Shown here in pieces: positions 1-64,000 of a stretch of DNA of 64,000 nucleotides. Made by a program: the position numbers and the translations under genes. The stretch is from Clavelina lepadiformis (Eukaryota > Chordata > Ascidiacea > Aplousobranchia > Clavelinidae): NCBI RefSeq assembly GCF_947623445.1, contig NC_135246.1, forward strand, positions 15,049,856 to 15,113,855, in the 5' to 3' direction. Within the stretch, counting starts at the first letter, position 1. The number at the start of each line of letters is the position of its first letter. The notes below the pieces were generated by a model. The model was not told the DNA's origin and did no database searches. It saw only the letters and a list, made by a program, of their open reading frames with translations.

Positions 1-1324
1 AATCCAGCCACTAATAGAATTGTCTTCTTTAAAGGTATGTACACAAACGTCATTGTAAGATGTAAGTAAATGTAATGATTATATGCTGCACGTTTAGTTA
101 CTACCAATGAATACTTCCAACCCTGTTGGGTATTCATTTTCTGCAGATACCTGATTATTTTGGCCATAATTTGTCACGTTGTAATATGCTGATTTTGTTA
201 TATTTCATTTTTAGTAATTCAAACTACGTATATGCTGTTTAGATTACCAATATTGGGAATACGACGGCACCACTTTACTTCCTGGTTCACCACGGCACGT
301 CCGCTTTCTGGGGTTGCAAAATGACCACGTTGGCGCCGCCGTGTGGTGGGAACGAAATGGCAAAACCTACTTTTTCCAGAGTGAGTGTTCTGACGCTATT
401 GTTTGACTGCGTTGATATTCCAAGTTATGATATTGTATATAGGTACTGCAGTGATAGGCAAAACCCATAACGGATATCTGAAAAAATATTATAGTTTAAA
501 ATGAAAATAGACACATGACAATATATAAATCATATATTGAATGACGGTGATAGTTTTCTGTATTCCAGAAAGAGTTAATAATCGCTATAGATTTTGTAAT
601 GCTTGTGTCTGTTAAACTGTGAAACAAATTTTAAAGCAAATTCCTTGATTAGATGAGAATTATTGGAGATTCTCCGGAGACAAAGTGGAATCGGATTATC
701 CGAAACGTATCGATGTTTGGAAGGGAGTTCCCGCCAATGTTGATGCTGCTTTCTCCGGTGTCAGTCGAGACGGTAAGTGATATACAGGTCAAACAAACAA
801 CTGTGTTACGTGTCTCGTGATAAAAAGTTAACCCAGTTGACCAAGTTTATCATATGTTTTCCGTACAACTTAATTTACAAGATTTTATTTTAACCACAGG
901 TCGCAATCACACTTATTTCGTGAAAGGGAACAGATACTGGACCTTCCACAATTATGACATCAGAGTTGTATCCGGACCTCAATCTTTCAGGAGGGACTGG
1001 CTGGGATGCGGCTCCGTGGGAGACGATTTCGATAAAGACGACGCCTCTGACGAGTACAACTCAACCTCCGTCGGAGCGATCGTCGGAGTGTGCGCAGTGG
1101 CGGTTATCCTGATAATAGCCGCCGTTATGTACATTGTCCGGCGTCGACAGAGAGCAGAGAAACAAAATCCAAGAACCGTAGCAGTTGCCTCTCCCACGGT
1201 ACCCTACGCCCAGGGTTACTCGAAAGGGTTGCCACCCCACACGACTGGGGGAAAAACTATGTGCGTGACGGCAGCCCAGCAGAAACTACGGCGGTTTCAC
1301 TTCTCCCTGCAACCCAGGGTTTGA
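1..1324 (+). CDS. Membrane-type matrix metalloproteinase, C-terminal part (hemopexin repeats, membrane span, tail)
   Basis: Partial gene; the prodomain and catalytic domain lie before the window. Exons read: 1-34, 243-380, 653-772 and 900-1324, all joined in phase 1. They encode hemopexin blades: an aromatic-rich DYQYWEYDG start, an NYWRFSGDKV blade with VDAAFSGV, and a last blade RNHTYFVKGNRYWTF. The cysteine in DWLGCGS is the usual hemopexin-closing cysteine. An acidic stalk with an N-glycosylation site (NST) follows, then a membrane span of about 23 residues (VGAIVGVCAVAVILIIAAV) and a basic stop-transfer RRRQR. This order is that of the transmembrane MT-MMPs (MMP14/15/16/24 group), which cleave pericellular matrix and activate other MMPs. 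The tail is about 50 residues, longer than the roughly 20 of the vertebrate proteins, but like them it ends in valine (PRV). The tail region is clearly more GC-rich than its surroundings. The orthologue within the group cannot be settled from this fragment. Confidence 0.9.
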
Positions 1325-1818
1325 TCGGAAACACAAAAGTCATGAGGTCCGCGCTTGCCCTTGTGTGCCCGGCCTCGCTTAGCGCCCACAGCGGTTACGT
1401 CAAGTCATCAATCTGAGTCCAATCCAGGATCTCGTGGTCGTTTTCATACATGCATTATATGCAAAGATTACATGCTATCTATATAACTTGTTGCGACTTT
1501 CCAAAAACTGCTGTTTTTTAAGTTGTTAAAGTTGCCGCTTTCTTCAAACATTTAAGTTTATGCACATTTCGTGGAAGCCGTTCATGTTTCACTTCTGTTA
1601 CAGCATCGTTTTGCCAATTTTCCGTTTAATGAAGCAGTATTAGCCTGAACGCACGTCAAACGTGCTTTTACAATGAGCAGTGAGAACGTATAGGCCTATT
1701 ACATTGTGATAATGCCAACCATAGAACTTATGCCCAAGTTATATGGCGCGGTGACAGCATAATAGACATTTTTTTGTTTCGAACATTTTCTCCTATTTCA
1801 AATTATTCTAAAAATATC

Positions 1819-1824
1819 AATAAA
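1819..1824 (+). promoter_or_regulatory. Candidate poly(A) signal of the MT-MMP gene
   Basis: AATAAA about 495 bases after the MT-MMP stop codon, followed by a T-rich stretch. A second AATAAA lies at 2032-2037. Either could end the transcript; no other gene signal is seen between 1325 and 2261. Confidence 0.4.
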
Positions 1825-2261
1825 ATGCTTTGACAATTTTATTGTTGTGCTTTTCGAAAACTCGTTGCGTCACACAATTTAATACTGTGAGAGTGTACCT
1901 GCTGTTCCTCATTAATTGACGTCAGTTTCGTTTAGGTAAAACTGTTCTAAAACACTTTTTTTACTGTTTTAGTATATATTACTTGCCATTTCGTTTTCTT
2001 TTCTCCTGTACGCCATTCCTCTTCTTTTTGAAATAAAACACCATTTAAAGTTATAAAGGAGAATTTTGGATGTTGTAGTTATATCACAATTTCAGGGAGA
2101 AAATTCGTTTATAACAAGCTACCAGAAATATAACGTTTGTAAAAAACAATCTAAATAAAATATTTCGGGGATAACTTGTTCATTGGTAAAACCCGAATTC
2201 CAGCAAAAGTGGTTGCTTAACAAGTAAGCATCAGGCAATTTGTTTCAAATCTCTTTAACAG

Positions 2262-2680
2262 TTGATCGTTGCGTCCTATATGATTGTAAAATTCAAGAGG
2301 TTATGGCTGATAGCACCGGTTGCACCGAATACAACAGGGATAAGAACATTTATTTTAAGATCACGATATTTATCGTTCTTTTCGTTAAAGTTTCTTATCA
2401 CAAGGTACAATAAGTTTAAGATCAATAAAAATACAAGATTCATCGTTTTTTATTACAATGTCTGGCCGGTAACTTCGTTTTTTGCGACCGGTTATTATTG
2501 TTGTATTCCGCAGGATGTTAGTGTAATTGTTTCCAACGTCGTTTGGATATTGGTCAAACCTATTTTAATCTGTTGTCAGGCAACAGTGAACCCAAAATAC
2601 GCGTCGAAGCAGCCAGTCAACGTCACGATCTTTATTAACAGATTCCCTGGTATTTTGGTATCAAGCTACGACTAAACTGG
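2262..2680 (-). mobile_element. Decayed LINE (non-LTR retrotransposon) fragment, C-terminal end of ORF2
   Basis: Read on the minus strand, the segment carries the typical tail of LINE ORF2 proteins. A part with RPDIVIKNDESCIFIDL lies near 2385-2490, EKNDKYRDLK near 2360-2395, and VLIPVVFGATGAISHNLL near 2281-2345. These match the recurrent LINE pattern RPDIV(V/I)K..., EKxxKYxDL and IPVVxGAxGxxS. The three parts lie in two reading frames with stops between them, so the copy is dead. Upstream reverse-transcriptase domains were not recognised, consistent with 5' truncation. The plus strand is open for 137 codons over the same interval but resembles no protein; I treat it as a shadow. Confidence 0.7.
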
Positions 2681-3160
2681 GACGTTTTAACACAAAATTA
2701 CCAACCCAGGTGTGATGAATTTAGATGAGGGCCGTAACAAACATTCGGAAGACAGTTCCTACACGATGCTACCGCTGCTTCCAATTAACCCAATACTAAT
2801 AGAACATTGTTGTTGCTTTAGCTGAAGAGCTTGGTAACTGATACACTGAATCAAAATACTTACATTGTAATACATATTTTGTTTTTTAGAATCCCATACT
2901 TGAAAAACCGGCTTGTTTCTGCATTTCTGTAAGAGAACAAAAGGTTGTTGAGTTCTAACGGTGCTACCTCACTGCTGTGGGCGGCGTAGGCTGAACAAAA
3001 TATATTCTTTTCCTAAACCAATTTGTGCATGGCTCAAAATAACAGCAAATCAACAAAATATATGCATGAACATTTTTATTCAATTATTCAATTAATAATA
3101 AAAGTATGATGAAATCATTTTATGGGGTTGCAACATCACGGCGCCAATCAGAAGTCGTCA

Positions 3161-5718
3161 TCATTTTGAGCGTTTTGCAAAGCAATTGACCGTTCTGTTG
3201 TCATTTAACTCCAAGCTCTCTACCTTGAAATGTTCATCTAAGCGAGAAACGACGGTGTAATTATTGCTTAGGCAGTCGTATTGTTCATTGGTTGATATGA
3301 TTCCCATAACAAAGTAGGGCGGGCTAGCGGTGTCAGGATCAATCGGACACAATATTGGACTTCCGCTGTCACCCTAAAATAATAAATTGTCGTTAGAAAC
3401 GGAAATGATGGCATACATACATATGCAGCGTAAACTGTAATTTAGTAATGTACTTGTTCATAAGTTTGTTTAAAGTCATGTTACAAAATGTGGTATTTCG
3501 GCATTATTATCCTGTGACATTTAGTTGCAGAAAACAGAAAAAGATATTACCACGCAGCCGACAACTCTTCCATTATTTCTTGTCTTAACGCATCTGATGT
3601 GATCTCGATGGTTAGACTCATGATTGCATTTTTTCACCTCTACATCCACTTTCATTAGTTTTTTGCTTGGGATGTCTGCGGATTTCAGAAGGAGAGAAAT
3701 GAGCTCATGCAGTCTTGTTAATACTGCGCACCAGCAAATAGTATATTTACAATCACAAATTACAGGGAAACTCGGCGCTGCCACCATGTCCTATGGCTAT
3801 GCAATTACGCGGTAAGACATGGCTGAAACTGTTCAAATCGTTCAACCAACGAAAGCTTGAAATCCAAGTATCACTCCATACACTGATCACTCCTATACTT
3901 GCATCAGCTGGTCTCTCAAGGTACAATACAGCAAAGTCGTCGCTATAATAGATACATGCTAGTGATTATACACTTGTTAAAAATGTCTAGTAATACCACC
4001 ACATGGACATCAGCTTTCAACAAAGGTTGCCGCAGCGATGACAAACTAACGTTAAAATTTACTTCAAGCTTTACACAATAAGAAAGAAATAAAGACAAGT
4101 CATCTGCAAAAATGTTTAAACGAAATTCAGTAAAAGATAAAGGAAACATAGCGAGCTGACGGTTTACTTGTCTTACACATAGTAATTTCTGATTTTTCTG
4201 TAGGAAGGTGGAACCAAAGCTTGAGTGACTGGGTACAGTTCACCTCTTCCTAAGTGTTCCCTGTATGTGCCCAGATTTGAAGGATCATTTTTTCCGACCC
4301 TAACCGAGTAATTGAACCCATTCATGCAAATCCTTCCCCTGCGCAAACAGAAAAAAATCTTTCAGAGATTTATAGCATAAAATATTAATGCCCAGTGTTA
4401 CCCAGTGTTTTTGTAAAGAATAAGTATCTATCTCGTAAAGAAATTTATGCATCATACCTTCTCCAAGTACCATAAGTCCTTCTCCTGTATCCGTTTACAA
4501 AATACATGAATTCTTTAAGGCAATGTGCGGCTGTGACAACGCGGCTTGGCTTTACTAAGACTCCGCCGCAAATGAAGTTATCGCCTTTCCAAAGTGTGAC
4601 GTGCCACGGAAATTCTGCGATTCCAGCAGATTTTCCATCTATTAAATAGAATGAATATACTACAAAGCTTTTGTAAGTTTTCGTTGTGCCAATGAGAGAA
4701 TGTAGTAATTAGTTTTCGTATGCAGTTTGTATCGGAAACATTTTAACGGTTCGTCGGACGATATAGAAACTGCTGATTTCATCTTCTTTCGTATTTGTTT
4801 TTTTTCTTTTTTTTCTATTTTTTTCAATAAGGATTACTCAGTAAATTTTAATAAAGATAATAAGTAACTAACATGCAATTCGTTTTTCGGTTTTGTGAGT
4901 TGATAAGGAACTATGCTGCAATCCGTTTGCGTTTGTTGTGACCGAGATTTCTTTTGCTTCTGAAATTTTGCGAAGAAAGTCGAGAATGTTATCAATTTTA
5001 TATACAGTTACATGCGGTTTAACTGTTGGTTAGAAGCATTTATTTTAATTTTTATAACCCTCTTGCACAAATGTACTCAACCTTGGACGAAGTTAGGGCC
5101 TTGCCGTTTTATTCTGAAAAATAAACTGGGTATAAATGAAGCTACCTATAAATTCTATACATTTTACAAAATATACTACAGTATGTTGGTTAAACGTAAA
5201 ATAACATACTTAAACACCCTTAAACGCATTTACGGAATTATTTGTATATACTAACCTCAAAATGTTTTCGTTGTTCTTAGTAACCGGCGATGCTGAATCT
5301 ATATAACAAAAACCAAAGAATGTAATATATATTTATTAAAAACTTACAGTATTAGTCACAATTACGCTCTCCAATATCGCAAGGTTTTTATTTTTATCAT
5401 TCCTTGTTAGTTGAATGCGAAGGTTGCAAGACAGATTGTAAAGTGTAAATGCAGTTGTTTCAGAATTATACCGTCGTTTTCAGGTGACAAAAGGTCCAGT
5501 TTCTCTACGAACGCACTCAATAACGAAAGCCTTGTCTTTTGCCGCCTGGAAAGAAAAATGAACATTAAGTTATAGTAATAATAAACTTGCCCGTATATAC
5601 TCCATGCTTGGATAATATAATGTCGTCAAAAGAATTCTAACTCATTGCTCTTGGGTTGAGCTCCGTCTTCTACTGCAACTACCACCACAGCGAGAAATAC
5701 AAATCTTAGAACAATCAT
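3161..5718 (-). CDS. Secreted trypsin-like serine protease (S1 family)
   Basis: The start is the ATG at 5718-5716, which opens a signal peptide (MIVLRFVFLAVVVVAVEDG). Exons read: 5642-5718 and 5472-5545 (N-terminal), possibly 5260-5300 and 4880-4990 (not settled), 4458-4638, 4177-4338, about 4000-4045, about 3800-3958, 3551 to about 3690, and 3161-3373. The catalytic triad is visible: His in VVTAAHC (exon 4458-4638), Asp in YYSDDFAVLYL (near 3940), and Ser in GDSGSP at the start of the last exon. The family consensus is GDSGGP, so Gly-to-Ser after the active serine is unusual. The start IDGKSAGIAEFPWHV corresponds to the activated N-terminus I(V/I)xG. The joins around the Asp exon need introns of about 40 bases or a frame change. 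Substrate specificity cannot be read with confidence. Likely an extracellular digestive or immune protease. Confidence 0.75.
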
Positions 5719-7884
5719 CGAACACGCTTCGTTTTTTGAGTTTCGAACCGTCCAAAGTGCTGATGTCCTCTTCGTAAATGTTCCACTATAAGGTAGTTAT
5801 AGGAATTAAATGTAACCGCTTTTATAACTTAGCCTTGCGGTGTATTTTTGGCAACATCATGTCACAGCAGGTATGGTGTGTGCCACCAATTACAATGAAA
5901 GTCATTCACATATTTCCTGCGTTTCAATTCAGTCGTTACCAGTAGGCAGAACAATTCCATATTTCTGCCATTGGTGGATTATTGCTTCTCACGCGAAGCA
6001 ACCACTAAACGTACCTTCAGTGATTCAATGCAACCGATTTTGTTCATAATTACACACTATGTAAGCCTAGTCATTACCACATCTGGGCTGCACATTCGTA
6101 TATTTCAAGCAGTCTATAAATAGATCTCTGATTGTTTTTCTTAGCGTCTGATCGAGTCTCGGTTTTACGTATGTCTGTTATCTTAGTTATAATCTCTCAA
6201 CACCATATGCTAATATAGACTCTACTATTTAAATTAGCCTTATTACGCGTAATATATCTGTTATTAAAGCAAACAAAGTCAAGAGAGATTGTGCTGTCAA
6301 TGTGGGTCTTCTAGGAGAGCAGAGGATTTAAGATTAGGACAACACGGCATTTTATCTACTTATACATATTCAAATTAAATGCTCTGTTAAACATCACTTC
6401 CTTAAAAAGTAAAGATCTGTGGCAATTTTTTGTCACGACATTTTATAGCCACAGTGCAATGTTATATTGATTTACTGTTTAATTGTGTCATTGGTGTATT
6501 TTTATAAATTGTGTAGTATCTGTGTTTCTGCCTGATTCAGGATCCGCTGTTTTTAAACCGAGTCGGTTCAGGTAGTTTTCTATCCGTTTGCCACGCTGGA
6601 AACTTTGCACTGGTTAAACATATATTTTGTCAAGATTTCTTGCATCTTCAATTCATTACGTGCATAGCATTCACATCTTTCGCATTCTAGCAAATTCCGT
6701 AACGGACTATAACAAACAATCATTGCTCTAATCCCGTATCAGTTTTCTATAGTAAGAGAGAACTTTGCTATTCGTGGTGTTATTATACAGTATAAGAACG
6801 TTTTTAATCGATGGCGGTGCACATTCTTTTTTGGAACAAAAGTTTGTAAAAAATATAATATTTCATATCATATTTCATTATCTACCCAAACAAATCTTTG
6901 ATGTATGTCTTAAAACAATTTGTTAGGTACTGTATTCATTACTGTTGAGATTATTTGTCCTCCAACATGTTAACGATGACAATTTGGACGGAAGGAAAAG
7001 GTTTCAAGACAGAATATAAGAAAGGATGAAGTACTTTTGCAAATTGTTTTTGTAATTGTCTAGTGTTCCAACAAAGTATTTCTCCTTAACACTTTCATAG
7101 TTTTTATTTCTAACCGCTTATCACAATCTTTGTATGAGTTATTCAGTCAGTAAACCACAAAAACCGCCACTGAAAAACCTTAAGCAATTTTGCCCCATCC
7201 TTTAGCCTACTGAGGTTGGTACAGCTAGGATGAAAATGCACTAATCAAGACATTGTTCATTCGAGAAATTAAAATCTATAAACGTATACCAAACACTGTA
7301 GCGATTTCAAAGGGTAAAATGTGTTTTAACACGTTTCTTGTGTATAAAACTATAATTGTTAGGCTGTGTTTTAATCGGAGTGCCAGTGAGAAAGAGCGAA
7401 GACAATGAACAACAAATTGAACTTTGACAGGATGTTTTTATAATTGCTCTTGTTACACATTAACATGAAGACTGCCAGTTACCAACATATAGTTTGTAAT
7501 TGCAAAGCTTTGCAATCCTAGACTATGTTTACAATTTGTTTGCAGTTCGGCTGGTGCTGTCAGTACCAATTTGTGCAGTCCCCGCAGCGTAAAACAAACA
7601 CATAAATCTCTGACATTATTGTCAACATTATTGAGTTCAACCGATATTTAATTCTGGTTGTGATAAGCTTTCGTTTTGAGCTCTGATGCCGGTGCATATA
7701 AAGAATGAGCGTCAAGTTATAACAAACTGTAGTTAATTTCCCTTGTACCTAAAGTACTATACAAGCTAAGGGTTTTTATATACTTTTTTGAAGTAATTTG
7801 CTGTGAGGAAATTGACTTTATTTCGTATAACTTACAGGTGTAGGTCTGTAGGCAAACCTTTGGTTGAAGAGAATCAACCTCAAT
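5719..7884. other. Intergenic stretch, no gene seen
   Basis: Between the protease start codon and the first RING-TPR gene, on opposite strands, so it should hold both promoters. Short open frames (for example 5840-6049) show no family resemblance or consistent splice sites. A TATA-like TATAAA lies near 7696-7701, about 190 bases before the RING-TPR start. A splice-acceptor-like CTTACAG lies near 7832-7838, about 45 bases before that ATG. Confidence 0.5.
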
Positions 7885-9597
7885 ATGGCGAACGTCGGAA
7901 ATGACGAAGTTATTTGTCCAATTTGTTTGGAAATGTTAAAGAAACCTATTCGCATGCTCTCATGTGGTCACAATCTGTGTCAAGTTTGTTTGGAAAGTCT
8001 TGTTGCTAATTCCGTTTACTTTTACAATGCAAGGTTTGTCGTTACACTTGTTTATTTCAGTATAACCAATTTGATGACTTAAGTGCAACAAATAACAAAT
8101 CGAAACCAATCAAAGAAGTTATGGTTTTAGTTTTTGAAAAAAATGAATCGTAATTTTTTCTATAGGTGCCCAGCTTGCCGGACACATATAGGCGTATCTT
8201 TGAACTCAAAGGGAGTAGAAAGCATACCACGCAACCGTACTGTTGAAAATCTTATGGAAAAAATGGCATTAAATAAAAAGGTACGAAATCTGGGACATAA
8301 AGGAACGCGATATATTTGCTTTTATGAAAACGTGTTCATTGAAATAGGTTTCAGTACCAGGCATTTCTTCAATGTCAGATGTCCAGTTGACCACTCAGGA
8401 GCTCATTCACATGGAGAGTAAGTTTATGCCTTTTTGAGACTCATTCTTGCCTCGTCCTATTAGGACCATCAAAGATTGTTTAAGTTTAAGGTCTTAGGGA
8501 CCAAACCAATTTCTTTTAGTTCATACAAAAAACCTGCAAAACATTAACTACCACTCTGCTAATAAGTAAGTTTACAGAAAAAAGCTTGCGTCTTAAATTT
8601 CAGCTTTCATGTTGTTGCAGGTGTCGCGTTGAACGACAAAAGTCATAGAAGGTTTGATGACGCAATCTACATGTTGCAACGCATTATTTGTTCTGTAAAA
8701 AGTTATCACAGGGTCAAGTACATGATTTATTTGCTGGAATGTCTCCAGGAAACAAATGCACTTGACATGGCTGAAGCAGTTTGTAAGGATTTGTCCAATT
8801 TGTTAGAGACAAACCATTTAACGCTTGAAGCAAAGGAAGTTTGTGGTGATTGTGTAAATGATTTATACAATCTATCCAAATCATTTATTGCCAAGAATTA
8901 CAAAATATCTATTCATATAGCTTCTCATTTATTTAAATTTGTTTCAACATTTTACAATGGACGTGAAAATCTCAGTCGACTAGAAGATATTTCTCATTGC
9001 CTGAAAATAATCTCCAAGGAAATGAGTCGCAAAAACAAAGCTGACGAGTTTTGTGAACAACTTCCATTCATAGAAGAGCTAATTGATGAGATGGTCAAGC
9101 AAAGTAATTGTGAAGTTAAAGAGAAAGTCTTAACATTGGCATCTGTGCTTTTAAACTTAAGTGTTTGTTGCAATGAAACTGAAATATTTGTTCGAGCAAT
9201 TGAATTTTCATCACAAGGTATTGGAAATATGAAAACATTTTTTGGCAAATCAGCCAATCTTTATGACGTTTTAGGATCACTTTATTACAATCTTGGCGTC
9301 GCTTATCGTGGTATAAATCAGTTACATGAAGCAAACAGATATTTTTTGCTTGCTGAAAACAACAAGAAATCTGCCATTAACAGGACGCGTTCACTTCGCT
9401 TGCTTCAAGCGCCTTCTTCAAACCAAAATGTTTCTAGCGCGCGTATTTCAAGTCCACCTCGCCCTCTACCTCGTCGTTACAATAATTTCACTACTTCTCT
9501 CTCTTCAATCAGTGATTCTACTCCTGGTCTTTCTTATCGTTCAAGTCTTTTAAGAAACTATCTTCCTCGTCCTCCTTCTAGTCATGTTCCCACCTAA
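7885..9597 (+). CDS. RING finger-TPR protein, copy A
   Basis: Exons 7885-8033, 8166-8280, 8348-8417 and 8621-9597 join in phases 2, 0 and 1 to give 436 residues. The ATG at 7885 (MANVGNDEV) is used; no earlier ATG is in frame. The RING finger is C-terminal to a very short lead: CPIC, then CGHNLCQVC, then CPAC after the first intron, with the full C3HC4 spacing, so a ubiquitin E3 ligase role is expected. No B-box or coiled coil follows. The large last exon is helical and ends in TPR-like repeats (YYNLGVAYRGINQLHEANRY fits the N-LG-AY...A..F TPR pattern), then a Ser/Pro/Arg-rich tail (RPLPRR). TPRs usually bind partner peptides, so a substrate-recruiting E3 is inferred. A paralogue with the same exon structure begins at 13167. 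Candidate AATAAA at 9863-9868. Confidence 0.85.
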
Positions 9598-10810
9598 AAT
9601 CCTACTTGTTATTACTTCAATATTCCTTTGCCGTTTTCATCGCTGCCATCGAGGTCATCGCTAATTAATGAACCTCTGTTAACGCCATTGCAAGATGGTA
9701 TTAACAATGGAACTACAGAAAATGAATGAACGTTTTGATTTGATAACAGCAGAGTAAACTTTAACTTTGTCATTAAATAACTTTTCTGAACGAAAGTTTC
9801 CATATTCCTATTTGCTTTGCTGTCATATTTTACATATTCATATTCTTCATATTTATATCTGTAATAAATACTTTGTACAGTAAGTGTGTATACAGTAAAT
9901 GCAGTTAGGATGTTTCGTATGACCCAAAAACAAATTATTTGGTATTACAAATAGTTTATTTTAGACTTGTTTTAAGTTTTTATATAGGCTATATATGTAT
10001 TTTAATCGTATAATTCAGCGAAGTATTGTATTTCACACGTATAGTATTTATTGAAAGGACGTTTGAACAAAATACACTTTAAAATCAAACGCGTTCAAAT
10101 ACTTCAAAGAAGTTCTTTCCTGATTCAGATCTTGGCTTTTAATCGCTTCAGTTAATAAGTTATTTGTTTTTCCGGTAAATGTAGGGATGTCTTAAAAAAT
10201 ATAGCGTATTGTTGAATTTGTCTCCTATGGCCGCCTTAAAAAGTACTGACCATGATGACTGTTGCTTGCCAGGATAATTTTTTTTAAATAAATAAATGGA
10301 TCATTTAATTAATAAATCGATAATTGTTTTGTAGCTTTATAAGACAAAATTTAAAAGAACAATTGTAAAGGAACACTTGGATTCTGTGCAAACCTCTACG
10401 CGGCTTATGAGGTCATGACCCTTTTTAAAGAGATAGATTTTTCAGTGCGAAGTACATTAAAAACCAAAGAACTGTTGTCGCGCCACAACATGAACCTCCC
10501 TGAATTTTGGTTTGCAACGGAATCTAGTCTAGAGCCGCCTACATGTCTATAGTTTGGAAAAAATCCTTGCACTAAAATTTCTAAAACAACCACTTAAACT
10601 TTACAACAAGTTTTGAGCTTAAAATGTTCAGGTAAATACTCGAAAACACAAAACTTCCAATCCCCGCCAAATTCAAACCTTAGCATGGACCTGCAACTAT
10701 CAGACAAATATAACAACTGAAAGCACGAAATGCAAGGAAGATTTACTCTTCTTTATCCAAAAGAGCTCGAACGTTTATCAAGCACAGCAAAATTACAATG
10801 ACCGTTATAT
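9598..10810. other. 3' UTR of RING-TPR copy A and intergenic DNA
   Basis: Holds the likely 3' UTR and AATAAA at 9863-9868. Beyond that it is AT-rich with only short, unconvincing open frames (one on the minus strand at 10405-10593 resembles nothing known). It ends at ACCGTTATAT (10801-10810), the left target-site copy of the transposon cluster. Confidence 0.45.
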
Positions 10811-11106
10811 AGGCCTACCATACGTCCTCTTTTAGGAGGATTTGTCCTCTTTTTTCAAGAAAAGTGAATGGTCCTCCGAGGACGCTCAAAAATTCCCAAA
10901 TGTCCTCTTTTTTCGCATTTCGAGTTAGTTGCTTATACTTTCAACAAAACTTTTAGGCGAGACGTTGTATTTATTTCCAAAAAATTACTGTAGCCATGAA
11001 ACATGATGAATTGCTGGTTTAAAAAATGTTTTCCAACAAATTGCCCTACCAGCCCTACCTTCTTGATTGTTATTGCAAACATTGTTCGACGTTCTCTGTA
11101 ACATTT

Positions 11107-11309
11107 GGGCCTTTTAACATGCGAGGATCTGTCGCAATTTTTCTGGCACGAGTTCGAACTTAACAGACCGTAAAGAAAGTACCGCTAGTCGTTTCGACAA
11201 GTTCGTGGTTTTACATGCGCGCATGTTGAGTTAAGTTCAAACTTGGGGTCTGTTAAGTTCAAACTTGCGCCAGAAAAATTGCAACAGAACCTCACATGTA
11301 ACAAGGCCC
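11107..11309. mobile_element. Foldback MITE with about 65-bp inverted ends, inside the hAT-like composite
   Basis: The left half, starting GGGCCTTTTAACATGCGAGG, and the reverse complement of the right half, starting GGGCCTTGTTACATGTGAGG, match along about 65 bases, including TCGCAATTTTTCTGGC and GAACTTAACAGACC. Only a short unique centre remains. It has no coding capacity. The transposase family that mobilised it is not evident because no clear target duplication was found. Confidence 0.7.
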
Positions 11310-11516
11310 ATTAATAAAGCAAAGGTGTGAGTTTTGTAGGCCTAGCCTACTATTAGTGTTACTTAGGGCTACCATATATCCTCTTTTCTAAAGAAAAATG
11401 AATTGTGCTCAAAGTATAGCGATAGCCTACTGAAAAATGTCAAAATGTCCTCTTTTTTGCATTTTGTACTTTCTTGCTTATATTTTCAACACAATTATAT
11501 TTTTATGTGACTTTTT

Positions 11517-11803
11517 GGGTTCCGCGACAATTAACCGTGGGAAATTGACCGCGAACAAACTCACCGAGGACAACTGACCGGGGGACAACTGACCGTGACG
11601 TAAATTTACCTAGAACCAACTGACCTTAAATCATATTATTACTTTAATCAAATAATTTGAATAAACAACAATGCTAATATGCGTAAAAAATAAAAATAAA
11701 ATGCGTAGCGTTTGATTTGTGTCGCCGGCCAATTTGTTGCCGGTCAGTTGACCACGACCAATTGTCGCCGGTGAATTTGTTCACGGTCAATTGACGTGAT
11801 CCC
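11517..11803. mobile_element. hAT-type MITE with repeated AATTGACCG-like motifs
   Basis: Flanked by the exact 8-bp duplication GACTTTTT (11509-11516 and 11804-11811), the hAT hallmark. The ends are imperfect inverted repeats: GGGTTCCGCGACAATTAACC on the left against GGGATCACGTCAATTGACC on the right. Both subterminal regions carry four or more copies of a motif close to ACAA(C/T)TGACCG, the kind of array that hAT transposases bind. No open frame. Confidence 0.75.
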
Positions 11804-12139
11804 GACTTTTTGGCATGAGGCCTAAGTCAAGTGACATTTCGGCGACAGCATGAGGTCTAACCATTTTTGTTATCATTGTTTTGATTTAGACAACCATAAA
11901 AGCTAAGCAATAACGCCAAAGAAATATACTGTGTTTTCTGATGAACTGCGGCAAAAGTATCCTTGTTTCAGAAAAGGACGTAATGATTTTGAAGCTGAAT
12001 GCATTACTTGTGCATATGCGTATAGTTATCCAAAAACATGTGATAAATTCTTTAAACGTAAAACTCTATTTGCATTGTACTAGCTGGCGAAATTGTCCTC
12101 TTTTTAGGCGATGAAAATATGGTAGGCCTACCGTTATAT

Positions 12140-13166
12140 GACGTCAGGCGCACATTTTTACTTGGTTAAATAACGTCATTTACGATCTAAAATTCTAAAT
12201 CCTTGTCTGCTTTTGCAAAACAAGTCTGGAGACTTACCTGTTGCAAAAGCAAATGCAGAATAGTCACGCGTTGTAACGTTTACAGAATGAAAATGTCCCA
12301 ATAAGTGACTCTTTTTTTCTGGTGTCAATCTTATGACAAAGAAAATGCGTCTCCTAGGCGGATCTGTTTGCATTTAGTCTCAACTTTAGCTCACGTGCTC
12401 TCATGGCGCACATTTTGTTTATTCATGCGTGACGCGAGTAGCAAAAGATAATAAAGAAACAAAAGTCAAAAGAAATGTCGGCTAACGCTAAACCAACTAA
12501 GGTGTCTATGGGTACAAAGTCAATTGATGTCAAAGAATCGGTTCACTGCGTGTAAGAAAACAAAACTTTAAGCTTTGCGTTTCAACAACCAAATAAACGT
12601 TTCAGTTGATATGATATGTTTGCTCAGCAAGTTTGCAATATTTTGGGTTAGGGATACGGTGAGGTAAAAGGTTGTATATATTTTTGTGTTTCTGCAAGCA
12701 AAGTGATCGTAAATAAACTTAATTAACGGCTGTACTTGTACCCAATAAGGCTATCAGCTTATAAGATGTGTAGAAGACATTACATTAGTCAGACTTTTGT
12801 AGAATATTGATATATAAACGATCAGTAGCAAAGATGTATTTTGTGAATGTAATTGCTGCAACGTTTCACAGTTTCAAGTTGACGGTAATTCGTTTGCATT
12901 GTTCTCTTTTCACGTTTACTGTTCGTCCGTTCCCCTTAATCTTTATAAATGTATATCGAGGTTGCTTTATGTGTTGCTTTAAGTTGGAAACTAAAAGCTG
13001 TTTTAGAGAAAAGGTCGGCTTTTTAATGCCAAAATATGTCAAAATAATTATAACATGTATATTTAACTAATATTATCTTTTACGACAACTTTGTTTACAG
13101 TTTCAGATGTAGAAGTATATACTTTCATGTAAAGTCGTTGATGTATAGATTTATTTATTAGGAAAT
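12140..13166. other. Intergenic stretch upstream of RING-TPR copy B
   Basis: No supported gene. An 87-codon plus-strand frame (12807-13070) is hydrophobic by composition but has no recognisable domain or splice partner. The end of this stretch holds TTTATTTATTAG at about 13150-13161, an acceptor-like site 5 bases before the ATG of copy B. Confidence 0.4.
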
Positions 13167-14718
13167 ATGAGCTCTAGCACGTCTAGTATGGATGGTGACG
13201 AAGTTACTTGTCCAATTTGTTTGGAAATGTTAAAGAAACCTATTCGCATGCTCTCATGTGGTCACAATCTGTGTCAAGTTTGTTTGGAAAGTCTTTGTGC
13301 AAGCTTTTCCTCTAATTTGAAGTTTGTTCAAACACTTATGTTTGCTTTAACTTCACAGTAGACACCTAACAACCAAAAATGGAAATCATTTACAGCGAAG
13401 TACTTTTGAAAACGTTGTTTGCAAAAACAACGTAGATGTCGTTTTGTTTCAGGTGCCCGACATGTCGTACAAGCATATCCCTGGGACCGAACGGAGTAGA
13501 AAGCATACCACGCAATCGTACGGTTGAAAACCTTATAGAAAGGCTATCATTAAGTAACATGGTATGATAGTTTCAACAAGTAACACGTTGATTTGTCTGT
13601 GCTTACACTCGAGAAACATTTTCCAGTCTCAAAGCCCTGTTATTTTGTAAGCCCTCAGGTCCAAGTATTTCTGTAGCATCGGCTGCCCAGCTTACCAGCC
13701 AAGAACTACTTCATATGGAAGGTCGGTCAATATCTAACAAATACCATTTACATGGACTTGGCGAAAGTGATCATAAAATAAAATGTTTGCTTCTATTCTA
13801 CTTTGTTTTACTCTTTTCACTTTGCGACGCTTACTCTTACATTTGCATTGTATATAAAGCTTATGTGAAATAATTTCAGGCGTGGCGCTAAGAGACAAAA
13901 ATGAGAAAAGATACGATGACGCAATATACATGCTGCAACGCATCATTCTTTCTGTGGAAAACTACTACAAAGTTAAGTACATGATACATTTACTAGAATG
14001 TCTCTTGGAAAAAAATGCACTGGATGTGGCAGAAAAGGTCGGTATGGATATGACAGTAATCGTAGAATCTGAATATTTTACGTCAGAAGCAAAAGAAGTT
14101 TGTGGAAAATTGCAGAGTACCTTGTTCAACCAGGCAAAGTCATTTGTGGAAAAAAATTATAAGATATCTATTCTTTTAATTCGATGTTTGTTTACATTTG
14201 GCACAAAACTTTATGATAGCGAAATGAGAGTTAACAAACTTTACGATATTTCAATTATATTAACGGCAATAGCAAAAAAAATCAGGCACATCCAAAATTT
14301 TAATGAGTTTCATGGCCAACTACCATTTATGGAAAAGCTTGTTGATGAAATTACAAAGCAAAACGATTGTAGCTTTAAGCATAAAGCTATAAAGTTGGCT
14401 TTTACGTTTTTAAATTTTAGCTCATGCTGCAACGCCACAAAATTATTTAATCGAGCAATTGAGTTTTCATCACAAGGTATTGGAAATATGAAATTAATGT
14501 TTGGAGATTCAGCTAAAAATTATCGCGTTTACGGTTCGCTCTATCACAATCTTGGAGTCGCTTACCGTGACATGAACCAACTGTTAGATGCGCAAAGAGC
14601 TTATTTACTTGCTCAAGAATTCAAAGAAAATGCAACTGACTGGATAAACAATGAAAGCAAGCAAAACAGCAAGTCTGGCACAAACAATGCTTTAGCTTCC
14701 GTACAAACTATAGGTTAG
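13167..14718 (+). CDS. RING finger-TPR protein, copy B
   Basis: Exons 13167-13321, 13453-13561, 13652-13721 and 13880-14718 give 390 residues. Intron phases (2, 0, 1) match copy A, and exon 3 is 70 bases long in both. The RING has CPIC, CGHNLCQVC and CPTC. A conserved link ends QLTSQELLHMEG, compared with QLTTQELIHME in copy A. The helical/TPR part is diverged but alignable (RYDDAIYMLQRII; IEFSSQGIGNMK; YHNLGVAYRDMNQ). It lacks the Ser/Pro/Arg-rich tail of copy A and ends soon after the last TPR. The RING exon is almost identical in DNA sequence to that of copy A over 99 bases. A ubiquitin-ligase role is inferred from the RING. Confidence 0.85.
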
Positions 14719-15062
14719 AATCGAGTCCTTGACACTGGACCATGATTTATATAAAACATTAGTTAATGGAAAGTTTTGCTGATGGTGCTGCATAACAATT
14801 ATAGAAAAGGCTTAAACTAAATGTCTTAAAATATTTTGCGGGTTTATATCAAAATATACAATACCTAATAATTGAAACTTAATAATACTGAAGCACTTGA
14901 TTACGCTGTTTTGCGTTGTTTGATTCTATACGTACTTTAGCATGAAGTTATATAGTTACTGTAATCGTCTTGGCTTATATGTATGTAATTTTAAAGATTT
15001 CTTGATCTCCGTAATTTCATCTTGAATTCTACCATTGATGTGTTTTTTGTCATGGATGGATC

Positions 15063-15371
15063 CAGAGTTGCAACCGGGCCTTATATTTTAACTCGACTCC
15101 AGTCCGAACTCGACATTTAACTTGAAGCTGGATGTAGGACGAAAATTAAATTGTACCGAATGATTAAAACGTCATATTTTTATATCATCCTTTTCTAAGT
15201 TGTTCTCTGCGGTAATTTTTAGATCCCTATTTGCGCATGCACATCGGTGCAAAAAAAGTGAAATTGCAACGCAAATGCGGCAGAATGTGATTATGAGTTT
15301 GAGCCCGAATATGGCTCAACTCTTTTTCAAATTTAGCCGACCCGAAAAACCCGGCCCGACTTGCAACTCTG
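15063..15371. mobile_element. hAT-type non-autonomous element
   Basis: The inverted ends are CAGAGTTGCAACCGGGCC on the left and, reverse-complemented, CAGAGTTGCAAGTCGGGCC on the right. The flanks GATGGATC (15055-15062) and CATGGATC (15372-15379) differ at one of 8 positions, consistent with an aged 8-bp hAT target duplication. No transposase coding is present. Confidence 0.75.
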
Positions 15372-16839
15372 CATGGATCGTTTTTTCAGTTATTCATAAC
15401 TTAATTCGTTTGAATTTATTTTCTTCTTATATTTTATAATGACCTTTCTCTACAAATGTGTGTAGCATCACCCGCCTTTAACTTGTGCAATGCTACAAAT
15501 ATCTCTTTTCATTTTTATGGTTTATCGCTAATTAATTTTCTTTACAAACAGGCTTGCCTCAAATAAACATAAAAATACTTTCTGTTTCCCTATGTCGTGC
15601 ATTTTATTGATAATCCAGCAGCATTTAGTTTACATCCAGCTCGCTTAAAAATTAATAACAACGACTATTGTTAGAAAAAAAAGTACATGAGTTATTGCTG
15701 GTGTATATTCAAGGATATTTTGAACACGAACCCGAACGTTCGGTTGGTACTTCGTCATTTTCATTGCTCTGAAAATCCCGACTTTATTCGAGATTTTATT
15801 TTTTACTTCTATAGAAACAAAGGAAGTGTTTTTATTGCTGGAGTAGTTGTTTTAAAAGCAGCGTTAGGATAAAATTGCTTCCTAAAATTTGCTGTTAATC
15901 ATTATAAGACTAATTCTTTCGAAGCGCATAGTTTGGTTATAAGCTTGCTTACGTTGGTGCTACGTGGGACCCTGTTTAACACCTGACGATAAATAAGCTC
16001 CGTTCCACTCTTACAACAAACAAAGAATAGATAAAAGACGATGAGCTACTAAGAAAAGCGTTTAACCGTTACCAAGTATGAAATTGCTGTTAAATAATAA
16101 AAAAATGAGAAAAGCGATTTAATCGAAATGTGCATGTGAAGCTTAGAAGGTAAGAAAACGACAACGGTCGATGCTCATCAAACCTATAAACAAATACAAT
16201 CATATTTTAATGTGCAAACTTTATATTCCACTATTTGCTACCAGGCAGTTGCTTTTATACGCAGTTTACCTGTTGTAGATTTTATATACTATGCACAGAG
16301 TATAAGCCCATTTCATGCGCAGCGTCGTAATGATTTCAGTTAGTGACTTGACTCGAATCGGAGTCAATTTTTGCATAATATTTCATATAACTCGAGTCCC
16401 TTTCTCAAAAATTCCATAAATAACTTGACTTGTTTCCAATCAGTTCTTCACTCAGGTTTCGGCATCAAAAATAAAACTTTTTTTTGTCCAAACACATTAA
16501 CTGTAATTCAAAATGAGGTTTGTTAGTTTACGACCGATTATGCCACACGAGGTAGCAAAGCGAAGCAAAGTGCAAAACTTTTAAACGTTTGTATTTGACA
16601 GAAATCGTAGTTTTGCTTTCTTTTTATGAGTTGGATTCAGACAATATCAACTTACTTGACTTAATTGGGTATGTGGCAAGTTTTCAACATTTTCAAGAAT
16701 CAAATCAAATTTCAATATTGTACCAACTCAACGTACTAGTAGGTCTGAAGCATGACAGATCTCTTACGTATTACTAGGGAAACTCAGTATAAGCTAAACC
16801 TATATAAGGGGCAATAAGAAGCAATTGCGTAATTTGTAG

Positions 16840-17325
16840 TAGCGTCTATCCAACTCAAGTCGAGGAAAGCCTCATTACCAAGGTGAAACGTTTAGTTGTT
16901 GATGCTGTATCCACAAAGGTCCAGATGTGGCAGGAAAGGCTTGCAACCAAACCCACAACAAGCAGCATGGAACTTGCTGCAACAGAAACGCTACGTTCAG
17001 GTGCTGTCAATGACGTAGAAACACTGTTACAACTTAACAGCCTGCGAGTAGTTATAGTCAATGCCAGGTGTCGATGCTTTATGCTTCAGTTACGTGCGGT
17101 CAACTTCGTCAAACATTGTAAAACCTGTTAGAGTACCAAAGCCTCGATACAAAGCGCACTTTCCAGGACCTGTCGGGTTTCTACAACAAGGCATATGTGA
17201 TGCACAAGGCTCAAAACGTGTGACGGCAAGGTTACACAAAAAAGAGGAAAATAAATTTCCAATACCATCACTTTCTTTTGAAGTAAAAATGTCTTCAATG
17301 TGGAAAAATATACTTTTGTTATAGC
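16840..17325 (+). other. Coding-like segment of unknown family
   Basis: Two overlapping plus-strand frames look more protein-like than their surroundings. The first is open from about 16843 with KVKRLVVDAVSTKVQMWQER and a Leu-rich end; the second (17061-17324) carries VKPVRVPKPRYKAHFPGPVG. The shift from one frame to the next could be a splice join at AG|GTGTCG (about 17066) or decay of an old coding copy. I recognise no family. It may be a broken gene or transposon fragment. Confidence 0.25.
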
Positions 17326-18341
17326 ACTCACAACTTTAAGTGGACTCAATACTTTTCTCGAGTGTTTGGGAAAACTTCTCGGTATTACTCAATTGAACGT
17401 AAGTTTCCTAGACATTATACTCTTGACCAACTAACAGTTCAATGATATCACAACAATGCGTCACATTGGTGTTTTGATACTTTTAAGAGTGTTTAGATTG
17501 AATCTCTGTATATAGAATTTTTTGCTAGAAAAACGCCATTTTTACCATATACCATGTTTTTGTTTGATGGCTTCCTCTTGTCTTAGATTCTCTTTTGAAA
17601 TCGCTATAAAATACGATGGCATAATTTTATTTAATCTGTCCAAGTCTTCTGCAGCTTTCTTATGTTGATATCTTAGATAAATAATTAATTAATAACGATT
17701 TTGCCCCTTTCCAACTACACGTTTTATCTGTAGGCCTACAATTGTTCTGCTCTGCCGTGGCTATGCTTTGGCGAACCACTTAAAGTACATGTAACTTTGC
17801 TTCATAACTTGACAATCAGACTGTAATTTATACTTATAAATCAGTCGTATACCGTTGCAGGCCAATAACCAAGTTTCAAAAATTTCAAGTTTATGGTTTA
17901 CTCTTTACAGCGTCAACCTGATTTTAATAGAAGTCCTCTGGGTAAAAATATACTTTTTTAATGTTTATTTCTTAAATTTTGACTCTGTAACTTTATGTTC
18001 ACTTTGGCAAAAGTACCAAGCTGCTTATGTTGAAGTTGTTTATCTACGTAATTACAATATACGAGAATTAAGCGTTTAATATAAAAATAATTAAGCTACA
18101 AAAATAAAATCCATTTAAAATTTTTTATCTCTATACTTATTGAAACCACTATATATCATAGCGTATAGATTATATTTTAGCATTATAACAAATGAAACAG
18201 TTGATCAAAACTTTGAATACGAAGCAATTTAATGCGCACTTGTAAGAACACAGTTTACGACAGTCACAGCAATGATAAAACATACTGTAAGAGGTAACAA
18301 AAGGCGGCAATAATGGCATCAGCTGACAGTGTCATACATTT

Positions 18342-21300
18342 CTACTGGTATTTATGTCTGTGGTATTTTTTCAATATGCCTAACAGCCCACCGCACAACG
18401 CCCCAATAACCAAACCGGCAAATCCTCCAAATTGTCCAAAGATTTGTCCTATGCTCATGCCTATTTCTGCGCCTGATAAAGCACCACTGATCCCAGATAT
18501 AACCGTTTTTGAAACAGTTGTAATTTTTCTGACCACAGCCATACTTTGTTTTTTCTGTTAAAAAAAATTTTTGTACAGCTGTTTCGAAACATCTTAGTTA
18601 ATAATTTCTCGGGTAACAGTATACAAAAAATTATGGTTTCTTTTTAATGAAACACGTGTTTTAGAAGAAGTTAAAAAGTGATTTACTTTTCAAGAAAGAT
18701 TAAACAAACATACGGTTTTATGATTGCTTAATGATATTTCAAAGTATCAATGCTATATGGAATGGAGTTGGTAATCAGTCTTACAGTTACCTTATTTCTT
18801 TTATTTCTTTGCAGAACTTCTTTGAAATGGAGTTGAATTCCGTTTTCCAATTCATTGTAAACTCTATGGAAGTCACGTGCAATAGCATACGAGTAAGACT
18901 CGTCTAACCATTTTAGTGCTGTAGATTTCGCCTCGTCATGCATTGAATGCAGATGCTTCTTTTTAATGTATTGATTTTCTACCTAAAACAAACTTTTAAG
19001 TTGAGCATTGTGAGAACATGCTTCATCAAACATGTAGAGCAAGTTTTTTGATAGTTAGGTAAAAGTAACTTGCAAAAACCTTATTACACAGCTTGATCGT
19101 AGTGCCCTATACTTTAAAAAAATGTAACAAAATAGGCAGGTGTGACCTATCATAAGCCTATATCTACCAATGTGTGTTAAGATTTCTGACATAAGTCTGG
19201 AATATCTTGAAAAAACTTTTGTAACTGTTATAGTGAAATGTTTGCATACGGAAAACTACAAAAGCTAGCTGACTTTGGTTTGTTGGGTAATGCTAAACAA
19301 GTTACCTCATTCATTTTATTTTGGTAGTACTCCTGTCCCTCCAGAGCGCGACGAAGCAAGTCACATTGTTTCAATATCTATACATAAAACATATATAATA
19401 TAGCCTACACGCCTTATGGGTGAAATTTGATTATCGGTAGGGGTGACATCGTATCAAAGGTTCGCTATGATCAGTTTAATTGTTAGGGTTTGAGTCAACT
19501 TGTTGTCAACATAAAAGATTTATTCTGTTGCATAGTAAAATTAAGCAAAGCATTTTTACCATTTCTAATTTTTCTGACAGATGTCTCAGGCAAGCCAAAG
19601 ACATGCCACTTTCCATTTCACCTTGAATTTGTTTGAAATTTGCTGATATTCCGTTTGTGTAAGATCTAGCAAACCATTCAAGAGCGGGTGACTCGTCGAA
19701 TATTCTTTGAATTTGTTGAACGTAGGAACGTACCTACGTATAGATAAAGTTTAAGCAAATAAGTATGAGAAAGCTTACACGATACCTTGAAAAGCTAATA
19801 ACGTTTTGGAATTTGGTAAAGATTTTATTACGGTAAATTCCTAAACATTGTCCGTTTTGAAGGTAGCTACAAAGCCTATATGTGTTGGCGTTCTTGCCAA
19901 ACGCCAAAAGTGGAACTTGTATAAGGGTGTTTTTTGTTCGAGATTCCGTGGGATGAGCAAAGGATGAAAAGTATTAACTGATATCGGCATACGATTTTTA
20001 GTTTAATTTAACCTTCATATTTACACATGTTTAGTATTTTATAAAACGACGTACATATGCTGACATCCGTTATTGTCTTAACTACATGTATGAAGGTGCT
20101 CTGATCTACAGTAAAATGTAAACTTTCGGACTATATATATTAAATTTCCTTTCAAACATCGCCCAGTCTAAATGAAATAACTGGTAACTAACACTTTACC
20201 GGTATTTAGCCTTCGTCTTGACTTGCGCCATTCATGAGGAAAAGCACCTAATAGATTGTGAGGTGGGGTAATGTTTGAAACGGTTTGGTAGTGAAAAATA
20301 TCTTATGTTAATAATTCGTTTCTATAATAATTACAAAAGTGTTAGGAAGTGATCCGTCGACCTCTATACAAACAAAAACAGTCACAAAGCAACCCCAAGG
20401 AAACAAAATTTACAAAATCAAAACACAAATCCATTTCTGACATCTATTTGTAGTGAACTGCGATCAATATAAAAAAAAATATACAAAGAATATCAAGTTT
20501 TTGTTAGTTCATTTAAAGTTTTAAACGCTCATGCTGGTCACCTTTTTTTCTTCATTTCTTTGCAGAATTTGTCGCAAACAAAATTTGATTTCATTTTCCA
20601 GTTCATCTTTAATTCCATTAAAGTCGACACTTATTTCATTTGAGTAACACCCGTCAAAAGTTTGATGTGCAATTGACCTCCACAGGATATGATAGTCTGT
20701 TAGCTGAGTGTCGTTAATTGACCTCTTTTCTATACCCTGTTGAGCATTTTTAAGTTAAAATCGTTGATGCAATTTTTTCGAGTGACTGATTGTTTGCAAA
20801 CCGAAATACGCAAATACATTACGCAGCTTCTTTAAACTGCTAAAAGTTACCTCATTCATATTTCTTTTGTAGATCTGTAGTGCTACCGCTTTAAGTGTCC
20901 GAGCTTGACGCAACAAAGTTATTTTCTGTGAAGATTTATAATAATTTAGTTCATTATTTTTGAAAGTATAATCGTTGCCTGGAAAAAATGAAATGAAAAT
21001 ACTTATAAAAAACTGTGCAAAAACTATGTTCTTTCATTTAAAGCATGAGTTATAGCGCTTTTCGGAATAAAGTGCTGTATACTTAGTTTAACACATACCA
21101 AAATATACAGTAATTATTTTATCACTTTCCATTTTGGCACTGTCCTACTAACATGATACACAAACCTTATTAGTGTGCATGGTCCAGCTGGATGAATAGA
21201 ACGAAAAGTGTTATCGTGTCACGAGAATATCTTTACGCACTTGTTTTAAGAAGCACTGTATTTTAATGTTATATAATCCAATTTTAAGGCACTAGTTTGT

Positions 21301-23581
21301 GGTGTAGTTTGTTATTGCGTAGTAATATTTTACAATCTTGGTTACAATCGATACTAATTGGTTACAATAAATTGAACGAAAAGTGTAATCGTACAGGTTA
21401 GTGAGAAAGAAATACATCGAAACCCGTTTTTATCTGATAACCTGAGGTCGATCCGCTGCAGAGTAATTAAAACCGGCACGGAATGTAGATATAGTAATCA
21501 TTGCACTTGGTGACTATACATGCAGTATAGTATATAAGCATAAGGAAACGTCACAGCAGTAAAGTTTGTGTTAAAAACCTTGTGTTTTCCGACACTTTAA
21601 CGTACTGATAAGCCTTTACCCGTTGCTGCAAACTCATTATTTATACGTTTTAAGCTCAAATTACATCACTTAACATTTTGTGGTGATCGATTTTCCTCAG
21701 ACAGGGTAGAGCAATTTGCCCCCAGCTGGAGAGCGCAGTTCAAAACAGAAAGCTAATAAGCGTTTTGAAACTTGTAAAAAACCTTTTTTAGCAGAATAAT
21801 ATATCTATATATACGTACAAATTTTCAATTTATGATGTGAACACTAATCTAAACAAGTCTGCAGTAAACGTATAAAGTTTTAGCTGTGTTATGTTATACC
21901 TGTAAACAGCGCTATACAGGCTATGTTGCATGTGCTTTTTGTACGCGTTTCCGTGACATATTTTTCCTCCTTTGAGGACCAACTGCGCCACCTACTTTTC
22001 GGTTATTTCTGTGTAAACCAGTAACTGATGCTGTGTCTTCAAATCACTGCCCGATTTAGTCTAAACATGTAGTCAGCCTTACTTGACAGTTGCTTTCGTT
22101 TCTTCGTTGAACCTCTTGATAATAGCAATTAATATCTTTTTCCAATCCTTGCCGAATTCTGTGAAAATCCCCTGACATCTCTTCAGAATATACTTCGGCA
22201 AACCTGTTCAGCGCTTGCGTTTTTGCTCTAAGGTGCATGAAATGAAGTCGATTTTCTTCGATATAATTATTCTCTATCTAAGTTATAAGACATAAAGTGT
22301 TTTTGTGAAAACATTGTAATCGGAATACTGTCAAATCAGTTTTTCATATTAGGCCAACTAATAGTGACATCCTTCTATACACACTTTTTACTTATAGTTG
22401 CTTAAATGTGTACTCGATACATAACTTTAATTTATCAACAGCGTATGTTGCAAGTCGAACATTAATCTATCAGCAGAACTTTTTACCTTGTCCATCTCGT
22501 TTTCGTAAAGCTCTTTTGCGTGTCGTTTTTTATGTAGTATTTCCTCCACAAACGTTTGCCTCTGTCAACAGGCAATAATGTAACTATAAGATTTTTTAAT
22601 GTTCCTGGTTGTTTTTTAAACAATTTATCATATAAAGTCTTCTACTTACATAACTTTGAAAAAAATAATGGTTATTTGTATAAACACTTATGAACAAGTT
22701 TTTCTTAAAAAGATAACAGACCAACAAATAAGGTTATGTAGGTTCTGGACTTGGTTAAAAGTATTGTGATCCATGGCTCTACTTTTGGTTTTACTTTAGA
22801 TTAGATGTAAAACAATAGAATAATGGGATGTGTTGTATTTCATAGAAAAGTTTCAACGAGAGATATAACCTCTTTACTGAACAAATAGCATCTGCACAAG
22901 AACTGTTAAAATCTTGCAAATATCTTTAAAGCTTGACTTATCTTTGCATAAAACAGTAATAACTGCAAAACCCTTTTTGTTCAAAGCTGCAGTGTATATA
23001 AAGGTCATTCTAAACGCTACCGTATTGGTTGGTTTCCATTGGACCAGCTGCTTTCCGTTTTGCTGGTTTTGGGTGTAACAGTTAGGCGAAATCGAAGGTA
23101 AATAAAACTCTTCAAATCTTCTATGTGTGCCAGTGGGTGATCTGTAGTTTCGTTGGTCACCAGTCTGGACCCGTGGTTGCCCAGGTGGTCTCGGAAGGTA
23201 TCGACCGCTATACTGCTAATGACAGTTTATAAATATAGTTCAATATTAAGGAATGAAAAATTGAAAACATTAATATTATACAGTTTTCATAAGAACCTAG
23301 TGTGTAGTCTAAATGTTTAACAAATGACTAATAATTCTACTGTATGAAAACATTTTGACACATCTTATCTGATACCAAAAGGAAAAAAATTGAGGAGCTT
23401 TTTTCCAAATATTAAAACTCAAATACACCTAAAAACATACCTTAAGCTGTTATTAAGCGGAAATACTTATAGCTTATGATTTTACATCAATGAACAATAT
23501 GCAACAACATATAATCAAAAGAAAGAATAATAATTTTAGGTAGCAGATAACATTTATTTAAGCAAATACCTTTTTGTCCAT
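18342..23581 (-). CDS. Modular helical protein with C-terminal glycine zipper (atlastin/GBP middle-domain-like), long paralogue
   Basis: Exons in transcript order: 23570-23581 (MDKK), 23021-23212, 22487-22561, 22083-22277, 20851-20925, 20542-20736, 19560-19733, 19306-19377, 18791-18982, 18342-18554. All joins are phase 0 and every exon is a multiple of three; about 464 residues. An Arg/Pro/Gln-rich N-terminus (YLPRPPGQPRVQ) is followed by exon pairs: a 24-25-residue helix ending (Y)xxxMxE/K, then a 58-65-residue helical exon with the pattern ALxxF...DFHRI...LExxI...RNxxK. This resembles the three-helix-bundle middle domain of atlastins and GBPs, but no GTPase G motifs are present in the exons read. 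The last exon is a Gly-spaced hydrophobic segment (GALSGAEIGMSIGQIFGQFG), a glycine zipper sitting where atlastins carry their membrane hairpin. A membrane-associated scaffold is inferred. The nearest relative is the gene at 25322-27063. Confidence 0.7.
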
Positions 23582-23879
23582 TTTTGTGAAGTGAAAGAAC
23601 TCTTTTTGCTTGTATTACAGGTTTCTCATAGCAAGACGCCAATTTATTAATAACAGAATAATTTACTTACGCTGAAATAAATTTAGAATAGTCTGAATAA
23701 GTACACAAAGAATCACGTTCATATATAAGTTATATTTATTCAATTGCTAACTAACTATCTTATTAGTCGTATTCCACTCGGCGTTGTGGGTTCACATTTC
23801 AAATTTTGTAAAATTGTTCAGCCGGTGATATTATTCCGTTCATGGTGTTACCGGCGCCCATCTCTAAAACTAGTCAAAA

Positions 23880-24571
23880 CTAACCGACAGATATGACGCA
23901 ATTATAACATCTTTCCGCAATTTCCTCATGTTTTGCTCCAAGCGAATGCATTCCTCTGTAAAATACTTGTACCGCAAATTGCCAAAATTTACTCCTGGCA
24001 TCTTGGTCTATAGCAGGGATGTCCAACCTGCGGCCTACCTGAGATTTTTGTGCGGCCCGCTAGTCATTTTCACTCCAAGTAGTATTTTGAACTTTGAATC
24101 TTAGCCTAATTAAAATGTACCAGTCAGCTCTTTATGTACCCATTTTTCTTGAAATTTAATAGGTTCTGCGGCCCAATGAATTATTTCAAGTGACAATACG
24201 GCCCACTATAATAAAAGGTTGGACATCCCTGGTCTATAGCATTGTCTTGTACTGCCTTCACGATGCGTTCACCTCGTTTACAATTGCGCAATATTTGTTA
24301 TGTCATAAAGATATTTTGTGAATATAGGTAAGGTAATTATTTCACTGGGGACTTTTCCTTACTACGTCCCATCCAGTTCTTTTGGTCCATCAATTATAGG
24401 TTTCCTCAATCCATTGTGTCTATATATAGCGCCTACAGACCCCACACCAAGGTACCTTTTTACAAAAGACGTAAAATGATCGTTTACAAACACAATGCTG
24501 TGTCGGAAGGTATGTATAAGGCGTACCATTGGTTTCAAATAGGGCCTTAGCTTAAATAATAGGAGCGTCAA
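23880..24571 (-). pseudogene. Remnant of an unidentified coding sequence interrupted by a hAT MITE
   Basis: On the minus strand, 24362-24571 is open and protein-like (FVKRYLGVGSVGAIYRHNG). Downstream, the frames on either side of the MITE at 24014-24231 also look coding, with helical, charged composition (KFWQFAVQVFYRGMHSLGAK near 23930-24000). A stop ends the first segment. I do not recognise the family, and it is not obviously related to the flanking modular genes. It could be a dead gene or a transposon fragment. Confidence 0.35.
24014..24231. mobile_element. hAT-type MITE (218 bp)
   Basis: Perfect inverted ends CAGGGATGTCCAACC / GGTTGGACATCCCTG and an exact 8-bp duplication GTCTATAG (24006-24013 and 24232-24239). 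Internal TGCGGCCC / GCGGCCCA motifs near both ends are typical of this widespread animal hAT MITE type. The intact duplication and ends suggest recent insertion compared with the other elements here. Confidence 0.9.
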
Positions 24572-25321
24572 TGGTTAAAACATCTAAGGAATTTCTCAAG
24601 TTATACTTTTAGTAATGTTTGTTGTGAAATTATTAACGTGCATAAGTCTCAAATGTGTATGGAAGTATTCAACTGCTTCATTCTAACAATTATCCCGTTT
24701 GACTTTATCTTCTGTTTTTTTCAGCTTTGAATAACATCACAGATCACTTTAAACAACTATAAATTATAATATTTGTAAAAACACTGTATCGGTATACTTC
24801 AACAGCGCGTGCAACACTTCATCAACTTCAACATTCATCAACAATTTTACAACCCGGCCCTGATTTTAACTTACTTTTTACATTAACAAACATACAGCAC
24901 CTTCACATGTTCCGCATTACAGATGTGAGACGCAAGTATAATAGCTTATACCGGTTAAAAACTGAATGTATTGACTGCATCTTATTCAAGAACAGAAAAA
25001 GTATAGGTGCCAACGTTAGTCAATTAAACTGATCAATTAAACTCATCAAACTTTGACTGTAAAAGTAAAAAATGTTTTGCGAAACGTGTGTTGAATGCAA
25101 AAGCTTTGTTCATTAAGAATTTATTTCCTATGAAAAAGGAAATCGTGTTTGTTTAAATGCAATAGAAGTGCTGCAATAAATTCAAAATTTCTAGTCAACA
25201 ACCAAACATAAGAACATGTCACAACACACGTATATGCTGGCTTAAAACAATTGACAGAAAAAAAAAGAATTCACAGTTGTAGTATAAAAATGTTCCACTT
25301 AATCGTATGTAGTAGAACATT

Positions 25322-27063
25322 TCATTTCCCCATTTTTTTCGCTACTTTCCATAATCCACCAACTGCTCCACCTATGACCATACCAACAACAGGATTTCCG
25401 ATCCAACACCCTAGTTCTGCGCCTATTTCTGCCCCAGCCAACGCTCCACTCGCACCGCTTTTTACCACGCTTAGAGTTGATGGTGTTTTGGTTGGGTGAT
25501 TCTCGTAAATATTTCGACTTTCCCAATTCTTCTTTTAGAATTTTACATGGAACATAAAAGGATTATTGGTTAATTCTTATTCACCGACAAAGTAGAATGT
25601 TTTGAATTTTTCTTCGATTTACTTTTTAGTCTTACTTTGTTTCTTTGATTTCTTTCTTGAACTTTTCGGTAATGGTAGTTGACGTCGCTTTCCAACCCGC
25701 ATTTAATTCTGTGATAATCTTCCGCAATCTGCCAAGAATATGCTTTGGCGATCCAGTTTAGTGCTTGTTGTTTTACTCTAAGGTGATTGAAGTGAAGTCT
25801 TCTTTCTTCAATAAAGTCGAAATATGCCTAAAATAGCATTCAAGAAAGCTGTTTGTGAAAGGTTTCCTCTCGGAAGCCGGATCGAGTAACTGGACAAAAT
25901 TTTATGCAATTTCTTTCAAACTATTTAGTACACCATTATGCCCAAACTAACCTAAACTTTTAATATTTTATCCAAAAAGTCTCAAAATTATTAACAAATC
26001 GAAATTTTTGCGCTGCTACAGTTATTGTGCGGTAGAATCCAGTATAATTATATAGTTAAAATGTGCTTTTCTCATTGTGAAATGAGACGCACTCATCAAA
26101 TTAATATATAACGTAAACTTTTCAAGATATGGTATCTTTTGGATTCTGATTGCATTGTTTATATTGTGCCTATATCTGATTTTACGACTTGTCATTTATC
26201 ATCAGCACGCGTACATCGCAAAAGCTCATAAGCCTTCTGATTTCTGTAAGTGTTACCTCATCCATTTCGTCTTGGTAAAATTGTTTTGCTTGACATCTCT
26301 TTTCCAAAAGTTCCTGCAGTAAAGCTTGATTCTGTAACACGAATGCAAAAATTTTGGCTATACAGTAATATAGGCTAAGTCGCAATCTTTCAACGGTTTG
26401 GGTATTTTTTCTAAAGCTACCGACATCACATTAACCATAAGTTGAATGAAGTTGATCATGATGAAGTTGATGAACCATAAGTTGTTGATCTTAGTACAGT
26501 ATAAGTACAAAATAATACCGCATTGACTTGATGCAATTCCTGATGGCCGTACGGATTGGGAGAAATCGACGGTAAAAAGAGTTCTTCTCTTGAAAATATA
26601 ATTCTTTGTGATCTGTTGTTTCGCTGAGGACCATTCTGCACCCGTGGAAACTCGGGTGGCCTCGGATTGTATCCACGATAATACTGTTCAAAAGGATGCA
26701 CCATAAATTATTTCACTGATAAAGGAGTATCTTATATGCTGGTGTTTTTAACATTATCAATGTCAAGTCATTACTGAAACGTCAGCTAGTTATATAAACA
26801 ATGAACAAACGATAATCTTGACGTAATACAATGAACTAGCTGTTCAAGTCAGAAATACGCAAACCTTTGGAAAAACAAGGTTAAAGTTTAAAAAAATTAA
26901 CAAAGCAATAAAGCTGCTCAACTTTTCATTTCTGTACCATGCAGGTGCACAGTTATACAACATCAGTTTTCAAAATATGGCAAAACATCGACAAAAAATA
27001 AGTTTCAATATGTGAAAAAGTATAATATTATTGAAATAAGTATAGTATAAATACCCTGTCCAT
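25322..27063 (-). CDS. Modular helical protein with C-terminal glycine zipper, short paralogue
   Basis: Exons in transcript order: 27055-27063 (MDR), 26519-26683, 26257-26331, 25636-25827, 25322-25501. All are multiples of three and joined in phase 0, giving 206 residues. The layout matches the paralogue at 18342-23581: a tiny first exon, an Arg/Pro-rich second exon (YNPRPPEFPRVQ, ending with the shared motif LPSISPN), then one pair of helical exons (25 + 64 residues; MDE end, ALNWIAKAYSW, YHRIKCGLESDV, RNQRNK) and a glycine-zipper exon (GALAGAEIGAELG... GMVIGGAVGGL). It thus carries a single helical module where the neighbour has several. No GTPase domain. The start follows AAAAAA and is supported by the parallel MDKK exon of the paralogue. 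Function unknown; membrane association is inferred from the zipper. Confidence 0.7.
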
Positions 27064-28640
27064 TTTTTTGGCAAAGTTGTTGGTCGCTTTTTGTTTGAAG
27101 AATAATTGCAGCAGCTATACCTGAAGGTTTTCAAAATGATTCAGATCTATATATTTAATAAACACAACCTCCTTTTATGTTCAATTGGTTCACCTCCTAT
27201 GACAAAAAAATAATATCCTCCAGAAAACCTGTCATCTATATTGAGTCAATGAAATACATTCTCACCTACATTAAAAGCTGATCGCTACATTGTCACATTT
27301 CATCCAGCGTATATTTACCGGCAATGTATTCCTTTTTAACCTTTTCGAAATGCCCGCTTTACATACTGTGCAACCTCAGTGTCTTGTCTCAGTGTTCTTT
27401 ATGTAAGGTATTTAGTGGATACAAGAGAGGTAATTCTGCCGTGGGTCTTACCCTTTCTTCCCCATTTCTGGCTATCTTTCGTTCCACCCTTTCTTTCATC
27501 GTTGTCGGTATTTATCAAATGGATTACAAGCACACTATGTACAAAGAGTCAACGACCTACACTACAGTTCCTCTGTCCAAAAGAAACAAAAGGATCATTT
27601 ACATGCACGGCTTGTGACAGAGGGCGTTTCCGAGGTGCGTCGTAGATGTACGATCGAGTACGTGAATATTGTATTGTACGTACATGCTGTACGTAGGCTA
27701 CAATGCGAATACCCAATATGTTTTGTCTTTTTGTTTTCAAACCGTTGTTTGTGAGGCGTTTCGTGAGTATTTTTGATCTCTACTACGACTATCTTTAGGA
27801 GCTCGATCCTGGGATCAAATAGCAGAAGGGTTTTAACTATACGTTTTTTTTGTATTTAAATGGATCTTGTTGGTGCAGAGGCTGGTATCCGTCTTCTTGC
27901 GGTATATGCTGGAGAACTGGTCGAGGTGTTGATTATTCATTTTTCTTTTCGCATCAAAACATCTACAAAAAGAATTTGGCCATTGCGCTCTGATGCTTTG
28001 ATCTAAATGTGGTCAGTTGAATCGGAGCAGGAGAAGTGAATAATTGTTTCTCTAGGCATTTATATCGGTCATTAAATTTTGATTTCCGCATTTGATAACG
28101 AGCTCCAGAAGGAAAGTATGACAATTATACGCTTTCGCATAGAAAAACTTTGTCAAAAGATATTTTGAGTCTATTGGGCAATTTCAGTAATCGCATCTTA
28201 GAATGCGTTATCTTTAAATCTACGACATGTGATTTCCCTTTTGGTAGGATGTCTCACAAACTCGTTCATAAACTAGCGCTGCGGTGCTGTACAGTTTGAA
28301 GAAATATTTATCCAAAAAAATATAATTATTTTCCCAGAACTCCAGGTCGTTGCTTCTTTACGAGCAAGCTTCATTCTTGCGTACATTTAAAAGCGCGTGA
28401 ATTAAATGCATGTTATTAACGGCTAATGCAAAACGTAACAATGCAACATATAATGTCAGAATTGTACCACAGCTTTTATATGATAAATGGAATAAGCATT
28501 GTGTTGATATATGCCTAAGGGATAGGCTTTCCTTTACGCGATGTTGAAAAATCTACCCTTTCTTTGTTCTAAAAACAAAATGTCATAAGGTTATGCCTAT
28601 GTGGATCTTTCATATACGCTCAGACGATATTCTACTGAAC
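27064..28640. other. Intergenic stretch, no gene seen
   Basis: Upstream of the short modular gene and downstream of the first PMP22/claudin-like gene. Plus-strand frames at 27324-27645 overlap each other and lack domain, codon or splice support. Nothing else is recognised. Confidence 0.4.
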
Positions 28641-29440
28641 TTACACATCGGTAACGATATAGAAGATGAAAGCCATGAGGGAGGTTCCCCCTGCGACCCA
28701 CGAGAGGATGTAGCTGTATCCCCAGGGTCCCGTAACAGGAAGAAGGCCGCTGAGTACAGTAAAGACAACGGGCGGAGCGAACATACAGAGAACTGCAACA
28801 AAATATATTCAATATTTACGTTTTTCATTTTCTATATCTTCTCTTTGTTGTCCTATTGCTCGCAGCTACGTCGTTCGCGTCACCAGCGTGTGACGTAGAC
28901 TTACCTCCAAAAGTGTAGAAAACGATTGAAACCACTCGCAGCCATTTCTTATTGATACTAAATCCAATCATGAAGAGAATTGTCGAAACGAAGATGATTG
29001 ACAGGCCGACCATAAGAACAATGAAAGCCACCTCGTTGACAACTGTTAAGAAAATCAAGTCATAAAAATTGTAAAAGGTATTAAATGCATTTAGCTTTCA
29101 AGCTCTATTCGAAAGTAACAAGAAATTTAAAAATTTGCTAAAATATTTTTCAAAAATCTTGTTAAAGCACTCCACGTTATAACAAAACTTTCGATCATAC
29201 GTTTTCAGTAAATACGTTGGCTATCAATCCAAGTTAAAAAGCAAAATATTTCGCCAACTTACGCAGTCGATATTCTGTACACGTGCTAATCAGAAGATGA
29301 GAACAAAACTTAAACAAGCCAAGGTTTGCTAGGTTTGGTTGGTGCAACCAAAAGTCGGTAAGAAGTGCTGCAAGACCAACAGCAATGGTGCAGGAAGTAA
29401 AGAATCCGGCGATGGCACAAAATACGACTGCAGATTTCAT
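28641..29440 (-). CDS. PMP22/claudin-superfamily four-span membrane protein (array member 1)
   Basis: Exons 29263-29440, 28905-29042 and 28641-28792 give 155 residues; both introns are in phase 1. Four hydrophobic segments: residues about 5-30 (VVFCAIAGFFTSCTIAVGLA), NEVAFIVLMVGLSIIFVSTI, VVSIVFYTFG...FTVLSGL, and YILSWVAGGTSLMAFIFYIV. The first outer loop keeps the family signature W...GLF.C...C (FWLHQPNLANLGLFKFC, then C). The second loop is very short (PVTGPWGYS). It is shorter than classical claudins (about 210 residues) and has almost no cytoplasmic tail, so no PDZ motif. Proteins of this superfamily form junction strands or modulate other membrane proteins; which applies here cannot be told. 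First of five tandem genes in the same orientation. Confidence 0.75.
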
Positions 29441-32381
29441 GATGTATAAGCTATTTATTACTATAAGAGATTGTTACAAAATCTGGAAGTTGGGAAAACT
29501 TTTCATTAAAGGTATTTATATTTTAAGTCGCTTTTACCAACAGAGTAGGTTGTTGTTGTTCCAACCAATATCATGTCGTGGATGGATAAATAACAACCAT
29601 TTTCTTTCCTTTTTCTGATTGTTTTATAACAGAAATACTAGAATATGGACAAACACTTATAAAAATATCCTTGAAGTTGTATTTATATTTTAACTATACT
29701 AACTAGGGATTATCGCATAAATTATAACTAGAACTGTGTTGCTAAATCTGGGAGCGTCCTATCTTGTCGTCTTGAAGCAATCGAATTCTATATTAACTTC
29801 TTCAAACTTTGTTGACATTCTGTCTAATTCATCGCCATAATTAACCACAAATATCTGTTTTTTTTTAACTTAAAATTCGACATCGCGCTTGTTGCTACTG
29901 GACATCTGGCTGAAAAATAAGAGCTGTGGCCTCCTGTGTTGTTATTTTAAACAGTTTCTCGTTAAATCGAACGGAATTAAAAACGTCTTTTCCGATATAT
30001 GCGTACAACTATAGTGTATCTAAACCGACAACATAAATATACGTATATTCTCTGTTGTCGCTTTAAGGAGGCAGTATATGCAATACTTAGGCTTCATCTT
30101 TTACGACCTAGCTGGATTATATTGCGCATATATCGAACCTTATTTATAATACTTAGTTTTTTTCTTGCAGATTTCCATCAAACGCGTTTCGCTTTGTCTT
30201 GGGATGAAACCCGCGCTTCTTTTCTCCAGAATATGCACAAAACCCAAAGCAAGCAATTTTCTTATTCTGATGGTTCTTTTTAACTGTCATCATTGATGTA
30301 AGAATTAATGGCAGTATATTAAGTTGTATTACCGTTAACCATATTTTATTAGGTTTGATCTCATCTATAATTTAACTCTAATTTGACTTTCTGAGGGATT
30401 ACGTTTCCAGTTGAGAAAGTTCTAAATGTAGGCCTAACTGTTGAAATTTAAATGCACATTGTAGACTACGTAAAGTTCGCTACTCAAGATATATTACTTA
30501 TTTAAGGGTTTGCAGAAAGACCTATATTACGCAAAATATAACCATCTGCACATACAATCTCTTATCAGGTTTAATGTTATGTACAGTACTATAGTATACT
30601 CTTCAAATACAGTCTACTTGTTTCATGAAACGCTTAAGGAAAACCATATTTTATAGACTCTTCTCTAAACTAAGGTTTTCACATGGTTCTATTATACACA
30701 AATGAAAAGTTATATTAAACGAAGTAATTAACACGTTTGATGAATACACCAACCAGAAAATGCAATTAGAAAATGCGTACAAGTAATGGTGAACCTAAAT
30801 CTTGTGGCAAAACTTTAAAGCTTAATTTGCTGGGTCGTTCAAATTAATTATTCTGTAAACCAATAAGGATGCTGTAACCAAACATTTCGCTTCGGTTAAA
30901 CTAAGGTCACTGGCTTCCGCAAGGCTTCCAACTTACTATGTTTAAAAGAATATAGTGTTATTTTGGTAAGTGCAAAAGTTTTTCCTCTTATAGGTTAATA
31001 AAATTAAATCAAAAACCAGGAAAGTTATTCGAGTAAATGTTGTGGCAATGTTTTAAACTCTTGTATTACGCCACACCATGGAGAACATGTTGCTCACATA
31101 AAGAAACTTTTCCTCTAAACTGTATTTGGTCTGACAAATGAAGGTAATCAGCAAATAAATTTTTCACATCTAATTCACCATTGTTTATAGTTGCTAAACT
31201 AACTACATAAACACAAAGAACCAAATCTGCGTAATGTGTGCCATAATGTTGTCTAAATATATGATTGACACTGTACAGCATAGCAGATCTTCTTGTCTGG
31301 AGTTGAATTGTCCAAACTTGAATTAACAAGAAATCATTTTCATATTGTAGATTAGAAAAAGTTTCTATTTTAATTACAACTGAGAAATCACCTAAAGTGA
31401 GAGTGAAATATCCCAGTGGTACACTCAAAAATCAACGCTTGACCGCGCCGAGACGCCGAGACGCCGCTCCTTTTTACTCATTTGGCGGGGAGTGAAGTGG
31501 TGACCATATGGCGCCACTACGCGTTGACTTCTCTCAGATTAAATGACTCCTTTTCACGCTTTTCTGATTACTTGATTATGCGTGGTATATGTGTTATATA
31601 CTCTATATTTGTCGTCATCGTTGTGACTGAGCAGTTCGTAGTAACGAGGAGTGAATATGCAAGTTAGTTTTTATAACTATACGTTTGGGCAAGCTTGTGG
31701 TAATTGGGAAGAATGCACAAACTCGACCCTTCGTCACTCGTCTTTTAGCTGGAGTCAGATACTAGAAACCGACTTGTCTTCAAGCGCTACACCTATGTTG
31801 GTATGGGAAAAATAATTTCAGCAAAATGATTGTTTTGGGAAAGTGGAATACAGAAATTCGTGCAATAATAAACATACACAAGTCATTATTAACGTACTCA
31901 CACTGGAAGGCTAGAAACGTAGTACAAACTGACAACATATTGAAACCAGTAGCAACACAGAAATCAATAGAAATTGTTTAACATCGGAAAGTTTTTCTTT
32001 GGATCCCAATCCTCGACTCAGCGTGTGCAGCGTCCATGACGTATATAAATGACGTCTTTGTTACATTTGCATGAAGCGTCCAGGAAATAAAAAATCTGAC
32101 ACACTACACGGGTCGTTTATGTTCTGTGACATGACCTGTGCCTTTTGTTAACTAACACAAAAAGTCCAGTCACGTTTTGACGTTTTCCTTAACATTCCAC
32201 ATAAAGCGACGCGACAAAACGGCAACTCTCTATATGTGAAATATTCAATCATTGAGAGTTGTTGACATTTTTGCAGAGCTAATGAGCAACATGCTTTTTA
32301 TCCAGCAAGCCTTCATTTTTGCTGTTTATCCCTTCAAGGTTAAGCACCGTCTGTATTAGTCCTTAATGCTGGTGTCACTCG
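29441..32381. other. Spacer between array members 1 and 2
   Basis: AT-rich. Contains one unexplained minus-strand open frame (31066-31428) and a short GC-rich patch with the tandem GCCGAGAC repeated near 31447-31470. No four-span membrane exons were found here. Confidence 0.4.
31066..31428 (-). CDS. Unrecognised open frame, possibly a terminal exon
   Basis: The minus-strand frame is open for about 120 codons in AT-rich DNA and ends in TAA at 31066-31068. Composition is protein-like (IQVWTIQLQTRRSAMLYSV, then HYADLVLCVYVVSLATINNG, then a charged end), with no long low-complexity runs. The first ATG lies well inside it, so it would more likely be a last exon entered through an acceptor such as TTTCTCAG near 31388. 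I found no matching upstream exon and recognise no family. It may be a transposon relic. Confidence 0.25.
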   Translation of the reverse strand: MSVPLGYFTLTLGDFSVVIKIETFSNLQYENDFLLIQVWTIQLQTRRSAMLYSVNHIFRQHYGTHYADLVLCVYVVSLATINNGELDVKNLFADYLHLSDQIQFRGKVSLCEQHVLHGVA

Positions 32382-33482
32382 CTACACAAAATGTTCAACG
32401 TAAGTTTGATGAATTGGTGTGCGTTCGTTCTTGTAGCGAGTGGCTATAGTAGGTTCCAGACTTCCTTCTCCGCCTTCTAAAAAGAAAACATTAAATTGTC
32501 CAGTAGGGGAAACACTCTTTATTCCGTAAAAACTTGAAACTCCATACAACGACTTACTCATAAATACAACAACTGCAAGTATGCAGGTTGTGATTGCTGA
32601 AGACACGGTAAGCCAGGCTAGGACAAAACTGAAGCCCCACTGACGCTGGAAAGGGGGCTTGGTCGTGAACAGGCAACAACCAATGACGTAAAATAATGCT
32701 GTGAACAAATTATGTTAAAAACCATACTTTCTGCATGTAAATGGAGCCATGTTTGATCGATAACCATTGGAAACTTCTTGCACGGTCGCTGCTGCAATAA
32801 ATTGTACTAACCAATCTCCACATAGCGTGGTTTTATGTGGATTTGAGGCTACTTGGTATAATAATTGGTTTCAAAATGCAGAAGTAGCTTTAGGCTACTT
32901 GACGTGTTTATTACTTGAAACAAGAAGAAACGTCAGTCCAATTTTTTGTTCCCGTTTCTTCTGCCGACGTAATCCGACAAATAGCAAGATGGAGCTGACT
33001 AGAAACCCAACTGCTGCAATGATGAGCAGTACTGCTACGGCTTGGGCTATTTCTGAAGTACAAATGGGAAAAATTGAGACGTAGTTGATAGGTTGCATAA
33101 ACGCTTGAATGCTGCTTGGCTCTATTTTCATTTTGACTTGATTCATTTTTGTGATCATACAAATAAAATTGTTGGGTGAGAATACTTTAACTTTCTTCCT
33201 TTTTTTCCGGCATGACTTAAAAAACAATTAAAATTCTGCTATATCTGTTATCACAGAAATCATATATGTACGCGGTAGCTTCTGTACACATACATTACAA
33301 CATACACGCTAGGTAGCTATTTTATTACCGCTTGTGTAGCCGCTACATATTTCATCGCATTTTCTGAATAAACCAGCTGTGAAATGTTCTTCATGTAACC
33401 AGTTGTTCGCTACGAGCGCAACAATGCCAAAAAGTAAACTTAAGTTTAACAAAAACAAGGTTGCTTTCTCCAAGCCTCTCAT
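32382..33482 (-). CDS. PMP22/claudin-superfamily four-span membrane protein (array member 2)
   Basis: Exons 33329-33482, 32915-33052 and 32382-32698 give 202 residues, with both introns in phase 1 as in member 1; exon 2 is also 138 bases. Start MRGLEKATLFLLNLSLLFGI is the first membrane span. The outer loop has NNWLHEEHFTAGLFRKCDEIC, the W-GL(F)-C-C claudin signature. Span 2 is AVAVLLIIAAVGFLVSSILL, followed by a basic RRQKKREQK turn. Spans 3 (LFYVIGCCLF) and 4 (FVLAWLTVSSAITTCILAVV) follow. The cytoplasmic tail is about 65 residues and ends HFV, a possible class II-like PDZ ligand; claudins often end in YV. Likely a plasma-membrane junction-type protein. Confidence 0.75.
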
Positions 33483-34908
33483 AGTCTAGTTAAAGTATGA
33501 TTAAAATTTTGATTAATTCCATTGATTAATCTTGCATTATGCAATAACTCAGTTTAAAACTATCAGTACAAACATTTCGTCTAAACTGATTGGTTTCAAG
33601 AAGAAAATGATTTCTTCTCCTTCATAGTTTAATTGCTTTTATCTTAAATTTCCAAATTCTACTGACTAAAAATTGTGATAACTTGCTAAAGCAGAAACCT
33701 TTACTTCAAATTCTAATCTTTTTAACCCATAATTTGAAGGCTAAGTGGCATGCAAGAAGCTAGCGGAAACCCTGTAGAAAAGTGACATTCATACATTTAT
33801 AGACCTTTCCCAAGATAAGCATAACCGGAACTCTTAAGTTAGGCTGAATTGGCCTTTAAGGAAATTCTGTTTGACTAATATTCTGAAATCTGAATAACTA
33901 CGCTCGATCGTGTTTACGATTGCGAAACTATACAATATACTGCGTTTGTAGATAATGCTTTTCCAGCCTTAGCCTGTTGCTTAGGCAGCATAAGTTGCAC
34001 GCAATAAAGAATCGTGATCGTAAAACGTGTCAAAAGCATACGTATAATGATGAAAGTATGTGGTATAGGATGTCCTTCTTAGTGAGGTTAGATTGTTATG
34101 AGATTATCTCACGGTTTTTCATGCTTGTTACCAAACATAGAAATCATATGTTGAAAATGATACATGTACGTATAAAACTTCACTTCACCAGAAGTCTCCT
34201 GGTAAAGAGACTTAAATAAATATATAAATTAATGAAAATAGTAGACTTAATGCAACACATCCTGAAAATCATTAATTTTATTTAATCATAAATCCAACTC
34301 TCTCGGCAAAAAAACAAACATTGTTTGTTGATGAATATAGGTGCCTCAATGTTTCACAGCACAACTAAAAATATTAAAGGCATTTAGATAATAAAATTAA
34401 ATAAAAAATTGCGATAAAACTCATTCAGATAAAAATACATTTAGGCATCCTTCGTCTTTTTAACTTTATTGTTCACCTCGATTTACTTTGAAGTAGACAA
34501 GTATAAAGTTAACTGTACTGCACTAGGTGTAGCTGTTGTGTTGCGTAGTCATGGAATATGCGAACATGTGTATATCCACTGCTTGATTATTGTGCTGAAA
34601 ATATGTGATTTAACATGACTTCAGCAGGAAAAATAAAAAAAAATGTTATTCATTGCAAAAAGTTAATGTTTTATTTGTACAAGGTTACGCGCTGGCAATA
34701 TTCTAAAAAATGACAGTGTCTGGTGAAAGTTAAAAACTCTTAAAAATGAGACCTGGATATGATAACGGCATACACACTTATTATTCGTCACTACAAACGC
34801 TAATATAGTAATGGGCAGGTATAAGTTATTTGAAGTTGAAGCATATACAAAGGCTCCCGTGGGTGTTTCGTAGACAGCTGGTCAAAATAAAATTTCTTCA
34901 CAATGCTT
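33483..34908. other. Spacer between array members 2 and 3
   Basis: AT-rich, no exon or repeat recognised. One 80-codon plus-strand frame (33977-34219) has no family resemblance. Confidence 0.4.
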
Positions 34909-35660
34909 TTAAAAGCTTGAGCTGGAAGATGACCGAAGTGAGTGAACTAACCCTAATCCACCTCCGATTCCTCCCAGAATAACCGCCGCCCAGCCGATGT
35001 AAAAACTGTAGCCGTACGTCGTGGCGTGAACTATTGTGGAGATTCCGTATATTGCCAGGCCAATTATCAAAATAAGAGCTGAAAAGAAAGTAGATCTAAT
35101 GAAGCTGTAGGGTCCACTTAATAGACTATTTTAACAACCCTTAACTAAAATTTAAGTAAGAAAATGTTTACTTATGCTCATGTACCTGCAATAAAGGTGA
35201 AAACGGAACCAATTGTGTATTTAGACTTTTCTTTGTTCTTCATTCCAAATACCATGCACGTGAGACCCACACCCAAAGGAATCAATGCTCCAAAGGTAAA
35301 AATAGCAGTGAGAACTGTCGGTGCCGTAGGTGTTACTGTAATAGAACGCAAAGAGTACTCAATTACTGAAGATCAGAAAGCGTCAACGTCTAACATATTC
35401 CATAATTCTGCTATAACGTCGCTCTGAAGAAAGGCGTTGTTTACAAACACTATTTGCTAATAGCCTATTCCCTGTAAATCTGCCAGCAACGCAAATAGCA
35501 AACACTTACTAGAAGAACACGAGCCCCCAGCTAAGCACTCGTACATGGTGCCTGAAGAATACTCTCCGATAACCGTCCAACCAGGTGAAACAGCGGCAAG
35601 TAGGTCTAACAACACAGCAATCGCCACACATCCCAACGCTATTGCAGGCAGAATTGTCAT
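34909..35660 (-). CDS. PMP22/claudin-superfamily four-span membrane protein (array member 3)
   Basis: Exons 35510-35660, 35186-35335 and 34909-35078 give 156 residues with both introns in phase 1. Span 1 is LPAIALGCVAIAVLLDLLAA. The outer loop has PGWTVIGEYSSGTMYECLAGGSC: the W and two cysteines are kept, but GLW is replaced by GTM. Span 2 is VLTAIFTFGALIPLGVGLT, then a basic KNKEKSK turn. Span 3 is GSVFTFIAALILIIGLAIYG. The second loop ends YGYSFYIGWAA, which leads into span 4 exactly as in claudins. The tail is short and serine-rich (six Ser then Phe). Length and exon plan resemble member 1. Confidence 0.75.
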
Positions 35661-37023
35661 TTTTTATAGTACTCTTATTTTTTCTTGTTTTACAGCTGCA
35701 ACGGTAGGTCGTGATAGTAATGCTGACTTATTTGTGATATCTACAATCTCTTTCAGAGAGAGTCCACAAATGTGGTCAATGTTTATTGCTCAACATATTA
35801 ACTTTTATTCACACAACTCTGCATTTTTTTGGCAAATTCTAACACGCTTTTTCTAAATTTCACAATTCTAACTTGACGAAATTAGGCTAAACATTATGAG
35901 ATTAATGAAAACATTTGTTAAAAATAAACCTTTGTTTCCGGCTCCTATACTCGTAAACTGTTAAAACAGTGATAAACCTACACACAAGATGTCAGATATA
36001 TTAGTAAGTTCATTACACCATGGTTGCCGTATTCGTTCAGCTCTTATGTCTTATGTGGGCGCTATTGTTAGTTGTTATGTGATACTTTCACAAAAGGTTA
36101 CGGTATTTCTAAAGAATATGACGTCAATTGAAAGCTTTGTTTGTTTTTTTGGAAAATAAAGTGAAACTTTCGTTTCGAATTACTAGATTAAAATGTATCT
36201 AAATTTGCGGCAGATAACTAGTAGACATCACCTCAATAATTAAAAAAGGCAAAATGTCGGAAATCATGTCGCGTCTGTTGTTCAGAGATATTTGTGCACA
36301 ATGCACGGTGGTGTTACAATTTATTATGCTTTCGGCCAGGAATCCATGATAGGTATAAGCCTATTTATCTTGCAAACAATGATTTTTGAGTGAAGTGTCG
36401 CGTCGTCATATTTTCTTTAGCATAGTTTATACCAAGTACTTCTTTGTCAATCTCTCTAACATAAAACCTTCAAACGTATTGCATTTATTTGGCCGCTAAC
36501 GGAAGAAAGTGTGCCACAAAAAAGAAGCCAAGAAAACTGGAGTAATATCTAAACAGACTACAAGGATTATTAAATTACTTTAAAATGTGTAATGATTTAA
36601 TACCATCAATGGCGCAAATTGCTTTAATCACATACAAAGTACTGATCAACTACAGGTGTTTACTCTTGTCAATGTAACTATATTAGTGGCAAGTAAAATT
36701 CATATGTCTGATACACCTTTTTCCTTCTATTAATATGAATGTATACAGCAGACTATTATACGTAAGTGCAGTTTTTATAAGATTTGGATTGGTTAAGAAC
36801 TACCATCGTGCCCTTTGCGCATACAGCTACCGGTTGTATGTGCTAAAGAATTACTGAATTTGTTACTTTCAAACTATCCCATTAATACTTTCAATAGAAA
36901 AGTAATTAGGGAAATATTACGCTGAAATGTATTCAGATCAGACCAAGCAATCTCAATTACATAGACTGAGGATGATGCAATTGCTTACATAGAGAAGCTT
37001 GTCAAAAACGATTTCGTTTCAAA
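35661..37023. other. Spacer between array members 3 and 4
   Basis: AT-rich, no gene, RNA or repeat recognised. Holds the putative promoter of member 3 and the 3' flank of member 4. Confidence 0.4.
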
Positions 37024-38347
37024 CTATTCTTCGTTACTCAATTGTCTTTCTATTAAAGATGCGAAACTTGGCAACGAATTCTCCTTGTTCTTCGATGACG
37101 TAATCTTTACCTTATAATCGCCATAGATGAAGGTCCGTTTCGGACAACACGTGCAGACCTTAAATGGAATAAAATAAAGATTAAAATGTGTGTTGGTGAA
37201 GTCAAGAAGCCCAGGCAAATACGTTTTTCTTGTACTTCTGTTTACACCAGTTGACCAGTGAGTTACTTTTTTGCAGTTCAAGTGCTGGGTAAGTACAGTA
37301 TTATCCTTTAATAAGAATGCAACTTACTTCATACGAGGTTAACCCAAGCACACCAGCAGTGATGGTTAGCAATGCTCCAATCCAAGAAACGTAGAATCTG
37401 TAGTTGAATGACCACTCGCGTGTGGCGTAAATTGATGATTCTCCATCTTTTTGGGCAATTGTGACTCCAATCAGATATGTTACAACGCCGGTAAGGGTGA
37501 TTATGCCTGCAGTGTGAAAATTTGTTCACTTAACTCGTAACATCAAGCGTGGAGAACTTTTAATTTTTTGAGTTGAAGTCTTATTACCATCTTTGTTGTG
37601 TACAAACTGGCAAAGTTTAGTTTTTCAAGATCCATAAAACATATACTTTGTAATATTCAAAACATTCTACCGCTGTATAAACAATAGTTGGCACCCTACG
37701 AAACAATGCGATTTCTAGACAATTAAAGGCTTTTTTCAGGACAGCGCCTATGTTGAAGCGATCATAAATGAAGAGATAATTTTGCTCACAGCCTACCTGA
37801 AAAAAGCATTACGACGCTGGATAGTCTGGTAAGTCTAAAGTCGTTTCGCCAACATCCCATGAGTATTAGAGCAATGCTCAGAACCAGTATGAGGCAAGAA
37901 GACACTATCAATCCTGTCACTACCTTGTTAATCACTCCAAAAAAGTCGTTTAATCCTACAACAAAATTTCAAAAAAGTTTTATTTTTGGAAATGGTAATT
38001 GTTGTTAGACAGAAAAGTAAATCAGTTATAAATGATTTTTATGAACCTTTGTCAATATGAAGAAATATCTTACGATTCAAACATTAAGAAAAAATTTCTA
38101 TTTCAAGCATAAGCAACATAGAGAGAAAAAGTTATATCAAGGTTCAAGGGTTTGGATTAACTCGAAGCAAGTTCCACTTACTTAAAGTATAAAAACAGAC
38201 TCCATCAATGCAAGCTTCGAACAGCCCTAAGCTAGTTTCACCAAAGGTGCCAAGCCAAACTGGAGACATCATGGCAGCCAACTCACAGAAAAAAGCCGGA
38301 ATAGCGAACAGTATTGCCACAGTCAGTTGCCTATTGTTCAAAGTCAT
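37024..38347 (-). CDS. Claudin-like four-span membrane protein (array member 4)
   Basis: Exons 38182-38347, 37797-37955, 37328-37506 and 37024-37158 give 212 residues; intron phases 1, 1, 0. The ATG at 38347-38345 (MTLNNRQLTV) is chosen. The first loop reads WLGTFGETSLGLFEACIDGVC, a clear claudin-type W-GLF-C-C signature. Span 2 is VVTGLIVSSCLILVLSIALI, then WRNDFRLTRLSS. Span 3 is VVMLFSGIITLTGVVTYLIG. The second loop has REWSFNYRFYVSW, and span 4 IGALLTITAGVLGLTSYE is followed by CTCCPKR, a cysteine group just inside the membrane that fits palmitoylation in claudins. The tail is basic then acidic (LSNEE) with no PDZ motif. Closest relative: member 5, with identical lengths of exons 2 (159) and 3 (179). 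Confidence 0.8.
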
Positions 38348-40756
38348 TGTGATTGACAATAATCAGAAAATAAACTGCTCTTTCTTCCCGAAATCTTATA
38401 TTGCCTAAAAAATATGCAAAGCTATAATATCAAATTTATATTTATTGTTGCTATGTTCCAAATCGATAAATATAAATCTCAACTTTAGTTATAACTTTCC
38501 TGGTCATCATCATGGCTAATTTCTCAAGTAAATGAGATAATTGTTCCATCAATGTCCAATATACTCTTCTGAATATGTAAAACGTCAACCATGCTGTACA
38601 AATTATAGAGTACAACGTCCATACCATGTAACCGATTCACACAATTAAAGTTAACCACAGAAGATTAAGTTTATTCGCGCTACTTAAATATAGCTTATTA
38701 AACGGATTGTGTTCTCATCTTTTAATTAGTATCATCATCCAGCAATAACAGTCCATATTAAACTTAAAAAAGTATGAAAAAGGCTGAAATCTTTTACCTC
38801 TTACCTAATCTCTATGTCGAAATAATCCCGCCCACCAAGTACAAGAACCTACATATCAATGCAAAAGTCGCTTTGGACTCATTTCAACTCTTTCGCTGAA
38901 ATTGTTATCAACAGGGTTCTTAAAAACTATAAAGAAAGAATATTCAAACAAATTTATAGGCCTACTACTTTTAGACTTCGATTTTGTTGCCTGTGCATTG
39001 GGATTATTCTGGAGTAGGTATGTGCGCGTTGATAACAATGCGAAGTTTGAAGCTTTTATCTTTAATTTATAATTTGTTCAGCACAGATCTCTTGTGAAGA
39101 GTTGCACAATTTACTTGAACGGCCTGGCCTGGAAAGCCTTAGCTCCAACTTCTAACTTTACTGAAGTGTGAATTCAACTTATATACAGAAGCAGGATAAG
39201 GTGTACATACTGACGTCTATCGTTTTTCATTATCATTTCTTTGAAATTTCATCCATAAATCAAACAGTTAATGCTCAAAAGGAATGTTTGCATTTGGTAC
39301 TGATTTCGCTCATCGCGTGACAGCTTGAGATAAGTTTTGCACAATAAGAAAGCGGCATTTCACATCTTCCTTCAAAGAATCTCCCACTTTTATCGAAAAG
39401 CTTTGTAACTACAGCATTTTGATAATGCCGACTTCGACTTTTGCAGTTCAGTAAGACAAGAGTTTAAGTTTGCAGGATATACTGTAAGCATTTGTTTTTG
39501 TCATTAGAAGATAGCTATCTTTAGTCTGGGAAGATTTTTTTCTTGCGTTGCTGGGAAACGAGTTTTATTATTTTGACTTTTAACGGTCAAATGTCGTAGT
39601 CCGTGTGAAAAATAGAATTGTCGTGCACGCAAGGCAACATGTCTTACAAGAATAATGTGCACGGTAAAGCGAGATTTTTAAGGTAATTTTAAACCCCGTT
39701 TTGATAGAAATTGCAAAATTTTGTTTGCGTGGAAAGCCAACTTCTTGGCATTTTGTCAGCGGTTCTGTTGTCTGATGCAAAGTATATTGTAATGATTTTC
39801 TTTCAACAGCTCTTGATAAAAACTATCCGTATTTCTTTCACCAAATGCAGGTACAGCGCCAACAAGAAAAGTTTTATTCAACTTAAGATCTTGCATGTAT
39901 AAACGCAAACATTGGCCACAACACTGATAAAGAAATTGCATTTTAATACATTCTTGACATAATATAACATTGTTCTTTTTTCTATTATCTGGTTGTGTTG
40001 CATAACCAAAACACTTACACGAAATCACTTGAATTTTCTTTGAAATATTCGAAGAGGTATAAAAGATGAATGAACCGTAAACAGTTGTCAACAGGCCAAA
40101 GGGAACATTAAAGGTTTGCGCTGAAGTAGCTATGTGTATACAGTACCGCACTATGCATTTCTTTCAATTGCGCAAACAATTGACATAATTTTATGTTTTA
40201 TGACGATATTGTTTGTATAGGTTTCAAAAGTGTATTGAATAAATTACATAAAAAATTAATATAACGTTGCAATAGCAGCAAACACAACTGAAAAGCGATA
40301 TTCAGTAATACGGCCCAGCCATGATCTGTAATAGATCAGATGTAATTGCAAAAAAAATGCAGCATAGCAGAGACGAAAGGATAATTACAAACATAAATAA
40401 AATGGAACAACACGCATTTATAAAAGCTACGTGCAAATCATATTGTTAAGAACCAAACATAAGTCAACAGAACGAATAGATCATACCCAAGGTTATAATA
40501 ACCAACGGGTAATATAGTACCATATAGGGTTGAATTTGTCACATTTTGAACATACAGCGTGCATTAGAATAACGAGCAATAACAACGATATTGAATGAAA
40601 ATTAAAACTGCTATTTTGTTTAGCAATGAGGAAGACTTTGATTTTTTTGCGTGAGAATAACCCTAATATTTAAAAATTCTTTTTAAACTCGACGTTGAAA
40701 AAATTCAAATAATTTTCGGGTCATGCGTGGTAATAATAAAATCATGACTTGACTCG
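38348..40756. other. Spacer between array members 4 and 5
   Basis: AT-rich. Open frames at 38856-39038, 39580-39780 and 39756-40151 (minus) have no recognisable domain, no matching splice partners and overlap plus-strand frames. Nothing supported. Confidence 0.4.
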
Positions 40757-42765
40757 TTATTCCGAGCCTTTTCTGGGAATAAGAGAAACGGTACTTGGCA
40801 GCAAAGTGTGCCTCTCGTGCTTCGCTGAAAGCTGAATTTCGTAATTACCAAATACTTTTTTCTTCTGGCGGCAGCAGCTGAATCCCTGAAAAAAAAAATT
40901 GCAATTTATTTTTCAGAAGATAAACATAATTCTAAAATGTAAAACCTCTAATGCGTAAAAGGATGTCGCTGTCAATGTTTTCTGTGTCTGGGTTTCAAAG
41001 AGCAAACTTCATTTATTAAACATTCCTACCTACAAGTGAAATAAATTTTTCGATCGATTTTCTTTACAAATAAGCGCATTTCCAGACAAAAAACAAAAAT
41101 CTTGCTACCAGTGCTGGTCAATAACGTAGCCTTGACTGCTAAATATTTTCCAGGGTTTCTCACTTACTTGGCACGAAGTCAGGCCGAGTACGGCGGCCAC
41201 CATCGCGAGCAGAGCTCCCATCCAAGCCAGCACGAAACTGTATGTACAGGTGCTTCCCCTAGTGAGAAACATGAGCGAGCCGGGATCTTTCTGTGACAAC
41301 AGAACGCCAACAGAAAAAGTTGCGGCTCCAGACAAGGCTATGACTCCTGAGTGTAGTCAATATTAAAGTGTTAAAAATACAAATTATTGTCGACCTATAG
41401 AGTGATAGTGAATTGCCATCCTGCACATAGCAATTAAGTTCACTTTAAGCAACTTTAAAACACACGGTTTTTGCACGAATGCCTTATTTTCAAAAAAAAT
41501 TTAACAAAAAAAGTTGCAATCAATGGCAGAGTTGACATGCAATAAGCGCGCCTTGAAAATATATGCCGAAGCGACCCACCTGACAATAAGATGATTATGC
41601 TTGAGAGTCTCGTTAGTTTCACATCGTTTCGTGTGCAGGCGCATATGATCAGAAAAATTCCTAAAATCAGAAGCAAGACAGCTACGACCACCAGCGCTGT
41701 GACCGCTTTTGCGATGTCACCCATCAACGTATGCATTGCTGAAACGACATGACAAAAAGATGAACACCAGGTTTCTCTACCGAAGGTTCTATCATCACTT
41801 ATATAATATTTCGCAGAATAGGCCAAGACATAGAATGCCATAGGCATGCGTCAACTTAACGTCGATTTAAAATGTTAAACGTTTGAAATTACAGTCAATT
41901 TCAAGCAAGAATTTCAAATTTGAGATAAAAATCAAGTGATTAGATACCTAATGGTGTACCTATAGGGCGTTACTAGATCGAATTATCTTCTTATTTGTTT
42001 CTTCGCTAAACCATGAACACTTTACCTGTATAGTAACTACTCATTGACGTAGTTGTAAAAGTACCCTGACTCGGAGAAGGAAATGTGTACATAACCAAGT
42101 CTAAACCAAATACAATAAGTTAAAAAACTGAAATTGCTTGGCTTATGTATTTCCTTGAACTGGCGGACGTTTATGCTAATAACGGGCTTTCAACCTGAAG
42201 CTCATGGACCTTTTGGAGGCGCGTAAATAAACCTTTGCATTTATACGTTTCCACCATCGAGTATGTACAACATAAACTAAATTTAGAAAGACCCGAGTTA
42301 AACTTAGTAGTGCTACCAGGTTACAACGAAGCATTTAGAAACACTGGTTATCAGAACACACTTTATTTGCTTGTTCTTTTATATTAAAACAAGATTGTAC
42401 GGAATCGAAACATGTTTCAGGGCGACTTTTTATTGGTTTAGTAAAAAGTTTTGCGAAACCGTTTTTGGTTTCGCTTGCGGGACACGCACACGTTTTTATC
42501 CAAAGCACTCGGCTAATGTATAGTTTGCAAACTAACGTTTAAACAACCGCGAAGTCAATTTCAAAGATGGCAACCCCACTTAACATTTTAATAAGTTAGT
42601 ATGCTCACCGAACATTGAAAAACACTTTCCCTCCATGCACATTTCGAACAATCCCACACTGGTCTGACCGTAGGTTCCAAGCCACGCCGATGACACCAAA
42701 GCCACGACATTGCAAATGACAGCAGCCAGTGAAAAGCAAAGTGCCAGTATTAATTGGGTATTCAT
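40757..42765 (-). CDS. Claudin-like four-span membrane protein (array member 5)
   Basis: Exons 42609-42765, 41580-41738, 41168-41346 and 40757-40885 give 207 residues; intron phases 1, 1, 0 and exons 2 and 3 of 159 and 179 bases, exactly as in member 4. Span 1 is LILALCFSLAAVICNVVALV. The first loop has WLGTYGQTSVGLFEMCMEGKC. Span 2 is VTALVVVAVLLLILGIFLII, then the shared turn CTRNDVKLTRLSS. Span 3 is IIILLSGVIALSGAATFSVG. Loop 2 ends STCTYSFVLAWM. Span 4 is ALLAMVAAVLGLTSCQ, then GFSCCRQKKK, a membrane-proximal CC pair suited to palmitoylation. The tail (NYEIQLSAKHERH..., ends RKGSE) lacks a PDZ motif. The exon 2-3 DNA is more GC-rich than the spacers around it. Confidence 0.8.
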
Positions 42766-45700
42766 AATGGTTCTAGCACTATCATAAAATCATCTTATTA
42801 TAAAACTTGTCCTTTTGCAAGGCTGAAAATGAAACAAAATGCATTTTATAAAACTGGTGTGGTCATATTACAACCAACCGAGGTGTTTCTGGTTTAAACC
42901 ATAAATTCTAACGGCGGAATAACAGACTTAGGCTACCTCAAATGCTGAACAAAAATCCTAATGAAATGAAATTAGGTACACTTGCAACTAGGTCTAACCA
43001 ATATTGTATTATTTTAGAAAAATACTGAAGCTATACCAAGTAAAGTGGTCAGGCAATGTTAAGCGTAAGGCTTTCTCTTTTACAGTCTTTTACTTGTAAA
43101 ATCGACTTTTCATGAGCTGTTTTCATTCTTATCTTATTTAACGTTGTACAATGGGCGCTATTGGTGAGTGAAATCTCGTTCCAATCTGTGATTCTTATTA
43201 TATAGACACACCATAAGGCCGTATGCTTTGTATAGCAAGTCAATATTATAAATCAATTTGACTTGCTTGCGTCACTTGATCCACGAACACGTACAGACCG
43301 CATGGTCATGCTAGCATTGTACATAAAGCAAAGTTCTTTGCTTCTTTTTCCTTTAGATATCCCAGCAAATTTACAAACGTAACTTAAACGCCGTTTAACA
43401 AATCGAAGCCCTTGTTCCTAGGTAGACTAAAACGCGTTGTTACCGGCAGACGCGGTGGTATAACGTCAATACGAAGCACGACGTCGGCTTAAAGCGTAGT
43501 GTCACGTTTCGAAAACGGCTGTGAGTTATTTCCGTTGTAGTGATGATATAATATTGAACAAACGTTTAAACACTTATTGAAGGAAATTATATAAAATTGG
43601 TAAGCACAGATTCAACCGTTTCACAGCAGTCAAAACTGCAATTTCCGTACAGACATGTAACCGATAAAAGGCAGGAAATGTAGGTTCTCAAATGAGTTAA
43701 AACTAATTGTTCTGATTTCAACAGCCTGCTCACAATCATAAATAAACTACTTGCGATTGATATTGGTTCGATTCGATTCGATTCGATTAAAGTAGCCATA
43801 CCCCTCACAAGCATTATCGTAGGGTCAGATCCAGAATGGACTGGTTCCACGAAACGAACAATTAAGTTTTATGGCGCTCTTTACATAATGTTCTCTGCTT
43901 TTACATTGACCTACTGATACAGGTGAAACTTTTCGGTCTGACTGCACATGACTAAAACTGCTGATACAATGTTGATACAACTACTTATATAACAGCTGCC
44001 TCACACATGGCTTTGTTTTTTGTTAGAATGCGTTGGGTCGTTGGCCTATGCTAGAAGCGCAAGCTCAAAGAACCCGGTCCACTGAGAGACAAAACGTGGC
44101 CTGTGTAGCACATGTCAGCTCGTTTCCTGCTTGTGTAGTTACGCTCAGTGAGAAATGGCTCTATGACTGGCTATATAGCCTGTATGGTCGAGGAATTTGC
44201 CGCGCTATTGAGACTAGGTGCCCCATTCAACCAAGTTGTCATTAACGCCCTATCTCTTTTGTATACGCTATGGGTTCCTAATATAAATGAAGAATCTTTC
44301 GTGAAGCGTTACTGCTAAAAAGTTTATCCTAATGAGACTGTACGGTTTGCCACAAAACTATCAAAACAAAATTTAACAATACAGCTTGTGACTGTCCAAT
44401 TCAATATTTTCCAAAATTTTGCAGTCCGCGTATAATTTTAATTCTATGGCCATGTGACGACGTCATCTTCACAAGACTCGGGTTTAATCTAATAAATGTA
44501 ATTTTTGTTTCTCGTGTTATAGAAACTAAATAAGAAGTCCTCAATGTCCTTGCTGCTTTCAACTCATTTAAAGCCAAAAGTTGAATAGACTTGTCCGTTA
44601 GAGGAACATGGTCGGAAATTTTCCATGCTTAGTCACCTCTCAATCCAAACAAACTTGCCGGATAAATGACAACCACTTTAACTGTTTACTTAGCTAAAAC
44701 TAGGTTGATTTTAGGGCCCGTTTATACATGTAGTTTTTCGACAGGTTTGACTCTGACCTGCAAACAATGTCAGAACTGATGCCTATTAGTCAAATTTCCG
44801 AGTCAGGCCTATTCATGATGAAGGTCAAAGCAAACTCTTGATTTAAAGTTAGAGCAAATGAAATATAATTTAATTATTTCAGCTGGATTGCCATGAACTA
44901 TAAGATTAAAACCTTGAATCACAGATATAACATGTCGCCACTAGAACTAACTCCCTACGTACACTCGTATGCCGCACGTCATTTCGATTTGCGCATCATT
45001 ATGCTTATGCAGGCTACTGCTATTACACATTACGGCGCAGGCTTTGAAGCTCTCGCACGCAGATTATGTATTACTGTGCAACGTAATAATATATTATCCA
45101 GCATATCCTGAATTCTCTCGGTCAACTGAACACTTTACCGGTTAGATGACAATGCTTATAGCACTACACGAAGTGTACTCAATACGTTTCTCAATCCAGC
45201 ATAACTCATACACTTGATCAACCAGCGTTTTTGACATCGATTGTAGCGCAGGATTGACAACCAATAGACCGCAGACGCCTAACTTTTTCACAAATTTTTC
45301 CCACCCAAATGAAACCACTAATTTGTTTCTCGAAAAACCTCATCTGCGGACTTAAATTACCAGCCCGGCCTACATCTTGGTGATTAACCCGTTACAAATT
45401 ATCTTATCAATAACATTATTAGCCCATCAATTTTCGTCATTTGCCCACGATTAGCGTTTATCATGACTCGAAGGATTGTTGTATATAATTTCCAGGGAAC
45501 AATTTTATCAAAAAGTATGGCCTCTTCCACAAACGTCAGAGGGCAGAGGTTCGGAGAAAGTGAATTTCCTGTTTACGACGTATTTCCAATACACAGTAGA
45601 TGGACTTTGCAAGTTTTCTTGTTTTGTAAACACGATCATAACCTACCAGTTAAAACTGGCGTAAGATAAAAAAATGGTTTATTTTAAAAAACGTGGTTGA

Positions 45701-47184
45701 TAGAAGTTTTTACGCAATTGTTTACAAGTAACAGACCAGTACGCAGTCAGTCTAGACAACTGATTAAATTAAGCGAACCATACTCCCGTTCGTATGGATA
45801 TGAAATAAAACTGCAACGGCTACCAATTTAAAACGCGCTTACTTCTTTATAAGGTTAACGACATTTAGACAAAAACATTCTCCGTTGGTTTGTTGCAAAC
45901 CGCTGCCAAAGTCAACGTTTTCTTTCGAGTTCGTACCGGTCCTGTATCCGGTCTGTGTCGCGAATAAAACTCGTAGTGACGAAGCAGAAATGACGCACTG
46001 GTCGACATCGATGCAAATGAAGTTTTGATTTAATTTAACAGCGTTGCCCGACCGAAATGAGGGAACTATAATAATGTTAAAGTGCTCTGTAAAAGAGTAA
46101 TAAATTGGTAAAACTCTCTTTAACTTTTGAAAAAATTGCAATAAAAGAGTTTATAATAATTTACAAAGTCGTTAGTTTGTTAGTTCGTTGTTGCAATACA
46201 TTAACTTCCCGTTAAACTAAGTATGTCGTTCATCCTGTATTTTGACTTATGTTATCACCATCATAATCGTGGAGGTAATTGCTGCAAATTTACTAGAAAT
46301 TTAATCGCTAAGTTGACTGGATCCAAATTTTATTATTTGGGCCAATCGATCACTTTACAAACAGCTCGCAAAAACTGCTTTATGTATCTTAAACGGTCAT
46401 AAAAATAGGTCTTTATTGACGTTCCTAAAACAAACAATTTACGGTGCCAACAGACGGGTTTTAGCTACGAATTGCACGATAAGTGCCTAAGAGAGCTAAA
46501 TAGGTTATCTCTATACATACAGTATATACGGTCTCGTTTAGCCTGTTTTCGCAAGGGGAGTTCTCAAATTTATTGGCTTACTTAACAGTTTTTTTGTAAA
46601 TTCCAAAGAAATCTTATCAAAACCGGTGTTTATCAACTCGCGTCACGTGATAAAGCCTGACAAGCGTTTTCGATTTCCATGGTCTTACCATACCAATGAC
46701 CCATTACAAATTATACTTATTTACCCTTCTGTTGGTCTCTACATAGCATAATCCAAGTGCGGGCCGATGTAAATGGTCAAAGTAGTTTTGAATTTGTTTT
46801 CCTTTACTGCTTATATCGTACGACTTTACCTAGTATTATATGGACTCCGTTATTGCTACCTCTTAACAGCTATAAGCGAATAAAGTTATCCTAATCAAAT
46901 TTTCTAACCTTCCCACACACAGCCTTGCCGTATTTTTCGCTCCTCAGCGGGAGGATTTGTGCTCCAAATGATTTTATCACGTGGGAAAGTGACTGGTTGA
47001 CTTCTTAGAAATCTAACTTAACCTCTCCTTGCTGTCGTTTCTTTGCAATAATAACGAGTGATTGATCTATAGCGCCCATTATGTTTTATACTGGTTGCAA
47101 GAATTGTCGTTCAATATTAAGCTCGGCAAAATTTGCTCAAGTTAAGCATAAGGGGTTAAACGTTTAAGGGGTTGTAAAACAAAC
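42766..47184. other. Long intergenic stretch between the membrane-protein array and the fibrinogen-domain gene
   Basis: No supported gene on either strand. Holds the upstream region of array member 5 and of the fibrinogen-domain gene, which point away from each other. Contains a short ATTCG tandem repeat. A minus-strand frame of 100 codons (45839-46141) is cysteine-containing but unrecognised and without clear splice sites. Confidence 0.4.
43767..43788. repeat. (ATTCG)n microsatellite
   Basis: TTCGATTCGATTCGATTCGATT, about four copies of a 5-base unit. Confidence 0.85.
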
Positions 47185-48259
47185 ATGAGGCAATGGATCT
47201 CATCACTGGTCTATCTTTACTTCATGCAATTTTCATTGTGCAGTGTTACAGCAGATCTCGACCCTGTCGATTTGGAACTGCTGGAAATGCAGGTCACCAA
47301 GCTGGAAGGATTAGTAAGCAACTTGACAGAGATAATCAGTAGCGAATACGAGGAATGTCAGTGTAATGAAACCTTAAGCAGTATCAAAGCACAACTTTCG
47401 CTGCACGGGATTTCCTTAGATAACAGCTCTCGTGACGACATTGTCGAACACACTACATCACCTGTCGACGAGGAATATTGGCGAGAGCAAACGAAGACAA
47501 AATACGAAGGTTGGTTACCTATAATTTAATGTTACGTAAAATACGCGCGCTAAAATAGATAGGTTAACCCTCCTTGTTATGAGGTTAAGTGCGATTAATT
47601 GTAGCCCATCTATATTTAAACGGCACGTTCGCTGGCACATAAATAATACTTCTGTTGAAGATTGCCAAAACATCTACCGCGATGGTTTCCAAGAGAGCGG
47701 AGTTTACCAAATCTGGATGGTTGATCTATTCAATCTTTATCCAATTTATTGCGACATGGATGTCGGCGAAAACAAAGGCTGGATGACCTTTTTCCGAAGA
47801 TATGACGGCTCAACATCATTCAGCCAGGACCAAGCAACATATGACGTTGGGTTTGGCATACCTACCCAGGAATTTTGGATCGGTAATGAAAATCTTTACG
47901 CCTTGGCAAGGAACGAGTTTTCATCGCGGGACGACACCGCGCGACTTCGAGTCGATTTGGCAGACGAATCAGGTGAAAGGTTCTACGCCGAATACGCTCA
48001 TTTCAGCCTGGGAACTAGAAAGCAAGGTTACCAGATTACTGATGTGTCAGGATATTCTGGTGACGCGGGAGACGGCCTTTCACAGTTTTTAAATAACCGT
48101 TTTATTGTGTGTGGCTCTTTCGGTGGTTGGTGGTGGGATTCGTGCGGTAGCTCATTGTCCAGTTTAAACGGAAATATCAGTGAGTTGGTTTGGCCAGGAT
48201 CGCCTAAGCGTTATCGCTCAGCTTCCATGAAAATTCAGCGATTTCCGAAAAGCACATAA
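47185..48259 (+). CDS. Secreted fibrinogen-related protein (FReD lectin type)
   Basis: Exons 47185-47513 and 47605-48259, joined in phase 2, give 327 residues. The signal peptide is MRQWISSLVYLYFMQFSLCS. A short heptad-like stalk (LELLEMQVTKLEGLVSNLTE), with N-glycosylation sites and a CQC pair, can trimerise the molecule. The fibrinogen C-terminal domain starts near VEDCQNIYRDGFQESGVYQI, with the first disulfide to YCDMD. It continues with GWMTFFRRYDGSTSFSQ, FWIGNENLYAL and a second disulfide CGSFGGWWWDSC, and ends in YRSASMKI. The final part is shorter than in ficolins: the usual NLNG(x)Y loop reads SLNGNISELVWPG. Such proteins bind acetylated sugars or other ligands in innate immunity or act as signalling ligands (tenascin/angiopoietin relatives); the role here is unknown. 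A well-formed single-intron gene. Confidence 0.9.
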
Positions 48260-49658
48260 CTTAGATTTTGTTATTCATTTAACACTTATGTGGACAGTAG
48301 TTTGAAATAATACTTACAAGTACATTTTGTTTAAACCAACACCACGTGTAGGCTTTGTGTTGTTTGTGTGTCCGTATTTTGCAAATGTGAGCTTAAAAAT
48401 CTTCGATTTGTATATTGCAATATGTTAGTTAATCAATAGATTTATTTACTGCAAAAAATTCATTTTGTAAATAAGTACGAAGCTCGATATTGAAACATGC
48501 TTTGCTTTTTTAAGAAATACATTATCACAGTAGAATAGAAAGGTTTTAATATTCCGGTTTCGACTTTTCATTGAAAATGTCGCATAAGATTTTGTCTCCA
48601 ATTTGGTAGGCCTTTAGACGGGTTAAATTAACAATGATCTCATAGAAAGCCATGAAGGTAGCCTATGTGACGCAGATAGCTTCGGTAGTTAAGAAACTTC
48701 TGCTAATATTTCTGTTGATTTTGCGCGGTATGGGTTCAGAAGGTTATCTTGATTGCAACCCTGGTGCCATCATCTGATAAGCTCCAGCCAAACGCCATCT
48801 TCCTACTTCTATCTCGTCAACTCATATAGAACGCAAAACAATTGTTACGATGTCGTTGCACTTTGCATGCGACTTGTAAACATGTCAGGTCACGGAAATA
48901 GTCGTTTTGTAGTCTTGCCCAGATCGAACAGTCTTATGTGTAGGCTTTTATATCGTAGAACTTCCGACTATGCAGTAAATGATATTTACGTTACGGTTAT
49001 TGTGATCGAAATAACCCAATCCCCGTTTGGAAGCTAACAAACTGCATCACATGATCATAATGCCATTCTTCAATGAGTTACTTCATCCGACTGCGACCCT
49101 CGTCGGTTCAAAAGCAACAACTTGTATAGCACATTCAAACCACATCACGTAAATCATTTTTTAAGTTGGACTCGCTGCAGCGGAACAAAACTACAACCCA
49201 TATTAAGGCATTTAAAGTAGCTACATAGGGGCATATGACTGTGTGGATAAAATAACAATTTGCTAGATTTAACGCCAAAATTCTTGTGCGAACAACGCAC
49301 CAATCAGCGTTAAATTAACAGGGATTTATTTCAATCTGGTTCAAAATTTCACATCACAAACAACAATTTTGCACTGAGTAGTAATAATTTAACTACAGTA
49401 ATTTCTATCTCTCTCTCACTTATACATTTTCATAAAACATGGGCAGATATTTTTGTGGATGTCAGCGGCTAAGTAAACAGCCTGCCCATAAAAAAGCATT
49501 CAAGACAAATACACACATACAAAGCAGCATTTTCATGGATCCAAGCGAAGGAACTTGCACATCACGAAATATATTGCAATAATTTGGATAAACTTTTAGG
49601 ACTCTTTGATTGACCATAAAGGGTTTGAAAATCTCCCGCTTCAAACAACCCCATGATC
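48260..49658. other. Convergent 3' flanks of the fibrinogen-domain gene and STT3B
   Basis: The two genes point toward each other here. The plus-strand frame at 48753-49037 has no family resemblance. TTTATT at 49325-49330 is AATAAA on the minus strand, a candidate STT3B poly(A) signal about 330 bases past its stop. Confidence 0.45.
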
Positions 49659-52600
49659 CTATTTAATTTTCTTGCTTCGAGATTTCTTGGTGGACATATT
49701 GGAAGCAGGACGGGTACGACGACCTTTCTTGACATCAAGTTTGTTTTTTACGAAACCCTTCTTCCTCTTATTGGTCTACAACAGAACAGCGAAGTTATAA
49801 CCGGAGCCACACTAATTTTCATTTGTCTGAATTACCAAAAACATTACCTTTCGAGAAATGTGCTTTGCCTTGTAACGTTTGGATGCCAAAGCGTGACCTA
49901 ATGGCTGGCGATTTGCTGGTTTCAAAACCCTTAAAGGATAAAATAGTAACAAACAAATCTTATCGTGCTCATATGTTATGCCTTTACTTCAAACTGCTTT
50001 ATAATCCAAATAAATGGTGTTTAACGTCCGAAAAAACGTTGAGCTTCATTCATTTAATAACAGCACTCACTTGTAAATGCGGACGAGCCAGTGCTCAGAA
50101 GTGAAAGCTTCTTCCAAGTGTTCAAATTTTATATTCTTGTTCCCGATTTCCACATTTCTTGTACGGTCAAAGCCTGGTGGGCTTCGGAAGTCCATTTGCA
50201 ATTCGCCAAATCTACACAAAAAAAAATCAGTTCTAAAACAAAATAAGGCAATTTCCAGAATTCTTGTAACTCTTCAACTACAAAAGTGGTAATAAAATTG
50301 CCATTCCGGTGATAAAATATTTGTTTCACCAAGGTTTCATCAACCAGTGAGGGTTAGTTTCATCACAACAATAAGTAAGTATCTTAGCAGCAACCTGATG
50401 AAGCTTTCCTACAATGGGTTGAAGCAAAGTAGGCAAAATAAATATTTCGTTTGACTTGAAAAAAAAACATCTTTATTGTTATAACTATGTCTGGTGGCAA
50501 ACATTGCATTTTGAAACAAAAAATGTTTATTTCCTAAAAACAGATGAAGTTTTGATAACAGGAACTACAAAGTGGAAGGAACCTGTGTCGTCAAGATATC
50601 TGGTTAAAAGAATCCACACTGAGCGATCATATATCTTGGCTAAAACTATGTCAATAGGAAGAATGAGACTGACTAAAAACAACCTATTTATTAAATTCTT
50701 ACCTATAGTAGCTCATCTTGTACATGAGACAGTTCAGCAATGTTGGGGAGCCATCCTTATCCACACGAAATTCACCGTTCGGAGTAAAGTATTTGCTTTC
50801 TTTTATATCTTGAGGATGTTCACCTTCTGCTATTCGAACCTGATAAAGAAGAGAACAATAATGAAAATTGAGTTCTTATTATGGAAATAACATACAAACA
50901 AAAAATACATTGGCAAAGTATCCGAAAGTGCAAAAACGACGTTTTAAGAACTTCCAAGGTAAATACCATTGTTTAATGGTTAAAGACAAATAACAATATT
51001 ATTACCAGAGAATATCAAATATATAGGAAGCCGCTTAACACCACCAACTAAGGACTGAAACATTTTAATTGTAATATCCAAAGCCATTATATAACCAGAT
51101 CTGGATTGATGTAATTAACCAAGAAATGACCAAAAAAAACTTTTCATTTCTTGGCGGCTTAGCTGTACGATTTATACTATGTAAGTACCAACAACCTCAA
51201 TCACGAGTTACGTCAGAAAAAACATTTGTTTGTGTTACAAACTGACACCTCCTTATCACATGACAATGACATACAAAAACAAGAAGTGTTACATATTTTA
51301 CATTGAGTATTTACCATCCATAAAAATTTGTTGATATCATCCCCTGAATACCCGATCATCCCCCCAAATATAATAAGCACGTAATCAACATCGAGCATCC
51401 TCATGATTTCTATGGACTTCTCTTCAGTTGATGCCATCGCTTTGCCAACCTGAGCAGAAGAATTGAAAAAATAAATGAAACAAAAATTTAATCGAATTAA
51501 AAAGTAACATATTTAAACAAAGGAAACCAACTATGTTACAGTATGTACTTAAAATGGAGAAGTAGAGTATTTTGTATTCATTGACCCTTTCCAACAATTG
51601 TTGATCCCTTAAACAAAGTATTACTTACCAGAGCAATATGGCTGTTGTTCCAAGTGTTGTTATCCACAAGAGTAGTTCGATTTGCCATCCCCGCAATCTG
51701 GTACCCATAGTCCCACCACGACATCACCCTAGCTCGATCATGAGTGTTCTGTCGGAGCCAATGGTATGCCTCGCGAAAGTCATCCAAAATCACGCGTGAG
51801 CTGTTATTATTGTAAATAAATGAAGATAAGAAAAAAATTCACTTAAATGTAACTTAGGCTTAACATACAGCAGAAATGTTTTAAAGTTACTAATCGTGGG
51901 ACATATTTTTAGTTATCATACAAACCCATCATTGTTGTAAGACGCAAGGACCACACTGGGGCTCGAGTATGCATTACTGGTCACCCAGGTGCAATGGACA
52001 ACAAAGAGCAATAGCATAAGTAGAAACGCCATTAATACAAAACCCTGCAATAACATAAAACAAAAATAGCAAGGACGAGGAAAATGATCAATTGCACGAG
52101 GTTGACATCTTATAAACATGCATTTTTTAAATTTATTACGATACAATGTACAACTTAATGGTATCGCTTCATACTTACCTTCACGTTTGCACCTAATGGA
52201 CCCACGTCTTGTTTGTTCTTCTTGTAGGAGGAACCTGGTGTTCCAGATTGGAAACTTTTTCCTAAATTAAAGATTTTGTTAATTATGGTCACATAATTAA
52301 CTTGCAGGACAAATTTGCATATTGTTGGTCTTGTGGCATTATGGATAAATTAGGACAGTGCTTCTCAACATTTTTCAACTTGTGGCCCGCTTTTACTGGC
52401 ATTTTTGTTTCGAAGTGCACTAATTTAGATCACTAAATTTTACAGACAATATCTTTTAGTGACGTAATATAAACAATTAAATAAAAAAACAATCTTTCTC
52501 AAACAAATGTGTTTACAATAGCCTCTAGGAGCTAAAAGACCCAACTTCCCAATAATCGCTTTTTGTACTGTAACTGTTTGGCTTTGCCGCCCACCGATTG

Positions 52601-55600
52601 ATAAGCGCTGGTTCAAGACACACAACAAAAAAGAATATCACTAAAGTGTTACTGTGACATAATGCATTTTATATTAATAGAAGAATAGAAAAAGTATTTT
52701 TTCAAAACGTTCCTTCTTGCAATGAAAAAGTACTGGCAAAATTAACAGGCATAGGTATACTTTTCGAGTGACTTTTTCCTGCTTTGTCGTAGAGACTCTT
52801 CCCAGGTTCTTGTGAGCTCTCCTCCTCCGAGTCTGTCTCACCAGGAGCAGTATACTCATTGGAGTCCTTCTGTAGAAATATTCTATGCTATTCTGTCTGT
52901 TCTGTTTGGCTATTAGTACTACAATTAGATAACAAATCCATCGAGGCAAAATTAAAGTAAATAGATAAACAAACCTTGATCTTTTTCTTTTTGATGGTTT
53001 CATTTGCATCATCCTAAAAATGAATTATTTATCATATTTAAGAAAAAGAGTTTGACCATTGACTGTTTCACATAGATGCGGGAATTGTGATAATGGTAAA
53101 CAGGAAATTAATACGGACAAAAACCAACAAAACTGACATTACATCAAGTACTAATAAAGAAATCTTGCCTTAATGAATTTGCTCAGTGTGTTGGAAAAGG
53201 CAATACCAGCAAGAACACAGACGATAGGTGTCAGCGTGAGCATCAAACGAACCATGACCCCCGCAAAATAAGAAGCAAATACAGCATAGAGAATCACTAA
53301 ATAAAACATTCTTGCCATGACAACCACATTCAAAAATAGTAACTAGGATACATTTCAAATGAGGTGTATTAAGTTATATATGATTCCTTGGTATTAAAGT
53401 AATGACAACAAAACAATTAATCTACCGTACAACAAAAGTAGAACGAATCATAACAAAATGGCACATTAATGTGTCAAAATACGGAGACGTTATAAAGATG
53501 GAAACTCTTTTTCTTGTTATATATAGCTAAAACACACCAAACACTCTTTCGTCGTTAATTTTCTGCACACAAAACCACAAGCCGGCAGGGAAAGCACAGG
53601 ACAGGACATGAAGATCGAAGAAGAACGAAGACCAGGTGGTCGGTTGATGTTCTGACACAGATGCGATGATTGGAATGTGAATTTTAGCGTAGCCAGTGTC
53701 CCATAAAGAATAAAAGCGCCCACTCCAGGGAGCAATGTAGCCTACAAAGTAAACACAATAATTAATTGACACGAAATGTCAACGAAGTTATATTTTGCCA
53801 AAACCTACCTGCATAGGTGAGAAACACAACTCCAACGAAGAGAATGAAACACACAAGGAATAGAAGGAAAACAAACAAAGATCGGAATTGTTGCTTAGTT
53901 GTTTTTGAACGAATGTAATCAAGAAAGCAGTAAGCTTGGAGCAAACCAAACACACCTAAAAGCAGTATATCATCATATTGTTACATACTGGTTTGATCAT
54001 ATTTCTGTTGAAAGCAAAACATATAATAATCTTCTGTAATCCTGTATAAGAATACATATTTAACCTTATATAACAGTCTTACCAGCAGAAGCCATGTGTT
54101 CGCTTGTTCTGATTGGTTGAAATCCAACAAATGGAATTTGCATTGAAAGCAGCAAACCAAGAATAAAGAAGGTCGTATATGCTAAAAACATTTTAAAATT
54201 AAGATACTGACCAAAGAAACCGGCATAAAATGGATAATATAATATTAAAATTTTTTTTGGCTATTATCTTACCTACGTAAACCCTGGCTGAATATCGCTG
54301 CATTATCAGCAAGACAAAGACATGCAATGGTATCAGATTGATAATAAACACATATCCGCCCCATGCTGACACCTAAAGATCAGAAAATGTTTTAGTTGTA
54401 TACAAACAATATTAAATGGTTATGATTGAGGAATATATTAGATCATACAACTTATATATTATACCAGTCTGGTTAAGTAAATGTCATAAAATCATCATTG
54501 GTGAACGAATGAAAATACTAATAGTACTGTTTAAAATACAGTAATATTTTTTTTGACTTCATGTAATTAGCCTACTACATAATAATGATCATGTTCATAC
54601 CAAAATAACTAAATAATCTAACTATCTAATCCACTAAACTTTCATTCAATGTCTTAAAAACAAAACTTGCCATGTAGAAATAGGAAAGAGCTGTGCAAAC
54701 AGACCAAAATATTGACCCTTTCTTAAGAGCACGAATCCAAAAAAAGTAGGTGAGCTGCAGAGCGAAAATTGCAACACCTTCATTGTCATAACTTCCAGCA
54801 ACAGAACGAGATATATATCCAGGCACTGAAACAATAAGTTCTCACAAATTGATCTTATATCAGTATTATTCGGTTATTCTCATGTGGTTTATTACAACAC
54901 TTAAGATCTTTGCATAAAAAAGCCATAAAAAGCGGAATACATATATACAGCAAGAAAGTAAAGCAGAAATGCACAAGATAAAAACCAATAGACAGTTAGG
55001 CCATATGAAAAAATTTACCGATTGAGATAAAGCATGCTGCAAAAAGAGCGGCACCAGAATCCCAAATTTCCCTTGTTAGAAAAAATGTTGCAATGGAAGT
55101 AAAGCCACTGAAGACTGGTGCAAGGAAGACGCAGACATCACGAATGTGCACAGTGATATGCAAAGAATTGAGAATCCAATGCAATAGGCCAGCAGTGACC
55201 ATCAGCCCTGGATATATCTGAAAAACAAAACAAATTTACAAACATCAGCTTCGGTTAATGATTTACCTTACCAGTGGATAAATTTAATAGTTATCAGACA
55301 TTCCAAACTCACTGTGCCACCAACAATCCTTCCTAAGGGGTACCATGCTCTCTCATCAAACCAATTTAAGAAGTCATAAAATCCATATGTAGACAATCGA
55401 TGAGTTGCACGATAATTAAACCTAATCACAAAAATTTAGTTAGTCTTGGTTAAGGTTGTGTTTTTACCTCAGTGAACAGAGAAACACTTAATTTTTAACG
55501 GACTTAAACGTATTTTAGAAGATAAAGCATTCATATCAAATATCATTTCAAACAGAACATACCATGGATCAAATTCATGAATAATGCTTTCAAATCGAAT

Positions 55601-55726
55601 AACAGCGAACAATCTAGACGAGAAGGCAATGATACAACATAGAGTTAATACGATAACAGCTATCAGTGATTTTTGAGCTCCAGGACTTGAAAGGCTTCCC
55701 AAGCCTTTATGAGCAACTGTTGTCAT
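49659..55726 (-). CDS. STT3B: Oligosaccharyltransferase catalytic subunit STT3B
   Basis: Nineteen exons, all closing in frame: 55563-55726, 55313-55421, 55019-55217, 54671-54825, 54273-54372, 54083-54181, 53809-53955, 53538-53741, 53169-53296, 52975-53013, 52761-52869, 52179-52261, 51926-52044, 51629-51800, 51315-51449, 50703-50839, 50071-50211, 49848-49929, 49659-49775; 812 residues. STT3 transfers the dolichol-linked glycan to Asn in N-x-S/T sites in the ER lumen. Visible motifs: [11 protein letters not shown] (first acidic catalytic motif), [20 protein letters not shown] (outer loop 5), [13 protein letters not shown] (WWDYG acceptor-binding motif), [12 protein letters not shown] and [12 protein letters not shown]. 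The isoform is STT3B rather than STT3A because of the acidic linker ([18 protein letters not shown]) and the long basic tail ([13 protein letters not shown]). STT3B works mainly after translation, on sites missed by the translocon-bound STT3A complex. Two introns use GC donors. Confidence 0.95.
52356..52610. mobile_element. Aged hAT-like element in an STT3B intron
   Basis: The left end CAGTGCTTCTCAACATTTTT, followed by GTGGCCCGC, and the right end, reverse-complemented CAGCGCTTATCAATC followed by GGTGGGCGGC, are imperfect inverted repeats of the common CAGTG(G/C)TTCTCAA hAT type. The flanking 8-mers do not match well, so the target duplication has decayed. It lies between the STT3B exons at 52179-52261 and 52761-52869 and does not touch coding sequence. 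Confidence 0.6.
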
Positions 55727-58304
55727 GATACGTTAGGCTATGGGTGTAATTTGAAAATTTTCATGTGTAATACAGATATGTAGAATGGTATTCCAAGTAA
55801 ACTGAAATGCATTGTAACATTGTGAATAAGTAACCCTGATAATTCTGCAATTGCCACTTATAGACAGTTTCGGTCTAGTGCAAAAATGCACAACCGGATG
55901 ACGTCAGAAATTGAGAAGCCAGAGTCTAGTATACAAAGGCATCCTGTGATTGTGCACTTCTACACTAGACCCGACAGTTTAATATATTTTACCATGGGAG
56001 GATTTTTCATCTGTACAGTACTTGGTTACTGTAAAAGACCCTAAATACTCTCTTACAATATCTTGAACTCTTATCACCATGAAAACTAAACTGCACTTTT
56101 TAAATTGACTTATATACTATTGAAAATAGTAAGTCTTTTTAATTCAACTAAGTTAAAATCATAACAATACATGTCTACCAGATTCGAAAGTTTACTGTTT
56201 TTGGGTGAGAAAACCCCCGCACAACTAGATGCTACAACATAGCCATTGTACGTGCAAATAATTTCCACACTCCTCGCACTTAGCAAATTTTCCAATCTGG
56301 TATGTCTATGCTGTCTTGTTTATCAAATTAAAAGAAAAACCACCTTTATTGAAACCCCCAATCATTATAAAATCTTTATCAAGACTGTGAAAAAGTGATA
56401 CACTATGTCTCCATTTAAAAGTGTTAACTTGTTAACATTTTTAGCACACTCAATTTGTTCACAGCCTATTGCATCACAAATATTTCTGATAGGCATCAGT
56501 AAGTATATCCTGTATACAAGACAACTGCCACTATATCCCCATATCCAGATGTTTGCAGCTCCACACAAAAGGAAAAGTCTACACAATGGTGTAGTTAATT
56601 AGGACACTGAGATAAACTTTCCAATAAAGTGATCACTCCATAAACGATATAACTTATTTTATAAACAGATATATAATCAGTCTAGGCTATACTAAAAACA
56701 TGCCGCAGGTGCAACTTCAGAACTTGGCAACCTGCAGGACAATAAAAACACTGAAGCTTAAATAAAAGCGTCTTTGCACAACTCAGCGATGTTTTTTATC
56801 GCTGGAGCTCAGGTTACCGAGCTTGCCGTTATGCAAGTTTAGATATACAAAAATTGTTTATTTGTTTTTTTGGCCTACCATACGCAAGTAGCCTACTTTA
56901 GTACTGTCTGACTGTATTGCCAGATTTTCAAAACAAGCTAGCCTATAGGAAGAACTATAAATATAATTGTCTCGCATCTGTTGGACCATCCAAACATTTT
57001 ACCGCAAGAATTAATTAATGATTACAAAATAAATTTCTGCGTTTCAAAATCCGTCCCGAAACTTACACAAGCTACAAATCATGCATATGCATGATAAATT
57101 TGATAATGTACATCATCGTCAACGTATAGAGTTGCCGGTATAATGAAATGCATGAACGACCACGACCTTCCACCTCTCAAAAAACAAACGTGTATCAAAC
57201 ACAGATATCTAAAAAATATAATCGCTCTATGTTAATTCTCTGATGTATATAAGAGTAAAAACTTTTCTTAAACAAACATGCATAGTTATTTATTTATACA
57301 AATTTTTTAAACTGGCTGCATTAAAAGTAATGCAATAAACCGCCTGTAACAAATTCTCCGCACTTTATTGGCATCACGTCCATTTGCCTTTTTCGGCATA
57401 TGTTTACTTGCCGAAGTTAGCCACCGTTAGTCGTGGATTAGGAGCAGCATAGTATAATGTTCTTTAATTCACTATAGTACTTCTACCTGACAAATAACAC
57501 GGTCACTTGACACTTCTACAACCAGGCTAGTGTAGAAGGCGGGGGAACGAGGGATGTCAGACAAAAAGGCAAATTTTTGTATCTTCATCGATTATATTCC
57601 AACAGCGTCATTGCTAAGCATCTGTTTGTTCTGAGATGGGGTTCCTGAAATTGTGTTCTGGTTTAGCCTACATACAAACTCTCATCGCAGTATGTAAAGA
57701 ACACAAATTTTAACATTTGAATGTGGAAAGTTTAGCTTCATGACGTGTATAATTTTACATTTATGTGAAGTCAATAAGCTAAAAATTAAACTAAAAACTA
57801 ACACTTGCAATTAATCGAATTTTTACTTACACCATGTTATTAATGTTAAATATTATAAAAACTTCTTAAAACAAACTTTTTGAAACTTTTACAGTAAGCA
57901 TAGTCTATAGTCTATACATATAAGCTTACTCCATGTGTATGCATTAACTATGCAGTAAGTTGAAATTTATGGAACATAAGCTTATAATCAAAAACGTTTA
58001 ATATTCAATGAAAATAGGTAGGCTATAACCTTTCAAATTTTTGTTGTTTTTAAGTTGTGCCGGAATATTCGCGTTGTGACTAAAATCTGCAGCCTATAGT
58101 AAGTAAGATTAAGATATACAAGTAAGATTTGCGACCTTACCTAATTTTTACAGGGGCCCAAATTACTTTCTGGCCCGGGTCCACAGTGCGCTCTACACGG
58201 CCCTGTCTACAATAGGCCAATATATTTCAAATTGTAGCACAAAGCGTGTCACGATTGGTGTATGGTACCAAAAACAAGAAGTCAGTTCTAAATAAAGATT
58301 TCAG
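55727..58304. other. Intergenic stretch upstream of STT3B
   Basis: Contains a small MITE (55871-55972) 145 bases upstream of the STT3B start. Two minus-strand frames (56110-56295 and 56365-56586) are cysteine-rich and weakly protein-like but unrecognised; they may be old transposon coding. A short GC-rich patch near 58152-58206, bounded by CAGGGGCCC and GGCCCTG, may be another hAT scrap. Confidence 0.4.
55871..55972. mobile_element. Short hAT-type MITE (102 bp) in the STT3B upstream region
   Basis: Exact 8-bp flanking duplication GACAGTTT (55863-55870 and 55973-55980). The ends are inverted repeats: CGGTCTAGTG against GGGTCTAGTG, extending imperfectly into TGCAC(AA). With so little internal sequence it is a deletion derivative. 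It sits within 250 bases of the STT3B start codon and so may overlap promoter sequence. Confidence 0.75.
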
Positions 58305-58444
58305 ATGCAAGCATCTCATTTTCAGTTCGCGGACGAAGACCATTCCCGCGATAGGAACATTTTGTTTACCGCTTTCTGTGATAATGCATCAATACAGTTG
58401 GCTGAGGCTCAAATTGAAAATGAATTCGCATCTTATGATCTGAG
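58305..58444 (+). other. Candidate coding exon of unknown gene
   Basis: A frame starting at ATG 58305, directly after an acceptor-like TTTCAG, is acidic and protein-like (MQASHFQFADEDHSRDRN, then QLAEAQIENEFASYDLR) and ends at a donor-like AG|GTAATA. The next frame with coding character (58471 onwards) would need an intron of only 26 bases, which is implausible, so the exon may belong to a decayed gene. No family recognised. Confidence 0.22.
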
Positions 58445-59408
58445 GTAATAATTTTCTGTTTGATATTCAGCTATCTATCACAGAAAAACATAAACTTGGA
58501 CATTCATGTAAGTGGTTACACTTTTGCAAAGAGTCAAGGCACTACTGTAGACAGACAACTCACTAAATCAGAGCACAGAGTCGCAAATCGGGCACGAAAA
58601 AAAGTTCTTAGCTTTATGTTAATCGAGCAGAAAATAAAATATAGTAGCTCATAACCTGTGAACGTTAAGACTGTGGCGTATCTCACGTTGTGATATACGA
58701 TATACACGTTGCCACCTGACTCTCCAGAAGGCTGACTGTACTTCCCATTAAGCATTAAAAATTAGAACGCCAGAAAACCTTCTATTTCAAATGTGCGTTG
58801 TAAACCGAACAAAAATAAATATAAATAACATCCTCACTTTAGTACGAGCTAATCAAAGTGTATACTTCACAAATTCGCCAGGATAAACGAAAACGTAAAG
58901 TAAAATGTTCCAAAAAATGAATAGGCTACAATCTTTTTTCATAAATTTGGGATTTCTATACTTTGTGTGGCCTTGACCGCCACAAGGCCATAACAGCGTA
59001 ACAAATAATATTAAAAAAATAATACAAAAGCTTTGAACATAATTATGTTGATTGACGTTTAACTTTTGGTATTGTAGATTAGGATGTCCTAGCTTATGCT
59101 TTCTTCAGATTGCTTATCGGTTTCTTTATCAAAAGTAACTTCATTATTGGCGTCAGCACTTACCGGGATTGTACACAACAGACACACAAGGCGCAAGTTA
59201 TTGCCGATCGCAATTTCCATTTTTAAACGCAGAAGGTATAAGTTGTATATATATATAAGAAGATATAGTATAAGCAGGCGTATAGAGAGCAACAAGAATC
59301 GGCGTCGAACTTGTTCGTTATCATAGGCCACACATCATTGATTTTATGTTACTGCGCTAACATAAGTTTGTGGTAGGCCTAGTAATCAAGTGGTACCAAC
59401 GATCAAAG

Positions 59409-59684
59409 TTATTTAGATTTATTATTAAGTACAGCTATTCGATTGTCTAGCCATATGATTCTGTTCAGCTCCTCTTGCAAAGACGCCGTTGTATCCATCA
59501 TTGTATCCACTGATTCCGCCAAGGAGTTTAGTTCCTTGTTGCTGCGGCTACATGTACTCAACATTTTAGCAGCCTCAGCAGCTTTAGATTTTGTTGATGT
59601 CTTCAAACGTGCCACAACGAAATAAATTGCTTGATACGAACGACTGAATTCATCGTCAACCTTTGTCGTTTTCCGAAATGGCAT
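59409..59684 (-). CDS. Small single-exon coiled-coil protein, unrecognised
   Basis: Intronless, 91 residues from the ATG at 59684-59682 (MPFRKTTKVDDEFSRSYQAI) to TAA at 59409-59411. Nearly all helical, with hydrophobic spacing in AAKMLSTCSRSNKELNSLAE and MMDTTASLQEELNRI. Size and helix pattern recall the small subunits of lysosome-positioning complexes (BLOC-1/BORC type), but I cannot name one. It starts 192 bases from the divergent secreted-protein gene, so the two may share a promoter. The helix-rich composition and a clean start make a real gene likely. Confidence 0.5.
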   Translation of the reverse strand: MPFRKTTKVDDEFSRSYQAIYFVVARLKTSTKSKAAEAAKMLSTCSRSNKELNSLAESVDTMMDTTASLQEELNRIIWLDNRIAVLNNKSK

Positions 59685-59876
59685 GCTGCATAAAATCGAG
59701 ATCAACTTTTAGGCTAGCCTACATTAGTTTGTTTAGAAAACAGGATCGCATTAATACAAAACGTAAGTTATGCGTTCAAGCGCAATCTTCAATTGTGACG
59801 TATGGATTTGATTGTGACGATTTGCTGTTTGGCAATAACGTAGACAAGAACTTTTATTTTTAGGCAAGGGTAAATA
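59685..59876. promoter_or_regulatory. Probable divergent promoter region
   Basis: 192 bases between two start codons on opposite strands. It holds two direct copies of ATTGTGACG (59792-59800 and 59811-59819), CRE/ATF-like half-sites spaced about 20 bases apart. Next to the plus-strand gene, TTTTATTTTTAG (about 59852-59863) looks like a splice acceptor 13 bases before the ATG, suitable for a 5' UTR intron or a trans-spliced leader. Confidence 0.4.
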
Positions 59877-61504
59877 ATGGCAAACTTATTGCATTTGGCT
59901 ATTAATATTTTATGGATCGGATTAGTATTTTCGCAATCTGGGGAAGATTTTTTAACTAATAGAACAGATGATGTCATTTTTGATGAGGAAGGTGAGTTTC
60001 TTATGATTTCAAAGTTCATTACATTTACAACGTACCTCAAAAAATAGGCAAAATATATTGCTTGGCGTTTTGCCCTGCCAAACAGATTTTAATTATAAAT
60101 TTATTAAAAAGACATCTTATAAGCCCATATTCAATTTAAATCAATTGTTACTTTGCACTACGACAATTAAAGTTATTGCCAAACCTATCAATTATTATAG
60201 ACGAAGTGTTTGTCGAACCAGAGCCTCCAACAGGCAGCGGCAGTGAGGAAGTGGATTACACATACATTGATCGTGATTATAATGAATATCATACAGTAAG
60301 ATGTTGCTTTTAGTAGTTAAACAACAAGTTATTTTGGGGTCAACTTTATACTTTGTGTTCTTGTAAACTGTCTTTATTATGATTTTCTGTGTTAAGAAGT
60401 TCAACTTGAGGAGTTTGACAAACTTAAAACTTTTTAAACAAATTCGCAACACTGCAACACGGATAGGATAATCCTTTAAAAGCACTCGTATCTTCTGTTG
60501 AGATGAATCATTGTTATCTACAGACAATTTTATGAGGCTGAGCACAGCCTGAGTTTCATCAGACTTTTCGCGATTGCAGGAAACTTGCAGCGACAAAACA
60601 AAAGCACGGTCTTAAATTAACGCTCTTTGGCCAAGTTTCTTCAGCTTTCGCCCATCCAAATGTAAGCCTTAAACTTGACAAGAATAATCATGTAAATGCA
60701 ACTTATCTTTTGCAGCGTGTTTCTGACGTACCACTCCTTAATCCACCATGTCTGCTTCCCAGCCAAAAAATAATCCCTTCAAATTCTCTTCATCAAAGGC
60801 AAAGGCTGATGAATGACAGACTGCCCTTGCATTCTAGTGACCTTCTTAGCAACGAGGTAAAACTGCATACAGAGTGCTACATATGATATTGTACTAGCGT
60901 TGAATGCAACCAAAACTAGTTAAAGGTCCACTGTATCGGTTTTTGCAAAACGTGTCTTTCCAATATTGCTTTTCAGACATATCAAGCTGGTTTGTTGGCC
61001 GTGTCGAAATTCATGTCAGTTCATTCTAATTCCACCTTGTTAATGACAGAATTGTTGGGTGGTTGCAAGCAGGTGAGAAAATAAATCGAAAAACTTTTAA
61101 CATCCTGGGCATGTATATGTGGATTTGCAGTTACAGCTTTGAACTTTTTCCTGAAAGCAATTCATTGCGAAAGTCTACGTTAAAATTTTTCTTTTAGCAC
61201 ATCTCTGGAAAACTTCTTTATCTCATGTTCAACGCCAGGGAGGAGGTTCAGTGTAGCAACTGCACCAGGAATCAAGTGGTAAGCTCGCCGACTTTCACGG
61301 AGTACAAACCCGTAGATGGAATCTGATTAAATCTTTCTATAAGTAACACACCCGAATGCTAATACTTGTTCGTCTTTTATTTAGTTTGACCGCGAATGCC
61401 GAGCCCGCATTTATCTTCCCGACTTCGCACCTTGGCGGCCTTTCTTCGTGGAGTGCATGGACCCTCTCTACTACGCCCTGCCCTGGCGAAAACTAAGCGT
61501 TTAA
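59877..61504 (+). CDS. Secreted cysteine-containing protein, family not recognised
   Basis: Exons 59877-59991, 60201-60295, 60716-60856, 60987-61073, 61198-61278 and 61385-61504 give about 212 residues. A signal peptide (MANLLHLAINILWIGLVFSQ) is followed by an acidic region with an N-glycosylation site (LTNRTDD, then EPEPPTGSGSEEVDYTYID). The C-terminal half holds paired cysteines (VCWPCRNSC, GGCKQ, CSNC, REC, VEC) and ends with an aromatic and proline-rich block (YLPDFAPWRPFFVECMDPLY). This layout, acidic lead then compact cystine domain, suggests a small secreted ligand or a propeptide plus mature factor. The fourth exon is entered at the second of two nearby AGs (60985-60986); the first AG, at 60975-60976, would put a stop in frame. 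AATAAA lies at 61503-61508 and 61596-61601. Confidence 0.55.
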
Positions 61505-62125
61505 TAAACTACCGTTGACTTTGTTCAGGGTCGTGTAAGCTGTAATGTCTTGTCTAGCACAGTGCTTGCTTGCCGAATTCGGTTTGAATACACTGAATAA
61601 AACGTTATGGGCTTAACTTTTAGTCTGCGGATTAATAAGGTTCCATTCTTTTATTTTCAAAACATACGGTAAGTACACCAGCGCTTAAGTGGTGGACGAT
61701 TGGTAGAACGAAACAGGGAGATCGGCATCATACGAACAACGCGACTTTGCTTTTAGTAAGAACTTTGCATTAGCTCATCTTGCTTTTATATCACACTGTT
61801 CTCATTTATATGAATGCGGTCAATATCTTATAAGCTGCATTAAGGAAAAGCGACTATTAACTAGAATACAAGGAAAATAATACGCAAAAAAATAAGGACT
61901 GTCGCAGTAAGAAAAAATGCAGCATATAGTTACATAGATATCGCAACTCAATCGATTATTTGAGATTTCGTTCATCAGCATCATTCAGCAGAGTAATTGC
62001 ACATACGTGTTTCATCATAAAGAAATCTTTCATGTAAAATGTAGGATTTTAAGAGATTACTCCGACTTCAATGCTATTTAAATATACATTTGTTGTCAAT
62101 TTAAATATAATTGGGTAAAAGGGGA
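61505..62125. other. Convergent 3' flank
   Basis: Between the secreted-protein stop and the stop of the minus-strand gene beyond. Includes AATAAA at 61596-61601 for the plus-strand gene. No other feature recognised. Confidence 0.4.
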
Positions 62126-64000
62126 TCACATGAGAGGCTGCGAAGCAACGTGATTGGCCTGAAAAGCTGGTGTCGAATTTCCAGGCATTACTGGTTGGTT
62201 CTACAAAACATATAAGCGTAGCAAATAAAAACATATTCTCAGAGCTATATAAAACGCCAGCTGCTAAGATTCATGTGATTTAATGATGGCAATCGACAAC
62301 ACATTTATCCTTTTTTCCAACTGTGCTTACACTTATTATTATTATTATTATTATTAACGGGGTCAGTTGGTAAATTAAACGGCATAATGCATAAAAACGT
62401 TAGAAAAATTACATTTCGTCTATTCTAATATTCAAATTGTTACAAAACTTTAACCCCATTCTAAGATACTCCACAACCACGACTGATGAAATAATGGTCT
62501 TACCTGATACTGGGTCGTCATTGGAGAGAAGCCTGGGTTTGGCTGTCCGGGGTAAATGTTGCTAAAATTTTCAAAACATTTGTTTCCTTAGTGCTTCAGG
62601 TGGCACAAATACTAATCTTATAAAAGCAATATGCCCATCACGGAAACAAAGTCTTAAGTATTGAAATAAGACCATCACTACATGAAAGGCATAAAATGTG
62701 TGGTATTTACATCGAAAATTATGCATGAACTTGTTGTTTTGATGGAATGATTTCTAAGGTCATAAACTTTTTTGTGTGAAGATATTACCGGTATGCTGTT
62801 TTTGATATAGAAACGTGTCTGCCTTACTAAATCAAACAAATCAATGTAATATTTCATGTAATGTTAAAAGCACACAGAAAATCAAAGATGATACAGAAAA
62901 TCAATGATATAGCAAATCAAAGTGAATTGAAGTAAATGAAAATTAGATGTAACTAACTGAGACATAAGCGCTTAACTGGGAAAATCGAAGGGAAAAAAGA
63001 ATTTATTTCTTGATTATATAATCTAGAAATGTTTAAAGGATATACATTTACCTCATTGCAGTAGTTTGAGGTTGGGGAGCAGAAGCATTATAAGTATCTG
63101 GATGAAATTATAGTGATGAAAAATTGATTCATTGCATTAGTCACTAAGCACAAAACTCAATCAGAAAAAATAAAAATCAAACAAAAAATAAACACAAAAA
63201 AATTGCAAAATACAGACAATAGTTCCGATTATTTCGATTGCATACTGGAAAGTTAAAATATGATCGCTTTATTGACTTTGAATATTAGAAATCAAAGACT
63301 TACTTTGAGGCATCACTGGCTGTTGCTTTGTACCATCAGTTGTTGTAACGTTGTTAGGGGCAGGGTAAGCGAACCCAGGCGCTTGATACATGGGGTTATA
63401 CATCTGTGGGGTCTGACTCATCTGACTGGCAGCCATATGCTGGGGAATACCCGAGGATGGACCTGGGGCGCCCTAAGTTATTTGTAAAACAATTTTACAC
63501 AATTCACAAAAAATGTGATATATATTTCGACGGCACCATGACATAAAGGCAGTGGTCCAAGCACTCTGACTGTACAGTGCATAAAGGCATACATTATATT
63601 GTGATGAATTCCAGAACGTTTTCAAAAGTTTGGGAAGTTTTTGGCAGTTAAGTGTTATATGTAATACGTACGCATTACAATTCACTAAGTTTCAATTCAA
63701 TTTAAATTTTTATTATCAAAGGTAACAAGTATGACAAGCATTGCTTGATAGTAATAAAACATTATTTTTGAAGTATGATAAAGCACTTCAAACCAGAAAA
63801 GATGTCAGGACTAAATACACTAAAAACAACACAAAACATCAGAGGGCAAAGTACTCACGGTAGGTGGCATGAAAGAAGATGCTGGGTAAGTTCCATACCC
63901 ACCCATCATGTTAGGGGGCATTTGTCCTTGAGGTAACCCATACTGTGCAGGCATGTATACTGGCATGTCCTTCATTAAGCTTGACCACAAGAGAAGCAAT
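62126..64000 (-). CDS. Proline/glutamine/methionine-rich protein, C-terminal exons (partial)
   Basis: The gene runs past the window edge. Exons in transcript order: 63859 to beyond 64000, 63304-63472, 63052-63097, 62504-62561 and 62126-62200; joins are phases 0, 1, 2, 0 and all close. The protein is low-complexity: SLMKDMPVYMPAQYGLPQ, PPNMMGGYGTYPASSF, HMAASQMSQTPQMYNPMY, GFAYPAPNN, NIYPGQPNPGFSPMTTQYQ, ending VASQPLM. Such Pro/Gln/Met/Tyr-rich tails occur in endosomal-sorting adaptors and RNA-binding proteins. The folded domains that would identify it are outside the window, so no name is given. Confidence 0.6.
62333..62355. repeat. (ATT)n microsatellite
   Basis: About seven tandem ATT units in an intron of the minus-strand Pro/Gln-rich gene. 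Confidence 0.9.

Follow-up and report, generated by a model that had tools for sequence, protein, structure and literature searches.

Proteins of the atlastin and GBP families are known to be GTPases, and the locus described here raises the question of what two neighbouring ascidian genes might encode, whose repeated exons appear to resemble the helical bundle of these proteins and beside which no GTPase was found. We analysed a 64-kb stretch of DNA (C7:15049856-15113855; hereafter the window), and genome-wide searches covered the 209,060,895 bases in 95 contigs of the same genome. Our data suggest, with a probability of roughly 60%, that the two genes, referred to as S and L, are intact, GTPase-less and likely membrane-held offshoots of a GBP-like multi-bundle family, which would serve as non-catalytic partners, tethers or dampers of their GTPase-bearing paralogs.

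Both genes lie on the minus strand and their exons were read from the sequence, giving 5 exons and 216 aa for S (27063-25322) and 10 exons and 464 aa for L (23581-18342). Exon 1 of S (27055..27063) carries the start codon and encodes MDR (ATG GAC AGG, then GTATTT), and its counterpart in L (23570..23581) encodes MDKK. Exon 2 encodes a proline/arginine-rich N-terminal part in both genes, with 55 codons in S (26519..26683; AG and GT at its ends, phase 0) and 64 codons in L (23021..23212). In S a single module follows, composed of a short exon (26257..26331, 25 codons) and a long exon (25636..25827, 64 codons), which according to the alignment with atlastin would encode the first helix and the remainder of a bundle, respectively. 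On the basis of the exon reading and the module tree (see below) L has three such modules: module 1 (short exon 22487..22561, 25 codons; long exon 22083..22277, 65 codons), module 2 (20851..20925, 25 codons; 20542..20736, 65 codons and motif-diverged) and module 3 (19306..19377, 24 codons; 18791..18982, 64 codons). In addition, L has an unpaired exon of the long type (19560..19733, 58 codons), which is the most diverged. The last exon, at 25322..25531 in S and 18342..18554 in L, encodes a glycine-zipper segment and the stop codon. All 15 exons have a length that is a multiple of three, with AG acceptors, GT donors and chosen internal boundaries in phase 0, and the paired exons comprise 24-25 (short) and 64-65 (long) codons. 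The first-pass annotation had described exons of this kind separated by phase 0 introns, as well as a recurring exon pair, and our reading recovered both, including the four pairs and the unpaired 58-codon exon.

Among themselves, the long exons of the four pairs give tblastn matches at E 1.9e-19 to 0.001. The unpaired exon matches three of these long exons (E 1e-4 to 0.16), with no tblastn match at E<=1 to 20542-20736; a profile built from the four window pairs, in which the unpaired exon is absent, recovers it at E 2.3e-5, and outside these exons gave nothing below E 1.9. It had also been stated that each long exon keeps the order AL-aromatic, D(F/Y)HRI, LExxI and RNxxK; this order is broken in two of the five, since 20542-20736 has AHQTF and DFNGI at the motif positions, and 19560-19733 has NFKQI and MESGM and is without RNxxK. 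On the gene strand of the window, open stretches bounded by AG and GT number 8 at 192 bases (vs 1-5 at other lengths), 14 at 72 bases and 22 at 75 bases (neighbouring lengths 14-24), and because there is no excess at the short sizes the exon limits rest on homology, between S and L and with their relatives, and not on splice dinucleotides.

Exon 2 of S is 57% identical to exon 2 of L over 46 aa (E 1.3e-9), and the DNA upstream of S (27405..27603, minus strand) shows two short, collinear and weak matches (E 0.008 and 0.094) to the DNA upstream of L (24308-24488), which may represent a shared promoter. With the S protein as query, at least 8 matches at E<=1 were obtained genome-wide, all within S and L; the L protein gave at least 13, of which 12 are in S and L and one, marginal, is on C9 (E 0.57; query 53-121, overlapping the end of exon 2), and the long exon 18791-18982 gave at least six, five in S and L and one on C8 (E 0.75), all three counts being lower bounds. 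Judged by these genome-wide sequence searches, S and L have only each other as close relatives. There is also a short element (24004-24241) upstream of L, whose inverted ends measure 26 nt (85%) and which, by eye, is flanked by an 8-bp repeat (CTATAGAC on the minus strand); from its features we take it to be a hAT-type MITE.

More distant relatives do carry a GTPase. The GTPase model PF02263 gave 101 exon-level matches genome-wide, and when the four-pair window profile was searched against 7136 six-frame ORFs from 28 PF02263-bearing loci, exons from two C6 genes of the GBP-like type ranked first (E 6.3e-6 and 3e-5), and the atlastin of this genome matched at E 0.004. The latter gene (L001, C7:12755278-12759078, minus strand) combines a GTPase, a bundle and membrane segments in a single open frame of 564 codons. 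A strand control drew on 23 loci, namely L001, the 20 loci of greater length and two segments that lie downstream of the C6 genes; of the seven short loci excluded, all but L004 overlap longer ones. The control's 6968 ORFs comprised 3206 on the GTPase strand, 3451 on the opposite strand and 311 in a locus where both strands carry genes, and the corresponding numbers of matches were 23, 1 and 3 at E<=1 and 41, 8 and 3 at E<=10; these matches are not independent because many of the loci are tandem paralogs.

The two GBP-like C6 genes, A (L044/L024) and B (L045/L025), have GTPase matches followed by six pairs of short and long exons on the same strand, according to exon models made by inspection. 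All six short exons of A have 24 codons (the second being a candidate), and its long exons one to five have 64-65. Five of the short exons of B likewise have 24 codons, and for the remaining one, the second, there are candidates of 23, 25 and 26 codons. Long exons one to five of B have 64-68 codons, the boundary of the second being provisional, as the chosen limit is without a GT end. The final long exon continues into a glycine-rich end, in one exon, in both genes. Open AG..GT stretches number 22 at 72 bases and 8 at 195 bases in A (6 and 1 on the other strand), which is a clear excess, and 16 and 4 in B (11 and 1 on the other strand, but 4 at 192 bases there), where the excess is slight. Since only phase-0 boundaries were sought in the relatives, an equal phase in these genes is consistent with the data. 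At least five such long exons are present in a third GTPase-bearing gene of the GBP-like type on C6, and a phase-0 scan of 16 loci found long exons at >=15 bits in 13, with five in L041. As the GTPase-bearing relatives thus repeat the exon pair, the tandem pair belongs to a wider family. GBP-like GTPase gene clusters are present on C2, C3, C4, C6 and C9 (L023-L042), several with tandem bundle exons, and we read these clusters as a family expansion in the ascidian.

In a tree of 18 modules (five from the window, 12 from A and B, and atlastin), a branch with support 92/97, just below the starred threshold, separates the five window modules and both module-5 rows from the rest, and the 58-codon exon is placed on a long branch. 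All four paired window modules score best with the module-5 profile, and the unpaired exon matches no module profile. At E<=0.01 the window profile found six of the 12 modules in A and B, and module 2 of A and of B gave no match (E 22 and 54); a profile-profile comparison of the window pairs with 11 of the 12 modules gave 97.2% and E 3.6e-11. We regard S and L as very probably kin to the GBP-like family, as far as sequence can tell. The proposal that these genes grew by module duplication needs correcting, given the six tandem pairs and the glycine-rich end of the GTPase-bearing genes A and B. Because both features also occur in GTPase-bearing genes, the modular build appears at least partly inherited, not invented in S and L, and we favour descent of S and L from GTPase-bearing family members, in that direction.

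The last exons of S and L, each called a glycine zipper in the first-pass annotation, are 41% identical and glycine-rich. They match Pfam glycine-zipper models weakly (best E 1.6e-4), in all cases below the curated cut-off. The predicted fold of the S last exon has helices at 19-44 and 47-66 (block pLDDT 75-89 from residue 21, <60 before) and is consistent with a helical hairpin, a structure that the L last exon would share by its likeness to that of S. S and L would probably be membrane-anchored by their last exon. After helix 47-66 there are three residues in S and, by eye, about ten at the corresponding place in L, with no C-terminal amphipathic helix of the atlastin kind. Among ORFs, the last exons are matched best by the final exon of gene B (E 0.04), then by one elsewhere on the opposite strand (E 0.34), and the glycine-rich ends of S and L and of A and B are, by eye, of like composition.

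Taken together, we propose that S and L stem from a GBP-like family in which the GTPase-bearing members have a stalk built from atlastin-type three-helix bundles in tandem and a glycine-rich end, one short exon of approximately 24 codons and one long exon of 64-68 codons encoding each bundle. S would have kept one bundle unit and L three to four, both together with the glycine-rich hairpin, and the short proline/arginine-rich N-terminal part would stand where the GTPase would otherwise be. The hairpin would seat the proteins in the membrane and their bundles may pair with GTPase-bearing paralogs or with themselves; by analogy, S and L might then take a non-catalytic part in GTP-driven assembly, as its partner, tether or damper. 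With bundles and hairpin and no GTPase, S and L could not drive the atlastin cycle alone, and a GTPase-free protein of this type might join or poison the assemblies of its paralogs, serve as a passive membrane tether or affect membranes through its hairpin. The module is shared with many GTPase-bearing paralogs, for which reason we lean towards a partner or damper role; we offer it tentatively, by analogy, as a possibility that falls short of even odds. More speculative is a two-part system, in which GTPase proteins with up to six bundles would co-assemble with separate GTPase-free, membrane-anchored bundle proteins as adaptors or decoys, such that stalk and motor would be separate genes.

Among the alternatives, the one that fares best, although we consider it rather unlikely, is that S and L are autonomous membrane effectors or shapers, the glycine-zipper hairpin of which inserts into membranes (of a pathogen or an organelle) while the bundles only oligomerise and no GTPase partner is involved. 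The weak glycine-zipper matches, the two helices predicted for the S last exon and the different number of bundles in S and L are all in keeping with such proteins; the kin family, however, combines the bundles with a GTPase.

S and L could also be the 3' ends of larger GTPase-bearing genes with missed 5' exons, considering that the local GBP-like genes have GTPase matches in several exons located kilobases upstream of the last bundle. We find this improbable. None of the 101 genome-wide PF02263 matches falls within the 64-kb window, and three local GTPase exon profiles, which detected 22, 33 and 24 ORFs at E<0.01 in the GBP-like loci from which they were built, reached only E 0.11, 1.4 and 8 in the window. 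Moreover, S and L each have their own matching ATG exon and matching N-terminal exon; exon 2 of neither gene matched the GBP-like loci at E<=1, and elsewhere in the genome the S copy of this exon had no match at E<=1 and the L copy only the marginal one on C9. The GBP_C model (PF02841) did not match the S or L protein, which is a weak and uninformative test in this genome because its sole genome-wide match is below the cut-off and located at the atlastin gene. Hence, the earlier statement that no GTPase lies beside S and L agrees with both searches of the window. It had been left open whether the GTPase was lost or never present; its absence holds within the 64 kb, and "never had" is less likely than loss or partial gene duplication, because the exon pair and the glycine-rich end occur in GTPase-bearing genes.

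An uneven number of modules, an unpaired exon and loss of the motifs in two of the five long exons might be expected if S and L were decaying fragments of GBP-like genes, but this is very improbable considering that no frame or splice break was detected in any of the 15 exons and that the two paralogs differ less at nonsynonymous than at synonymous sites. Over 208 aligned codons pS is 0.62 and pN 0.34 (pN/pS 0.55, bootstrap 95% 0.44-0.70), and the corresponding dS of 1.31 and dN of 0.46 give a dN/dS of about 0.35, a ratio that is rough because synonymous change is large, yet below one. Purifying selection on the S and L proteins is the best reading of these values.

How the modules relate to atlastin was addressed using a profile of the four window pairs only, which was searched against 177,635 distinct PDB sequences. 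This gave 12 matches, of which 11 are atlastin rows and one is a Dps protein (E 0.086). The atlastin rows comprise atlastin-3 (E 2.1e-5), a chain named Atlastin (E 0.0025) and nine atlastin-1 variants (E 0.021 to 0.11), and thus represent three different proteins. The best match covers residues 333-415 of the atlastin-3 chain, over the three-helix bundle, and the reversed profile, used as control, gave four matches, none of them to an atlastin (best E 0.018). A profile made from A and B, with 11 of their 12 modules, matched 24 sequences, the top 11 being atlastins (atlastin-3, E 3.4e-14). A phmmer search with the S protein found nothing in the PDB at E<=10, though the window profile matched atlastins, and in Pfam no GBP or atlastin model matched the whole S and L proteins at E<=10 (weak matches below cut-off, glycine-zipper best) or the 11 GBP-like modules at E<=1 (scattered weak matches). 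Folded on its own by AlphaFold, using an alignment to the other four long exons, the long exon of S is predicted as one helix (residues 2-63, pLDDT 93, pTM 0.47) without a helix-turn-helix, the exon being modelled without a packing partner. Generic helix similarity is the least probable explanation, for while helical sequences match many helical chains, the isolated exon folds as a single helix and ten of the 11 atlastin rows are at E 0.0025 to 0.11, 11 of the 12 matches are atlastins at the same place with none in the reversed control, and the module occurs in tandem beside GTPase exons on the same strand in the same genome. The proposed resemblance of the window modules to the atlastin/GBP helical bundle is accordingly supported at the level of sequence profiles.

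In atlastin, binding of GTP causes the GTPase domains to pair and the bundles to rearrange, which draws membranes together, as outlined in PMC12312388. S and L share with the atlastins (ATL1-3, Drosophila ATL) the three-helix bundle, as judged from sequence profiles, and, after it, an element predicted to form two helices; they differ in that no GTPase was found in the 64 kb, in having one to four bundles instead of one, and in ending with a glycine-zipper hairpin and a short tail, where the same source describes two TM segments and an amphipathic helix for atlastin. With the GBP-like genes at C6:7.76-7.77 Mb, 7.80-7.81 Mb and 7.17-7.18 Mb they share tandem short and long exons of similar size (24 and 64-68 codons in the C6 genes) and, with the first two and judged by composition, a glycine-rich end, which in those two is in one exon with the last bundle and in S and L in a separate exon; the C6 genes differ in their five to six bundle units and in having matches to the GTPase, of which none was found in the 64 kb. 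Sey1p has several bundles. Like S and L, Sey1p and RHD3 have a long helical region, there located between GTPase and membrane segments and in RHD3 described as "much longer" than the atlastin bundle (PMC3866526); they have a GTPase, however, and are absent from the PDB matches of both the window profile and the profile of A and B. To vertebrate GBPs the kinship runs via the PF02263-bearing relatives, and S and L differ from these proteins in that no GTPase was found in the 64 kb, nor a GBP_C match or a CaaX end in the two proteins.

Titles and abstract openings in the open-access literature announce neither ascidian GBP-like genes with tandem bundles nor natural genes with bundles and no GTPase, and PMC13265298 deals with an engineered truncation. 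The role of GBP-like proteins in invertebrates is called still unclear in PMC9005921. If our reading is true, S and L would illustrate that a stalk can be amplified by exon-pair duplication and work without its motor; they would provide a means to ask what the bundle does alone, which bears on the function of the GBP-like proteins of invertebrates.

Finally, the window contains other features apart from S and L. Two open frames on the plus strand (8566-9597 and 13858-14718) look paralogous by eye, the second being weakly TPR-like, below cut-offs, and just upstream of the first there is, by eye, a RING-like frame (8131-8421). A hemopexin repeat (824-1324, plus strand; E 1.3e-6, above cut-off) is followed by a likely membrane segment, and an exon encoding a fibrinogen C-terminal domain is located at 47540-48259 (plus strand; E 9.7e-31).
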